59,679 nucleotides of DNA from Desulfosudis oleivorans. GTDB lineage: Bacteria > Desulfobacterota > Desulfobacteria > Desulfobacterales > SURF-7. Position 1 is the first letter of the stretch; every line of letters begins with the position of its first letter. The position numbers and the translations under genes are program-made. Shown in pieces: positions 1-59,679 of the stretch. Below the pieces are notes generated by a model that worked only from the letters and a program-made list of their open reading frames with translations, had not been told where the DNA came from and ran no database searches. The DNA is taken from positions 13,303 to 72,981 of the forward strand of contig DYJD01000033.1 in NCBI GenBank assembly GCA_020723325.1. The letters run 5' to 3'.

Positions 1-272
1 TTATAATCTGCGCAAATCTGTGTAATCTGCGGATGGCGAATCGCTTTCATTCCGCCGACTGTCGGGCGACTGTCCACTGTCGGGTCGGACCAAGCCGAGA
101 AGAACGCTAAGGGAAAAGCGGTTTATCCACAGATTATGCGGATGGGCACAGATGAAAAACGACAAAGAACAGTGGTTTTTTGCCTCCGGCAGGGAGAAAC
201 TACTTTTTTTTAGGTTGTTATAATCTGCGCAAATCTGTGTAATCTGCGGATGGCGAATCGCTTTCATTCCGC
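1..272. repeat. Pair of 55-bp direct repeats (1-55 and 218-272)
   Basis: The first 55 bases recur exactly at 218-272. Both contain the phrase CAAATCTGTGTAATCTGCGG followed by TGGCGAATCGC. The 162 bases between them include a related inverted piece (CAGATTATGCGGAT near 131). No gene is convincing here. The ORF running leftwards through it has no family resemblance and simply reads the repeat twice. Confidence 0.85.
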
Positions 273-543
273 ACATGCCTAAAAAGAGATGTGCTCAACA
301 TGTTGCAGACCTTGTATGCCCACCTTACCAAGCTGCGCCTTTCCGGGTACATAATTGTGATGATTATGAATTATTTATTTTGCAATAAAATCAGATAAAA
401 TGGTATATAATTTTCATATCGGCTTTCCTGATGACCGCTGGGTACCAAAGTTTATTGAAGCATCAAAAGCATCAAAAGCATCTTAGCGAATTGCCGAAAG
501 AATAATTACAATATGAACTAAGCGATATAGGGAGTGCCAAAAT
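273..543. other. Gap without a recognisable gene, upstream of the toxin-antitoxin operon
   Basis: The segment is AT-rich. A 28-codon open frame (400-486) has no clear ribosome binding site and ends in a 9-bp tandem repeat (GCATCAAAA, 463-484). A TATAAT-like hexamer lies near 404-409. The antitoxin gene that follows has AGGGAG about 9 bases before its ATG. I see no other structure. Confidence 0.4.
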
Positions 544-792
544 ATGGTGGACAAAGAAAAATTACTACAGAGAATTACAATCAATCCGAACATAATGGTA
601 GGAAAACCCACTATTCGGGGCATGCGGATAACGGTGGAGCAGATACTTCGGGCGTTTTCGGCAGGTATTTCAGAACAGGAACTGCTTGAAGAATATCCAG
701 ACCTTGAGAAAGAGGATTTTCAGGCAGTGTTCGCCTATGTGGCGGGACTAGTCGAGCAGGAACAAGTGTTTCCTATCGGAGTGTCCGCATGA
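544..792 (+). CDS. DUF433-family antitoxin
   Basis: This 82-residue protein has the DUF433 signature: an N-terminal RITINPNIMVGKPTIRG motif, a helix-turn-helix-like central part (RITVEQILRAFSAG) and an acidic EEYPDLEKEDFQAVFAYV tail. Family members are antitoxins of small type II modules that bind the toxin and usually their own promoter. The ATG has a good RBS (AGGGAGTGCCAAAAT). A PIN-domain gene starts 30 bases after its stop, so the two probably share a transcript. DUF433 proteins often partner DUF5615 toxins; here the partner is a PIN nuclease. Identification is from motif memory and length, which is typical. Confidence 0.88.
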   Translation: MVDKEKLLQRITINPNIMVGKPTIRGMRITVEQILRAFSAGISEQELLEEYPDLEKEDFQAVFAYVAGLVEQEQVFPIGVSA

Positions 793-822
793 GCGTTTCC
801 TATCTGCGGGAAAAGGACATGA

Positions 823-1296
823 ATGAAGAAGAAACTCTACATTGAGACCACGATAATCAGCTACTTGACCGCGATGACGAGCAGTAATCCAATTGTTGCG
901 GGGCGTCAAGCACTTACCCGAGAGTGGTGGGAACATCGACGCACGGCCTTCGATTTGTTGGTATCAGAGTTGGTCTTCGAGGAAGCAGCAGCGGGTGACC
1001 CAAAAGCCGCCAAACGCAGGCTTGATTATATTTCTGGTATGGATTCGCTGCATATTTCGGACGAGGCTGTAATGCTGGCAGAAGCACTCGTAGGCGAAGG
1101 TCCTATTCCGAGTGAATACGGAGAAGATGCGCTACATATCGCCCTGTGTGCAGTCAACGGCATTGACTTTCTCATGACCTGGAATTGCAGACATCTTGCC
1201 AATGCTTTTCACCGGCATCAGATTGAAGCGGCGGTTGAAGCGAGAGGCTACCGTTGCCCGGTCATCTGCACGCCGGAAGAGCTCATGGAGGACTAA
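823..1296 (+). CDS. vapC: PIN-domain ribonuclease toxin (VapC family)
   Basis: This 157-residue PIN-domain protein has the acidic residues of the metal site in the expected order: E8 (in YIETTIISYL), E49, D102 (in YGEDALHIA) and D115 with N121 (in DFLMTWNCRHLAN). This subfamily carries Glu rather than Asp at the first position. VapC toxins are Mg-dependent RNases that cleave tRNA or rRNA and stop growth when unbound. It lies between the DUF433 antitoxin and a short third gene that starts 2 bases after its stop. The ATG at 823 keeps YIETT at the normal distance from the N-terminus. It looks intact. Confidence 0.88.
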   Translation: MKKKLYIETTIISYLTAMTSSNPIVAGRQALTREWWEHRRTAFDLLVSELVFEEAAAGDPKAAKRRLDYISGMDSLHISDEAVMLAEALVGEGPIPSEYGEDALHIALCAVNGIDFLMTWNCRHLANAFHRHQIEAAVEARGYRCPVICTPEELMED

Positions 1297-1298
1297 AC

Positions 1299-1472
1299 AT
1301 GTTCAAGGATCCCATTGTGGAAGAGGTCAGAACCGCCCGGCAAAAGCATGCCGCACAGTTCAACTACGATCTTCGAAAAATTGCCGAAGACTTGAGAGCG
1401 AAGGAACAGCAATCTGGGCGTAAGGTTGTCTCTTTTCCTCCCAAACCCGTAAGAAAGAAAGCTGTGGCCTGA
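1299..1472 (+). CDS. Small conserved protein in the DUF433/PIN operon
   Basis: This 57-residue protein begins MFKDPIVEEVRTARQKHAAQ. It has an acidic, probably helical N-terminal half (FNYDLRKIAEDLRAKEQQ) and a basic Pro/Lys tail. It starts 2 bases after the vapC stop and is surely co-transcribed. Similar small proteins starting MFKDPIVEEVR are, from memory, often found immediately downstream of PIN-domain genes, but I know of no assigned function. An accessory antitoxin or toxin modulator is an inference from position alone. The longer in-frame start at 1254 would overlap vapC heavily and is less likely. Confidence 0.75.
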   Translation: MFKDPIVEEVRTARQKHAAQFNYDLRKIAEDLRAKEQQSGRKVVSFPPKPVRKKAVA

Positions 1473-1635
1473 CCCCATTGAACAGCAAAAGCAGCAAAAG
1501 GCAAAAGGGTCGAAAGGGTCGGGTCAAAAGGGTCGGGCCACGACAATTATTTGATACGGAATTGAATAGTGTAAAAAATGAGTCAATAATCCGTTTTTTG
1601 AGTGCAAAAAAGCCATTATGATCGTGAGAGAGTCC

Positions 1636-1867
1636 ATGGCAAGAGCAAAGCGGCATTATATTCCGTATGGAAAAATGGACGGACAGTATCGCCGTGGGGA
1701 GCAGGTCATTCGTTGAGAAGGTGAAAAAGCTATTGGGCTTTCGGGCTAAGGGCAGAGATGTAATAGAAGGAGCTGAAGAATTATAGGTTCGGGTGGGGGA
1801 AGTTGTCAATAATGCATTTTTCAATGCTGAAAAAAGCATTATTGACCTCCAAAACACCTATTCTTGA
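1636..1867 (+). pseudogene. Gutted REP-associated tyrosine transposase remnant
   Basis: Codons at 1636-1665 read MARAKRHYIP, the usual first ten residues of one RAYT subfamily. After a one-base frame change, 1667-1786 reads EKWTDSIAVGSRSFVEKVKK and LLGFRAKGRDVIEGAEEL, matching the C-terminal part of the same subfamily. A TAG at 1784 interrupts it. The frame then continues NNAFFNAEKSIIDLQNTYS to a stop at 1865-1867, the family's usual extreme C-terminus. The HUH-containing centre (roughly 200 residues by family length) is missing. It is a dead gene left by an internal deletion. The 160 bases before it hold short AAAGGGTCGGG-type tandem repeats. Confidence 0.8.
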
Positions 1868-2025
1868 AACATTAATAATTAATAATCAAGCATATGCCGT
1901 GGCCCGCCCCATGCGCCCCCTCAAATATTATAAGGCGCTTAATGCATCAAACAGCGATATTGTTGGGAAGTTATAATTTCCAATTTAAATGTTAAGGGCG
2001 CCCAAAATTCCCCTGTTAAAATCAT

Positions 2026-3501
2026 CTATTTTAATTCTGCGTTTTGAAGCAGATCCAGCACTTTCTTGTCGCCTTTTTGGGAAGCAATCTCTATTGCTGT
2101 AGCTCCATTTCTCATTTTGACGTTGATATCAGCACCTTTATCCAGTAGAACCTTCACAATTTCATAAAGATTATCTGTCGGAGTAACAGATAAGGCGGAC
2201 AACAGAGCAGTGCCGCCGTAATTATCTTTGACATTGGGATCTGCACCTCTTTCCAGTAATATTTTTACAACTTCAAGATGATCATTCTGAGCAGCAAAGA
2301 ACAAAGCCGTTTCGCCATTGTTGCGCTTGGCGTTGACATCAGCACCCTTATCCAATAAAATCTTTACGATCTTATGTTGACCGATTTCGGAAGCTTTCAC
2401 TATCGCTGTAGTTCCTTCATTCGTCTTGGCATTGACATCGGCGCCTCTATTCAGCAAAGTCTGTGCTATCTCAAAGTTGCCATGTTGCACGGCCAAATGC
2501 AAGGCAGTAAATCCTTGAACCTGCTTGGCATTGACATCGGCACCCTTGTTAAGCAAAACTTTAACTATTTCAACTGATTTTCCTGTTGCTGCTAATATCA
2601 ACGCAGTAAGATCCTTGTCAGACTTAGTATTGACTTCAGCGTCTTTTTCTAATAAAGCTCGTACTACATCAAGATGGCCGTTTAAAGCGGCATGCATCAA
2701 GGCTGTTTCACCCTCATCGTCTATAGCATTGACATTGGCTCCACCTGCAAAAAGCTTCATTATCTCAGAAATATCTCCACGTTCAGCCGCAGCAATGATA
2801 TCTGCTTTCGTTTCAGCTGGGGGCAAAGTATCTTCTTCAATGCATCCCTTTGGTTTTTCGAAAATGGAATCATCAATATCGATCTCTTCAAACCTTTTCA
2901 ATGTAATTGTATTATCTTTGCTGATCTTTTTAACCATCACATAATCGTGGTATTCGTTTTGAAAGCCTGATGCCATCGGATTTGCGCCAGGGAATGAACC
3001 GAATATTTTCTTGAATTCAGTGAACCACTTCTTGAAGTCATCATATCCGTCCAAATTGTTAGAGATCCATACTTCTTCCTTATTTTTTTCAAAACTCATC
3101 TCTAATTTAACGCATTTGTGGTTATTTATTATTTCTTCAGCATTGACTTTTTTTATTTTTATGTGTGGTGCGATTTGTTGATTCACGAAGCTGCCTAATG
3201 CAATCATGTTTACATATTGTTTTTTACTGATAGCTTGACAAAGATTATCTTTTTTATTTAGCAAATATATTTTTACAGGGTCTATGGTTATGATAATTGA
3301 AATCTTACCATAGTCGTAGTCAATATCTGTACGCAGCTTATTCTGCTTTAAATAGTATCGCACTTTCTCTGTTGAATTGTCATTGAAATTGGACTTTTCT
3401 TCATATTCAAAAATGATTCCGGCAAATGTTTCTACTCTGAACATGAAAATGAATATTGTTGAACTTAATACGAGAATAAGTGCATTTGAAATAAAGCGCA
3501 T
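2026..3501 (-). CDS. Exported ankyrin-repeat protein with DUF4412/LolA-like N-terminal domain
   Basis: The 491-residue protein has a hydrophobic N-terminal signal or anchor (about residues 5-27). A domain of about 190 residues with a lipoprotein-carrier-like beta pattern follows, resembling DUF4412. From about residue 232 there are eight ankyrin repeats with the usual GETALMHAALNGHLDVVRAL and LLNKGADVNAK phrases. The start at 3501 is preferred over the ATG at 3525 because only it has an RBS (GAGGAT). The export signal puts the ankyrin repeats in the periplasm or at the surface, where they presumably bind a partner. The gene is clearly more AT-rich than the housekeeping genes, which suggests acquisition. 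The fusion of these two domains is the odd feature. Confidence 0.8.
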   Translation of the reverse strand: MRFISNALILVLSSTIFIFMFRVETFAGIIFEYEEKSNFNDNSTEKVRYYLKQNKLRTDIDYDYGKISIIITIDPVKIYLLNKKDNLCQAISKKQYVNMIALGSFVNQQIAPHIKIKKVNAEEIINNHKCVKLEMSFEKNKEEVWISNNLDGYDDFKKWFTEFKKIFGSFPGANPMASGFQNEYHDYVMVKKISKDNTITLKRFEEIDIDDSIFEKPKGCIEEDTLPPAETKADIIAAAERGDISEIMKLFAGGANVNAIDDEGETALMHAALNGHLDVVRALLEKDAEVNTKSDKDLTALILAATGKSVEIVKVLLNKGADVNAKQVQGFTALHLAVQHGNFEIAQTLLNRGADVNAKTNEGTTAIVKASEIGQHKIVKILLDKGADVNAKRNNGETALFFAAQNDHLEVVKILLERGADPNVKDNYGGTALLSALSVTPTDNLYEIVKVLLDKGADINVKMRNGATAIEIASQKGDKKVLDLLQNAELK

Positions 3502-3581
3502 AATTATTATCCTCAAGAAATTCATTAGAAATTGTAATTTTTAATCAGCCAAAAGTAAAGACTCGTCGGTGACGAATAACT

Positions 3582-4091
3582 TTACTCACGATTTAAGCAC
3601 TTCTTCTTTAATTTATGTTTGAAATTGATTTCCTTCATAGTCATGTGAATTATTGAGGAAATAAAGCAACATAAAAATATAACTATATAAAATTCACCAC
3701 CATGACTGAAGTAAATTTTAAAAGTCACTGTGAATATCATAAAAATAATTGTTAAAATAACTGGAACAGTAATTAATCTAAAAAGAGTAAAAATAATCCG
3801 AACAAAATTACGATTATGCTTTATTGATTTTTCATTCATCTTATGGATAAATTTCAAATATATCAGATCCCATAACAAACAAGAAAAAAAAGACCAAACA
3901 ATTAACGTAATAAAAAAATAGTCTATGAGAAGAATATCGGTGCCACTATAAGGTAAACAAAAATATAATATCCCAACAATGACTACTAAACTAAATGTAA
4001 CAGCTATCGATATGTTCAAGTAATCCTCTTCGCGGGAGAAAAACTCAGTTCCGAAATTTGTATTTGAACACCCGAAGTACCTAATCCGCAC
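3582..4091 (-). CDS. Small AT-rich membrane protein of unknown function
   Basis: This 169-residue protein has about four hydrophobic segments (residues 28-47, 55-75, 100-122 and 132-150) and basic ends. I do not recognise the family. The only long-frame start is a GTG at 4091 without a clear RBS, so the N-terminus is uncertain. It lies upstream of the ankyrin gene on the same strand and shares its AT-rich composition, so the two may have arrived together. A decayed integrase lies just beyond. The 80 bases before 4172 contain an inverted pair (TCTCCCGGAAGAATGGTTCT / AGGAGCTGC) that I could not interpret. Confidence 0.5.
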   Translation of the reverse strand: MRIRYFGCSNTNFGTEFFSREEDYLNISIAVTFSLVVIVGILYFCLPYSGTDILLIDYFFITLIVWSFFSCLLWDLIYLKFIHKMNEKSIKHNRNFVRIIFTLFRLITVPVILTIIFMIFTVTFKIYFSHGGEFYIVIFLCCFISSIIHMTMKEINFKHKLKKKCLNRE

Positions 4092-4171
4092 AAAAGATGA
4101 GATGATACCTCTCCCGGAAGAATGGTTCTTCCGATTAGGAGCTGCTCAACACCCAAAAAAGGAGAGGTGTC

Positions 4172-4544
4172 ATGACAAAACAAGAAGCCTTACAGACACC
4201 CTGGTACAACAAAACCGTCAACGCCCTTCAACTCGCAGGCATGAGCGACCGTACACAGCATTGCTATGCCCGTGCGGTTCGCATGCTGATTGAATATTAC
4301 AATTTCCGCCGCAATGAGTCCAAATGGAATGCTGCCACATTGCGGATCAGCTATAGCGGCATAAAATTCTTTTTCCAGCACGTCCTGGAAAAAAAACTGG
4401 CCGCTTTTCGAGTATCTCAACGCCAAAAGAGATAAAACCCTTCCCTGCGTACTCAGCCAGAATGAAGTCAGAACCATTTTGAAGCATGTGCATACATTTC
4501 ACAACTATGTGTTTTTGACAACCGTTTATTCTTGCGGTCTCAGA
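4172..4544 (+). pseudogene. Decayed phage-type integrase (tyrosine recombinase), N-terminal part
   Basis: MTKQEALQTPWYNKTVNALQ opens a SAM-like N-terminal domain of a tyrosine recombinase, with RBS AGGAG at 4160. After IEYYN about 25 residues expected in the family are missing. The text resumes NESKWNAATLRISYSGIKFF. A one-base slip at the A-run near 4390 shifts the frame, and the rest continues as WPLFEYLNAKRDKTLPCVLS and HTFHNYVFLTTVYSCGLR. Homology stops at 4544, before the catalytic Arg/His/Tyr domain. The sequence then changes abruptly into the segment leading to the transposase at 4719, so a transposition or rearrangement joint is likely there. Confidence 0.82.
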
Positions 4545-4718
4545 AACAGATGGGGACAACAGATAGGGACAGTCGAAATATGACTTACAATTCAATTCGA
4601 TAAGGTTTATGAGGGGTTTATAAAAGGAGTCGGAATGGGCGTGCTGAATCACCAAAACCGATAATATCGATCAGGATATTCTTTTATTTAAGTTAGTTGA
4701 TTGAACAGGAGGTGGGCT

Positions 4719-5702
4719 ATGCCACGAAGCGCGCGGATCGTGAATCCGGATGAACCGGCGGTATATCATATTATGTCCAGAACGGCCTTGGACGGATTTC
4801 CATTGGGGGATGTGGAAAAGGATTTTCTGGTGGATCTGATTCGGCGGCTCAGCCGGATTTATTTTGTGGAAATTTTTGGTTATACAATAATGTCTAATCA
4901 TTTCCATTTGCTACTTAGAATGCTGCCGGAAAAATCCATTTCGGACGAGGATGTCAAAAAGCATTATGAGCGACTGTACGGCAAGGACAAGATCTTTCTG
5001 GAAGGACAGATTCCTTTTCTGAAACACAAATGGACCAGCCTCTCCAAATTCGGCAAAGAACTGAAGCAGACTTTCACACGCTATTACAACAAGCGCCACA
5101 GTCGCAGCGGCTTCTTTTGGGGCGGACGCTTCAAGAGCCTTATCGTTGAAAAAGGCGAAACCCTGATCAATTGCCTGGCCTATATCGACCTCAATCCGGT
5201 GCGGGCCGGGCTGGTGGCCAAACCCGAGGACTATCGCTGGAATTCCATCGGCTACCATGCCCAGCAGAAAAACAGGGGGGATTTTCTATCCCTGGATTTT
5301 GGTTTGAAAGAATTCGGTGTATTGGAATCCGCGGAACGTTTGCGCCTTTACCGAAAATTTTTGTACGAAGCCGGAGCCATTAAGAAGGGTGAAGGGAGAA
5401 GTGAGAAGGGGGAAAAAAGAAGTGAGAAGGGGGAAGAGAGAAATGTGAAGGGGGGAAAGGGAAAAGGCATCGAACGGAAAATCGTGGAGAGGGAGCGTAA
5501 AAAGGGCTATCGGATCACGCGCACGGACCGCTTCCTGTTTCGCACGCGCTATTTCACCGATTCCGGCATCATCGGCTCCAAGGATTTTGTACGGCAACAG
5601 TACTTGCTTGTCAGAGATCTCCTTCAATCCGACAAGGAGAAGAAACCTAAACCTATATCGGGTTTGAAAGGGCTTTATTCTTTGAAACGCCTTACAGAAT
5701 AA
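4719..5702 (+). CDS. REP-associated tyrosine transposase (Y1 HUH, RAYT)
   Basis: This 327-residue protein has the HUH motif H61-F-H63 within SNHFHLLLR, tyrosines Y122/Y123 in FTRYYNKRHSRSGFFWGGRF, and the family phrase AYIDLNPVRAGLV. Y1 transposases of this type nick single-stranded DNA at REP-like hairpins, and they are thought to spread REP/BIME elements. The ATG at 4719 is chosen for its GGAGGTG RBS and the usual MPRSARIVNPDEPAVYHIM start. A Lys/Glu/Gly/Arg low-complexity stretch (about residues 222-250) is encoded by a purine-rich repeat. The gene is otherwise intact and could be active. Six REP-like palindromes and two relics of related transposases occur in the same window. It sits against a broken integrase. 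Confidence 0.9.
   Translation: MPRSARIVNPDEPAVYHIMSRTALDGFPLGDVEKDFLVDLIRRLSRIYFVEIFGYTIMSNHFHLLLRMLPEKSISDEDVKKHYERLYGKDKIFLEGQIPFLKHKWTSLSKFGKELKQTFTRYYNKRHSRSGFFWGGRFKSLIVEKGETLINCLAYIDLNPVRAGLVAKPEDYRWNSIGYHAQQKNRGDFLSLDFGLKEFGVLESAERLRLYRKFLYEAGAIKKGEGRSEKGEKRSEKGEERNVKGGKGKGIERKIVERERKKGYRITRTDRFLFRTRYFTDSGIIGSKDFVRQQYLLVRDLLQSDKEKKPKPISGLKGLYSLKRLTE
5384..5466 (+). repeat. Purine-only low-complexity repeat inside the transposase gene
   Basis: About 80 bases consist almost wholly of A and G on this strand. They include two copies of AGAAGTGAGAAGGGGGAA about 22 bases apart plus degenerate units. The array keeps the reading frame and adds a charged linker between the HUH domain and the conserved C-terminal block of the transposase. 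Similar purine-rich heptamers occur between genes elsewhere in the window (53076-53159). Confidence 0.7.
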
Positions 5703-5902
5703 GCGATTTTCTCAACAATTTGTATCAAAACCCTGTCACTTTTATAATCTGAAATGAATCGGTTAAACATTTCCGGTTTTGCTCCGATCCCTTGCACCTT
5801 GTGAAAATCGGGCACATGCGATATTGAAATTAATGTGTTCCGGGCCTACCCCACAGTGCCGTCACCCTGCTAGGCCAAGCATGGCGTCGTAGAGAATTGT
5901 GG

Positions 5903-5980
5903 GCCTTGGTCATCGTTTCAGCCGTATCGCGGCTGGAAGCCGCTCCCACTATTGAGGACGGCCGAAACGGTGACCAAGGC
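5903..5980. repeat. REP/BIME-like palindrome, copy 1
   Basis: A 78-bp element. The core 5926-5949 contains GCGGCTGGAAGCCGC, a perfect 6-bp stem with a 3-base loop. Outer arms GCCTTGGTCATCGTTTCAGC (from 5903) and CGAAACGGTGACCAAGGC (to 5980) are inverted copies of each other. The whole element can fold into a long hairpin. It lies 18 bases before the Fic relic. The 200 bases before it (5703-5902) show no gene. Confidence 0.85.
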
Positions 5981-5998
5981 TGAATTGTGAAAGCTGTT

Positions 5999-6465
5999 AT
6001 GAACTTTAACCCGAAATTCACCATCATCAACCGCATCCGCACCATTCACGGCTCCCTGGCCATCGAGGGCAACACCTTGAGCGAAGCGCAGATCACCGCG
6101 ATTATGGAGGGCAAGCGGGTCATCGCCCCGCCCCGCGAGGTGCAGGAGGTGAAAAATGCCTTGGCCGCCTACGACCGGTTCGATTCTTGGATACTGTGAC
6201 CACCTCCAGCCCCCAAGTCGCCCCTCAAGTCAGCCCCCAAGTCGGTGAACTGCTGGCGGTGATCCAGGGCGAGATGGGCCGCGAGGAACTGCAGGCCGTG
6301 TTGGGCCTTGCGGACCGCAAATCGTTCCGCGAGCGCTACCTCAAACCGGCCCTGGATAGCGGCCTGATTGAGATGACTATCCCCGACAAGCCCAACAGCC
6401 GCCTGCAGAAGTATCGCCTGACCGACAAGGGCCGCCAGTGGCTGGCGCAGCATGGCGATGGATAA
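5999..6465 (+). pseudogene. Fic-family protein with the catalytic domain deleted
   Basis: MNFNPKFTIINRIRTIHGSL and AIEGNTLSEAQITAIMEGKR are the N-terminal Fic-associated region. They run to AAYDRF near 6181. A stop follows, and in another frame 6187-6465 reads SSPQVAPQVSPQVGELLAV to DRKSFRERYLKPALDSGLI, the usual C-terminal winged-helix part. The AMP-transferase core with its HPFxxGNGR motif is absent. The two surviving ends are joined around 6180-6195 with a frameshift. It cannot encode an active Fic enzyme. A REP-like palindrome abuts its 5' end. Confidence 0.82.
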
Positions 6466-6494
6466 CTTGCGACAAAAATAAATAAAGGTTCCTA

Positions 6495-6548
6495 TCGGAT
6501 GAGGATGTCAAGAAACGCTACGCACTCCTGTATGGAAAGGACAAGATC
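6495..6548 (+). pseudogene. 54-bp fragment of a second RAYT transposase
   Basis: The 18 codons read SDEDVKKRYALLYGKDKI. The intact transposase in this window has SDEDVKKHYERLYGKDKI (residues 75-92, encoded near 4942-4995). The DNA differs at many third positions, so this is a relic of a related gene rather than a recent copy. It is joined directly to the patatin relic that follows. Confidence 0.7.
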
Positions 6549-6916
6549 TGTAAACGGTTTGGCCCTGCAAGGCGGCGGTGCCTATGCAGCCTTCACTGCA
6601 GGCGCGTTAAAAGCCATGTTTTCGGCGGAGCGGGGTTTGTTACGCCCCGCTGCCATCCGGTCCATCTCCGGCACTTCCGGCGGAGCCTTGAATGCCCTCC
6701 TACTGGGAGTGGGAATTCATGAATAGCAAGCAAATCCGACCCAGTATGTAGAACGGCTCTGGGAGATCAACAAGATAGAAAACCTGCCGAAGGATGCATT
6801 CAGCCTGCCCAAGGATTTCCCACGTCATGCATGCGGACAATTTCATTACAGAAGGCAATGCAATCAAACGCCGCTGGGAGGGCTTGCGCAACTTCTTGTG
6901 GGGCCGCCGCCATTAA
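6549..6916 (+). pseudogene. Decayed patatin-like phospholipase
   Basis: VNGLALQGGGAYAAFTAGAL and SISGTSGGALNALLLG give the glycine-rich oxyanion motif and the GxSxG nucleophile elbow of patatins. A TAG at 6724 stops the frame, which then continues in phase as NPTQYVERLWEINKIENLPK. After a deletion or frameshift near 6825 the C-terminal text HADNFITEGNAIKRRWEGLR runs to a TAA at 6914. The catalytic Asp region is gone, so the gene is dead. Its 5' end is fused to a transposase fragment. Confidence 0.78.
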
Positions 6917-6957
6917 TCGATAGAACCCCATGGGCATGCCATTTTTAGCAGGAAATT

Positions 6958-7554
6958 TCAGCCGAGATTGGAGAGACGGGCGATTTCCGTCATCATCTGA
7001 TCGAGAAAAGGTTGTGCATTCCTGGTGGGCCGGCTTGTCACCGGTTTGCCGATCCGGATGTCCACGTTGGTGCGCAGCCCGTTGCGCTGATATTGAATGC
7101 CTACGGGTAAGAAGATATGGCCGGAACGGGACAAAACAAAGCGCACCATCCCTTCACGACCGGGTCCCATACAATTTTCAAAATAGGTCCCTTCCGGATA
7201 GATAACCAACGGATGACCTTTTTCTAATACTGATAGCGCGGCTTTCAGGGAACTCCGGCTGCGCATGGGATTTTCCCGGTCCAGGGGAATACCGCCCATG
7301 GAAGTCATGAGCCAGGCCAACCAGCGAAACTTGAACAGTTCAATTTTGGCTATATAGTACAAAGGCCGGGGGGTTACCATGGCCGTCATGGGGATGTCTT
7401 CCCAGCGCTGGTGTTTGGGCAATAAAATATAACTCCCTTTGGCAGGCAGATTTTCACGGCCTTTGACATGGACTTTGAAAAACGGCAAAAGCCCGATGCG
7501 CACGATCATTGAGACCATTCGGTGGAGCCAAGATTTGATGGTGATATCCTTCAT
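6958..7554 (-). CDS. plsC: 1-acyl-sn-glycerol-3-phosphate acyltransferase (PlsC-like)
   Basis: This 198-residue membrane-associated acyltransferase has the HX4D motif at H48 to D53 (KHQRWED) and the EGT motif in VIYPEGT (residues 119-123), with MGGIPLDRE between them. The family transfers an acyl chain to lysophosphatidate in phospholipid synthesis. The N-terminal hydrophobic helix (about residues 8-26) anchors it to the membrane. Length is short but normal for bacterial PlsC. It stands alone between the relic region and a pair of REP palindromes. The exact acyl acceptor cannot be told from sequence. Confidence 0.88.
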   Translation of the reverse strand: MKDITIKSWLHRMVSMIVRIGLLPFFKVHVKGRENLPAKGSYILLPKHQRWEDIPMTAMVTPRPLYYIAKIELFKFRWLAWLMTSMGGIPLDRENPMRSRSSLKAALSVLEKGHPLVIYPEGTYFENCMGPGREGMVRFVLSRSGHIFLPVGIQYQRNGLRTNVDIRIGKPVTSRPTRNAQPFLDQMMTEIARLSNLG

Positions 7555-7604
7555 AAGAATTATTTAATTCAACAGCGGAGGGATATCAAGCCTTTCTTAG
7601 CGCG

Positions 7605-7682
7605 GCCTTGGTCATCGTTTCGGCCTTATCGCGGCTGGAAGCCGCTCCCACAAAGGAGGATGGCCGAAACGATGATCAATGC
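7605..7682. repeat. REP/BIME-like palindrome, copy 2
   Basis: A 78-bp element of the same length and layout as the copy at 5903. Left arm GCCTTGGTCATCGTTTCGGC, core 7628-7651 with GCGGCTGGAAGCCGC, right arm GCCGAAACGATGATCAATGC. The arms pair almost perfectly. Confidence 0.88.
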
Positions 7683-7773
7683 CCTTCACGGTATATCGAA
7701 ACAAAGCAGCTCGGATAAATTGTGCTTGACATAACTGGTTTAAATTGGGAGTTTTATCCCATAGCTACTGGTC

Positions 7774-7848
7774 GTGGTCATCGTTCAGGCCTTATCGCGG
7801 CTGGAAGCCGCTCCCACAATAGGGGTTGACTGAAACATTGACAAAGGC
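7774..7848. repeat. REP/BIME-like palindrome, copy 3
   Basis: The core at 7794-7817 is identical to copies 1 and 2. The arms are more decayed (GTGGTCATCGTTCAGGCC on the left; TGAAACATTGACAAAGGC on the right). It lies 91 bases after copy 2 in the same orientation, a tandem BIME-like arrangement upstream of the nucleotidyltransferase-like gene. Confidence 0.85.
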
Positions 7849-7893
7849 GCAACAACCAAGCGCTGATTGTATAAAAACGAGACGATTCAAGCC

Positions 7894-8547
7894 ATGAGCA
7901 ACCGCAAGGACAATAGCAACGGCCGAAAGCTGGAATTGTTGAAATTCGACCCGGAACCAAGCGGGATATTCGCTTGCAAGGTGTTGGTGGAGACAAACGT
8001 CAAAGGCATTCTGATCGGCAGGCTCGCTGTTTGGGCCTGGGTTGAAGATCCGGCAAGGCAGGTCTATACAAAAGATTTGGATATCGCCATCTCGCAGAAG
8101 GATCAGAATGTAATTGTTTCGCATTTAGCCCAAAAGGGATTCAAAGTTCGGGAATTGTCCATCGGCGGATTTAATGTCACAGCGGAACAGGACAATGTGA
8201 AAGTTGATTTTATTCACCGCAATTCACCGGACTGGGGGGATTTGAGCCGTTTATTTGAGGAAGCCATAGAAAAGGCCTATGAAAGTCGTCAGACGGTTAC
8301 ATTGGGAGAGATATCACTGTACCTTGTGCCGGTTGAATATCTGATCAGCATGAAAATGGGTACAGCGGAACAAAAAGACGAGGAAGATATTAAATATCTG
8401 CTAGAGATGGTCGATGACGTGGATGTCCATGCATTGAGAAGTATCGTCGATCATCACCTCGGCCCTTTGGGAAAAGCAAAGCTGGAAAACATTTTGCGAC
8501 AGGTCGGGCATCCTGATGCGCGTCCCAGGGGAAAATATGTGAGTTGA
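7894..8547 (+). CDS. Nucleotidyltransferase-fold protein (AbiEii/MNT-like)
   Basis: The 217-residue protein has a Pol-beta-type nucleotidyltransferase pattern: GILIGRLAVWAWVE, then TKDLD with D61 and D63, and VKVDFIH with D105 as the third acidic residue. The usual Gly-Ser/Gly-Gly before the first helix is GRL here, so activity is uncertain. Relatives include minimal nucleotidyltransferases and AbiEii-type toxins, but no partner antitoxin lies beside it. The ATG at 7894 is chosen over a TTG at 7867; neither has a strong RBS. The following 230 bases hold only a CGTGGATTTCGTGGC-type repeat and no gene. Confidence 0.72.
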   Translation: MSNRKDNSNGRKLELLKFDPEPSGIFACKVLVETNVKGILIGRLAVWAWVEDPARQVYTKDLDIAISQKDQNVIVSHLAQKGFKVRELSIGGFNVTAEQDNVKVDFIHRNSPDWGDLSRLFEEAIEKAYESRQTVTLGEISLYLVPVEYLISMKMGTAEQKDEEDIKYLLEMVDDVDVHALRSIVDHHLGPLGKAKLENILRQVGHPDARPRGKYVS

Positions 8548-8777
8548 ACAGAGGCCGCAAATATTGGAAATACCGTTTTTCCGGCAAAAGGCTTTAATTT
8601 TTTTCTACCACCCGCTGCGCTGAAGTACACAGGCACGAAGTTTTCCCGGCTACGCCGGCCAAGCTTAAGTTTTTCTTGGTGCCTTTCGTGGATTTCGTGG
8701 CAAAAAAATGTTTCTATTCTGAAAAAGGGTAAAGCAAAATTTTCAAGCGCCCTTAAAATCGGCTATCCCCCAGAGGA

Positions 8778-9497
8778 CTATACAAGATTCTGCGCTGCGA
8801 AATTCCAATTAATGAGTTTATCGATGACGGCAGCCGCATAATCGGCGCGACGATTCTGGTAGTCCAGGTAGTAAGCGTGTTCCCAGACATCAATGGTCAA
8901 CAAGGGCTTCAAGCCCATGGTCAGCGGGGTTTCCGCATTTGCGGTTTGAATCACCTTGATGGTGCCGCTATCTGCAACCAGCCAGGCCCAACCGCTGCCG
9001 AATTGGGTCACGGCCGCGTTTAAAAGTGCTTTTTTGCAGGCATCCAGACTGCCGAAGGAGGCCTCAATCTTTTGCTTCAAGGCTGCGGGTGGCTCACCGC
9101 CGCCTTTGGGAGCCAGGCTCCGCCAATAGAAAGCATGATTCCAGCTTTGGGCAGCGTTGTTGAAAATGGCCTTTTGGTCCTCTTTTCCGGCTGTGGCGGT
9201 GATGATTTTTTCCAATGGGGTGTTCTCGAATTCACTACCCTTGATGAGTTGATTCAAGTTGTCCACGTATGCTTTGTGATGTTTGCCGTAATGAAAACCC
9301 ATGGCGTTTGCTGAAATGACCGGTGCCAGAGTGTTTTCAGGATACGGCAGGGGCGGCAGGCCAAGGGGGGAAGATGATGTTTTGGCCGAGCATGAAAATC
9401 CGCCCACGGCAAATAAAACCGCCGCGCTTGCCGACGCGGCCAGAAATCCGCGGCGTGAAAGAACTGGGGAAAACCCATTGTCGGTATTCATGGACAT
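8778..9497 (-). CDS. sodB: Tat-exported superoxide dismutase, Fe type
   Basis: The 239-residue enzyme carries a twin-arginine signal (S14-R-R-G-F-L followed by a hydrophobic stretch), so the folded metalloenzyme is exported to the periplasm. Metal ligands are H69, H121, D203 and H207 (the last two in [11 protein letters not shown]). The Gln before NH in [11 protein letters not shown] is typical of iron enzymes. It converts superoxide to hydrogen peroxide and oxygen. RBS AAAGGAG precedes the ATG. A Cys at residue 36 might be a lipid anchor, but the lipobox is poor. A second, cytosolic SOD of the manganese type lies at 16393-16995. Confidence 0.93.
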
Positions 9498-9653
9498 TTT
9501 TCCTGTCTCCTTTCCAATAAGAATAAATCAAATCAGGTCCCGGGAAACAATATTCTTGATGGTATTTTGACTTGCTTGAAAGACATATCAAAGCTGCGGG
9601 GTTCCTTCAAGCGATTCATGAGTGCTTGGGTTTTGTCTCTGCCATCGAACCGC

Positions 9654-9894
9654 TCGGGGTCGGTATCGGTATCGGAATCGGTATCGAGTTTTTTCCATTT
9701 TTTTGTCCCCCAAAGGCTATTCGCCGACGGGACGGAGCGTATTGGCGATTGTAAGGGCGGTTCCCGAACCGCCCCTACGCAAGGCCATCACGTTGGGTAT
9801 TATGGTCAGCAGGGGAAACTGCCTGATTTTTTGGGTCGGGGGCGCCCAAATTGTTTTTTCGGTACCGATACCGACCCCGACCCCGAAAAAAAAC
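9654..9894. repeat. Inverted pair of hexamer arrays around a small hairpin
   Basis: The left array 9654-9687 repeats GGTATC/GAATC hexamers (CGGTATCGGTATCGGAATCG) and is followed by a T-run. The right array 9860-9894 is the reverse complement type (CCGATACCGACCCCGACCCC) followed by an A-run. Between them, 9751-9779 forms a hairpin (GGGCGGTTCCCGAACCGCCC). The same inverted design recurs at 19361-19509. No convincing gene lies in 9498-10015. The leftward SOD gene begins at its left edge. Confidence 0.75.
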
Positions 9895-10015
9895 TACAGG
9901 CGATTGCCCTGGAAATTTCGGCACGCATTATGCAATAGCCTGAGTCGGAGTGATTAACACAACCCGGCGAACATGAGGCATCCGCCGCAACCCATATCAG
10001 ATAGGGAGGTAAAAA

Positions 10016-10216
10016 ATGGAGATCCAGCGCTGTTTCCCCCAAAAGCTTGCAAAATTATTCATCGCCGGCCTGTTTCTCATCGGCGCCGTCGGCTTCACCA
10101 TCACCGGCTTTACCGTGCTGCCGATCATCGGCTTCGGTATGGCGCTTCCGTTTGCAGCCATTGCTTTCTATCTGATCAAGGCCCATCTGAACAGGCAATG
10201 CGAAATCGACCTATGA
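10016..10216 (+). CDS. Small two-helix membrane protein
   Basis: The 66-residue protein has two predicted membrane helices (about residues 13-33 and 36-54) and short polar ends. RBS GGGAGG sits 8 bases before the ATG, which favours a real gene. I recognise no family. It stands alone: the next 200 bases (10217-10417) contain no gene. Confidence 0.6.
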   Translation: MEIQRCFPQKLAKLFIAGLFLIGAVGFTITGFTVLPIIGFGMALPFAAIAFYLIKAHLNRQCEIDL

Positions 10217-10417
10217 TGAAAAAGGCTGATGGAGATTGAATTTATAGCGGATTCTACCGGGGTTTCTGTCTCATTAACCTCTCCGCATGTCTCAAGAGAC
10301 AATTTCAGCGCTCCGGAACAAACCCGAAACCCCAAGGCTTTCAGGGCTCGGCTGGAACGCGCCCGGTAGAAAACCAGTGCCTTGGGATGAATGGGTAGTT
10401 TGGGAGTTTGCGCATAG

Positions 10418-11833
10418 CTAATTCATACAAACCGGAACCCGCAAGTTTGTATCCAGCCTTTGCGCCAGGCGTTCATATTTGGCCATCACAATATCGAAAA
10501 AGTCTTTTTTCAGCAACTCCTCCAGATAACGGACAGGCAAATACCATTTGTCGCGATAGGTGCCGATACTCCTGAAGATATCGCAATGTTGAGCAACCAT
10601 AAGATCAAAGGCCTTTCTTTTCATACCCAAGGCACTGGTGGCCATGTCGAAGCGGATTAGATCCGGCGTTCCCTTATAGTGTTCCATTGCAAGGGACGGT
10701 CTTAAAATTCGATTTTCAAACAAGAGCCCTTCCTGTTGAAAAAGTTTGGCCGCCAAACAGGCACGCAAAGTCGTCAGCAACTTGTCCATTTGTTTTTTTT
10801 GATAGGCCGGCGGCAGACAAGACAAGGCTAAATCCTGCCGCTGTTCTATAAAGGCTTCACAATCGGAACGGATTTGACGGGCTCGCCAAGAAGCGACTCG
10901 TTTAATCTGGCCCTTTGCATACATGTTTGTCCCTCTTCCAAGATAAGACTTGGGTTTTTTACCGCCGTTTTTTCTTAAAAAATGCAATTCCTCCGCGATT
11001 TCTGAATAGAGGGTATATCCCGCCTTCTCTCCATATATCGCTTCCCTGACTTTGTCGATTTCCGACCGCTGCCCTGACTCAATCGCTTTCAGTGTTTTGG
11101 CCTTTAATTCCAGCGCGGCAAGATAGGCCCTTTTGGATACGCTTTTTAATTGACCGGATTCGTAACGCTCAAACCATTGATGCAAGATGCGGGTCGGGTT
11201 GACCTGCAATGTGCTTTCCAGGTACAGCAGGATCGGGCGAATGGATTGATAAGGAACCTTATCTTCAGGGGGCTCTGCACTGAACTCTTGCAGCCATTGT
11301 TTGATGGTTGCCCGGTCCAGGCCGTTATCCAAGAATTTTTGTTCCATTTGTTTTTCCAGGACCGCATCCACCGATTTGGTTTCACCGCTATATATTCGAT
11401 GATTGATTCTTTCATGATCACCCATGCCGGCCAATTCTGAATACAGCTTCATTTTGGGGATTTGTTCATTTAAATACAACCACAATTTGACCATGTTCCG
11501 GAAGTATTCACCGTCGACTTTCTTATGCTCCTGAGGCGGCGGCTCCTCACCAAAAATGATCCGATAATCCTTGACCGAAAGACTTTTAATCCGCCCATGC
11601 ACAAGGTTGAAAACCAGACTGTAGGACAGTCCTTTTGTCTTGGAATACTGGGGTACTGATCCAGTGAAGATCTCTTTAAAAAAGCGCGATCGTATCGGCT
11701 CGGTAAGCTCAACCCGTGGCTTTTTTGCTATTTTGGCGTTGGAATACAGCATCTTTATAACCTCTTGCCGGATCACCATCCGGTCAACGCCAAAGCCGGG
11801 TAGAGGCGCAGCTATAAAGCGCGGCAGCTTCAT
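10418..11833 (-). CDS. Unrecognised 471-residue soluble protein
   Basis: I do not recognise this protein. It is basic and rich in predicted helix, with no signal peptide, membrane segment or obvious catalytic motif. Residues 45-100 (RSRFFKEIFTGSVPQYSKTK onwards) resemble a DNA-binding helical region only in a general way. The C-terminal 90 residues (DLIRFDMATSALGMKRKAFD) could form a helix-turn-helix-like bundle. It lies 118 bases downstream of lon on the same strand, so read-through from lon is possible. Its own start has no clear RBS; later Met codons (residues 19 and 28) are alternatives. Confidence 0.6.
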   Translation of the reverse strand: MKLPRFIAAPLPGFGVDRMVIRQEVIKMLYSNAKIAKKPRVELTEPIRSRFFKEIFTGSVPQYSKTKGLSYSLVFNLVHGRIKSLSVKDYRIIFGEEPPPQEHKKVDGEYFRNMVKLWLYLNEQIPKMKLYSELAGMGDHERINHRIYSGETKSVDAVLEKQMEQKFLDNGLDRATIKQWLQEFSAEPPEDKVPYQSIRPILLYLESTLQVNPTRILHQWFERYESGQLKSVSKRAYLAALELKAKTLKAIESGQRSEIDKVREAIYGEKAGYTLYSEIAEELHFLRKNGGKKPKSYLGRGTNMYAKGQIKRVASWRARQIRSDCEAFIEQRQDLALSCLPPAYQKKQMDKLLTTLRACLAAKLFQQEGLLFENRILRPSLAMEHYKGTPDLIRFDMATSALGMKRKAFDLMVAQHCDIFRSIGTYRDKWYLPVRYLEELLKKDFFDIVMAKYERLAQRLDTNLRVPVCMN

Positions 11834-11951
11834 GAGCTTGTTATGAAGTATTCATAAAATCAATTCTCGTCTACTTTGCCGTTGCCGGGCGAACCGGATC
11901 TGTATCTGTATGTGTTGACTCATATAAATACGCTGAAGTGCCTCCTGCTTG

Positions 11952-14435
<2,484 letters not shown>

Positions 14436-14534
14436 GGCCTGCTTCTCCTTTTGGCATGGCTGGCCCTAATGGCTTGTATATCACGCAGCGGCACATAAGG
14501 GCCGTTGCGGGCGTGGATGAACACCAACACACAT

Positions 14535-14564
14535 ACAGTAACTACGGTTGGTTGACAGTCAACC
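14535..14564 (-). promoter_or_regulatory. Candidate lon promoter overlapped by a palindrome
   Basis: Read on the minus strand, TTGACT is followed after 16 bases by TACTGT, about 100 bases before the lon start. The -35 hexamer lies within the palindrome GGTTGACTGTCAACC (14550-14564), a possible operator. The hsp20 gene has TTGACA, a 16-base spacer and TACTGT. This is inferred from pattern only. The remaining 14565-14929 stretch holds no gene. Confidence 0.4.
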
Positions 14565-14822
14565 GACTTTCTTTGTGCGTAATACCGACCTCCAAGGGAC
14601 ATGATCATAAAAGCTCCGGTATGCCGGAATGAACTATGCCAAAATGTAATCAATTCAAAAACCACTCGAAATTAAAACGAAAATTCATCCAGCTATTCCA
14701 AATCGGGATGGTTGGAAAGTTTCATCGGTCTGTCCGTCGTACCGCCTGTTTTTCAATTTTTTTTATATGGGATTGGTTGGATTTAACGTATCCTTGACGA
14801 AAATCAGCCGCATATTCTCTTT

Positions 14823-14838
14823 TGGCACGTTACTTGAT
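14823..14838 (+). promoter_or_regulatory. Possible sigma-54-type promoter
   Basis: TGGCACGTTACTTGAT resembles the -24/-12 consensus TGGCACG-N4-TTGCA, with GA in place of the usual GC at -12. It lies about 90 bases before the TTG-started gene at 14930. The mismatch at a key position keeps confidence low. Confidence 0.3.
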
Positions 14839-14929
14839 CATGGCTCTATATTACATAAATCAAAGATTTGGGAATCGCTGATTGTAATTTTTCACCGAAT
14901 CCACAAAGCCAAATCCAAGGAGGTCGTCA

Positions 14930-15130
14930 TTGCGTAAAATAATGATAAAAGCCGAACATCCGGGCAGTGCTCATCTGTTGGCCGCAATGCTGCTGAATCT
15001 TTTCCCAGAATGCGAAGTCCGGATCTCTTTGCCGGGTGACGATGGCTTATTCCAAAAAGCCGCTCCACTGAATATCGTCAGCTTGGAGAACGAAGGAGTT
15101 GCCGATGGCAGAAATGTTAATCGCGGATGA
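14930..15130 (+). CDS. Small protein of unknown function with TTG start
   Basis: The 66-residue product starts RKIMIKAEHPGSAHLLAAML. A strong AAGGAGG sits 6 bases before the TTG at 14930, which decides the start. The pattern (beta strand, helix LLAAMLLNLFPECEV, strand, loop) is reminiscent of half a receiver-like fold, but no phosphoacceptor site is visible and I assign no function. Its end overlaps the start of a truncated response-regulator frame at 15105, so the gene may itself be a shortened remnant. Confidence 0.5.
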   Translation: MRKIMIKAEHPGSAHLLAAMLLNLFPECEVRISLPGDDGLFQKAAPLNIVSLENEGVADGRNVNRG

Positions 15131-15209
15131 TGAATTGATCTTGCGCGATATACTGTCCAAAATATTTTACAGCGTGGGTCATGAGGTCCCACCGGGCGTG
15201 AATGGGTAA
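15105..15209 (+). pseudogene. Truncated response-regulator receiver domain
   Basis: MAEMLIADDELILRDILSKI is the standard beginning of a receiver domain, including the acidic DDE cluster. The frame stops after 34 residues, before the phosphoacceptor Asp. An RBS-like AAGGAG lies 8 bases upstream. It overlaps the preceding small gene in another frame. It is probably the stub of a deleted two-component regulator. Confidence 0.6.
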
Positions 15210-15294
15210 TAGGCCTTGAAGCGGTTCTCGGAAAATTCGATCGACCTCGTAACCACGAATTTTAATATGCAGGTAATGGAAAGGAGGAAACAAC

Positions 15295-15555
15295 ATGCTT
15301 GGAAAAAACGAACTATGCGAAAAAATACGCTCCATGTTTCCGGATATCGGTGAATGTGGCATTGATGTAACCGTTGACTTTGATGATGATAAAAAAGCCT
15401 GGGTGGTGGATTTGAAGAAAGGTACGGAACACCTAAAGACCCACCTTGAAGTCGAGGAAGCTGATTCATGCGTGGCTGGAAAACAATGTGTCGGCCTGGG
15501 AATACAAATCGCGCAACTGCGGGCCAATTTAAAGGACATGCCGCATTTTGAATAA
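15295..15555 (+). CDS. Small conserved-looking cytosolic protein
   Basis: The 86-residue acidic protein (MLGKNELCEKIRSMFPDIGE) has a beta-rich middle (IDVTVDFDDDKKAWVVDLKK) and two cysteines in EADSCVAGKQCVGLG. RBS GGAGG lies 9 bases before the ATG. I recognise no domain. The pattern suggests a compact alpha/beta fold, perhaps metal- or redox-linked through the Cys pair, but that is speculation. It is followed by a strong bidirectional terminator at 15688, so it is probably monocistronic. Confidence 0.6.
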   Translation: MLGKNELCEKIRSMFPDIGECGIDVTVDFDDDKKAWVVDLKKGTEHLKTHLEVEEADSCVAGKQCVGLGIQIAQLRANLKDMPHFE

Positions 15556-15687
15556 GTGAGCTGCGCTTTGAGAAGATTGAAGATTCAGCCACGAAAAACA
15601 CGAAAAATTGGTTGCTGCTCATGTGGTAAGACTGAAGATTGAAAGCTGTGCCATTTCTCTATCTAAAAATATTCCAACACCCCACAT

Positions 15688-15726
15688 AAAATACGGAAAG
15701 AGCTTCGGCTCTTTCCGTATTTTATT
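15688..15726 (+). terminator. Strong intrinsic terminator with TTCG loop
   Basis: AAAATACGGAAAGAGC, loop TTCG, then GCTCTTTCCGTATTTT: a perfect 16-bp stem with a very stable tetraloop and T-rich flank. The A-run on the left makes it work from both sides. It ends the transcript of the gene at 15295 and insulates hsp20. Confidence 0.9.
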
Positions 15727-15780
15727 TATGAATAGTCACTGGACTTGTCAAAAGAGCTGTTGAAAAAATTTTTCTATGAT

Positions 15781-15808
15781 TTGACATTACCGGATGCATG
15801 GTTACTGT
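15781..15808 (+). promoter_or_regulatory. Candidate hsp20 promoter
   Basis: TTGACA, a 16-base spacer, then TACTGT, ending 46 bases before the hsp20 ATG. The -10-side text GGTTACTGT closely matches AGTTACTGT in the lon candidate. An inverted repeat CCGGATG / TGTCCGG lies within the spacer region. Pattern evidence only. Confidence 0.42.
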
Positions 15809-15854
15809 CCGGTCATCAATAGTGATTTTATCGAGCACAAAGGAGGTGATCGTT

Positions 15855-16292
15855 ATGTTTAGAATATTTGAACTCGCACCACGATTCGATTTGAGCCTTG
15901 GACCCTTCGGCGGATTTCGGGAGCGCTTCTTTGACAAATGGTTTATCCCGGACGCTGGGTTCGAGGAATGCGAATGGATGCCGGCCTCGGATATCAGCGA
16001 GACCGATGGCGCCTATTTCGTTTCCATGGAACTACCAGGAATTGATATGAAGAAGGTGGATATTACCTACTCCGAGGGCGTTCTTTCAGTCAAAGGCGAA
16101 AAGATGAAAGATACACAGATCGGCGAAACCTGCAATTGCGGTGAACGCTACGCAGGGGATTTTCATAGAAGATTTGAGATTGCCGGGCCGGTGGTGGCGG
16201 ATAAAATCGATGCCACCTATAAAGACGGTATTTTGAGGATCAACTTGCCGAAATCTGAAGCCTGCGTTGTCAAGAAGATCGAAGTACACTGA
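15855..16292 (+). CDS. Small heat-shock protein, Hsp20/alpha-crystallin family
   Basis: The 145-residue chaperone has the alpha-crystallin domain from about residue 40: PASDISETDGAYFVSMELPG, a VDITYSEGVLSVKGEK strand pair, and YKDGILRINLPKSE near the end. Such proteins hold unfolding proteins as large oligomers without ATP. The ATG at 15855 is chosen for the AAAGGAGGTGATCGTT leader; an upstream in-frame start would lack an RBS. The usual C-terminal IxI motif is not clear. A terminator before it and one after it make it a single-gene transcript, probably heat induced. Confidence 0.95.
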   Translation: MFRIFELAPRFDLSLGPFGGFRERFFDKWFIPDAGFEECEWMPASDISETDGAYFVSMELPGIDMKKVDITYSEGVLSVKGEKMKDTQIGETCNCGERYAGDFHRRFEIAGPVVADKIDATYKDGILRINLPKSEACVVKKIEVH

Positions 16293-16335
16293 GCGGCATA
16301 CCTGCCAGAAGGGGTTCGTAAATGAATCTTGGCGT

Positions 16336-16374
16336 TTCAGGACCTTGCCAAAGAGCGAGGTCCTGAATTTTTTT
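16336..16374 (+). terminator. Intrinsic terminator after hsp20
   Basis: TTCAGGACCT and AGGTCCTGAA form a perfect 10-bp stem around a 12-base loop, followed by seven T. It lies 44 bases after the hsp20 stop and also faces the end of the convergent SOD gene. Confidence 0.92.
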
Positions 16375-16392
16375 ACAGGAATCCATTCGAGA

Positions 16393-16995
16393 TCATTTGA
16401 TCGCAAGATAATAGTCATTGATCGTTTTCCAATTGATCACGTTGAAAAACGCCTCCACATATTCCGGCCGCCGGTTTTGATATTTCAAATAATAGGCATG
16501 CTCCCAGACATCCAGGCCGATCAGGGGGAATTTGCCCTGGCTGATGGGATTGTCCTGGTTGGCGGTAGTCATGATTTTCAGAACGCCGCCATCTTTTACC
16601 AGCCAGGCCCAGCCGCTGCCGAACAGGGTGGTGGCCGCGGAAGCAAACGTCTCCTTGAATTTTTCATAGCTCCCAAAGGACTTCACAACGGCATCGGCGA
16701 TCTCGCCTTTAAAAGCCGCGTCCTTTTTCAGGATCGACCAAAAGAACGAGTGATTGGCATGGCCGCCGCCATGATTCCGAACAGCGGTTCGAATATTCTC
16801 TGGTATTTTTTCAAGGGTCTGAATCAGTTCTTCCGCCTTGCGGATCTGCAATTCCGGATAGGATGCAACGGCCGCATTTAATTTGTCTATATAGGTTTGA
16901 TGATGCTTGGAATGATGGATTTCCATGGTTTTGGCATCAATATAAGGTTCCAGCGCATCATACGAATACGGTAGTTTTTCGAGTGTAAATGCCAT
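16393..16995 (-). CDS. sodA: Cytosolic superoxide dismutase, Mn type
   Basis: The 200-residue SOD lacks a signal peptide. Metal ligands are H27, H82, D162 and H166 ([12 protein letters not shown]). The [11 protein letters not shown] text, with Gly where iron enzymes have Gln, and Gln147 in TANQDNP point to the manganese or cambialistic type. The start is set by GGAGGTGCAATT before ATG 16995; the longer frame from 17034 is unlikely. It removes superoxide in the cytoplasm and complements the exported Fe-type enzyme at 8778-9497. It lies on the same strand as hcp, 330 bases downstream. Confidence 0.93.
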
Positions 16996-17229
16996 AATTG
17001 CACCTCCATATGGGCAAGCGCATAAAAAAATCACTCATTATATGTTTGATGTGAATGCGCGATTTTTTAGCGCTTTGAAACAATCGTTATTCTAATGAGA
17101 AGTAAGCGGTATTTCGCTTTTACCCCTATCGTAAGCACAATATCAGGAAATACAATCTTTGTTGCTTAAATTAAGGATAACAGGAGGGATTCGCCATTCT
17201 AAGCGGCTTTGATTTGGTGATTGTTACAG

Positions 17230-17257
17230 GTAGGGGCGAAAAATTTTTCGCCCCTAC
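17230..17257. repeat. 28-bp perfect palindrome
   Basis: GTAGGGGCGAAAAA followed by its exact reverse complement. It lies in the 330-base gap between sodA and the end of hcp. The GTAGGGGCG...CGCCCCTAC ends match other intergenic hairpins here (9751-9779 and, degenerate, around 23345-23380). It belongs to a repeat class rather than being a simple terminator: no T-run follows on the hcp strand. The rest of 16996-17325 shows no gene. Confidence 0.8.
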
Positions 17258-17325
17258 AATATACCCCCGATATGTGCCTATTGTATTTCACCATCCAGCG
17301 TGCTCCGTCTGAAATTTACGCCGCA

Positions 17326-18954
17326 TTATCCCAAAATGGCTTTCAGATCTTCATCCGCGGTCTGGATAGGCCGGATACCGAATTTTTCCACCAAGACTCC
17401 CAAGACATTGGGTGTTAGGAAGGCCGGCAGGGAAGGGCCAAGGCGAATGCCGTTGATGCCGAGGTGCAGCAGAGCCAGCAGCACGCAAACCGCCTTTTGC
17501 TCATACCAGGAGATGATCAATGACAAAGGCAGTTCGTTGACGCCCACATTAAAGGCCTTGGCCAGGGCCACGGCGATCTGAACCGCCGAATAGGCGTCGT
17601 TGCATTGGCCCGCATCCAGCAGCCGCGGAATGCCGCCGATGTCCCCCAGGGATTTGTCAAAGAAACGATACTTTCCGCAGGCCAGGGTCAGAACCAGGCA
17701 ATCCCGGGGAACCTTTTCGACAAATTCGGTGTAGTAGTTGCGGCCGGGTTTGGCGCCGTCGCAGCCGGCCACCAGAAAGATATGCCGGAGGGCGCCGGAC
17801 TTGACCGCTTGAATGACCTTGTCCGCCACGGCCAGCACGGCATTGCGGGCAAAACCCACGGTGACTTCCCGGTCCACATGATCTTCTTGAAAACCGGGGA
17901 GTTCCAGGGCGCGGTCGATGAGTGGCTGGAAATTCAAGTCCGCAATATGGGGGATATCCGGCCAGCCCACCATTCCGGAAGTAAAGATATTATCCTTGTA
18001 CTCCTTGGCCGGCCGCTGGATACAATTGGTGGTCATCAGGATTGCGCCTGGAAAATCGGCGAATTCCTTGGTCTGTTTTTGCCAGGCAGTGCCGAACTGA
18101 CCGTAGAAATGTTTGTATTGTTTCAATTTGGGGTAGCCGTGGGTGGAGAGCATCTCGCCGTGGGTGTAAATGTAGATGCCCTTGCCTTGGGTCTGTTGCA
18201 GCAGCGCTTCCAGATCCTGCATGTCATGACCGGAAACCAGAATGGCCTTGCCCTTTTTATGCCCCAGGGGCACTTTGGTGGGAACCGGATGGCCGAATTT
18301 GCCGGTGTTGCCGGCGTCCAGCAGTTCCATGGCTTTGAAAGCCGCTTGGCCGCAACCCAGGGTCATTTTAACCCAGGCATCAAGATCCAAGGCATTGCTT
18401 TGAATGGCGGCCAAGCCCTCATGGACATAAGCATAAACGCTATCATCCTCCTGGCCCAGAATCTGGGCGTGGTCCGCATAGGCGCTTACCCCTTTAATCC
18501 CGTACAGCACCGTGTGTTTTAACGACAAGATGTCCGGGCTGGCCGCGGGATAGGATTTGATTCCCACCTGCTCCCCTTGGCGCACCAGATCCTCCAAGGC
18601 GTCTTTGGGCTGGAAAACGGCGGCGCCTTCCGACCAATCCGCCTTGCCGCCGGCAGCTTTCACCCGGCTTTTTAAGCGCTCGCGTTCGGTCGCGGCCTGA
18701 TGGATCAGGTCCACGAAACGCCGGGGATCGAAGTCCACGTTGGTCAGGGTGGAAAAAGCAGCCTTGACCGTGAATACATTCACGGCCCTGTCGGAAATGC
18801 CCACCTTGCGACCGGCAACAGCCACCTCCGAGAGACCCATGAGGGTATACAAAAGCAGATCCTGCAAGGCGGCAACCTCAGGTTGTTTGCCGCAAACGCC
18901 CTGTACTGTACAGCCCGTGCCTTTAGCGGTTTGTTCGCATTGATAACAAAACAT
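17326..18954 (-). CDS. hcp: Hybrid-cluster protein (Hcp)
   Basis: The 542-residue protein has the N-terminal cysteine set C3-x2-C6-x8-C15-x5-C21 of strictly anaerobic class I proteins, which binds the cubane cluster. Downstream motifs for the hybrid Fe-S-O cluster include GHDMQDLEALL, THGEMLSTHGYPKL, TNCIQRP, AGCDGAKPGRNYY and LACGKYRF. Hcp reduces nitric oxide and was earlier described as a hydroxylamine reductase; in anaerobes it protects against nitrosative stress. RBS AAGGAGGG precedes the ATG. No reductase (hcr) lies beside it. A small divergent gene starts 164 bases upstream. Confidence 0.96.
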   Translation of the reverse strand: MFCYQCEQTAKGTGCTVQGVCGKQPEVAALQDLLLYTLMGLSEVAVAGRKVGISDRAVNVFTVKAAFSTLTNVDFDPRRFVDLIHQAATERERLKSRVKAAGGKADWSEGAAVFQPKDALEDLVRQGEQVGIKSYPAASPDILSLKHTVLYGIKGVSAYADHAQILGQEDDSVYAYVHEGLAAIQSNALDLDAWVKMTLGCGQAAFKAMELLDAGNTGKFGHPVPTKVPLGHKKGKAILVSGHDMQDLEALLQQTQGKGIYIYTHGEMLSTHGYPKLKQYKHFYGQFGTAWQKQTKEFADFPGAILMTTNCIQRPAKEYKDNIFTSGMVGWPDIPHIADLNFQPLIDRALELPGFQEDHVDREVTVGFARNAVLAVADKVIQAVKSGALRHIFLVAGCDGAKPGRNYYTEFVEKVPRDCLVLTLACGKYRFFDKSLGDIGGIPRLLDAGQCNDAYSAVQIAVALAKAFNVGVNELPLSLIISWYEQKAVCVLLALLHLGINGIRLGPSLPAFLTPNVLGVLVEKFGIRPIQTADEDLKAILG

Positions 18955-19117
18955 GGCCGACCCTCCTTCTTGTTTTTCGGATTGGAATTGGATGGATTAA
19001 CCGACTTGTGATTTTTTGTCTATATGTGGTACAAAACGATCATGTATTTTTATCCGGTATAACTTCTCTATGATCTGTTGTCAAACCCAAGCTTCTTTCA
19101 ACAAGGAGGTGACTCCC

Positions 19118-19309
19118 ATGGATTACTGTTTTAATGTTGCCGAGTTGTTTCAAATCGCCAAGGATTCGGTGATTTTTTTGATGAGCCTGGAAGAGGCGGT
19201 GTGTGAAGGCAAGGATCGGGAGCTGGTGGACCTGCTGCTCAAGGAGGAAATGAAGCGGGTGAAACAATTGTCTCTCCAGCTTCATCGCCTCGGCACCTGC
19301 AGCTTATAA
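19118..19309 (+). CDS. Small protein divergent from hcp
   Basis: The 63-residue acidic, helical protein (MDYCFNVAELFQIAKDSVIF) has a strong RBS (AAGGAGGTGACTCCC) that fixes the ATG at 19118. The helix pattern, with charged LVDLLLKEEMKRVKQLSLQL, resembles part of a rubrerythrin-like or four-helix bundle, but it is too short to say. It is transcribed away from hcp, so the shared 160-base region may control both. Function unknown. Confidence 0.65.
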   Translation: MDYCFNVAELFQIAKDSVIFLMSLEEAVCEGKDRELVDLLLKEEMKRVKQLSLQLHRLGTCSL

Positions 19310-19360
19310 AACGGATGCAAGCATCGCAAGTCGGAAAGTCAGAGCAATCGCTTTTGGTTT

Positions 19361-19509
19361 TCGGGGTCGGGGTCGCTATCGGTATCGGGGTCGAACTGTT
19401 AATCGTTTGAACAAGTCAAATTTTTTCTACCAAAACCGCTTGCCTTATTGTCGTATTGGAAAAGGGGATTAATTTCGATACCGATACCGACCCCGACTCC
19501 GAAAAAAAA
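19361..19509. repeat. Inverted pair of hexamer arrays, second copy
   Basis: The left array (TCGGGGTCGGGGTCGCTATC) covers 19361-19394. The right array 19475-19509 (CGATACCGATACCGACCCCG, then an A-run) reads as the reverse complement type. The arms can pair over about 30 bases with mismatches. It occupies the gap between the small gene at 19118 and the convergent DUF6448 gene. Confidence 0.75.
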
Positions 19510-19576
19510 CCACATGCAATCCTTCTGGTCGAAAAATGAAGGGCACGTATTTTTAGTGCCCATCACCGTGGATAAA

Positions 19577-20236
19577 TTATTCATGCATGTGATGGCCCCC
19601 TTGGGCTTGGGCCGACTGAGGTGCGGCTTCCATGACCTCTTTATGGGCCGCATGTCCGCCATGGCCGTCACCAGGCCCCTTCGCAGCCTGGTGCAGCCCT
19701 TCCACATAGTGCATGAATTCCACATAGGCAGCGACAAATTCCCGGCCGGCTTCGACACTTTCCTCAGCGTGCTGCTTTTTTTCAAAGGCCTTGTCAAAAC
19801 GCCGGCGAATTCCCGCCTGAACTTCTTCCGTGATCCCTTTGATCAGGTCGGCGGCTTTGCCGGTCTCTAAAGCTTTATCCGATTCCACAACGGCCGGTTC
19901 CGGCTGCCCGCCGGGTTTTAAGCCGGTATAGGGCTGGCCTTCGCCGGCCCGATGGATGCGTACAAGGGTTTCCAGGAAATACAGATCCGCCAGTTCTTTG
20001 GCCTCCGGACCCGCGGCCCTGACGGTCAAGGTCTTTTTGAACAATTCCTTGATTTCCGCCTCATCTTCCTTATGGATCCATTTCAACACCGGCGTCACAT
20101 CGCCTTTTTCAATGGCCTTTTTGGCAGCGACCACCACCGGACCATCCAGGGTATCGCAGTGGGCCAAGGCCGTGCCTGAAAACAGGATGAAACTCACAAG
20201 TCCGCTTACCAGCATTAGTTGAATTTTTTTCAGCAT
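19577..20236 (-). CDS. Exported His-rich DUF6448 family protein
   Basis: The 219-residue protein has a Sec signal ending ALA-HC at residues 23-27. It then has the DUF6448 phrases HCDTLDGPVVVAAKKAIEKG, KELADLYFLETLVRIHRAGE and QPYTGLKPGG. The last 35 residues are His-rich (GDGHGGHAAHKE, GGHHMHE) and could bind a metal such as Ni, Co or Zn in the periplasm; this is inference. RBS AAGGAGG precedes the ATG. The family has no assigned function. It may be co-transcribed with the amidotransferase gene about 100 bases upstream on the same strand. Confidence 0.8.
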   Translation of the reverse strand: MLKKIQLMLVSGLVSFILFSGTALAHCDTLDGPVVVAAKKAIEKGDVTPVLKWIHKEDEAEIKELFKKTLTVRAAGPEAKELADLYFLETLVRIHRAGEGQPYTGLKPGGQPEPAVVESDKALETGKAADLIKGITEEVQAGIRRRFDKAFEKKQHAEESVEAGREFVAAYVEFMHYVEGLHQAAKGPGDGHGGHAAHKEVMEAAPQSAQAQGGHHMHE

Positions 20237-20338
20237 AATTATTCCTCCTTTTGGGTGATAAAACGTTTTGCCAGGCCCTGGGCATGGACCGCGGCAACCT
20301 GCACCATCTGGCCAAGCGCTTGGGGTTGAAAAAATAAT

Positions 20339-21028
20339 CTATCCTGCCAGAAAATCCAGCACAGCAGCCATGAGGGCATTGGATTGTGCGATCCGTCCGT
20401 ACTGTTGCCGGATGGCTTCCGCATCCTGGATATAGGATTCGGGCACCAATTCCGCGCCGCAGTTTTCGATCAAGGCCTCAATACTCGCCTCTGACGATTC
20501 CAGATGGAACTGGAGCCCCAGAACCTTTTCCTGATAGATAAAAGCCTGATGGGTGCAAGGCTTGCTTTCCGCCAGATGAATTGCGCCGTGGGGCAAATCA
20601 AAAGTATCCCCATGCCAGTGAAAGGCATAGAATTCCGCCGGCAGAACCTGGTCAATGGCGGACAGGTGGGCCGGCTCCCGTTTTATGACCGGATACCAGC
20701 CGATTTCCTTCCATTTGTTTTTGTATACACGGGCCCCCAGCACTTCGGCGATCAACTGGGCTCCAAGGCAGATGCCAAGGACCTTTTTACCCGCGATTAT
20801 GGCTTGTTGGACAAACTTTTTTACCGGCTTGAGCCAGTTGTAAATGTTTTCATCATACACCCCCATGGGGCCGCCCATGACTACCAGACAATCCAAAGAG
20901 TCCAAACTGGGAAAGGTTTCATCTTCATATAAAGCCGTGCCAGTCACCCGGCAATCGTTGTGTTTGGCCCAATCGCCGATGTAGGCGATCCCTTCAAAAG
21001 GGACATGCTGCAGATAATGAATTCTCAT
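20339..21028 (-). CDS. Class I glutamine amidotransferase (GMP-synthase-like)
   Basis: The 229-residue stand-alone amidotransferase has nucleophile C87 in GICLGAQ and the catalytic pair H175/E177 in GLQFHLES. It resembles the GMP-synthase-like GATase1 proteins that hydrolyse gamma-glutamyl bonds; the true substrate is not evident. RBS AAGGAG 8 bases before the ATG at 21028 makes this start better than the upstream in-frame ATG at 21064. A TTGACTTAAGTCAA palindrome lies 77 bases upstream, between it and the divergent membrane-protein gene. Confidence 0.88.
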   Translation of the reverse strand: MRIHYLQHVPFEGIAYIGDWAKHNDCRVTGTALYEDETFPSLDSLDCLVVMGGPMGVYDENIYNWLKPVKKFVQQAIIAGKKVLGICLGAQLIAEVLGARVYKNKWKEIGWYPVIKREPAHLSAIDQVLPAEFYAFHWHGDTFDLPHGAIHLAESKPCTHQAFIYQEKVLGLQFHLESSEASIEALIENCGAELVPESYIQDAEAIRQQYGRIAQSNALMAAVLDFLAG

Positions 21029-21104
21029 GTGGCGCTCCTTATTGCGCAGAATCGGTTTGTTCAAATATGTTACTCTGCAATTATCATATAGGTGAGAGGA
21101 ATAC

Positions 21105-21118
21105 TTGACTTAAGTCAA
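21105..21118. promoter_or_regulatory. TTGAC-N4-GTCAA palindrome, possible FNR/HcpR-type operator
   Basis: TTGACTTAAGTCAA is a perfect 14-bp palindrome in the 160-base region between divergent genes. Its spacing fits dimeric CRP/FNR-family regulators (FNR: TTGAT-N4-ATCAA; related redox or NO regulators use TTGAC halves). It could control the amidotransferase, the zinc-ribbon protein and perhaps the siroheme reductases. Regulator identity is inference. Confidence 0.4.
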
Positions 21119-21188
21119 AAACTTTTGTCCCAGGATCGGATATATCTCAAATACTCCATCCAAACACTAAAAACGATCGGATTTCAAT

Positions 21189-21731
21189 ATGAATAAAACG
21201 TCCGGGCGGGTGGCGGCGCTTTCCATTGCGGGCGCCTTGGCAATCTTCCTGATCGATATCATGATCCCCCTCGGCGTGGCCGACAGTGTGCCCCATATTT
21301 TCGTGGTGCTGACAGCGGCCCGGCATCCGGACAATCGCTTCACGATTCGCATGGCCATTTGTTGTTCGGTCTTGACCGTCTTGGGTTTCTTTTTATCGCC
21401 ACCCGGGGGAGAGCTGTGGAAAGTGCTTTTTAACAGGACCATCGCCCTCTTTGCCATTTGGGTGACTGCTGTACTAATTTTGCAGCGAAAAAATCAAGAG
21501 GAGAATGCAGCCCGTGCCTTTGCCGAACGGGAAAAGGCCATGTCGGAAATCAAGGTGTTAAAGGGTTTCTTACCCATTTGCGCATCCTGCAAACGGATTC
21601 GGGATGAAAAGGGCGCTTGGCATGTCTTGGAAACTTACATTGATTCCCATTCCGAAGCCACGTTCAGCCACAGCGTGTGCCCGGGGTGTGTGCAAAAGCT
21701 TTATCCGGATCTGCTTGATAAAGGTGGATGA
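21189..21731 (+). CDS. Membrane protein with C-terminal zinc-ribbon-like domain
   Basis: The 180-residue protein has three to four membrane helices in residues 8-95, a short coiled linker, and a C-terminal domain LKGFLPICASCKRIRDEKG ... FSHSVCPGCVQKLYPDL with two CxxC pairs. This tail is familiar from the ends of many signalling proteins in Desulfobacterota, where it follows sensor or receiver domains. The sensor kinase or GGDEF part is absent here, so this may be a minimal redox or metal sensor. The membrane part resembles the MASE-like segments of sensor proteins. Function unknown. Confidence 0.72.
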   Translation: MNKTSGRVAALSIAGALAIFLIDIMIPLGVADSVPHIFVVLTAARHPDNRFTIRMAICCSVLTVLGFFLSPPGGELWKVLFNRTIALFAIWVTAVLILQRKNQEENAARAFAEREKAMSEIKVLKGFLPICASCKRIRDEKGAWHVLETYIDSHSEATFSHSVCPGCVQKLYPDLLDKGG

Positions 21732-21796
21732 ACTTTAAGTCAATTTATTATCCCTCATGATGCCATATGGCGCCGATAGGAAAGCGAGGCAGGGAA

Positions 21797-22600
21797 ATGG
21801 CCGATGAATTGAAACCGCTTCAAAAAGCGGAAAGCGCCGCGGATATCGCGTCCAGAAGGCATCTGGACGGTGTTTATAAACAGCGGGGTGACAATGATTT
21901 TGTCATTGTGCGGGTTCTTGGCCCGGGTTCATCCTGGAATTCCAAAAAATTAAACATTCTCGGGCGGCTGGCCGCACAATACGGCAACGGCCGGTTGCAT
22001 GTTACCACGCGGGGTGATTTCGAGCTCAGCAGCGTGCCGCATACGGCTATAGAAAAGCTGCTTTCCGAGCTGGCCGCGGCAGGTCTATCCACACGCGGGG
22101 CCTGCGGTGATTGCATTCGCAACATCAGCGCTTGCCCGGGGGCCGGAATCTGCGAAAACGAATTGATCGACGCCGCCGCCATGGCCCGTGAACTCCATGA
22201 AATGCTGGGTGGACACTCGGCCTATGAACACCTGCCGCGCAAATTCAAGATTTCCGTATCCGGTTGCCCCCAAGGCTGCGCATTGCCCTGGTTGCAGGAC
22301 GTGGGATTGACGGCGACCAAAACGTCGGCGGCCGGCAAACAGGCGGTCGGTTTTCATCTGTATCTAGCCGGCGGGCTGGGCCGGCATCCCCGGATGGCCC
22401 AAAAGGCGCCTGAGATCATATCGATTTCAAGCGCGCCCATGCTGGTCCGGACTATTGTGGAATGTTTCAACGAACTGGGCGATCGTACAAAACGGCATCG
22501 CGCCAGGTTCAAATTTGTCGCGGAACGGATCGGTCAGCCCGCGTTATGGGATGAAATCAAAAAACGCATTGCGGAGAACACATGGGATTATGTGATCTGA
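21797..22600 (+). CDS. Half-size siroheme nitrite/sulfite reductase, first subunit
   Basis: The 267-residue protein has the NIR_SIR ferredoxin-like half (VIVRVLGPGSSW, LAAQYGNGRLHVTTRGDFEL) and a complete set of siroheme/[4Fe-4S] ligands: C113-x5-C119 (CPGAGIC) and C157-x3-C161 (SGCPQGC). Family members reduce sulfite or nitrite with six electrons. The length matches small assimilatory-type reductases rather than the full two-repeat enzyme. The start at 21797 has AGGCAGGGAA before it; ATG 21767 is an alternative. It overlaps the next, homologous gene by 19 bases, so the two are translationally coupled and probably form a complex. Confidence 0.85.
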   Translation: MADELKPLQKAESAADIASRRHLDGVYKQRGDNDFVIVRVLGPGSSWNSKKLNILGRLAAQYGNGRLHVTTRGDFELSSVPHTAIEKLLSELAAAGLSTRGACGDCIRNISACPGAGICENELIDAAAMARELHEMLGGHSAYEHLPRKFKISVSGCPQGCALPWLQDVGLTATKTSAAGKQAVGFHLYLAGGLGRHPRMAQKAPEIISISSAPMLVRTIVECFNELGDRTKRHRARFKFVAERIGQPALWDEIKKRIAENTWDYVI

Positions 22601-23328
22601 AAAATGGGCGGTCGGATTTGTTTCTGCCCCAAAAGCAGGCGGATTACTTCCGGCTGCGCATGGCTTTGCCGGCCGGGGATTTGAAAGCTGATACGTTAGA
22701 GGCGTTATCTGAAATCGCCGATAAGTTCGGCCAGGGCGAGATCCGCATCACCCCGCGCCATGAAATCGAGATTCCCTTTATCCATAAAAATGTAACCCAA
22801 TCGGCTTATAGCGCTGTTAAAGCGTTGGCCCTTCAAGTGATCGGCACAAAACAACGACCGAATCTCACCGCCTGCCCTGGAACCGATACTTGCACCACGG
22901 CGATTTCGGAAACCCGCACCCTTTGCCTTGGGATCAATAAATTTCTGGATGAGACCGAAAAGCACCATGGCCTGCCCGCCGGTCTGCGCATCGCCATTTC
23001 CGGTTGCCCCAACGAATGCAGCCATGTCAGTGTCAACGATATCGGTTTTGTGGGAGCCGCGGGCGCTTTCGGCGGCAAAAGGTATAGCGGTTTCGAGGTT
23101 CATGTGGGCGGTTCCTTGCCGAACAATGCCAGAACAGGTGAGCGCATTGCCTTTGTAAGCCGGGAAGATCTGATCCCCACCTTACGGGATCTGCTGGCGA
23201 TTTATGATGAGAACCGGGAAGATAAAGCCCTGGCTTTTACCGATTTTGTCCTGGAATTGGGCGTCGAGCAATTGAGCCGGCATATGGAGCGAAAGCTCAA
23301 TGAGCGCATCTGGTTTTTCAGGATTTAA
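22582..23328 (+). CDS. Half-size siroheme nitrite/sulfite reductase, second subunit
   Basis: The 248-residue protein repeats the layout of its upstream neighbour: a substrate half (FRLRMALPAGDLKADTLEAL, IADKFGQGEIRITPRHEIEI), then C98-x5-C104 (CPGTDTC) and C142-x3-C146 (SGCPNECSH). Both proteins therefore keep all four cluster cysteines. In the usual fused enzyme only one half has them. It could form a heterodimer with two active sites, or one site may be structural. The overlap with the first gene implies coupled expression. Substrate (sulfite, nitrite, or a heme-synthesis role such as in siroheme decarboxylation) cannot be decided from sequence. Confidence 0.85.
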   Translation: MGLCDLKNGRSDLFLPQKQADYFRLRMALPAGDLKADTLEALSEIADKFGQGEIRITPRHEIEIPFIHKNVTQSAYSAVKALALQVIGTKQRPNLTACPGTDTCTTAISETRTLCLGINKFLDETEKHHGLPAGLRIAISGCPNECSHVSVNDIGFVGAAGAFGGKRYSGFEVHVGGSLPNNARTGERIAFVSREDLIPTLRDLLAIYDENREDKALAFTDFVLELGVEQLSRHMERKLNERIWFFRI

Positions 23329-23532
23329 GCATAATCAGGGTACATGTAGGGATTGAGAAATTGCTTGCCCCTACATGCCCCAACACAATATCAGGCCTTG
23401 AAGCGGGAGATGGAGTTCCCAAGATCATGCGGCATGAAACCCTCCCAGGCCGGGTTGCAACTGCATTTTATACTCCCCTCTATCGATAAATTGTTAATTC
23501 ACCTCCTTGTTTCAGCCATCCCAACTCCTGTT

Positions 23533-23580
23533 GTGGGAGCGGCTTCCAGCCGCGATAGGGCTTACAATGTGGCCAAAGCC
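23533..23580. repeat. REP-like palindrome, copy 4 (partial)
   Basis: The core 23533-23556 contains GCGGCTTCCAGCCGC in the opposite orientation to copies 1-3. The right arm is decayed (TGTGGCCAAAGCC) and the left arm is not recognisable. It lies in the 477-base gap 23329-23805. That gap also has a degenerate GTAGGG...CCCCTAC hairpin near 23345-23380 and a CTCGACCCCG hexamer remnant near 23605, but no intact gene. Confidence 0.8.
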
Positions 23581-23805
23581 ATTTTTTACGAAAAAATTTT
23601 TGACCTCGACCCCGAAAGCCAACACAGTAGATCAATGATGGCTCAGAGCAATTGAATGTTTTTAAGGGGGACTGGGCTGGAAAAATGAAATGTTGGTAAT
23701 TAACGGCGGCACATTTCGCGCCAAGTTTAGATGCAATTCCCCTGGTGGAAAAAAGGCTTGAGGCCAATATGCGCATGATATAATATCTGACCGGCGAAGA
23801 TTAAC

Positions 23806-23895
23806 ATGGCCGCATCGAAAATCGCAATCACGATAGACGATAGAATGCATAAGCAAATCGATATTGAAGGATTGAATGAGATAACCGGTGGGTAG
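23806..23895 (+). pseudogene. Stub of a ribbon-helix-helix (CopG-type) antitoxin
   Basis: MAASKIAITIDDRMHKQID is the usual beta-strand start of CopG/RHH antitoxins. The frame ends after 29 residues, before the second helix. No RBS of note and no toxin gene follow. Its end overlaps the GTG proposed as the tamB start by 8 bases. It is probably a truncated antitoxin, though a functional micro-protein cannot be excluded. Confidence 0.5.
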
Positions 23896-26800
23896 CCGGA
23901 AATCAAATAGGCCTCCCAGAAGACGAGCCGTTGATTTATTGGAATTCGGGGTTGTCATCGCAAAGATCCGACGCATACTTATAAAAACCATAATCAGCGC
24001 CCTAGTCTCGGTAGCGGTGTTTATTTTTCTACTGCTGGCGGCAGGGCGGATTTATTTGGGTACGGATCAGGCCCAGCACCAGATTCAGAATTTCGTGAAT
24101 GGATTGATCCCCGGCAAATTTTCCTGGCGCTTGTCTTCTCTGGATCTGCTGGGCGGCAGTATCGAGCTTGGCGATATCCTTGTCACCGGACCCCACGGGG
24201 AAGAGGTGATCAGGGTGGGGCGGTTGTTTGCCACGATCTCCTGGCCGGAGCTGTTGCGGGGGCGGATTTATGCTGAAAAACTCGTTCTGGAAAAGCCCCG
24301 GGTTTATATGGCCCTTACCCGGAACGATGATTTCAACATGGTGACCACCTTTGTGGCCCCGGATCCGGCTGAAGCGGCCGCGCCGGAAGCCGACCAAACC
24401 GTAGCAGATGAATCCAATTCCTACACCTACGAAGGTCCTTTGCTGCCCTTTAACATCCTGGTGAAATCCTTGCGCCTGTCCGATGGTTTCGTGGCCTTTG
24501 AAATGATCAACGCCGCCGGGCAGCGGGAAAGCGCCTCCCTGGATCAGGTCCGCATCAGTCTGGATGACGGTGACCTGCTCAATGAACAGGGCCGGCTATT
24601 GTTGCAGACCAGCACGGGCACGGTGGACATGGCCGGCGTGCGCACCAGCATCGACCGGCTGCAGTTGCAGACCACCCTTGGGCAAAACCGTTTTGAGCCC
24701 ATTCAGCTCCAGGTGGAGGCCGGGGATGCCCATTTGAATGCCCGTGCCAGTCTCTTTCGGTTGTGGGTAAGGCCCCTGGTGGACCTCGACTTTGAATTGC
24801 AATTGCCCCTGTCGCGCCTGCGCACGGCCCTAAATCTGGACGCGGATGTGACCGGCCTGGTGGCGGCCAAGGGGAAAATCAAGGGTGATCCGGTGGAGCC
24901 GGAAGCAGATGTAATCCTTTCGGCCCTGGCTACCCAGGTAAACGGCTTGCCCATTGACCGGCTGCAATTGGCCTGCCTGTTCAAGGAGCGTTTTTTGACC
25001 GTACGGCAGTTGAACATGGGCCTTCCCCGGGGTGAAGTGACTGCCACAGGCCGGGTGGACTTGCGCAAGGTTTTGGTCCAAGGGATATGGTCCTCCTATC
25101 AAAACTGGAACGCTCTTGCTTATGAAGGCACCATTGTTCAGCCGGCCACGGATATCGCCACGCTCCTGGGGGGAAAAACAGATTTCCGCGGTAAGGTGGC
25201 GTCAAGCCTGTCCCTGGCGGGAGTCGGCGTGGACCCGCAGCAGATGCAGGTAGCGGCCCAATTGGCGGCCGAAAGCCGGGATTTGTCGCCGGGCCGGGCC
25301 GTCAAGCCCCTGGAGGTGCAATTGACGGCCCGGGCTGTTTTGGATAAAGGCCGACTGGTCCTGGAACAGGGGTTGATAGATAGCGGGGACAACCGCATGG
25401 AAGCCACGGGCAGTTTTGCCCTCGACTCCCAGGAAATCGCCGCCGCCTTACAAGTAACGGCCAAGGACCTGGACCGGCTGCTGCCGCCCCGGGAAAATCC
25501 TACACCCAAGGGCGCCTTTGCCCTGGATCTGCAATTATCCGGAACGCCCCAGCGTCCCTTGCTCCAAGGCCGGCTTGAGGGCCAAGGTCTGCACTATCTG
25601 GAGTGGGATCTGGGCACGGCCCAGGCGCGGTTTCAGCTTGCGGACGGTGTGCTGCAAGTAAACGGTCTGAGCCTCACCAACAAAGGCTCGCAATTGACCG
25701 CCGAAGGTTCCCTGACGCTTTTGGATGGAAAGGGCCGGCGTTTGAAAGATCCGGTATTCACGGCCAGGGTTGCGGGCAGTCCGATTCGGCTGGGAGATTT
25801 CCGGCCCAAATGGGCAGGAACGGTGACTTTCCAGGGGGAATTCACCGGCAGTATCAGCCGGCCCGAGGGTTGTCTGCAGGTGGAAGGCAAGGACCTGGAT
25901 CTGGGCGTTCAGAAAATCAAGGCGGCCCGGTTGACGGCGCGGCTAACCGGCGAGGAAATCCAAGTGGCCCCATTGACCTTGGTCCTGGCCCCTGGCCAGG
26001 AAGTCTTGGCCGAAGGCTGGCTGGCTTTTGACAAGACCTATGCCCTGCGGGTACGCTCCCAGGGCATCGGCCTCGGCCAGGTGGCGGCCCTGACCATGAA
26101 GGGGGTCAAAAACGAATTCCTGTATTTTGATGTTAGCGGCTGCGGCCGCCTGGATGATCCGTCCATGAGCGGCAATCTGGGCATCGGCGGCCTGGCCATC
26201 AACGAAAATCGCATCCAGGATCTGCGGCTGGCCTTGTCCCTGCGGAATCAGACCCTGCGCATCACCGGCGAGGACCTTGTCCGGCTGGACGGCGGTCTGG
26301 ATTTACAATCCAGCGAATTTTCAGCAACCTTGGATTTTGACCGCGCGGATCTGACCCCCTTTATCCGCATGAGCGGCCGGGAGGATCTTTTCGGATCGCT
26401 TCAGGGCCGCGTGACCATTAAGGGAAATGTAAAGACACCGGAGCATATGACCGCCGCGGCGGATCTTTCGGAAGTCATGTTGCGCCTTGAAAACCGGCAG
26501 CTCTTGTATGCAGAGCGCCTGCAGGCTTCCTTTCAGGAAGGCCGACTGGTCATCCCCGGGATTCACCTGATTCTGGTGGAACAGGGCTATATAGATCTTC
26601 ATGGTGAATACAGCCTGGACAATGGCGCGAACCTGTGGGCCGACGGCAGCGTTCCCCTGGGGGTGCTGCGGATATTCTCGGCAGATGCGCCGGATGACCT
26701 GGAAGGTGAGCTCAAGGTCACGGCCGGCCTACAAGGGCCTGCGCTTCAGCCGGATTTCCGGGCGGAAATCGGGTTCAGTGATCTGACCTTCACCATCCCG

Positions 26801-27916
26801 GAGCTGATGCAGAAGATGCAGATTGTTTCGGGCCGCATCAAAATCACCCCCGGACAGGTGGTCCTGGAGAATCTCACCGGCCGGCTGGACACAGGTGAGC
26901 TCCAGGTGAGCGGCGACATGGAATTGGCCCAATGGCGGCCGGCCCGCTTCGCCTTCAGGGCCAAAGGTTATGCGCTGCCCCTGACCCTGCCGGAGGTACT
27001 GGAAGCACTGGTCAATGCCGAGCTGGAATTCAAGGGCACGCCCGAATCCTCGCTGCTCTCGGGGGAAATCGTCTTGTTGGAGGGGCAATACATCAAGGAT
27101 GTGGATTTGAATCTACTGGAAATCGTCAACCCCTCGGTCCGCGCGGAAAAGCCCGCGGAACCCCTGGGACTGCCCTTGCTGGAAAACATTTCCTTTGACA
27201 TCGCCCTGCGCCACCGCAATCCTTTTATGATCGCCAACAACCTGGCCCTGCTGGCCCTGAAACCGGACCTGCGGCTTTACGGCAGCCTCGCCCGGCCCCT
27301 GCTCAGCGGCCGGGCCGAAGTCGAATCCGGCACCATCACCTACCAGAAACGCGAGTTCGAGGTTCATAAAGGTTTGCTGGATTTCATCAATCCGTATAAG
27401 ATCGAACCGGAGATCATGGTGAAGAGCAGCGCCCATGTGCGGGATTGGACCATTTACCTGGATGTTTCCGGAACAAAGGAAAATCTGAAATATTCCCTGC
27501 GCTCGGAACCCTCTGAGCAGCAGGCCGACATTCTTTCCCTGATGGTGTTCGGCAAGACCACCCGGGAGCTGATGGAACGGGACAGCGATCAGACCGCCCA
27601 ACCCTCCCAGATCCTGGCCGACTATATTTCCAAGGAACTCCAGGATACGGTCAAGGACACCGCCGGCCTGGACAGCCTGGCCGTGGAATATCAGGCCCGG
27701 CAAAGCCGAAAAGATCCGGAAAAGGTGAAGGTGACCATGGGCAAGGAACTCTCCCGCCGGGTGACTCTCAAATACGGCGTGGAAACCGATAAAGGCAAAT
27801 TTGTGCAAAGCACCACGGCAGAATATCGCTTTCTGGAACGCCTGCTCATGAGCATCACCCAGAACAGCAAAGGCGAATACGGCGGCGAGGTGAGTTATCG
27901 AATCGAATTCCGGTAG
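23888..27916 (+). CDS. tamB: TamB-like inner-membrane/periplasmic translocation protein (DUF490)
   Basis: The 1,342-residue protein has one N-terminal membrane helix (about residues 32-52), then a very long beta-strand-rich AsmA/TamB-like body of repeating short strands. The C-terminal TamB domain (about the last 300 residues) includes DLRLYGSLARPLLSGRAEVE, EQQADILSLMVFGKTTRELM and GKELSRRVTLKYGVE. TamB-type proteins form a hydrophobic groove across the periplasm that moves phospholipids, or assist outer-membrane protein insertion, with a TamA/BamA barrel. The barrel gene follows 12 bases downstream. The GTG start at 23888 has no good RBS, so the N-terminal 20-30 residues are uncertain. Confidence 0.92.
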   Translation: MGSRKSNRPPRRRAVDLLEFGVVIAKIRRILIKTIISALVSVAVFIFLLLAAGRIYLGTDQAQHQIQNFVNGLIPGKFSWRLSSLDLLGGSIELGDILVTGPHGEEVIRVGRLFATISWPELLRGRIYAEKLVLEKPRVYMALTRNDDFNMVTTFVAPDPAEAAAPEADQTVADESNSYTYEGPLLPFNILVKSLRLSDGFVAFEMINAAGQRESASLDQVRISLDDGDLLNEQGRLLLQTSTGTVDMAGVRTSIDRLQLQTTLGQNRFEPIQLQVEAGDAHLNARASLFRLWVRPLVDLDFELQLPLSRLRTALNLDADVTGLVAAKGKIKGDPVEPEADVILSALATQVNGLPIDRLQLACLFKERFLTVRQLNMGLPRGEVTATGRVDLRKVLVQGIWSSYQNWNALAYEGTIVQPATDIATLLGGKTDFRGKVASSLSLAGVGVDPQQMQVAAQLAAESRDLSPGRAVKPLEVQLTARAVLDKGRLVLEQGLIDSGDNRMEATGSFALDSQEIAAALQVTAKDLDRLLPPRENPTPKGAFALDLQLSGTPQRPLLQGRLEGQGLHYLEWDLGTAQARFQLADGVLQVNGLSLTNKGSQLTAEGSLTLLDGKGRRLKDPVFTARVAGSPIRLGDFRPKWAGTVTFQGEFTGSISRPEGCLQVEGKDLDLGVQKIKAARLTARLTGEEIQVAPLTLVLAPGQEVLAEGWLAFDKTYALRVRSQGIGLGQVAALTMKGVKNEFLYFDVSGCGRLDDPSMSGNLGIGGLAINENRIQDLRLALSLRNQTLRITGEDLVRLDGGLDLQSSEFSATLDFDRADLTPFIRMSGREDLFGSLQGRVTIKGNVKTPEHMTAAADLSEVMLRLENRQLLYAERLQASFQEGRLVIPGIHLILVEQGYIDLHGEYSLDNGANLWADGSVPLGVLRIFSADAPDDLEGELKVTAGLQGPALQPDFRAEIGFSDLTFTIPELMQKMQIVSGRIKITPGQVVLENLTGRLDTGELQVSGDMELAQWRPARFAFRAKGYALPLTLPEVLEALVNAELEFKGTPESSLLSGEIVLLEGQYIKDVDLNLLEIVNPSVRAEKPAEPLGLPLLENISFDIALRHRNPFMIANNLALLALKPDLRLYGSLARPLLSGRAEVESGTITYQKREFEVHKGLLDFINPYKIEPEIMVKSSAHVRDWTIYLDVSGTKENLKYSLRSEPSEQQADILSLMVFGKTTRELMERDSDQTAQPSQILADYISKELQDTVKDTAGLDSLAVEYQARQSRKDPEKVKVTMGKELSRRVTLKYGVETDKGKFVQSTTAEYRFLERLLMSITQNSKGEYGGEVSYRIEFR

Positions 27917-27928
27917 AAAGTGGTGAAG

Positions 27929-30742
27929 ATGCGTCTTCTGCGTCTGATGGTATTTGTTCTGCTGCCGGGCCTGGTCCTGGCTGGGAGGTTTTCCCCGGCT
28001 TTATTTGCTGCGGAAGATTTTCCGGCCGGCGGCCGTGTGGTCCACGTCGATCTTCAAATTGAAGGGGTCGGTAAAAACGAGGCGGACTGGCGCAAAAAGG
28101 CCGGGGAGCTGATCCGTCTGCGGCCCGGGGATATGTTTACCCTGGAGGGTCTGGCGGCGGACATCGACGCCTTGCATTCCTCGGGCTTGTTTGAGAAAAT
28201 CCATGTCCCTGACCCCCAGGCATCCGCGGCCGGCGTCTCCGTGTGCTTTCAATTGACACCCTTCCGGCGGATCAAGGATATTCAAATTGTGGGGGCTTTT
28301 CCGATCCTGGAAAGGGAAATCCTCAATGCCATGACCATTTATACCGGCGATGTTTTCGCGGCGGAAAGCCTGCCGGCCCAGAAGGAATTTCTGGTGCGGC
28401 TGTATCAACGGGAAGGCTACATCGATCCGGGCATTAATGTCACGGCAACCCAGGATCCGCTGGATGGTGACTATGTCGTTCAGGTGCGGGTTTATAAAGG
28501 CTCCTATTACATCATCCGGGAAATGACCATGCAGGGCAACCGGGCCTTTTCCGAGCTGAATCTGAAATTGCGCATGAATGCCTGGAAAATGCTTCCCAGG
28601 CCCACTGAAATGCGGCGCTTTATTCAAAAGGAGATTGGAGCCGACGCCAAAAGGATTTTGCGCTTTTATCGGGAGCGCCAATTTGCCGATTGCACGGTCA
28701 CGCCGGTGATTCAAAAGGACCCCCGCACACGGGACGCGCGGATCTGTTTTCAGATCCAGGAAGGCCCCCGTTATGTTGTGGTTTTTGACGGCAACCGCGA
28801 ATTCTGGGACTACACCCTCGCAAAGGAGCTGGCCTTGTTCAAAAAAGGCAACCGCGGGGATTTGGGCCTCAAAAAAAGTCTGCGCCATATTCAAGAGCGC
28901 TATCGCAAGGCCGGTTATCTCGCGGCCAAGGTTGCAATGGAATCAAGCCCGTCCATTGACGAAGACGGCCTGCCCCTCCGGCAGATCCGCTTTGCCATTG
29001 AAGAGGGGCCGCGCTCACTGGTGGAAGCTGTTGGGATTCAAGGCAACCAGGCCCTGGACGAAGCCAAACTCCGCAAGCAGCTCTTGACCGCTGAAAAGAG
29101 CCTGCTCAACGCCGGTGGATTTGTGCCGGAAATTTTGGAGGAAGATGTGCGCGCCCTTACGGCCCTCTATGCCAGAAACGGCTATCGCCGGGCAATGGTG
29201 AAGCCGGCCGTGGAATGGCGCGAGGAGCCGGCCCGCAATCTGCGCCTGGCCACCGTATGCTTGCAAATTGATGAAGGCAGCCATACGGAAATAAGCGGGG
29301 TTGATATCCAGGGCCTGGGCCCAACGGAAAAGGCCGAAGCAGCCGCGGCCCTCGGCCTGAAAAAAGGCGCGTCTTTCCACGAGGATCTGCTCCGTGATGA
29401 TGAAAACCGGTTGGGGGCCGAGGTTTCGGAACAGGGCTTCCCCCATGTCCAGACCTCCGCAAAGGTTGCCTTTAATGAGGACGGTAGCAGGGCCGCGCTG
29501 ACCTTGGCAGTGGACAAGGGGTCGAAAGCTGTCATGGGCCGGGTGTATCCTTCCGGAAATTTCCGCACCAGCAACCGGATCATTCTGGATGAGATCGAAC
29601 AGCAACCCGGTGAACCTTTTTCCTTTAAGAAAATGCTTCTGTCCCAGCGCAACATCCAGGAAATCGGCGCCTTTGCCAGGGCGCGCATCCGGCCGGTGGG
29701 CCTCAAGGAAAAAGCCGAGCGCATCGACCTGATGGTGGAAGTGGAAGAGAAAAAACCGTATTTTTTTCAAGCCGGCGCGGGCTACAACAGCCAGAAGAAA
29801 TTCTACGCCAACAGCCGGGTGGGCGACCACAATCTGTTCGGCTTGAATAAGGACGCCTTTCTGGGCGGGGAACTGAGCATGATCGGCTACCGCCTGGAAT
29901 CCGGGCTTACGGAGCCGCGCTTTGCCTGGTCCCGCATTCAGGCCGGCCTGAATTTCTACGGTGAGGAAAAGCGGGAATTCAACAAGAATTTCGGGACACG
30001 CACCCAGGGCTCGTCCCTGACCTTTGAGCGCAAGTTAACGGAGCAGATCAACCTCAGCCATGGCCTGCGCTACGAACTGCGCGACCAGTTTCGACGCACC
30101 CTTGAGCCTGTTCCGGATGCGGAAAAGGATTTATATGAACCCCGCAGCGTTTTCACCACCGGCCCTTCCATTACTTATGATTCCACCGACTCGTTTATCC
30201 GCCCCCGCAAAGGTCTGACCGCGGCCTTGACCACCGATGTTTCCCGCGGGATCATCAACTCCCTGGACGACTTCAACAAATTCGCCCTGCGGCTGCGCTA
30301 TTGTTACAGCCCCCTTGCGCAATTGACCCTGGCCCTGCGCGGCCGGGTGGGTTACATCGAACCCCATAACGCCCAAAGCGTCATTCCCGACGACCAATTG
30401 TTCTATCTCGGCGGAGTGGCGGATGTGCGCGGTTTTGAGGAAAACAAGCTGCGTTATGACGCTTCCGGCCAGGCCATGGGCGGCCGCAGTGAATACATGG
30501 GCAGCCTGGAGGCCCGCCTCGACCTCGGGCTCAATCTGGAACTCTGCCTGTTTTGGGACACGGGCAGCATCCAAAGGGCTTTGAAGGACGAGGGCGAGGA
30601 TGCCTGGCGTTCCTCTATGGGAGCGGGCCTTGCATACCTGACCCCCATCGGTCCCCTGGGATTGATGTACGGCCACAAGCTGGACCGCCGGCCGAATGAG
30701 ACCGCCGGCCGTTTTCATTTTTCCATTGGGTATATGTTTTAA
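27929..30742 (+). CDS. tamA: BamA/TamA-family outer-membrane barrel (Omp85)
   Basis: The 937-residue protein has a Sec signal, several POTRA domains (about residues 35-590; GDVFAAESLPAQKEFLVRLY and GNRAFSELNLKLRM are typical) and a C-terminal 16-strand barrel. The barrel has the Omp85 DVRGF motif (in GGVADVRGFEENKLR) and a terminal Phe (IGYMF). With more POTRA domains than the classical three of TamA, it resembles a long TamA or a second BamA. It sits right after tamB and is surely co-transcribed. Together they would bridge the periplasm. A GTG nine bases upstream (27920) is an alternative start. Confidence 0.92.
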   Translation: MRLLRLMVFVLLPGLVLAGRFSPALFAAEDFPAGGRVVHVDLQIEGVGKNEADWRKKAGELIRLRPGDMFTLEGLAADIDALHSSGLFEKIHVPDPQASAAGVSVCFQLTPFRRIKDIQIVGAFPILEREILNAMTIYTGDVFAAESLPAQKEFLVRLYQREGYIDPGINVTATQDPLDGDYVVQVRVYKGSYYIIREMTMQGNRAFSELNLKLRMNAWKMLPRPTEMRRFIQKEIGADAKRILRFYRERQFADCTVTPVIQKDPRTRDARICFQIQEGPRYVVVFDGNREFWDYTLAKELALFKKGNRGDLGLKKSLRHIQERYRKAGYLAAKVAMESSPSIDEDGLPLRQIRFAIEEGPRSLVEAVGIQGNQALDEAKLRKQLLTAEKSLLNAGGFVPEILEEDVRALTALYARNGYRRAMVKPAVEWREEPARNLRLATVCLQIDEGSHTEISGVDIQGLGPTEKAEAAAALGLKKGASFHEDLLRDDENRLGAEVSEQGFPHVQTSAKVAFNEDGSRAALTLAVDKGSKAVMGRVYPSGNFRTSNRIILDEIEQQPGEPFSFKKMLLSQRNIQEIGAFARARIRPVGLKEKAERIDLMVEVEEKKPYFFQAGAGYNSQKKFYANSRVGDHNLFGLNKDAFLGGELSMIGYRLESGLTEPRFAWSRIQAGLNFYGEEKREFNKNFGTRTQGSSLTFERKLTEQINLSHGLRYELRDQFRRTLEPVPDAEKDLYEPRSVFTTGPSITYDSTDSFIRPRKGLTAALTTDVSRGIINSLDDFNKFALRLRYCYSPLAQLTLALRGRVGYIEPHNAQSVIPDDQLFYLGGVADVRGFEENKLRYDASGQAMGGRSEYMGSLEARLDLGLNLELCLFWDTGSIQRALKDEGEDAWRSSMGAGLAYLTPIGPLGLMYGHKLDRRPNETAGRFHFSIGYMF

Positions 30743-30850
30743 AATTTCGGTTTTCTTTTGAAAAAAACTGGGCTATGGTGCGCCTCCGTTGCCAAACCGG
30801 AAAGGTCGTGGTATTTTTCCGGAAAGCTATAAAGAATCGAGGAGAGAACA

Positions 30851-32671
30851 ATGCCGGCCAATCAAAAATTAAGAAATATTGCCATTATCGCCCATGTGGA
30901 CCATGGCAAGACCACCCTGGTGGATGCCATGTTCAAACAAAGCGGTGTTTTCCGGGAAAACCAGAATGTGGATGAACGGGTCATGGATCGCATGGATTTG
31001 GAGCGCGAACGGGGCATCACCATCGCCGCCAAGAATTGCGCCGTGATCTGGAAGGGCGTCAAGATCAACATCATCGACACCCCCGGCCATGCTGATTTCG
31101 GCGGCGAGGTGGAACGGGCCCTGTCCATGGCCGACGGCGCCTTGCTGCTGGTGGATGCTTCCGAAGGTCCGCTGCCCCAGACCCGTTTTGTCCTGCGCAA
31201 GACCTTGGAAGCCGGTTTGAAGATCATCGTGGTGATCAATAAAATCGATCGCAAGGACGCCCGGGTGGCAGAGGTGCTGGATGAAATCTATGACCTGTTC
31301 ATCGATCTGGATGCCAGCGACGAGCAACTGGATTTTCCTTATCTGTACGCCATCGGCCGGGAGGGCATTGCCAAACGCAAACTGGAGGATGCCGACACGG
31401 ATCTGGATGTGCTCTTCGACACCATTCTGACGGAAATTCCGCCCCCCCGTTTTAAGGAGCAGGAACCCTTTCAGATGCTGGTGTCGGACCTGGGCTATTC
31501 GGATTACATCGGCCGCCTGGCCATCGGTAAAATCGCGCACGGCACGGTGCATGCCAAAGAACGCCTGGTCTGCATCAATAAGGACAATGTCCAACTCCCC
31601 TTGAAAGTCACCCAATTGCAGACCTATGAAGGCCTGACCTTCAAGGCCGTGGACACGGCCGAACCCGGGGATATCGTGGTCCTGTCCGGCATCGAGGATG
31701 TCAGCATCGGCGACACCATCTGCACCCGTGAGCAGCCCAAGGCCTTGAAACGCATCCGCGTGGAAGATCCCACCATTGCCATGAAATTCACCATCAACAC
31801 CTCCCCCCTGTGCGGTCTGGAAGGCAAATATGTTCAATCCGCCAAAATCCGCGAGCGGCTGCAGAAAGAGACCCTGATCAACGTCGCCATCCAACTGGAG
31901 GAGACCGGCGATAAGGACAGTTTCATCGTCAAGGGCCGGGGGGAATTTCAAATGGCCATCCTGATTGAAACCATGCGCCGGGAAGGTTATGAATTCAGCG
32001 TCGGACGGCCGGAGGTCATCTTCAAATACGTCAACGGCGGGAGGCAGGAGCCCATTGAACGCCTTTTTGTGGACTGCGATGAGCAGTTTCTGGGCATAGT
32101 CACGGAAAAGCTTTCCATCCGCAAAGGCAAGATGACCAACCTGGTGAACAAAGGCTCCGGCCGGGTGCGCATCGAATTCTCGGTGCCCTCCCGCTCCCTG
32201 ATCGGCTACCGGGACGAATTCCTCACCGACACCAAAGGCACTGGCATCATGAATTCCTACCTGTCCGGATATGAAGCTTTTCGGGGGGAGTTCCGCTCCC
32301 GTTCCAGCGGTTCCCTGGTGGCGGACCGCAGCGGCAAGGCCGTGGCCTATGCCCTGTTCAATCTGGAGCCCCGGGGCCACCTGTTTGTCGTTCCCGGCGA
32401 TGTTTGCTATGAGGGCATGATTATCGGCGAGCATAACCGCGACAATGATCTCAACGTCAACCAGGCCAAGGAGAAGAAGCTGACCAACATCCGCGCCGCC
32501 AACAAGGATGACGCGGTAGTGCTGACACCCATTCGGCCCATGACCATTGAGCGCGGACTGAATTTCATCCGCGATGATGAAATGGTGGAGGTGACGCCCC
32601 TGTCCATCCGGCTGCGCAAAACCGTTCTTTCAGCCCAGAAACGCCAGTCGGGAAAGGCGAATATGAAATAA
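30851..32671 (+). CDS. typA: Ribosome-associated GTPase BipA/TypA
   Basis: The 606-residue translational GTPase has G1 AHVDHGKT (residues 14-21), G2 in [12 protein letters not shown]3 DTPGHADF and G4 NKID. EF-G-like domains and the BipA-specific C-terminal domain follow ([37 protein letters not shown]). It binds ribosomes in the EF-G site and helps 50S assembly and growth under stress or cold. RBS GAGGAGAG precedes the ATG. Length and motifs are normal. A histidine-kinase gene starts 11 bases after it. Confidence 0.97.
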
Positions 32672-32682
32672 GGAGGCCTCTG

Positions 32683-35148
<2,466 letters not shown>

Positions 35149-35190
35149 TTAGTTTATTACCTGTGCTATAAATATCCTGCAATATCAACA

Positions 35191-35228
35191 TTGGGGGGAT
35201 TGAAAAGTGCTATACTTCCCCCCCCCAA
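35191..35228 (+). terminator. Possible terminator-like G/C-run hairpin
   Basis: TTGGGGGGA and TCCCCCCCCAA face each other across 17 bases in the 135-base gap between the kinase and the regulator gene. There is no proper T-run on the plus strand, so attenuation rather than full termination is possible. A CAAATCCATTGATTTG inverted repeat follows at about 35259-35274. Confidence 0.35.
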
Positions 35229-35283
35229 AATGTCCCATAATAATAAACCATCACCGAATCAAATCCATTGATTTGGAGTAAAC

Positions 35284-36291
35284 ATGAAAAAAGTACTGAT
35301 CGCCGAAGATGATCCCATCTACCTGGACTTGCTCACATCGGCCCTGGAACCCTTTAAGGATAGATTTGAAGTGGTCAGCGCCGGCAACGGCAAGGAGGCG
35401 GTTGCGCTTTTGTCCGAGTCCAAGATGGCCTTGCTGATTACGGATGTGGTCATGCCTGAGATGGACGGCCTGCAGCTTCTTGCCCATGTGAACAGCCATT
35501 ATCCCTTAATGCCCTGCTTTGTGATGACGGCCTATGAGACGCCGGAATTGCGCAATAGTCTTCCCAAAGACATCCGGCGCTTTTTCCGCAAGCCGTTTCC
35601 ACCGGAAAAGCTGGGACCGGAAATACTGGAAGTCATCGGACAGGACACACCCCAGGGTTTTATCCATGGCATTTCTGTCAGCAGCTTCATGATGATGATC
35701 GAAATGGAAAAGAAGACTTGCCTTTTGGAAGTTCATCTGCCCAGTGGCAACAAGGGCCTGTTTTATTTTGAAAAGGGTGTGCTGTACAATGCGGTGAGCA
35801 AGGATCTGAAAGGCGAAGCCGCGGCCCTATCCTTTGTGGCCCGCAAGCGCGCCCAGTTTTCCTTCCGGCCCTTGCCTTCCAAAAAGATTGCCAAACAGCC
35901 AGCCATGCCGTTGAAACAGTTGCTTGAGAAAGTTCAGAAAATGGCGGATAAAAGGCTCAACTCCACCATGATCGATGACAACCGACCGGAACTCAGCCTG
36001 CCGGGCCGATTTACGGTCCTGGGGGACGGGTTTCAAAGTGAAATGACCGTCACCCACTTGTCCATTCCATGTTTGCGGATGCGCTTGGGTTTTCGTCCCA
36101 GATTCACAGTAGGCCAGAAGCTATCAATTGAATTCAACCTGGATGACAAACCGCGCTCTTTGGTCAACAAGGAAATTGTGGTCACCGGCATTGAGGCCTT
36201 GACCGTGGATGCCGATTTCTGCTCCCGGGAGCATTACGACCGTCTCGGGCCCTATCTGCATTTCAACGCCCTTGAACATAAATCCTGGTGA
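35284..36291 (+). CDS. Response regulator with PATAN (DUF4388) and PilZ-like domains
   Basis: The 335-residue protein begins with a receiver (acidic E8-D9-D10, phosphoacceptor D54 in LLITDVVMPEMDG, K107 in RKPF). A DUF4388/PATAN domain lies at about residues 125-225 (ISVSSFMMMIEMEKKTCLLE, GLFYFEKGVLYNAV). A C-terminal segment of about 100 residues is beta-rich and PilZ-like, but I do not see the RxxxR and DxSxxG c-di-GMP motifs clearly. Such proteins link phosphorelay to motility or surface behaviour. It follows the hybrid kinase, which is the likely phosphodonor. The next gene starts 13 bases after its stop. Confidence 0.85.
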   Translation: MKKVLIAEDDPIYLDLLTSALEPFKDRFEVVSAGNGKEAVALLSESKMALLITDVVMPEMDGLQLLAHVNSHYPLMPCFVMTAYETPELRNSLPKDIRRFFRKPFPPEKLGPEILEVIGQDTPQGFIHGISVSSFMMMIEMEKKTCLLEVHLPSGNKGLFYFEKGVLYNAVSKDLKGEAAALSFVARKRAQFSFRPLPSKKIAKQPAMPLKQLLEKVQKMADKRLNSTMIDDNRPELSLPGRFTVLGDGFQSEMTVTHLSIPCLRMRLGFRPRFTVGQKLSIEFNLDDKPRSLVNKEIVVTGIEALTVDADFCSREHYDRLGPYLHFNALEHKSW

Positions 36292-36304
36292 TCCGGAGGC
36301 TGCC

Positions 36305-37525
36305 ATGACCGTATTTGACCCGGAACATGCTCTTTGGAATGTGCGCCGTGAGTTCGGTGAACATGGCGGGGTTTGCCCTTCCATCTCACGCTCCGCCACT
36401 TTTACGGTGATGGACCCGGCCACCATGCCGGAAATTTTTCAGGGACTGCGTGGGCCGGACAAGGGCGGTTGCTTTTTGTACAGCCGCCATTTCAACCCCA
36501 CCATCCATGTATTGGATCGCTATCTGGCGGCCATGGAGGGCACGGAAGCCGCCGTCTGCACCGCCAGCGGCATGTCGGCCATCTCCTGCGCCTTGCTGCA
36601 GATTTGCAGGGCCGGGGATCACATTGTGGCCAGCAATACCATTTACGGCGGCACCCACGCCTTGTTGCGGGAACTATTGCCGGAAATGGGCATCACCACC
36701 ACCTTTGTGGAAACCACGGACCTTTCTGCCTTTGAGGCCGCCATCACCCCTGCCACCAAGGTGATCTATACGGAGACCGTGGGCAATCCCACCCTGAAGG
36801 TGGCGGATATTCCCGCTTTATCAAAGCTGGCCAGAACTTACTATCTCACCCTGATGGTGGACAACACCTTTACCCCCATGCTGGTATCACCCGCCAAGCT
36901 GGGGGCGGACATTGTGGTGCATTCCCTGACCAAATTCATCAACGGCGCCGGGGATCTCATTGCCGGCGTGATTTGCGCGGACAAGGCCTTTATACACCGC
37001 TTGATGGATCTTCATACCGGCCGGGTGATGCTTTTCGGCCCCACCATGGATCCCCGCAGCGCTTTTGATATCATTCAGCGCCTGCCCCACCTGGCCATCC
37101 GCATGCGCGAGCACAGCCACAGGGCCCAGGCCATTGCCGGTCGGTTGGAGAAAATGGGCGCGCCTGTGTCCTATCCGGGGCTGCCGTCCCATCCCCAGCA
37201 CAACTTGCTGGCCGCCATGCTCAATCCGGGCTTTGGTTTCGGCGGCATGTTGACCATCGATTGTGAAAACCAGAAAACCGCTGAAAAGCTCATGGCCCTC
37301 CTGCAAAACCAGGAGCGCTTCGGCCTGATTGCCGTTTCCCTGGGGTACTATGACACCCTGATGAGCTGTTCCGGGTCCTCCACCTCCTCGGAGATTCCGC
37401 CCGAGGATCAGGACAAAATCGGGATTTCACCAGGCCTGATCCGGTTGGCCGTGGGCTATACCGGGAATCTTGAGGATCGCATTGTCCAAATGGAAACGGC
37501 TGTCAAAACCGTGGGACTTGTCTAA
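36305..37525 (+). CDS. PLP-dependent Cys/Met metabolism enzyme
   Basis: The 406-residue protein belongs to the trans-sulfuration family (cystathionine gamma-synthase/lyase, methionine gamma-lyase, O-acylhomoserine sulfhydrylase). The PLP lysine is K210 in HSLTKFINGAGD. Other family motifs are YSRHFNPT, AVCTASGMSAI, ETVGNPTLKV and DNTFTPML. The last 40 residues (SLGYYDTLMSCSGSSTSSEI) include the usual SLG and substrate-carboxylate region. Which reaction it performs cannot be fixed by eye. The ATG at 36305 has CCGGAGG 7 bases before it. It may be read through from the regulator gene. A REP palindrome separates it from the convergent peptidase gene. Confidence 0.9.
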   Translation: MTVFDPEHALWNVRREFGEHGGVCPSISRSATFTVMDPATMPEIFQGLRGPDKGGCFLYSRHFNPTIHVLDRYLAAMEGTEAAVCTASGMSAISCALLQICRAGDHIVASNTIYGGTHALLRELLPEMGITTTFVETTDLSAFEAAITPATKVIYTETVGNPTLKVADIPALSKLARTYYLTLMVDNTFTPMLVSPAKLGADIVVHSLTKFINGAGDLIAGVICADKAFIHRLMDLHTGRVMLFGPTMDPRSAFDIIQRLPHLAIRMREHSHRAQAIAGRLEKMGAPVSYPGLPSHPQHNLLAAMLNPGFGFGGMLTIDCENQKTAEKLMALLQNQERFGLIAVSLGYYDTLMSCSGSSTSSEIPPEDQDKIGISPGLIRLAVGYTGNLEDRIVQMETAVKTVGLV

Positions 37526-37565
37526 GGGGATGTTTTTGGAAAGATCAGCCTTGGCTGTCTTCCCT

Positions 37566-37589
37566 GTGGGAGCGGCTTCCAGCCGCGAT
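37566..37589. repeat. REP-like palindrome, copy 5 (core only)
   Basis: The core GCGGCTTCCAGCCGC lies in the 76-base gap between two convergent genes. It is followed by TCGGCCGAAAGAT, the start of a right arm. CAGCCTTGGCTGTC to the left is a degenerate left arm. Position between convergent genes is typical of REP elements. Confidence 0.85.
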
Positions 37590-37601
37590 TCGGCCGAAAG
37601 A

Positions 37602-38570
37602 TTACATCAATGACGCTTTGATTTCAGCAGCCTTAGCAGCGAACATTTCCGTGATGTACCGTTTCGGATTGACCTGCACGCCGTTTAAGCGCACTTCGTA
37701 ATGCAAATGCGGTCCCGTGCTTCTGCCGGTGTTGCCCACCTTGGCGATAACATCACCGCGCTTGACCGCTTCACCATGTTTTTTTTCAATATTGTCGCAG
37801 TGGGCATAACGGGTGGAAACCCCATGGCCATGATCAATCACGATGGTTTTACCAAAAAAACGTTCAGTGCCTACAAAACTGACAATACCGTCGGCCGCGG
37901 CCAGAATCGGCTCTCCCCGTAACGCGGCCACATCAAGCCCCTTGTGCATTTCCGGCAAACCTGTGAACGGCGAAATCCGATAGCCGAATCCGGATGTAAA
38001 CCGACCCTGGGCCGGTTGAATGGAAGGGGTTGCGGCCAGCAGGCTTTGCTTGTCCTCAAGGTATTTTAAAATCGTTTGAAATTCTTTGTATTGGCGGTCG
38101 GAGGCCTGATGCAGACCGGCCACCTGGGCATGCATGGCTTGCATGAGGCTGTCATGGTGTTTTTCAAGGGGCACGGCCGGGTTCAGATCTTCCGGCATGG
38201 ATCCGCCGATGCCGCTCAAGGCAGTATCATTATCCGAAGGAATTAGATCGGCCATGGTTCGGATGGATTTTTGAAAGTCGTCCAAGGTGTTCAGCTTGGT
38301 CTTAAGGGCGTTGATTTCACCTGCAAACAATTGAATCTGTTTGCGCTGTTTGGCGATTTCAGCCTGGTGATCCACAATCTGCTTGGTAAGATAGGCATTG
38401 CCGGACAGAGTCTGCCGGAGATGATAATAATCATACAGGATCAGACAGAGCACCACCAGGCAGGCGGCCATGAAAACACCGGCGCAATAGACCTGTTTTT
38501 TGGGAAAGGAAGCTTGATGAATTTTGGATCCGCATCTGCGCAAAATCATGAATGTTATTGTGCTTCGCAT
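37602..38570 (-). CDS. M23-family peptidase with coiled-coil, membrane anchored
   Basis: The 322-residue protein has one N-terminal membrane helix (about 28-48), a coiled coil (about 60-180) and a LytM/M23 domain. Zinc ligands are H209 and D213 (MHKGLDVA) and H290 in GPHLHYE, with H288 as the catalytic partner. Such proteins cut peptidoglycan cross-links or, if divergent, activate amidases at division. All metal residues are present, so activity is likely. It acts in the periplasm. Met8 is an alternative start without a better RBS. Confidence 0.93.
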   Translation of the reverse strand: MRSTITFMILRRCGSKIHQASFPKKQVYCAGVFMAACLVVLCLILYDYYHLRQTLSGNAYLTKQIVDHQAEIAKQRKQIQLFAGEINALKTKLNTLDDFQKSIRTMADLIPSDNDTALSGIGGSMPEDLNPAVPLEKHHDSLMQAMHAQVAGLHQASDRQYKEFQTILKYLEDKQSLLAATPSIQPAQGRFTSGFGYRISPFTGLPEMHKGLDVAALRGEPILAAADGIVSFVGTERFFGKTIVIDHGHGVSTRYAHCDNIEKKHGEAVKRGDVIAKVGNTGRSTGPHLHYEVRLNGVQVNPKRYITEMFAAKAAEIKASLM

Positions 38571-38756
38571 GGCCCATCATCTTTCAATTTTCAGTTTCGT
38601 GTCGGCTGGTGCGGAATTGCCCCTTTGAGTGCGGTAAAAACAGATAATAAAAATCAGAATCCGGGTTTGCTGTCAACCGATTTATTTTGGTTGCTATTTT
38701 ATCATTATATTTCAAGTCGTACTCCATCCGGGGGGCTGTGTGTAGGTAATTTGCAT

Positions 38757-38797
38757 GTGTTTTTTTCGGGGTCGGGGTCGCAATCGGAATTGAGAGA
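38757..38797. repeat. Single hexamer array of the GGGGTC family
   Basis: TTTTTTTCGGGGTCGGGGTC followed by GCAATCGG matches the left arms at 9654 and 19361. A right arm is at best vestigial (CTGATACCTATCCCGG at 38820-38835). The surrounding gap 38571-39054 has no gene. Confidence 0.6.
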
Positions 38798-38944
38798 ATA
38801 GAATAGATTCAGCGACAATACTGATACCTATCCCGGCACTCATGATTAAAGCCCCTTTTGAAAGCATGCGGTGCCTTGAACCGCTGTGCACCTTGACGCC
38901 CGGCCTGATGAGGCCTATGTTACAGATGATCGGGTTGCCTGGTT

Positions 38945-39020
38945 TTGGTCATTGTTTTGGCCATTAAAATTAAACTTGAATTTCGGATTTATCTGGCTTG
39001 CCGCAACGATGATCAATGCC
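38945..39020. repeat. Arms-only relic of the REP/BIME element
   Basis: TTGGTCATTGTTTTGGCC on the left and AACGATGATCAATGCC on the right match the outer arms of copies 1 and 2 at the usual distance. The GCGGCTTCCAGCCGC core between them is replaced by AT-rich sequence. Confidence 0.6.
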
Positions 39021-39054
39021 TGGCTACCATAATGTATTAGGGGAAAGAAATTAT

Positions 39055-39246
39055 ATGCCCTTTGTCAGCGCGCCCGGATTAAAAGGCATGGTCTATGTGC
39101 CGAAAGAGACCGCCCGTATCTCGAAAAAGTACGATTGCAGGGAATGCTTTGCCTGCCAATTGTGCGCCGAAGAGCGCTGTGCCCTGTGCCGGTCCCAGAA
39201 AGATCCGGCCGAAAAACCCTGCCGCCGTCCCAGGAAACCTGAATAA
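39055..39246 (+). CDS. Small cysteine-rich protein
   Basis: The 63-residue basic protein has six central cysteines (CRECFACQLCAEERCALC) spaced x2, x2, x2, x4, x2, plus one near the end. That pattern is suited to a zinc or Fe-S site. The N-terminal MPFVSAPGLKGMVYVPKETA looks conserved in similar small proteins I recall from sulfate reducers, with no known function. AGGGGAAAG serves as RBS before ATG 39055. It is convergent with the metallophosphoesterase. Confidence 0.7.
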   Translation: MPFVSAPGLKGMVYVPKETARISKKYDCRECFACQLCAEERCALCRSQKDPAEKPCRRPRKPE

Positions 39247-39254
39247 GCGATGTT

Positions 39255-39893
39255 TTAAATCATGATTGCGGATTGTATTTTTTGTTCATCCAGCTCGATC
39301 AAGGCTCCGGCACCGTTTTTGCCGATGCTGCAGTTGACCACCAGGGTCTTGCCCCTTTCCTTGATCCCGGAACTTTCGTGGATATGGCCGCAGATGCACA
39401 GGCGCGGTTGCAGGGTATCAACCAAGCCGCCAACGGCCGTGCTGCCGGAATGCCATTTCCCGGCCACTTCATCCAGGGTGCCGAAAGGGGGCGGGTGGGC
39501 CACAAAAACCGTTCGGGCTTGGATCAGGTTTTTGAGCCTGGTTACATAGGGGGCTTCCCAAAAGCCGAGTCTGGACCGGAAGGGCAGGAGCAGGGTGCCG
39601 CCCACTCCCGCAAAATGGATTCCCGCCAGATCCTTGGATTGCAGATGCAAGGAAGATATATTGTTGTAAGCAAGCGACCATTTTTCCATTGCGGAAGAAT
39701 CCGTGTTGCCGCGTACTATCAGTACCGGAATGCCCAGGTCGTTCAATTCGGCAAGAACCGTGTCGGAACCAAAATAGCGGGCGATATCGCCGGCCGCCAC
39801 CAGCACGTCCGGGGTCAGGCGCCGGACGGTATCTTGAATCAATTTCAGTTTTTCCGGTTTGGAATGAATATCCGCCACTGCGTATATGCGCAT
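39255..39893 (-). CDS. Calcineurin-like metallophosphoesterase
   Basis: The 212-residue protein has the five metallophosphoesterase motifs: D8-x-H10, G35-D36, G62-N63-x-D65, H133 (VAHPPP) and G169-H-x-H172. These bind two metals and hydrolyse phosphoester bonds. It resembles YfcE/archaeal MJ0936-type phosphodiesterases. There is no signal peptide, so it is cytosolic. It is the first intact gene downstream of the minus-strand cobalamin riboswitch, but about 340 bases, a terminator and repeats lie between. Control by B12 is therefore not established. Confidence 0.9.
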   Translation of the reverse strand: MRIYAVADIHSKPEKLKLIQDTVRRLTPDVLVAAGDIARYFGSDTVLAELNDLGIPVLIVRGNTDSSAMEKWSLAYNNISSLHLQSKDLAGIHFAGVGGTLLLPFRSRLGFWEAPYVTRLKNLIQARTVFVAHPPPFGTLDEVAGKWHSGSTAVGGLVDTLQPRLCICGHIHESSGIKERGKTLVVNCSIGKNGAGALIELDEQKIQSAIMI

Positions 39894-39924
39894 ATCTGCT
39901 CCTTGTGGATCAAGTATGGTTTAG

Positions 39925-40001
39925 GCCTTGATTATCGATTCGGCCGTCCCCGCTTGTGGGAGCGGCTTCCAGCCGCGATTCGGCCGAAAAGATGAGCAAG
40001 G
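39925..40001. repeat. REP/BIME-like palindrome, copy 6
   Basis: Complete element: left arm GCCTTGATTATCGATTCGGC, core 39956-39979 with GCGGCTTCCAGCCGC, right arm CGGCCGAAAAGATGAGCAAG. It lies just upstream of the metallophosphoesterase start. Confidence 0.87.
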
Positions 40002-40027
40002 AAAGTGTGATTTATTTAGTACCGTCT

Positions 40028-40226
40028 CCATGTACACGGAGAGCCCGGGACGATAATGCCATGAATGCGGCCGGGAGACAACGGTTACATTCATGGCGGC
40101 AATTCATCACGACCATACCCCGTTGCCCGGGGTGCAGCCGATACTGTCCCTGTTGAACGTGGCGTTTTCAACAGGCGCCTGTGGCAAGCGCTTTGAGCAA
40201 TTTTCCCGGGCTCTCCGTGTGCATGG
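40028..40226. other. 199-bp self-complementary segment, possible structured RNA
   Basis: A 23-base left arm (40028-40050, CCATGTACACGGAGAGCCCG...) pairs with 40204-40226 with a single mismatch, which is a possible G-U. The enclosed 153 bases contain three further hairpins: GCCATGAATG/CATTCATGGC (40058-40097), ACCCCG/CGGGGT (40117-40133) and CCTGTTGAA/TTCAACAGG (40149-40175). There are also two short palindromes (ACAGGCGCCTGT, AAGCGCTT). No long frame exists. It lies just after the cobalamin riboswitch and its terminator, so it would be the first sequence reached by read-through. Its closed multi-branch layout suggests a folded RNA or a mobile palindromic element. Which strand is transcribed is unknown. 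Confidence 0.5.
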
Positions 40227-40234
40227 GGCTCATG

Positions 40235-40275
40235 AAATAAAAAACCCCGCCTGGTTCACGACGAGGCGGGGTTTT
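40235..40275 (-). terminator. Intrinsic terminator of the cobalamin riboswitch
   Basis: On the minus strand AAAACCCCGCCT, an 11-base loop and AGGCGGGGTTTT form a 12-bp stem followed by a T-rich tract (TTTTTTATTTC). It begins about 50 bases after the aptamer and is the likely expression platform. Confidence 0.88.
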
Positions 40276-40326
40276 GGGATCAACAACCCGAATCAAAACA
40301 ACCTCGACCGCGAAGGTGCTTTCTCT

Positions 40327-40500
40327 ATCATCATCCGGGTAGGTCTCCTGGCTCGTGGCTCATTCTACTCGCCGCTCCTTCCCGTTCCTTTTTTTGAAAC
40401 AGTGGATATTGCGGCTTTCGTCCCCACACACAGTGGCGGGCCCGCAGCGGATTTTCACCGCTTTCCCTTTTATGCCTTGATCACGGCACCGGGATGATCA
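40327..40500 (-). promoter_or_regulatory. Cobalamin (adenosylcobalamin) riboswitch
   Basis: Read on the minus strand, the sequence contains the B12 box AGCCAGGAGACCTACC (40338-40353). It also has the other conserved blocks: GGTGCCGTGATCAAGGC near the 5' end, GGGAAAGCGGTGAAAATCCG, CTGCGGGCCCGCCACTGT, GAAAGCCGC, CCACTGTTTC and GAATGAGCCACG. The P1 ends (ATCATCCCGG and CCGGATGAT) pair. It binds cobalamin and normally represses B12 synthesis or transport genes. Downstream there is a terminator, but no recognisable B12 gene follows: only a folded segment, a REP copy and a metallophosphoesterase. The controlled gene may have been lost. Confidence 0.93.
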
Positions 40501-40584
40501 TTATTTCGGCCCACTAAAAACCATTCGGGCCAGGATGTCAAGAGGGTAATCCGTGGAATTGTAAACATGGTAGGTCCGCATCAT
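40501..40584 (-). CDS. Possible 27-residue leader ORF before the riboswitch
   Basis: MMRTYHVYNSTDYPLDILAR starts 6 bases after a good RBS (GGGAGAG) and ends exactly where the riboswitch aptamer begins. There is no family match from memory. It could be a real small peptide whose message continues into the riboswitch, or chance. The longer frame back to 40770 has no RBS. Confidence 0.35.
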   Translation of the reverse strand: MMRTYHVYNSTDYPLDILARMVFSGPK

Positions 40585-40671
40585 GATAGCTCTCCCTGTC
40601 AAAGAGTAAAAAGAAAGTAACCGGCTGCCTATTGCGGCGCCCGTAGCCGTCGTGAAGCTGCAAGATTCCGG

Positions 40672-40703
40672 TGGCCGGTTCGCTTGTACCGGCCAAGTTT
40701 TTT
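40672..40703 (+). terminator. Terminator-like hairpin
   Basis: TGGCCGGT and ACCGGCCA form an 8-bp stem with an 8-base loop, followed by AGTTTTTTG on the plus strand. No plus-strand gene precedes it closely, so it may end an unrecognised small transcript or be fortuitous. Confidence 0.45.
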
Positions 40704-41333
40704 GCAATTGAGCATGAATTTCAAAATGATTCGTTGCGAAACAATTGAGCATAAAATAATATAATATCAATTATTTGTAATTTTTTTATTGACAGTTATC
40801 GCAATCCGGTGATAGCTGTGGGCCAAAAACAATTTTGATTCGATCAATGGGCTGAATCAGAATTGGATAAGAAAGATCCATGTCAGTTTTTTTCAAAAAT
40901 TTATTCTCGCTCCGTATGAAGCGAGTGCTTAAACTCCCCCCCGCATTAATAATTATCCGTTGTTAAATAACCCACGCCAGTTGGGGTGTTTTTTTAAATA
41001 TAATAACGGTGTTAACAGATGCGTGCTTTTTTGACCTGTTGCGATTATTGCTGCTTTGGTCGCCTTCAGCATCGTGAATAAAATTTCAGGTTACAAATGC
41101 GGAACCACCTATTCAAAGAGCGCTTCCTCCTCGGATGATCAGCGGGTTGCATGCCTTCAAGCTCGAAAACGAGCTTGGGGTATGGAAAATTAAATACTGC
41201 CGTCATCGGCTCCGCCCTGGTGCGGAGCAGATACGGAAAACCGGTGGCTCCCGGCCGGGGCACATGAGGTCATGTTGAGAGATTTTTTGAACAAAGCCCG
41301 ATAAAGCAAAGCCTTTTATGGAGGAAATCCCTT
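40704..41333. other. Long non-coding leader region of the giant-protein gene
   Basis: About 630 bases without a gene. A TTGACA at about 40791, with an ATAGCT-like box 17 bases on, is a weak promoter candidate. Hairpins include CTCGCT/AGCGAG (about 40906-40925), a GCTCCGC/GCGGAGC stem near 41208-41228, and a weak stem before a T-run near 40990. GGAGG lies before the ATG at 41334. A 540-base 5' leader could carry regulation, but I recognise no known riboswitch in it. Confidence 0.4.
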
Positions 41334-44300
41334 ATGGTCAGATTGATCCCATGGCATGTAAAGTCGCTTGTGACATTGACGGTAGGGCTCAGCTTAATCA
41401 CCAGCTTGGGGATCGGACTTGCTACTGCTGCGGATGTCGTTGCACCCTCCAAGGCCAATATTTATGAGCTGACAGTTAGAAATATCGGTGTGACAGACAT
41501 CAAAAACGCCGGTATTGCTTTTTCAATAACTCAAAATCCATTTGATCTGATTCAAATCACCGGCGTGACGCCGCCAACCGCTGATATTCCCGCCGGAGGC
41601 AAGCAGATCTTTGAGATACGATTTGATGTTGATTGCCCCCCTGAAGATACAAATGAAATAAAAGTTGCAGAGTTTCAATTTGCCATCGGGAAAACCACAC
41701 CAGGGCCTTTATATGTCAGCCAATGCGGCTTGGATCCTCATGATTGTGAGGGATTGAAGGGACGTTTTTCCGTTTGGATCGCATTCTCAAATTGTTACAA
41801 ATGTGAAAATAAAGAGCTGATATTAAAAACGGCCGAAGAGATCGGGCTTTGCAACCAGTGCGTCAATGGACGTATTGAACCAAAGCTTACAAAAGAGGAT
41901 TTATGTTATCGCTATGAATGCAACCCGCTGGATGGAAGCACGAAAGAAGTTGCCAAGTCTCCTCCCTTTTTTGCTAGATGCATCAAATGGACTTGCGATA
42001 AAAGAGCTGGGTTCATACCTGAATATCAAATGGGGTGCGATCATGTGGATGATAACGAGAGCCCGAACCCGGAGACTCAATCAAAAGGCTTGATGCCCGT
42101 TTTCGATTCAGAAGCACCAATCAGTTTGTTGAGAAGTGGATTCTATACACAAGCCGCATTGCTTCCAGGATTGATTGGCGAACATGTCAACGGCGTGCCG
42201 GTGGATTCTGTACCCACGGATATTGGGAAACATCCGGTTCTGATTATTCCAAGCGGTGGATTATACGGAATGGACAACCTGGCCGCTCTAAAAAGCAGTC
42301 TTGAAGGGTATGTGGAAGCCGGCGGCACCCTCATCGTCTTCACTCAACAACATGGATATGAATATGACATTATTCCCGGAAAATTGGCAGGCTATGGCTG
42401 GAATGAGGATGAAAGCTGCCAGTGGAAATCCATGTATGTGGATACATATCATCAGATTTTGAGCAGTATTAACAAGACCACCTGCGACGCGGGGGTGGAC
42501 GGTTATTTCACTGATTGGCCCGAGGAAGCCACAATTCTCCTCCGACGCGCGAAAAATGACATGCCATGTATGCTCTTGTATCCCCATGGACAAGGACGGG
42601 TAATCGCGACAACTATGTATGAAGACTGGGCAATGGGCAATGGCCAGTCAACCGGGGATGGCCGAAGGATCGTCAGGGATATGCTGCGCTGGGCGCAGAA
42701 ACCCGCGGACTTGCCTGAGTTTTCACCAGGAAATCCAATTGCTCTTTCCAGCGGCCTAACCAACCAGGTTGCCGAACCCAGCACTTTTGCTGAAATCACC
42801 ATACTGAATCCGGACAGTCAAATAATCCGGACAGAGATCCTTGAAAAGCATATTGAGCCGGGTCAAACCGATACTGTCGCTTTTTCTGTTGAGAATATTC
42901 CAGGCGATTTGGGGATATGGACGGTCAAAGCGGTTCTCCTGAATGGCGATCATATACCCATCCAAGCTGAAGCCCCGGCAGATCGTTTTGTTGTCAGTGA
43001 TCCGCCCCAAAGTATCAAGATAAAAGAAATCAGTTTTTCTGTAAATTCGAAAGCTGAGGAATACCTTATCGGTACCGAGGCTGAATTCACGGTTACAGTC
43101 TGGAACCATGGTGTAACGGAACGAAGGATCACAGTATGCTCCAATTTCATGCATCATTTCTGGGAGAGCGGGCACAATCAGATTTACGATACCCAGGCCT
43201 TCATATTGATAGTACCGCCTGGCGGGATGCAGGCCCACAGCATCAAGGTTCCGGTATTCACTATGGATAATTGCTGGCTTCATTTTTACGATGAAAACAG
43301 GAAACTGATTGGGGCGGCCAACCGTGGTTTTGATGTAGCGCAAAATCAAATCAATCAACTGTTGATGCTGAAAACCGATAAAACAAGCTACATTAGCGGC
43401 GAAACGGTTGTCCTAACAGCGGATTATATAGGATTGCATGATTGGCACACTATCACCGACCTGCGTGTAACGGTTACTGATCCGCAAGGGCAGACGATTT
43501 TCCATGAGTCGCGTCCTATAAATTTGAGCGCGACGATGGATCAAGAAGTGTTCGAATTCCCAGTGGGAATTCCGGCAAAGGCGGGTATCTATAAGGTGAA
43601 AGCGGCCTTATATAATTTTGATAATAATTTGGTTGCACAACAAGCCGAAGCAATTTTCGATGTTCCGAAATACCAGTTATCAATCACACCGGTTGTTCCC
43701 AATGCCCTCCAGCCGGGTGTAAGTTCTGTCGCATTCAATATTGATAATACCACTTCCGGAGGAGTTATTTCAGACTCCGCCGGTCAATTTATTGTCTCCT
43801 TGATTGGGCCGAACAGGAGCTTGGTTTGGACTGAACAAAAAATTGTAGATTTGCATGAAGGACAACATTTTAATTTTGACTTCCCGTTAGTATCAGATGA
43901 GTTTATTAAATTTGGTGAATATTATTATGCTTATTCCCTATACTTTGAAGGCTCTCATTTTCAAACCAGTAAAACAATTTTATGCCTGGCAACTCTTAAA
44001 GGCGGCTTGGACCGGCAGGAGTATCGTGCCGGGGAAATACTGTCGCTTGATGTGACCGCCGCCAGCATCGGCAGAATCATATTGAAAGATATGAATTTGA
44101 ATCTTTCGATACCGGAGTTCGCGGTGGATGAGAACAGGACTGTATCTCTCATTCCTGGTCAGAGCAGTAATACCAGCTTCTCCGTGACAATCCCTGAATC
44201 CGCCTCGCCAGGTCTCCATTTTGCCGTAGTTACATTGAGCAAGAACGGGTCAACGCAACAGGCTTCCTACTGGTTCCACGTGCCGCCTTCAAAAATCCAT

Positions 44301-47300
44301 CTAAATTTTACCGGTAACAATTATCATGTCGGCGAAGCCATCAGCGTGGATCTGCTGAATTCCGGCGGTGCAAATTCCGACACGGAATATGCGCTCGCCT
44401 TATTGGACGTTTTTGAGCAAGAGATCCATGGGGTCAATGGAACCCTGTCTCTTCCCATTGACCAAACCAGACAAATATCCATGGTGGTTCCAGCGTCGGC
44501 CAATTCCGGTATTTATCAAGTCAAGGCACAAGTAAATGATACTGCTACCGGCGAGTATCGCGAATATTTTCATTCGATCATTGTAGCCAATGAAAATACT
44601 GCGGAAGTCGCGCTGCAAGTGCAAACAGACCAGGAGATATATTTCCAGGCCGATCCTAAAACCATCTCCGCCGATCTCTATCTTTTACAGGGAAGTCTTG
44701 AAAACGGGAACCTGAAACTGGAAATCGATAGCGTTGAAAAAATCTGGACCAGCCAGGAAGACTGGCAAACCGGCCTGTTGAATCTGGTGGATATCGATTC
44801 CCAGCCGGGTGATGTGCTGCCGGCCATCCCGGAAGGGTCCGAGGGGGATCGCACCGGTACATACGCCCCGGACGGCAGACTCAAATGGACGTTTGATTCA
44901 GGATGCTTGTCGGAGTCGACGCCTGTTCTCGGCAGTGACGGCACCATCTATGCGAATTTGAGAACCCTTGGCGAAGTGTCATACGGCGTGCTTTATGCTG
45001 TTCGGTCGGACGGCAGTCCTGGTTGGACTTTCCAAACCAAGGAATCCTCATATTATTCTCCAGTTATAGGCAATGATGGGGCTGTCTATATCAGTGTCGA
45101 CTACACTCTTTTTGCTGTGAAGGAAGGGGAAGAATTATGGAGGTTTAACAGTAATGGGGGGTGCTTCCTGGCCCCTGCTGTTGGAATGGATGGAACAGTA
45201 TATGCGGTTACAACAACCGGTACAATCATTGCTCTGTATCCGGATGGCGTGGAAAAGTGGCGCTATGAGCAGGCAGGATACATGTATTTCCCACCAGTCG
45301 TTGGAGCGGACGGTAATCTATATCTGGCAATAGATAAAGATGATATTTACTATATCCAGGCCATCCATCCCAACGGTACTGAAGCTTGGCTGTATGATGC
45401 CGGGGCTTGGTTTAGAAGTTCTCCGGAAGTAGACTCAGGCGGAACGATATATATCTGGACGAAAGATAACAGTTTAAATGCCATTAACCCGGATGGCTTC
45501 CTTAAATGGAAATACACCGCAGGAGAATATACAGGTGGCGGGCCCTCATTTGGACCGGACGGAAAAATATATTTCAGTGCCGGTGATCAAATAACTGCTC
45601 TCACTCCGGATGGTAGCGAAATTTGGCGTTCTTGGGTGAATGGCAGCGTTATGGATCGACCTGTTCTGGGGGCGGACAGCACCCTATATTTTACGGCCAA
45701 CGGTTATTACTGGGGTTATGACTATAGCGTAATCGGTGCACTGAACCAGGATGGCACCCTGCATTGGACCTATCGGATTCCAGGGCAAGTTGAGGGAGGA
45801 GTGGTGCTAAGTGGTTATGGTGAAGCACTGGCGGTGGGAAGGAACGGCCTTTTTTATTCTGTGGGCGGCCAAGGGCGTTCCATCACCCTGAAAGTCGACG
45901 CCGGCCATTCCCTTGCCTGGGGCCAGATCAAGCTGTTTGCCGAAGAAGCCTGGGAATCCCGGATTCAGGTTTCCACCCGCACTGCTGAAAACGAAACGGA
46001 ATTGGTCGATTCTTTCTGGACCAGTTATCCACCCAGCGGTCAGATCGGCTCGGCTGCCTTTGCGGCCGATATTGCTTCTAAACCCGGTCGCTGGCTGGAG
46101 ATCGAATTGAATTTTGAAAACGCCTATCGCTGGGGCGATCAGGTGGGGGATTGTTTTCCGATTGTACATGCCTTGATGGTGAGCAGCGAAACCGGCAGTG
46201 TTGTCTGGTCCCAGGACCTGCCCATAACCCTCGCCGGAAGCAGCCACCTTGATGTTCCTTTGGAGACACAGCTTCCGGAAGGACGCTATGTCCTGAAAGG
46301 AATTTTGACCAATTCCCTGTCCCAGCAAGTGGGCATGGATAATCATGTTTTCTATATCAATGACGATTATATCCGCCTCACCTTTGACACGGACAAGCAG
46401 CTTTACCGTCCCGGCGACGCGGTGCAGGTGAGCGGCCGCGTGGTCAACACCCTGAGCGAGCCGGCTTCCGGCCGTAGCTTGTCCTTTCAGATCAAAGGCA
46501 TGGTGATCTATGATCAGATCATTGATCTGGCCGGGCTGGGCGAATATCCGTTCACGTTCAGCTTTATCGCGCCGGAGAGCACTTCGGTCCTGACCGGCAC
46601 CCTGGACACCCGCCAGATTCCTGTATCGGTAGTGGTGGGTAAACCGGCCCTTGCGGTAAATCTATCACCGAGCCAAGCCGGCCGGGAGACTTTTGACCTT
46701 GCCATGACCCTCGCCAACAGCGGAAATATGGAGGCGAAAGTGAACGCGGCCGTGGCCGGCAGTACGTATCCCCTGAGCATTCCGGCCGGACAAAGCCGGG
46801 TGCTGACCATCCCCTACAGCATTACGGCCGATACCACCTTGCCGGTGGTCATCTCCGGTGACGTGGACCAGACCTTCCAGCATCATATCGCCTTCTGCGA
46901 GCAGGTGGCGGTGTCGGTTTCGCCGGCGGCATTTTACGGGGAAGGCCTTGTGGAGATCCCCTATCAAGTGAAGAACACGGGTTGCTCCAGCAGCAAGACG
47001 GACATTGTCTTTAACCTGAACGGTCAACTTGTGACCAAACCCGTTGTTGTACCGGCCGGCGGCACTCTTTCCGATTCATTGACCTTCAGTATCGGCTCCG
47101 GTGAATACAGTCTGTCGCATCAATCTGTTTTCGGCTCCGGCAGCGTTCCGGTCAAGGTGTTGGGCACGGATCAGTTGGAGATGCTGGTGGATGTGGGCTA
47201 TCCGCATCCTTCCAAGGTGCTGCTGCTTACGGACAGCTCTGCCCAAACCGATGTGGAGGGCGCTCTTTTAAAGGACGGCATGGCAATGGATGTGGACAGG

Positions 47301-50300
47301 GTCCTTGTCTCCGAGTGGGACGGGACGCATCCGGATCTGAAAGCGTATGAGGTGGTGGTCCTTACCGACAGCAGCCGCAACGGTACAATCCTGCCGGTCC
47401 TTGGCCGGGCGGCCCTCAAGGAGTTTGTGGACCAGGGCGGCGGACTGGTCATTTTGGAACAAGTCCTGGCGGAAAACACGGGAAACAGCGGCCTTGCCGA
47501 TCTGTTCCTGTTCGATCCCGCCGGCTATGAAACAGTGCAGGGAGAGGACACCCTCGCCGTTGTCCCGGATCATCCCATTACCGTTGGAATAACCGCGCCC
47601 ATCCACCTGCCCCTGATATCCGGCAATGCCGGCGCCTTGCGGCCGGACGCCGCAGCGGTTGTGACCGGAACATTGCTGCCCAATGCCGTGGCTGTAAAAG
47701 CCATGGGCCTGGGCCGCATTGTCCAGTTCGCGGCAGCGGACAGTACAATGCCGGGTGTGTTTTCCACCAATCCGGCCATGCATACCCTGCTCGGGAATGC
47801 TGTGCACTGGAGCGCCCGCCGCGCGGCTCCGGGCAAGATCAATGCCGCCGTGCTGGTCCGCAATGCCGGCAGCAATGATTTTATCGGCGACCTTGCGATT
47901 ACTACGGATTTTTCGGAGCTCGTCGAGAATCTCACCCTGGCTGTGGGGCAGAGCCGGGTTGTTCAATTTGAGCTTGACACGACGAATCTGTCCCCAGGGG
48001 TTTACCCATTGAGCGCTCGGGTATCCAAAATCGGCCTGCCGGTGCAGCAGATCCGCAAGGACATTGAAGTCAGCGGCCCGCGCTTTGAACCGGAAGATCT
48101 GCCGCTGTTGCCGTCCTATGCCGCCGGTGCCCAAGGCTCCATGACCTTTACAGTGCGTAATGTGGGCATGACCGGCGGTCCGGCGGAAGTGCGTTTTACC
48201 TTTCTGGATGTTCTATATGAGCTCCGGCATGTCTGGCTGGAACCAGGAGAGGGTAAGACTCTCACCTATAATTTCATGTTACCGGATGACCTTTCGGCCC
48301 ATGATTTCATGGCCACCCTCTTCCTGGAAGGCCAAGCCTTTGACATTCCCTTCCGGCTCAACGGGGTAAGCATGGAGGCTTTGGCCACCTTGGATCAACC
48401 GGTTTATAATATCGGCGACACAGCCGAGCTGACCTTGGAGGTCGTCAACCATAGCAGTCTCCATCCGGATATGATAGCCCGGGTGGTTGCCGATTTTGAA
48501 AATTATGAGCAAAGCTTCACCCTGGGTGACAGCGCCGCCCTGAAATTCTACATCCCCATTACGGCAACCACGCCGGAGCAGTTCACCTATGGCGTGTACA
48601 TGGCCGCAGGCCGCTCGGTGTATCTCAACACTATCCCGGTGCGGCTGCGCGACCCGTTCATCACCCTCTGCCCGGACAAAGCCGCATATTTACCGGGGGA
48701 GACTGTGACCATGCAGGTGCTCACGGCAGAGACTGGCGATCTAGCTGTATCTGCCCCGGGCTTTAACGAAATCCTGTTGGTTGCAGGGGATACTACCTTC
48801 AGTTTTGTCCTGCCGACAGAAATGATGTCGGACCGTTATCCTGTGGAATATCAACTGGGTGAACACACCGGCGTCTGTCCCATCTATGTCAACGGTTTAA
48901 ATGCCAGGGTGCTGGAAGCCGGGCTTAACAAGCCGCTGTATGAACCCCAGGACAATTTGAACCTTGCCCTGGTGGTGGATGTTTCCCAGTCCATGGATGT
49001 GCTTCTGAAAGGCTGGGTGTACCGGCCGGGTGCCGAATTCCAGCCCTTGTTTGAAACCGGGTGCGCTCTGCCGGTCGGCGAAAGCCGGGTCACCATCGAT
49101 CCGGTCGAGTTCAGCGTAACTCAGGCCGGTGTATACTACCTGATCTACACTTTGTACAAGGCCGACACCCTGCTGGAAGTTTTTACTGCTGCGGAAGCTT
49201 TTGAAGTGCAGTCCGCGGCCATCACCGGCTTACACCTGGAGCAGTCGGTCTATGGCGTAACCGAAGCGGTGTCTATTCAGGTGGACACCTTTGCCTGCAC
49301 CCCGGTTGCCGGCCGGATCACCCTGCTGCTCAACGGCGGTGTGGCGGTGGAGCAGGATGAGAATCTGACAGGGGCGGGGACCATCCTGTTTGATTTGGGG
49401 CTTCTGCCCATGGGTAAATATGATCTGACCGCCAGGCTCACGGCCGGCCAACTGGTTTCGCAAAAAAGCGCGGCCTTCAGCGTAACCGATCAAGCCGCGC
49501 CGGCTAAACCCACCGGGCTTGCCGCTGATACCATCGGGAACGTGACCACCTTGACCTGGAATCCCAATCCGGAGAGCGATCTGTTGGGTTATCATGTCTA
49601 TCGCAACGGCGTGCGCCTCAATGCCGTGGCCCTTACAGGTGCTGCTTTTGCGGATGAGGGCTATTTTGTGGAAGCCGCGCAGGAATACCGGATAACGGCC
49701 ATGGACCGGGCCGGCAATGAAAGCCCGCCCTCGGAAACAGCCACGGTTCTGCGGGACGGAACGCCGCCTTCCATCACCCTCAGTCCGGCCGTGGAAACCT
49801 ATGCACAGCAAGCGGTAACCGTCACATACACGGTAACGGACAGCCATGATCCTGACCCGCTGGTGACCGCGAGCCATCCCTCGCCCACGATGTTGTATCG
49901 GTCCGGTGATTATCTGGTAAGGGTTCAGGCCCAGGATGCGGCCGGCAATATTGCGGAAAGATCCGTTCAGATCCATATCAGCATTCCGGGCGACACCGAT
50001 GGCGACGGCATGGCCGATGCCTGGGAGCTGCAATATTTCGGCACCCTTACAAGAGACGGCTCCGGCGACCATGACGGCGACGGGCTCACCGACCTGGCTG
50101 AATACCAGAGCGGCACAGACCCGGTTTCCAGCAATGCGCCGCCCATGCCCCAGGTGATGTATCCCCTGGTGGGCGGGGAAGTCACGGACCGCAACCCGGA
50201 ACTTGCCATTGAAAACAGCACCGACCCCAACGGCGATGCGGTTTTCTATACCTTTGAAGTCTATGCCGATGAGCAGATGACCGAACTGGTTGCCCGGCAG

Positions 50301-53069
50301 GCGGACCTGCCCCAGGCTGATTCCTATACGGCCTGGACCGTGCCGCCGGCCCTGAGCGACAACACCTGGTACCACTGGCGGGTGCGGGCCGGGGACGGGA
50401 TCTGTTTCAGCAGTTGGGTATACGGCCGTTTCTTTGTCAATACGGCCAACGACCCGCCGGCGGAATTCCTGGTAAGCCGGCCCATGGACCAGACCGAAGT
50501 GAGCACCCGCACGCCGGTGCTGGAAGTGGGCAACAGCCTGGATCCGGATCACGATGTGCTGTCCTACCGCTTTGAAATCTATGCCGACGCTGAAATGACC
50601 GTCCTTGCGGCCGCAAGCGCGGGAATACCCGCCGGTGACAACGGCGTCACGGCCTGGATGGTGGACACCCTGTTGAATGACAATGCCTGGTATTACTGGC
50701 AGGTGGCAGTCGCGGACGAACATGGCGCGGAAACCCGCACTGTCTTGAGCGCCTTCTTTGTGAACACCGCCAACGACGCGCCCCCGGCCCCCACCATCGC
50801 CGCGCCGGCTGACGGTGCTGAATCAGCGTCCTCGGACCTGAATCTGGTGATCAACAATGCCCTGGATGCGGACGGCGACGCCCTGGTCTACCGTTTTGCT
50901 TTGGACACCGTCAACACCTTTGACGGACCGGATCTTCTGGTTTCCGAAGACATTCCGGCCGTAGGCGCAACCACGGCCTGGCATGTAACCGGCCTGGATG
51001 ACAACACCCTTTACCACTGGCGCGTCAAGGCCTTTGACGGTCTTGCGGAAAGCCCCTGGGTCACTGGTCGATTCTTTGTCAACACGGCTAATGACGCCCC
51101 CGGCATTCCGGCCTTGAAAAATCCGGGCCTGGGCGCCTGGGTGGACACCCTGACACCCGGTCTTGAATTGCAGGCAGTGCAGGATCCGGACAGCGATTCC
51201 CTGATCTATCGTTTTGAGGTTTACGCCGACCCGGGCCTGACCATGCTCGTGGCTGCCGGTCAGGCGGATGTCCCGCAATGGGTGGTGGAGAACAGCCTCA
51301 ATGATAACCATTGGTATTACTGGCGCGCCCGGGCCGTGGATGAGCACGGCGCAGCCTCTGCCTGGACCGAGACCTTCCGCTTTTTCACGGATGAAAACGG
51401 TGTGGATGATCCGCCGGCCGTCACCATAATAACACCGGCCGCGGATCAGCGCACCAATACCGATACTTTCCTGATCCGCTGGGAGGACAGTGATCCGGAC
51501 AGCAACGCCGGCATGGCCCTTTATTATGACACGGATGCGACCGGCGCCGACGGCCTACCCATTGTTCAGGGGCTGCTGGAAGACGGGGAGGGCAGCGACG
51601 ACACCTGGCTCTGGGGCACCGGCGGTCTTGCGGACGGGATCTATTATGTGTACGCCGTCATCAGTGACGGGAACGCGCCTGCCGCAATCAGTTACAGCCC
51701 TGGCGCCCTGATCATCGACCGTACAGCGCCCATGGTCATCGCTGTCCCGGCCGGCGGTATTTATGAGAGCGCGCAACTGGTCACCCTCGCAGCCGATGAG
51801 GCCGGGACCATCTATTACACTTTGGACGGCAGCCAGCCTTCCACCAGCGCCATTCCCTATGCGGCGCCCATTGAGCTCAGCGAAGATACGGTGCTGAAAT
51901 TCCTGGCCGTGGATGCGGCCGGCAATTCAAGCGCGGTGGGGCTCGAGCAGTACACCATCCGCATCCCCAACCTGTTGCCCCTGGCCGAGGCCGGCGAGAA
52001 CCGCACGATCTATCTGGGCGAGACGGTCAACCTGGACGGCAGCGGCAGCACGGATCCGGACAACGGGCCCATGCCCTTGACTTACCGCTGGTATTTTACC
52101 GGCCTGCCTGCCGGCAGCACCCTGACGGACGCGGATATCTCCACTTACAACAGTGTCCAGGCCGCTTTTGTGCCGGATGTGATCGGCGCTTACGGCGTGG
52201 CCCTGGAAGTCTCTGACGGCAAGGACCGCGCCACGGACAGCATCACCGTCAACGTGGCGCTGAATGATGGGTTTGATATAAGGACCATCGCCCTGTTTGC
52301 CGGCGAGCAAATTCATCTGGAACCCGGCGCCCGGGTCAACAGCGGCCATGTGGTGGTTCTGGATCAGGATCAATGGGGGCTGCGTGAACTTTTCAAACGA
52401 GAGCTCATCGTGGGCAACGGCGCCTATACCGCTGATGGGACTGTCTTGTTCGGTGATACGGTGCATATCAAGCCCGGCGCTTCCGTGAATGAGGTCCATT
52501 ACAACGAATTGCGCAACAAGGGCACCATCCGCGGGGCGGCGGTCACGCCCCTATCCCTGCCGCCTGATCTGGTATTGCCGGATTTTATAACCCCCAGTCC
52601 GGGCACGGCCAAAATCGAGGTTCAAGCCGGCCAGGAGCGCATTCTCGCGCCCGGCGCCTATGGCGATGTGCTCCTCAAGGCCCAGTCCAGACTGGTTTTC
52701 ACCGGTGGTGTTTATCACCTGCAAAGCCTGGATGTGGGCAACGACAATTGCCGGGTGCTGTTTACCGCCCCCACGGATCTCATGATCGCGGGCGGTATTG
52801 GGCCGGGCCAGGGCGCCTACATCGGCCCGTCCGCCGGTTCCGGTATCGGCGCCAAGGATATCCGGATTTATGTCCAGGGCAAAAAGAAATGGGGAGAACC
52901 CATGCTCATGGCGGTGATGATCGGCAACCACAACACCCTGAAGGCCAACATTTATGCCTTGAACGGCCGGATCTGGGTGAAAAACAACAGTACCGTGGAA
53001 GGGGCCTTGATCGGCAAGCAGATCCTGATCGGTATTCAGACCCAGGTCAGCCTGGCTAGTGGATTTTGA
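41334..53069 (+). CDS. Giant secreted multi-domain protein (3,911 residues)
   Basis: A Sec signal (residues 1-33) is followed in order by a Cys-rich N-terminal region (about 100-240), a DUF4350/GATase-like domain (250-455), many Ig/CARDB-like beta domains, a PQQ-like beta-propeller (1177-1512, repeats such as PVLGSDGTIYA and PVIGNDGAVYISV) and a second DUF4350-like domain (1950-2160). More Ig domains, a fibronectin III domain (2722-2807) and a calcium-binding GDTDGDGMADAWE segment (2885-2935) follow. Then come four tandem repeats of about 105 residues ending FFVNTANDxP (2935-3360), a chitobiase-like Ig domain (3467-3542), PKD (3546-3642) and a beta-solenoid-like C-terminus. It must be a surface or extracellular fibre. 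RBS GGAGGAAAT. The secreted RHS gene follows 122 bases later, probably in the same operon. Confidence 0.85.
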   Translation: MVRLIPWHVKSLVTLTVGLSLITSLGIGLATAADVVAPSKANIYELTVRNIGVTDIKNAGIAFSITQNPFDLIQITGVTPPTADIPAGGKQIFEIRFDVDCPPEDTNEIKVAEFQFAIGKTTPGPLYVSQCGLDPHDCEGLKGRFSVWIAFSNCYKCENKELILKTAEEIGLCNQCVNGRIEPKLTKEDLCYRYECNPLDGSTKEVAKSPPFFARCIKWTCDKRAGFIPEYQMGCDHVDDNESPNPETQSKGLMPVFDSEAPISLLRSGFYTQAALLPGLIGEHVNGVPVDSVPTDIGKHPVLIIPSGGLYGMDNLAALKSSLEGYVEAGGTLIVFTQQHGYEYDIIPGKLAGYGWNEDESCQWKSMYVDTYHQILSSINKTTCDAGVDGYFTDWPEEATILLRRAKNDMPCMLLYPHGQGRVIATTMYEDWAMGNGQSTGDGRRIVRDMLRWAQKPADLPEFSPGNPIALSSGLTNQVAEPSTFAEITILNPDSQIIRTEILEKHIEPGQTDTVAFSVENIPGDLGIWTVKAVLLNGDHIPIQAEAPADRFVVSDPPQSIKIKEISFSVNSKAEEYLIGTEAEFTVTVWNHGVTERRITVCSNFMHHFWESGHNQIYDTQAFILIVPPGGMQAHSIKVPVFTMDNCWLHFYDENRKLIGAANRGFDVAQNQINQLLMLKTDKTSYISGETVVLTADYIGLHDWHTITDLRVTVTDPQGQTIFHESRPINLSATMDQEVFEFPVGIPAKAGIYKVKAALYNFDNNLVAQQAEAIFDVPKYQLSITPVVPNALQPGVSSVAFNIDNTTSGGVISDSAGQFIVSLIGPNRSLVWTEQKIVDLHEGQHFNFDFPLVSDEFIKFGEYYYAYSLYFEGSHFQTSKTILCLATLKGGLDRQEYRAGEILSLDVTAASIGRIILKDMNLNLSIPEFAVDENRTVSLIPGQSSNTSFSVTIPESASPGLHFAVVTLSKNGSTQQASYWFHVPPSKIHLNFTGNNYHVGEAISVDLLNSGGANSDTEYALALLDVFEQEIHGVNGTLSLPIDQTRQISMVVPASANSGIYQVKAQVNDTATGEYREYFHSIIVANENTAEVALQVQTDQEIYFQADPKTISADLYLLQGSLENGNLKLEIDSVEKIWTSQEDWQTGLLNLVDIDSQPGDVLPAIPEGSEGDRTGTYAPDGRLKWTFDSGCLSESTPVLGSDGTIYANLRTLGEVSYGVLYAVRSDGSPGWTFQTKESSYYSPVIGNDGAVYISVDYTLFAVKEGEELWRFNSNGGCFLAPAVGMDGTVYAVTTTGTIIALYPDGVEKWRYEQAGYMYFPPVVGADGNLYLAIDKDDIYYIQAIHPNGTEAWLYDAGAWFRSSPEVDSGGTIYIWTKDNSLNAINPDGFLKWKYTAGEYTGGGPSFGPDGKIYFSAGDQITALTPDGSEIWRSWVNGSVMDRPVLGADSTLYFTANGYYWGYDYSVIGALNQDGTLHWTYRIPGQVEGGVVLSGYGEALAVGRNGLFYSVGGQGRSITLKVDAGHSLAWGQIKLFAEEAWESRIQVSTRTAENETELVDSFWTSYPPSGQIGSAAFAADIASKPGRWLEIELNFENAYRWGDQVGDCFPIVHALMVSSETGSVVWSQDLPITLAGSSHLDVPLETQLPEGRYVLKGILTNSLSQQVGMDNHVFYINDDYIRLTFDTDKQLYRPGDAVQVSGRVVNTLSEPASGRSLSFQIKGMVIYDQIIDLAGLGEYPFTFSFIAPESTSVLTGTLDTRQIPVSVVVGKPALAVNLSPSQAGRETFDLAMTLANSGNMEAKVNAAVAGSTYPLSIPAGQSRVLTIPYSITADTTLPVVISGDVDQTFQHHIAFCEQVAVSVSPAAFYGEGLVEIPYQVKNTGCSSSKTDIVFNLNGQLVTKPVVVPAGGTLSDSLTFSIGSGEYSLSHQSVFGSGSVPVKVLGTDQLEMLVDVGYPHPSKVLLLTDSSAQTDVEGALLKDGMAMDVDRVLVSEWDGTHPDLKAYEVVVLTDSSRNGTILPVLGRAALKEFVDQGGGLVILEQVLAENTGNSGLADLFLFDPAGYETVQGEDTLAVVPDHPITVGITAPIHLPLISGNAGALRPDAAAVVTGTLLPNAVAVKAMGLGRIVQFAAADSTMPGVFSTNPAMHTLLGNAVHWSARRAAPGKINAAVLVRNAGSNDFIGDLAITTDFSELVENLTLAVGQSRVVQFELDTTNLSPGVYPLSARVSKIGLPVQQIRKDIEVSGPRFEPEDLPLLPSYAAGAQGSMTFTVRNVGMTGGPAEVRFTFLDVLYELRHVWLEPGEGKTLTYNFMLPDDLSAHDFMATLFLEGQAFDIPFRLNGVSMEALATLDQPVYNIGDTAELTLEVVNHSSLHPDMIARVVADFENYEQSFTLGDSAALKFYIPITATTPEQFTYGVYMAAGRSVYLNTIPVRLRDPFITLCPDKAAYLPGETVTMQVLTAETGDLAVSAPGFNEILLVAGDTTFSFVLPTEMMSDRYPVEYQLGEHTGVCPIYVNGLNARVLEAGLNKPLYEPQDNLNLALVVDVSQSMDVLLKGWVYRPGAEFQPLFETGCALPVGESRVTIDPVEFSVTQAGVYYLIYTLYKADTLLEVFTAAEAFEVQSAAITGLHLEQSVYGVTEAVSIQVDTFACTPVAGRITLLLNGGVAVEQDENLTGAGTILFDLGLLPMGKYDLTARLTAGQLVSQKSAAFSVTDQAAPAKPTGLAADTIGNVTTLTWNPNPESDLLGYHVYRNGVRLNAVALTGAAFADEGYFVEAAQEYRITAMDRAGNESPPSETATVLRDGTPPSITLSPAVETYAQQAVTVTYTVTDSHDPDPLVTASHPSPTMLYRSGDYLVRVQAQDAAGNIAERSVQIHISIPGDTDGDGMADAWELQYFGTLTRDGSGDHDGDGLTDLAEYQSGTDPVSSNAPPMPQVMYPLVGGEVTDRNPELAIENSTDPNGDAVFYTFEVYADEQMTELVARQADLPQADSYTAWTVPPALSDNTWYHWRVRAGDGICFSSWVYGRFFVNTANDPPAEFLVSRPMDQTEVSTRTPVLEVGNSLDPDHDVLSYRFEIYADAEMTVLAAASAGIPAGDNGVTAWMVDTLLNDNAWYYWQVAVADEHGAETRTVLSAFFVNTANDAPPAPTIAAPADGAESASSDLNLVINNALDADGDALVYRFALDTVNTFDGPDLLVSEDIPAVGATTAWHVTGLDDNTLYHWRVKAFDGLAESPWVTGRFFVNTANDAPGIPALKNPGLGAWVDTLTPGLELQAVQDPDSDSLIYRFEVYADPGLTMLVAAGQADVPQWVVENSLNDNHWYYWRARAVDEHGAASAWTETFRFFTDENGVDDPPAVTIITPAADQRTNTDTFLIRWEDSDPDSNAGMALYYDTDATGADGLPIVQGLLEDGEGSDDTWLWGTGGLADGIYYVYAVISDGNAPAAISYSPGALIIDRTAPMVIAVPAGGIYESAQLVTLAADEAGTIYYTLDGSQPSTSAIPYAAPIELSEDTVLKFLAVDAAGNSSAVGLEQYTIRIPNLLPLAEAGENRTIYLGETVNLDGSGSTDPDNGPMPLTYRWYFTGLPAGSTLTDADISTYNSVQAAFVPDVIGAYGVALEVSDGKDRATDSITVNVALNDGFDIRTIALFAGEQIHLEPGARVNSGHVVVLDQDQWGLRELFKRELIVGNGAYTADGTVLFGDTVHIKPGASVNEVHYNELRNKGTIRGAAVTPLSLPPDLVLPDFITPSPGTAKIEVQAGQERILAPGAYGDVLLKAQSRLVFTGGVYHLQSLDVGNDNCRVLFTAPTDLMIAGGIGPGQGAYIGPSAGSGIGAKDIRIYVQGKKKWGEPMLMAVMIGNHNTLKANIYALNGRIWVKNNSTVEGALIGKQILIGIQTQVSLASGF

Positions 53070-53075
53070 AGAATG

Positions 53076-53159
53076 AGGCTGAAGGCTGAAGGCTTAAAGC
53101 CTGAAGGTGAAAGGTGTTTTAATCATGTGCCTGGATCGACAACCTTCAGCCTTCAGCCT
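53076..53159. repeat. Heptamer-based inverted repeat between the giant gene and the RHS gene
   Basis: AGGCTGAAGGCTGAAGG at 53076-53092 is the exact reverse complement of 53143-53159. Each arm is made of GGCTGAA heptamers. The hairpin sits between two co-directional genes and could weaken read-through or stabilise the upstream message. No T-run follows, so it is not a standard terminator. Confidence 0.75.
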
Positions 53160-53191
53160 TCGGTCTATTAACCTGAATAAGGAATGACGCA

Positions 53192-56100
53192 ATGAATCGG
53201 TTGACAACAAACAAGCAGTTTTCAATAACAGTGCTTTTCTGCCTTTGCCTAATGGCCCTGGCCATGATTCCGGCAAAGTCCCATGCCGCCTTAAGCAAAA
53301 CCATCGAGATTGCCATTCCTGATATCAAGCGAATTTTTTTTCCCAATCCAGCCGACAAGGAACCCTATCCCATTCCGTTCGGCAAGACCGTGGAACTCAA
53401 AGCCGATGCCGCTCTTTTGGAAGGTTTAACCCTTACCTGGTCCACTGAGACGGTCACCGAAGGCGTGAAAGCCGAACTCTCCAACCAAACCGGTTTAACC
53501 TGTACCTTTACCCCCTCGGAAAAAAGTGCCAGCGGCTATATTGCGGTCAAAGCAGCCTTCAAGGAACACCCATCGATCTGCAAGACAGTCAAAATCAAGG
53601 TCGGTTGTGATTGCGCTCATTCGGGTGAGGGGATGTGCGCGATGCCTGACAAGGAAGACATCATCCTTTCCAGTGTCAACGCTCATCTGAGCCTGGGTAA
53701 GGCGCTATCTGGTTTTTCCGCTGGAGAATTGGCCATCCTTGCCAAAACCGCCACAAAAGATCTGGCCACACCCAAGGCCCTGCAATTTTCCTCCATGGCC
53801 GGGGAGGAACAGGTGGAAGCCTTATATGGCAGCGAGACTCTTCGTCAGATCGTGGCACCCCAGACCTTTGTGGATGTGGTTGCCATCAGTAACTTCGGCT
53901 ATGAAATCCGCTTTTACGATCCTTCAGCGCGGGGAGCCAAGACCGACGGTTTCTATGTTGTGGATTCTTCCGTTGTGCCCAAAAGCGTGTGGCGCATCGA
54001 AAACCCGGATGCCTCTGAAACGGTTTTCAACCGCTTGCGACTGACCAAGATCAAAGACGGCAAGTCCATTGCCTATGAGTATATCTGGGATGCGGCCCAA
54101 GGGACTTGGTTTTTATCACGGGGCAACGGCTTAAGTGTGGAAAGTCGCTCAGAAACCACGAATGCCAGCGGCGACCGGGTGGTCACTCATACAGTCAAGG
54201 ATGATCAAAACAAGCTATCCTCCGCCACCCAGACCACTTATCACCAATATCCCTGGGGTGAGGAAGTCATCAAGACCGTCAATGATCCGGCCGGTGCGGC
54301 CCTGAATACCATAACAGATTATTACCAGGGCACCGGCAACAGCAAAATCGACGGAAAAATCAAAAGGGTTACCAACCCGGACGGTTCCTGGACCCGCTAC
54401 GAGTACGACGACAAGGGCCGCAGGCTCAAGGAGATCCACCCCTGGCTGAACAGTCCGATTATTGTGGCGGAAGGGGCGGCGCGGGTCATTTACAATGACT
54501 ATACGCCGGTGGACCCTGAAGAAATCTATCAAAGTACTGTCCAGAATATCAATATGGCAAGATATGCAGACAGCCCTCGTGCGTTAACGGAAACCATCCT
54601 GGGCCAAACGGTATCAAAAACGTTTTACGCATATCTCATTAATGATGTGAATGAACACATAGAAATCACCGAACGTTGCGCAACCCCAAGCGCTGCCTAC
54701 GGTGATCCGGGCAATCAGCGCACGGCCAGGACCCATTACGCGGCAGATTCGCATTCAACCCATGCGGGAAAAATAAGAACCGTTGTTTTTCCAGACGGCC
54801 GCATGGACAGCTATACCTATGAATCCGGAACCTATTCGCCCAATGCCGATCCGGCCTCTCCCGGCGAATTCATCTCCGGCAGCGGCCAGGACCAGCGCAC
54901 CATCATTGTCCACGGCACGGTGGATCATCCTTCCGGCATTATCGGTAAGATTACCCGCGAGATCAGCATTACCGGCGCCACGGGCCAAAGCTTGCAGGAG
55001 GAGCGCTATATCTATACGGACAGCGGTTATATACTGGTTTCCTGGACAAAGCATGAGAACGATGACTACGGCAGGCCGACGGCAACGTATGCCTCGGACG
55101 GCACGGCCACGGCAGCGGCCTGGGGCTGCTGCGGCAAGGAGTCAGAAACAGACCGGAACGGCATTACCCGCTCGTATATTTACGATGATTTGAAGCGTGT
55201 GGCCTTCATGACCAAGCACGGCATCGGCGCCCAGCCGGACATCACCACCCAGTACACCTACGACGGCTCCGGCCGCCGGTTTTCGGAAACCGTCACGGCC
55301 GGCAACATCACCCAGACCACCAGCAGCATTTACGATTCCGCCGGCCGGCTGGATTATTCCTTTGACATGGCAGGGCTGCAAACCGACTATGCCTATGAAC
55401 CCTCCGGCCTGATGACCATCGTCACCCGGCCCGGTGGTGCCACGGAAATCACCTCAAAGTTCTTGGACGGTCGCACCCAAAGCATCACCGGCAGCGGCGT
55501 GATTCCGCGCTTTTACGAATACGGCGTGAATCCGGACGGTACTCAATTCACCATCCTTTATACCGGCAGTCCGGGTTCTCCCATGTGGGAAAAGACCTTC
55601 ACGGATTTCTTGGGCCGCACCATCCGCATGGAAAAGCCGGGCTATACCGGTATTGAAGCCACTGAAAGCGTGTACGATCAGCAGGGACGCTTGGCTAAAA
55701 CCATCACAACCGGCCAGGCCGACACCCTGTATGAATACGATGAACTGGGTAACCAGGTTAAAAGCGGATTGGACATCAACGCCAGCGGAGTTCTTGAAAA
55801 CACTTCCAAGGACCGCATTAATGAAACTGAAACAACCTTTATCCAGGTGTCCGATGCCTGGTGGCAGCAGACCAGCCAGAGAGTATTTGCGGTTGATGAT
55901 TCCGGCTTGGCCACAAATGTCGCCACCCAGCGCACCCGTCTCACAGGTCTGGGCGCCGGTCTCACAGCCGAAATTGTTTCCGTCGACATCCACGACAACT
56001 GGACCGTGGCCCGCACCTTCCTGGATGCCGGCACCCAGACAGAAACCCGCACCGTGGATTATCCGGATTCTGATATCAATGCCGTTACCATGACCGTGGG

Positions 56101-58801
56101 CGGCCTGCTCTCTTCCTCAACCGGTAAGACCGGTCTCACCACGAACTACGGTTACGATGCCCTGGGCCGCCAGACCAGTATAACCGACCCACGTACCGGC
56201 ATCAGCAGCACCCATTACAATGACAAAGGCCAGGTGGATTATATCGAAGATCCGCTCCACAATCGAACCTCGTTAGCTTATGACCCCACCACGGGCCGCA
56301 AGCTGTCCGAGACCAACGCCCTCAACCTGGTTACCCGTTTTACCTATAACGACCGCGGCCAGGTCACCCATACCTGGGGCGATTCCGTCTATCCAGTGAA
56401 ATATGTTTTTGACAACTACGGCCGTATGGGTGAGATGCATACCTATCGCAACGGCACAGGCTGGGACACCGAAACATGGCCCTTGGGCCAGGAAGGCCCG
56501 GCCGATATCACCAAATGGCGATATCACGAGCCCAGCGGTCTTCTGGAAGAAAAAGAGGACGCCGCCGGTAAGATCACTTCCTATACCTATACCTTCGCCG
56601 CTAAACTCCAAACCCGCACCTGGGCGCGCCAGGAGAACGGCAATCCCATCGTGACTACCTACGGCTATGATCCCAACACCGGCGAGCTTTTGTCCATTGA
56701 CTACAGCGATACCACCCCCGATATTTCTTTTACCTATGATCGCCTGGGCCGCCAGCACACCGTCACCGATGCCGCAGGCAGCCGCACCTTTGCCTACAAC
56801 AAATTACAGCTTTCTTCCGAAACTATGCTCGGCCTGATCAATAAAACCGTCACCCGCACCTATGCCGCCACTGGCGTCGTGGGCCGTCCCACCGGCTTTA
56901 ATACCGGCAGCGACTACAGCATCACCTATGGCTTTGACCCCACCGGCCGGTTTAATACCCTAACCTGGAATGTCTCCGGCAATACTCAAACAGGCACATA
57001 TACCTATGAACCTCAATCAGATCTACTGAAGACTCTACAGGTCGGTGGTTATCAGACCACCAACACCTACGAACCCCATCGTAATCTGCGCACCCAGATC
57101 AAAAATGAACTGGGCGGCACATTGGTCTCTCAATACGATTACCATTACGATGCCCTAGGCCGCCGGGAATCGGTCCAAAACTCCGGCATCGCCTTTACAG
57201 TTGCAGCCTTCAACAAGTTCGGTTATGATGACCGCAATCAAGTAACCGAATCCTCCCGGTATACCGGCACGACTATCGACGACCTGACTAACCCGGTTCC
57301 AGCCGAATACCGGGGATACGAATACGACCCGATCGGCAACCGCAAAATGACAACCAAAGCAAACGCAACCGACACCTATACCGCTAACCCGTTGAACCAG
57401 TATACCCAGGTTGCCGGAGACGACTCCCAAACCCTTGGATACGATTTTGACGGCAATCTGACCGATACGGTTGTCAACGGCATCGGCAGGAAACTCACCT
57501 ACAACGCCGAAAACCGCTTAATCGCCGTTGAACCTCAAAGTCCTATCGACGGCAACACGAAAGTTGAATTTGTCTATGACTATATGGGCCGAAGGGTCAA
57601 AAAATTCGTTTATGCTTTTTCTTCCGACTCCTGGCTCCTGACTTCTGAATACTTGTTTCTATACGATAGCTGGAACCTCATAGAAGAAACCAAACTCTCC
57701 GGCACCACCGAAACCACCCGCTACTTCGTCTGGGGTCTTGATCTGAGCCAGAGCCTCCAAGGCGCCGGCGGCATCGGCGGCCTTATAGAAGTAGTTGACG
57801 GCTCTTCAAGATACGAATACTTTTACGACGGCAACGGCAATGTAGGCCAACTCGTAAACGCCGCCTCCAGCAGAATTGCAGCCCAGTATGAGTATGACCC
57901 ATACGGTAACCCGACCAATGCCGTTGGCGATTACGCGAGCACTAATCCATTTAAATTCAGCACAAAATACTTCGATACCGAGACGGAGCTTTATTATTAC
58001 GGGTACAGGTACTACTCTGCAGAACTTGGTAGATGGATTAACCGGGATCCGATAGAAGAAAAAGGCGGCAGTAATTTATATGTCGCATTTTTAAACAATC
58101 CAATAGATGGAATTGACAATCTCGGATTATTTAAAACTGAATATCACGAGGAAATAATTAAAAAGGCTTTTGCTAATGAAATTGAAGAGATATATCTAAC
58201 ATATCTTCTTGGCCAAGATGCCCTTGTCGATATTACACGACAATTAAATGGTGAATATCATTATGATAATAATGATATTCAGGCAGGAAATCAGCTTATT
58301 GAAAATGCTTTTAAGAAGATTGAAGAACTTAATGACATGAAATTAAGTATTGCAGACAAGCGAATTGAAAATTTAATTAAATGTACATTAAATTTGGATC
58401 ATTTTGCTGCAATCACACACGTCTCCGCAGACTTTTTTTCACATACTAACGCAGTTGAAAGAATGATCGATCCGGAGGTTGCATCTAAAACAAAACTATC
58501 CTCTGGTTATTTTAGTATTTCTAATCATATCGTTAAGAATTTTTTACTTTCGTATCCAGAAGATATTTCATATTGGGTTTATGTGCATTCCGCTTTCTAT
58601 GAAGGCATATATTCAAAACTGAAATTTACTCACCACCAACTAGAAAAAGATTCTCCTACAAGTCTTGAAGGTCGTATTATTGCAGGAGGCGCCTCACTTT
58701 TTAATTTAGCCGAATCAGAAGCCGTGAAATCTTTGAAATTAGGACTTGAAGAATTTAAAAAAAGAGCACCATGTATTTGGGCTTCTATTAAAAAGAATTA
58801 A
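53192..58801 (+). CDS. Secreted RHS-repeat protein with HET-C-like C-terminal effector domain
   Basis: The 1,869-residue protein has a Sec signal (1-33, ending SHA), an Ig-like N-terminal region, and an adhesin-like segment. Long RHS/YD repeats run from about residue 390 to 1560 (GSWTRYEYDDKGRRLKEI, NYGYDALGRQTSITDPRTG). The conserved RHS core is at 1566-1647 (YYGYRYYSAELGRWINRDPI, then DNLG). The last 222 residues differ completely and are AT-rich. They contain H1737-x5-H1743-x3-D1747-x3-H1751 (THVSADFFSHTN), recalling the HET-C/zinc phospholipase C pattern. RHS shells enclose C-terminal toxins. Export by Sec rather than T6SS is implied. The small gene 3 bases downstream may give immunity. 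Confidence 0.88.
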   Translation: MNRLTTNKQFSITVLFCLCLMALAMIPAKSHAALSKTIEIAIPDIKRIFFPNPADKEPYPIPFGKTVELKADAALLEGLTLTWSTETVTEGVKAELSNQTGLTCTFTPSEKSASGYIAVKAAFKEHPSICKTVKIKVGCDCAHSGEGMCAMPDKEDIILSSVNAHLSLGKALSGFSAGELAILAKTATKDLATPKALQFSSMAGEEQVEALYGSETLRQIVAPQTFVDVVAISNFGYEIRFYDPSARGAKTDGFYVVDSSVVPKSVWRIENPDASETVFNRLRLTKIKDGKSIAYEYIWDAAQGTWFLSRGNGLSVESRSETTNASGDRVVTHTVKDDQNKLSSATQTTYHQYPWGEEVIKTVNDPAGAALNTITDYYQGTGNSKIDGKIKRVTNPDGSWTRYEYDDKGRRLKEIHPWLNSPIIVAEGAARVIYNDYTPVDPEEIYQSTVQNINMARYADSPRALTETILGQTVSKTFYAYLINDVNEHIEITERCATPSAAYGDPGNQRTARTHYAADSHSTHAGKIRTVVFPDGRMDSYTYESGTYSPNADPASPGEFISGSGQDQRTIIVHGTVDHPSGIIGKITREISITGATGQSLQEERYIYTDSGYILVSWTKHENDDYGRPTATYASDGTATAAAWGCCGKESETDRNGITRSYIYDDLKRVAFMTKHGIGAQPDITTQYTYDGSGRRFSETVTAGNITQTTSSIYDSAGRLDYSFDMAGLQTDYAYEPSGLMTIVTRPGGATEITSKFLDGRTQSITGSGVIPRFYEYGVNPDGTQFTILYTGSPGSPMWEKTFTDFLGRTIRMEKPGYTGIEATESVYDQQGRLAKTITTGQADTLYEYDELGNQVKSGLDINASGVLENTSKDRINETETTFIQVSDAWWQQTSQRVFAVDDSGLATNVATQRTRLTGLGAGLTAEIVSVDIHDNWTVARTFLDAGTQTETRTVDYPDSDINAVTMTVGGLLSSSTGKTGLTTNYGYDALGRQTSITDPRTGISSTHYNDKGQVDYIEDPLHNRTSLAYDPTTGRKLSETNALNLVTRFTYNDRGQVTHTWGDSVYPVKYVFDNYGRMGEMHTYRNGTGWDTETWPLGQEGPADITKWRYHEPSGLLEEKEDAAGKITSYTYTFAAKLQTRTWARQENGNPIVTTYGYDPNTGELLSIDYSDTTPDISFTYDRLGRQHTVTDAAGSRTFAYNKLQLSSETMLGLINKTVTRTYAATGVVGRPTGFNTGSDYSITYGFDPTGRFNTLTWNVSGNTQTGTYTYEPQSDLLKTLQVGGYQTTNTYEPHRNLRTQIKNELGGTLVSQYDYHYDALGRRESVQNSGIAFTVAAFNKFGYDDRNQVTESSRYTGTTIDDLTNPVPAEYRGYEYDPIGNRKMTTKANATDTYTANPLNQYTQVAGDDSQTLGYDFDGNLTDTVVNGIGRKLTYNAENRLIAVEPQSPIDGNTKVEFVYDYMGRRVKKFVYAFSSDSWLLTSEYLFLYDSWNLIEETKLSGTTETTRYFVWGLDLSQSLQGAGGIGGLIEVVDGSSRYEYFYDGNGNVGQLVNAASSRIAAQYEYDPYGNPTNAVGDYASTNPFKFSTKYFDTETELYYYGYRYYSAELGRWINRDPIEEKGGSNLYVAFLNNPIDGIDNLGLFKTEYHEEIIKKAFANEIEEIYLTYLLGQDALVDITRQLNGEYHYDNNDIQAGNQLIENAFKKIEELNDMKLSIADKRIENLIKCTLNLDHFAAITHVSADFFSHTNAVERMIDPEVASKTKLSSGYFSISNHIVKNFLLSYPEDISYWVYVHSAFYEGIYSKLKFTHHQLEKDSPTSLEGRIIAGGASLFNLAESEAVKSLKLGLEEFKKRAPCIWASIKKN

Positions 58802-58804
58802 AAA

Positions 58805-59386
58805 ATGCATAAAAATCAAAAAATATTAATTATAGTCATTGTATTTTTATTCATACTTTCGTTAATACCTTATCCTACTATCGCACTTAATTCTTTCAAT
58901 TTATTTTTAGTGGATGAGGCGGGAAAGCCGATTAAAAATGTATCAGGAACTCTTTATTTCCATCTGTATCCTAGTCTAAAGAGTGAAACTAAACAATTTG
59001 TCTTAAATGAGAATGGCGAGGTTCATTTTGAAGAACAAAATGTTTGGATGAATTGGTTTAAACGAAGAGGGTATAATTTACTAAGTATGGTTTCTCGTGG
59101 AGGATGGAGTAGTAGTCACTCGAAAATAACATTAAAAGTGCCTAAATCAAACTTTACTGCTAAGAATATTAGATTTGCGAAAATAAATCAAAACAAATAC
59201 AATGAATCCATCTCTTTTGCTCCGGACTTCAAATTTGCAATTACACAGTATGAGGACGAAGACGGGCCAATGATATATATTAATACAAGTATTGGTAAGG
59301 GCTTAGATACAATTGAGCTTAATTTGTTAAAATCCAGGAAATTGAATATTAAAGAACTTAAGGTTGTTTTTGATACAAAAAAATGA
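58805..59386 (+). CDS. Candidate immunity protein for the RHS effector
   Basis: This 193-residue AT-rich gene starts 3 bases after the RHS stop. A single hydrophobic segment (residues 7-28) is followed by a beta-rich domain (FNLFLVDEAGKPIKNVSGTL, a carboxypeptidase-regulatory-like strand pattern). The protein would face the periplasm or outside, where a secreted effector acts. I recognise no family. An immunity role is inferred from position, size, matching base composition and the polymorphic-toxin layout. An alternative is an unrelated lipoprotein-like accessory protein. The RBS is only an A/G-rich stretch, so translational coupling is likely. Confidence 0.6.
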   Translation: MHKNQKILIIVIVFLFILSLIPYPTIALNSFNLFLVDEAGKPIKNVSGTLYFHLYPSLKSETKQFVLNENGEVHFEEQNVWMNWFKRRGYNLLSMVSRGGWSSSHSKITLKVPKSNFTAKNIRFAKINQNKYNESISFAPDFKFAITQYEDEDGPMIYINTSIGKGLDTIELNLLKSRKLNIKELKVVFDTKK

Positions 59387-59679
59387 AGGATCAGACACAA
59401 GGTCAGACGCAATGATTTTTTGATATTTTAAATAGTTGATCATGAAAAACATAAGGGCATCAGGGTCAGTTCTTGAATATTGAAAATGACTATACTTCCC
59501 GACAGGTTTTTTCTTTTTAACAGCTAAAAACGGCAGCATTCCGCTTCGGGGGAACCGTGATGGGCTGCGCGGGTGGCTGCGGGCGCAAGGGCGGCGGGGC
59601 GAAGGGTCGAAGGCGAAGGGCGAAGGGGGTCGCCCATTAAAGGGCGAGTCAAGTGAAAAAACACCTCTCCTATCGAAAA
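59387..59679. other. Non-coding right end with repeats
   Basis: Contains GGATCAGACACAAGGTCAGACG (a short near-tandem repeat) and GGGTCAGTTCTTGAATATTG, a phrase I associate with transposase-flanking sequence in such genomes. A G-rich run of GGCGAAGGG units lies at about 59596-59630, ended by GGGTCGCCC. No gene is visible. Confidence 0.4.

What the first reader, a model, noticed from the sequence alone, without database searches (positions are those of the whole stretch)
58110..59386. New-looking secreted RHS toxin with a HET-C-like metal domain and adjacent immunity candidate
The RHS core ends at DNLG. A 222-residue AT-rich domain unlike the rest of the protein follows, with His/Asp spacing H-x5-H-x3-D-x3-H (THVSADFFSHTN) like HET-C or zinc-dependent phospholipase C proteins. 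A membrane-anchored or exported 193-residue protein starts 3 bases later with the same base composition. The layout is that of a polymorphic toxin and its immunity gene, but the toxin fold and a periplasm-facing immunity protein in an Sec-exported RHS system look unusual. Fold assignment is from motif resemblance only.
Basis: partly seen in the sequence, partly recalled or inferred. Interest (0 to 1): 0.78.

Follow-up and report, generated by a model that had tools for sequence, protein, structure and literature searches.

The report
Secreted RHS toxin with HET-C-like tip
A bacterial secreted toxin gene ends in a swappable tip that looks like a metal-dependent lipid- or nucleic-acid-cutting domain of a kind already described in such toxins, and the gene right behind it makes a membrane-anchored protein that probably protects the producer; the protector family is the new part.

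Summary
The layout is real. An RHS gene with a signal-like start (53192-58801) ends in an AT-rich 222-aa tip (58133-58801); a 193-aa gene for an N-terminally hydrophobic protein starts three bases later (58805-59386). The tip carries H-x5-H-x3-D-x3-H and, in order, the elements published for the polymorphic-toxin domain Tox-HET-C (main elements: 8 of 300,000 shuffles). It matches Pfam VWA7_N weakly (E=1.9e-4 alone, 0.014 within the whole protein, below cut-off both times). No closer relative of the tip turned up. A relative of the 193-aa protein (E=4.7e-5) lies directly behind an RHS gene with a different shell (SpvB/TcdB type) and a tip weakly matching zinc-dependent phospholipase C. That single recurrence supports toxin/immunity pairing. 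Zhang et al. 2012 already list HET-C as an exported polymorphic toxin and Sec-exported RHS toxins, but no immunity partner for HET-C. Both structure predictions failed. Most likely: a divergent HET-C/phospholipase-type toxin acting in the envelope, with an envelope-anchored immunity protein. Activity, substrate and protection are untested.

The parts
53192..58132 (+). RHS/YD-repeat shell with a signal-peptide-like N-terminus (MNRLTTNKQFSITVLFCLCLMALAMIPAKSHA) and Rhs-associated core ending at residue 1646
   Evidence: ORF; PF05593 E=6.6e-29 with 12 stretches; TIGR03696 E=6.2e-21 over residues 1568-1646. The signal peptide is read by eye.
58133..58801 (+). 222-aa HET-C/zinc-PLC-like C-terminal tip (putative toxin)
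   Evidence: PF25107 VWA7_N E=1.9e-4, 21.3 bits, below the 27.5-bit cut-off; 15.2 bits and E=0.014 when the whole RHS protein is scanned; ordered motif; GC 0.320 against 0.533 in the shell
58145..58147 (+). H5 of the tip, N-terminal metal-ligand candidate in YHEEIIKKAF
   Evidence: aligned with an N-terminal His in all 6 sequences of alignment A4
58259..58267 (+). H43-Y-D45, the HxD element
   Evidence: element listed for Tox-HET-C in PMC3482391
58400..58459 (+). H90-x5-H96-x3-D100-x3-H104-x-N106-x2-E109, putative metal site
   Evidence: sequence; shuffles
58502..58507 (+). S124-G125, the [ST]G element
58805..59386 (+). 193-aa candidate immunity protein: N-terminal signal/anchor, then a region that may be beta-rich
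   Evidence: hydrophobic region within residues 1-31; strands in a low-confidence model; relative in L047 behind a PLC-like RHS tip
59455..59679 (+). repeat-bearing tail downstream of the cassette up to the contig end; pieces recur elsewhere in the genome, including behind two other tip cassettes

Best explanation
This is a polymorphic RHS toxin with its immunity gene. The RHS protein is exported by Sec (and perhaps a type II secretion system) and carries at its C-terminus a divergent member of the HET-C / zinc-dependent phospholipase C / S1-P1 superfamily. In a susceptible neighbour the tip would use a His/Asp-bound metal site to hydrolyse a phosphodiester bond, more likely in membrane phospholipids than in nucleic acid. 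The 193-aa protein, held in the envelope by its N-terminal hydrophobic segment with an Ig-like beta domain facing the periplasm, would bind the tip and protect the producer and its kin. Shown here: gene layout, motif, composition break, weak family match, and one recurrence of the protector gene behind another RHS gene with a PLC-like tip. Inferred: fold of both proteins, metal binding, substrate, site of action, export route and protection.
For: Ordered Tox-HET-C elements in 8 of 300,000 shuffles. VWA7_N E=1.9e-4 over tip residues 11-109; of nine shuffled copies and one reversed copy the best Pfam E-value was 0.071. Among 389 genomes of the order searched with VWA7_N the window tip is the second-best match (E=0.0046) behind another RHS tip, L038 (E=0.0011). 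AT-rich cassette on a GC-richer shell, as also in L048 (0.33-0.37 against mostly 0.6-0.7). The P0003 relative in G420 has E=4.7e-5; pairwise E=1e-8, 5e-6 with the hydrophobic segment removed. It lies directly behind an RHS tip matching Zn_dep_PLPC at E=0.001 as tip alone, 0.0085 with the core attached, below cut-off, on a shell with SpvB, TcdB_toxin_midN and FG-GAP domains. RHS genes with HET-C/PLC-like tips also occur in L038 (tip alone: DUF6765 27.6 bits, just above its cut-off; VWA7_N 5.1e-5 and Het-C 0.014, below) and L082 (Zn_dep_PLPC 0.0063, below cut-off). Behind the window, L022, L038, L047 and L082 tips lies an ORF with an N-terminal hydrophobic or multi-spanning region, 5 of 5. GspD over cut-off at 2 places and no T6SS_VipA match at E<=0.001 in the genome.
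Against: The tip is below the curated cut-off for every family, and VWA7_N gives loose matches elsewhere: at E<=10 in 5 of 14 control genomes. It is not related by BLAST or hhalign to the L047 tip: BLASTP 0.052 in the wrong register, hhalign 0.14, and 0.1 with A1. Against a profile of the other five tips it scores 7.1 bits, which 3 of 1,000 shuffles equal or beat, and the aligned part is the N-terminal half, not the HxxxDxxxH site; with sub-sets the counts are 12 (L022+L038), 1 (L047+L081+L082), 14 (L022) and 293 (L038) of 1,000. Both structure models are unusable. Hydrophobic or exported-looking proteins also follow one of two C49 tips and the C89 tip of the same genome, which show no HET-C match, so that feature is not specific. 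L081 is a stand-alone secreted relative of the L047 tip without an RHS shell and is left out of the 5 of 5. Only one independent recurrence of the pair was found in 389 genomes.
Confidence: 0.64

Rival explanations
1. The tip is an RHS toxin of the same superfamily acting as a metal-dependent nuclease (S1/P1-like) in the target cytoplasm, and the 193-aa protein protects indirectly or blocks entry.
For: The superfamily holds both phospholipases and S1-P1 nucleases, and Zhang et al. 2012 leave both open for HET-C (PMC3482391, passages).
Against: An N-terminally anchored partner fits an envelope site of action better; immunity proteins to cytoplasmic nucleases are normally cytosolic (general knowledge). 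Hydrophobic or exported-looking ORFs follow 5 of 5 HET-C/PLC-like tips counted, though not only such tips.
Confidence: 0.17
2. The tip is an RHS toxin of an unrelated fold, and the HET-C motif is coincidental.
For: Sub-threshold family score; no significant profile match to other HET-C/PLC-like tips; no usable structure.
Against: Ordered motif in 8 of 300,000 shuffles and in 1 of 65 long frames of the window; a VWA7_N match that ten shuffled or reversed copies do not approach; the partner-gene relative lies behind a PLC-like tip.
Confidence: 0.14
3. The 193-aa gene is not an immunity gene but an unrelated secreted or cargo gene carried on the same AT-rich insert.
For: The match to L047 is weak (28% identity) and may reflect a common Ig-like / carboxypeptidase-regulatory type of domain: L047's protein hits DUF6795, Big_1 and CarboxypepD_reg, all below cut-off, and DUF6795 rings loosely in 62 of 395 genomes of the phylum, none over cut-off.
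Against: Three-base spacing; the same gene order behind a PLC-like tip on another shell, the only other match in 389 genomes.
Confidence: 0.17

Closest known systems
Tox-HET-C polymorphic-toxin domain (Zhang et al. 2012, PMC3482391; passages seen)
   Same: Domain of exported polymorphic toxins (T2SS, T6SS, PVC listed); motif set H, [DE], HxD, HxxxDxxxH, Nxx[DE], [ST]G present in order
   Different: Pfam Het-C itself (PF07217) does not match the tip. Their row lists a PVC metallopeptidase as companion, not RHS repeats, and '-' for immunity; here an RHS shell and a candidate immunity gene are present.
VWA7 N-terminal domain, PF25107
   Same: Only Pfam match of the tip, E=1.9e-4, residues 11-109 including the HxxxDxxxH site
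   Different: Below the curated cut-off. That VWA7 is the vertebrate MHC class III HET-C protein mentioned by Zhang et al. is recalled, not tested.
Zinc-dependent phospholipase C, PF00882
   Same: The L047 and L082 RHS tips match it weakly (0.001 and 0.0063, below cut-off); shared N-terminal His and HxxxD in alignment A4
   Different: The window tip itself does not match PF00882, nor does L081
YdjM toxins (PMC8557891; passages seen)
   Same: RHS tip of the alpha-toxin/HET-C superfamily, proposed there as a phospholipase toxin
   Different: Predominantly coupled to a beta-sandwich domain within the protein; here the possibly beta-rich protein is a separate downstream gene. No YdjM match was listed for the tip.
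VgrG proteins with C-terminal Het-C domains in Acinetobacter and Stenotrophomonas (PMC6838775, PMC13055248; passages seen)
   Same: HET-C as extra domain of a secreted toxin
   Different: T6SS route; the window genome has no T6SS_VipA match

Membership tests
RHS polymorphic toxin | YD/RHS repeats ending in the Rhs-associated core, followed by a variable tip | tested here: met
RHS polymorphic toxin | Export signal | tested here: inconclusive
   N-terminal signal-like sequence read by eye only; GspD present, T6SS_VipA not found. The route is not shown.
RHS polymorphic toxin | Immunity gene next to the tip | tested here: inconclusive
   193-aa gene three bases downstream; relative behind a PLC-like tip elsewhere; protection untested
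Tox-HET-C | Ordered motif H, [DE], HxD, HxxxDxxxH, Nxx[DE], [ST]G | tested here: met
   motif from PMC3482391
Tox-HET-C | Curated profile match (Pfam Het-C PF07217 or VWA7_N PF25107 over cut-off) | tested here: not met
   PF25107 21.3 bits against a cut-off of 27.5; PF07217 not listed. I therefore call it HET-C-like, not a HET-C member.
Tox-HET-C | All-alpha fold with a clustered metal site | tested here: inconclusive
   AlphaFold model all-helical but mean pLDDT 39.6, not usable
Zinc-dependent phospholipase C / S1-P1 nuclease | Profile match to PF00882 and zinc-dependent hydrolysis | tested here: not met
   No PF00882 match for the window tip; hydrolysis not testable with these tools
DUF6795 (PF20598) for the 193-aa protein | Profile match over cut-off | tested here: not met
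   No match for P0003; its relative in L047 scores 22.9 bits against 27.4

The most novel reading that the evidence does not exclude
The 193-aa protein and its L047 relative are the first members of an immunity family for HET-C/zinc-PLC-type toxins: envelope-anchored proteins with an Ig-like beta domain that travel with such tips between unrelated RHS shells (a plain signal-peptide RHS shell here, an SpvB/TcdB-type shell in L048). This would place HET-C toxin action in the envelope, point to phospholipase rather than nuclease activity, and provide a natural inhibitor with which to test what HET-C domains do.
Probability: 0.38. Interest if true: 0.58.

Novelty: new member of a known kind. Interest (0 to 1): 0.4.

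Why it matters
HET-C domains are described in fungal self/non-self killing, in bacterial toxins and in an animal surface protein, and in the passages I saw their activity is a prediction (phospholipase or nuclease; PMC3482391). A dedicated immunity protein that sits in the envelope would say where the domain acts and provide an inhibitor to study it with. If the pairing fails, what remains is one more divergent RHS tip.

Tried and rejected
Relatives of the tip: no match in plasmids or phages, and none in viral contigs or genome contigs, where the scans need short exact peptide matches and so see close relatives only. In the order sample 13 of 389 genomes matched at E<=0.05 (own plus 12); (frames over 80 aa only) showed no HxxxDxxxH site that I could assign to the matched frame of those 12, so I treat them as chance. 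In the phylum sample 2 of 395 matched at E<=0.01, own plus one at 0.0037, whose ORF looks like a penicillin-binding protein by eye; rejected. VWA7_N in the order sample: 10 of 389 at E<=0.05, none over cut-off; of the 9 beyond the own genome I read only L038.

Relatives of the 193-aa protein: no match in plasmids or viral contigs; its L047 relative has none in plasmids. It was not searched in phages or genome contigs. In the own genome the only other hit is a short stretch in the hydrophobic segment, E=1.18. L082 and L038 tips have no match in plasmids. The one further genome-contig scan went to the L047 tip: 3 loci.

Second HET-C-like tip in the same genome: L022 (contig C80 end) has HxxxDxxxH and VWA7_N E=0.015, below cut-off, followed by a 118-aa and a 195-aa exported-looking ORF. 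No RHS core precedes it before the contig ends, so I do not claim it as RHS.

Solved structures: no match for the tip; P0003 only 0.25-0.28; L047-family profile one Phospholipase C chain at 0.43, not significant; L038 tip nothing relevant; the P0003/L047 profile gave mostly light-harvesting peptides, i.e. the hydrophobic segment. PADLOC none; PHROGs best 0.12. The DUF6795 scan of the phylum was too unspecific to test pairing and its 30 loci were not read. A guess that the C89 tip is a peptidase was not borne out by Pfam. The promoter/terminator scan was uninformative in this AT-rich stretch. Fold searches were not run because both models were poor.
Full report
What is there. The RHS gene runs 53192-58801 (1869 aa). 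It starts with a signal-peptide-like sequence (read by eye), carries RHS repeats (PF05593, E=6.6e-29) and the Rhs-associated core at residues 1568-1646 (TIGR03696). The last 222 residues (58133-58801) form a separate stretch with GC 0.320 against 0.533 for the shell; a 193-aa gene with GC 0.302 starts three bases after its stop. The window ends where the contig ends, 293 bases after the 193-aa gene.

The tip. Alone, HxxxDxxxH is not rare (1,628 of 100,000 shuffles). The ordered set published for Tox-HET-C (H, [DE], HxD, HxxxDxxxH, Nxx[DE], [ST]G; PMC3482391, passages) is met by H5, E6/E7, H43-Y-D45, H96-D100-H104, N106-E109 and S124-G125. Its main elements in order (the trivial [DE] left out, spacing to Nxx[DE] set by me at 0-6) occur in 8 of 300,000 shuffles and in 1 of 65 long frames of the window. 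The one Pfam match of the tip is VWA7_N (PF25107), E=1.9e-4, 21.3 bits, below the 27.5-bit cut-off, over residues 11-109; scanned within the whole RHS protein it is only E=0.014. Nine shuffled copies and one reversed copy gave a best Pfam E-value of 0.071.

Limits on the tip assignment. NCBIfam's best listed match is 0.064 to an unrelated family. A profile from five other HET-C/PLC-like tips scores the window tip at 7.1 bits, equalled or beaten by 3 of 1,000 shuffles, and the aligned part is the N-terminal half; with sub-sets the numbers are 12, 1, 14 and 293 of 1,000. hhalign against the three-sequence L047 family gives E=0.14. VWA7_N also rings loosely at E<=10 in 5 of 14 control genomes. 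The single-sequence AlphaFold model has mean pLDDT 39.6 and says nothing on the fold. I therefore call the tip HET-C-like rather than a HET-C member.

Relatives. No sequence-level relative of the tip was found in plasmids, phages, viral contigs or genome contigs, nor convincingly in 395 phylum or 389 order genomes. A relative of the 193-aa protein was found in 1 of the 388 other genomes of the order sample: G420, E=4.7e-5. The pairwise match is E=1e-8, or 5e-6 without the hydrophobic segment. It begins 28 bases (first listed start) to 40 bases (first ATG) after an RHS gene whose tip reads ...GMALHPVMDSTSPSHQDF... and matches Zn_dep_PLPC at E=0.001 as tip alone and 0.0085 with the core attached, below cut-off. 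That RHS protein has SpvB, FG-GAP and TcdB_toxin_midN domains, so it is a different shell class. Its cassette is AT-rich too (0.33-0.37, shell mostly 0.6-0.7). A contig of the same length with an identical match appears in genome contigs as DYEU01000003.1, titled as a Desulfatibacillum MAG. The tool's kinship column puts G420 in the same order as the window genome; I did not establish the window organism.

Further tips. L082 (Propionivibrio MAG) and L038 (same order) are RHS genes with tips in the same superfamily by weak profile matches; L081 (Oligoflexia MAG) is a stand-alone secreted-looking protein 38% identical to the L047 tip, without a Pfam match. L022 is a second HET-C-like tip in the window's own genome, at a contig end. 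Behind each of window, L022, L038, L047 and L082 lies an ORF with an N-terminal hydrophobic or multi-spanning region (5 of 5); in L038 and L082 these are short ORFs (77 and 87 aa) without other support. L081 is left out of this count. The feature is not specific: one of two C49 tips and the C89 tip of the own genome, without HET-C matches, are followed by such proteins as well.

Mechanism. The superfamily cuts phosphodiester bonds with a His/Asp metal site, in phospholipids or nucleic acids. The partner is predicted to sit in the envelope, so an envelope substrate, hence phospholipid, is the better guess. The idea of an Ig-like beta domain in the partner rests on strands in a low-confidence model and on sub-threshold matches of its L047 relative. 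Export by Sec, perhaps with type II secretion, fits the signal-like N-terminus, two GspD matches over cut-off and the lack of a T6SS_VipA match. Binding and protection by the partner are inferred from layout and one recurrence.

Known or new. Signal-peptide toxins with RHS repeats, HET-C as an exported polymorphic-toxin domain, and an immunity family with a signal peptide and lipobox (Imm65) are in Zhang et al. 2012 (passages); the Tox-HET-C row there does not list RHS. RHS tips of the related YdjM family are in PMC8557891 (passages). The immunity cell for Tox-HET-C in Zhang's table is '-'. I saw no immunity partner for HET-C named in the passages found by these searches: 'polymorphic toxin' + 'HET-C' (5 papers listed; passages seen in 4 of them), 'Tox-HET-C' (1 paper), 'HET-C' + 'immunity protein' + 'RHS' + 'phospholipase' (3 papers), 'DUF6795' (0), 'DUF6765' (0). 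The library lacks most subscription papers. The new element is therefore the candidate immunity family, supported by one independent recurrence.

Verdict. New member of a known kind, with a candidate immunity family worth testing.

Noticed in passing
window 59455-59679: The tail behind the cassette is repeated in the genome (18 matches at E<=1 including itself), and pieces lie directly behind the C49 and C80 tip cassettes; it may mark or cause cassette exchange, or only be a common intergenic repeat.
   Followed up: partly
L022:2993-4863 (own genome, contig C80 end): Second HET-C-like tip fragment followed by two exported-looking ORFs (118 and 195 aa, the latter lipoprotein-like by eye).
   Followed up: partly
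L024:6650-7904 (own genome, C89): A very large RHS gene with an AT-rich tip (HIHIEYD by eye) followed by a 255-aa ORF with a signal-like N-terminus by eye; neither matches Pfam at E<=0.01.
   Followed up: partly
L049:5828-6838: A transposase that looks like the REP-associated Y1 type (by eye, recalled) lies downstream of a HET-C-like RHS tip and its small membrane ORF.
   Followed up: no
window 41334-53069: A 3911-aa exported-looking protein with many repeats ends 122 bases before the RHS gene and may be co-transcribed with it.
   Followed up: no
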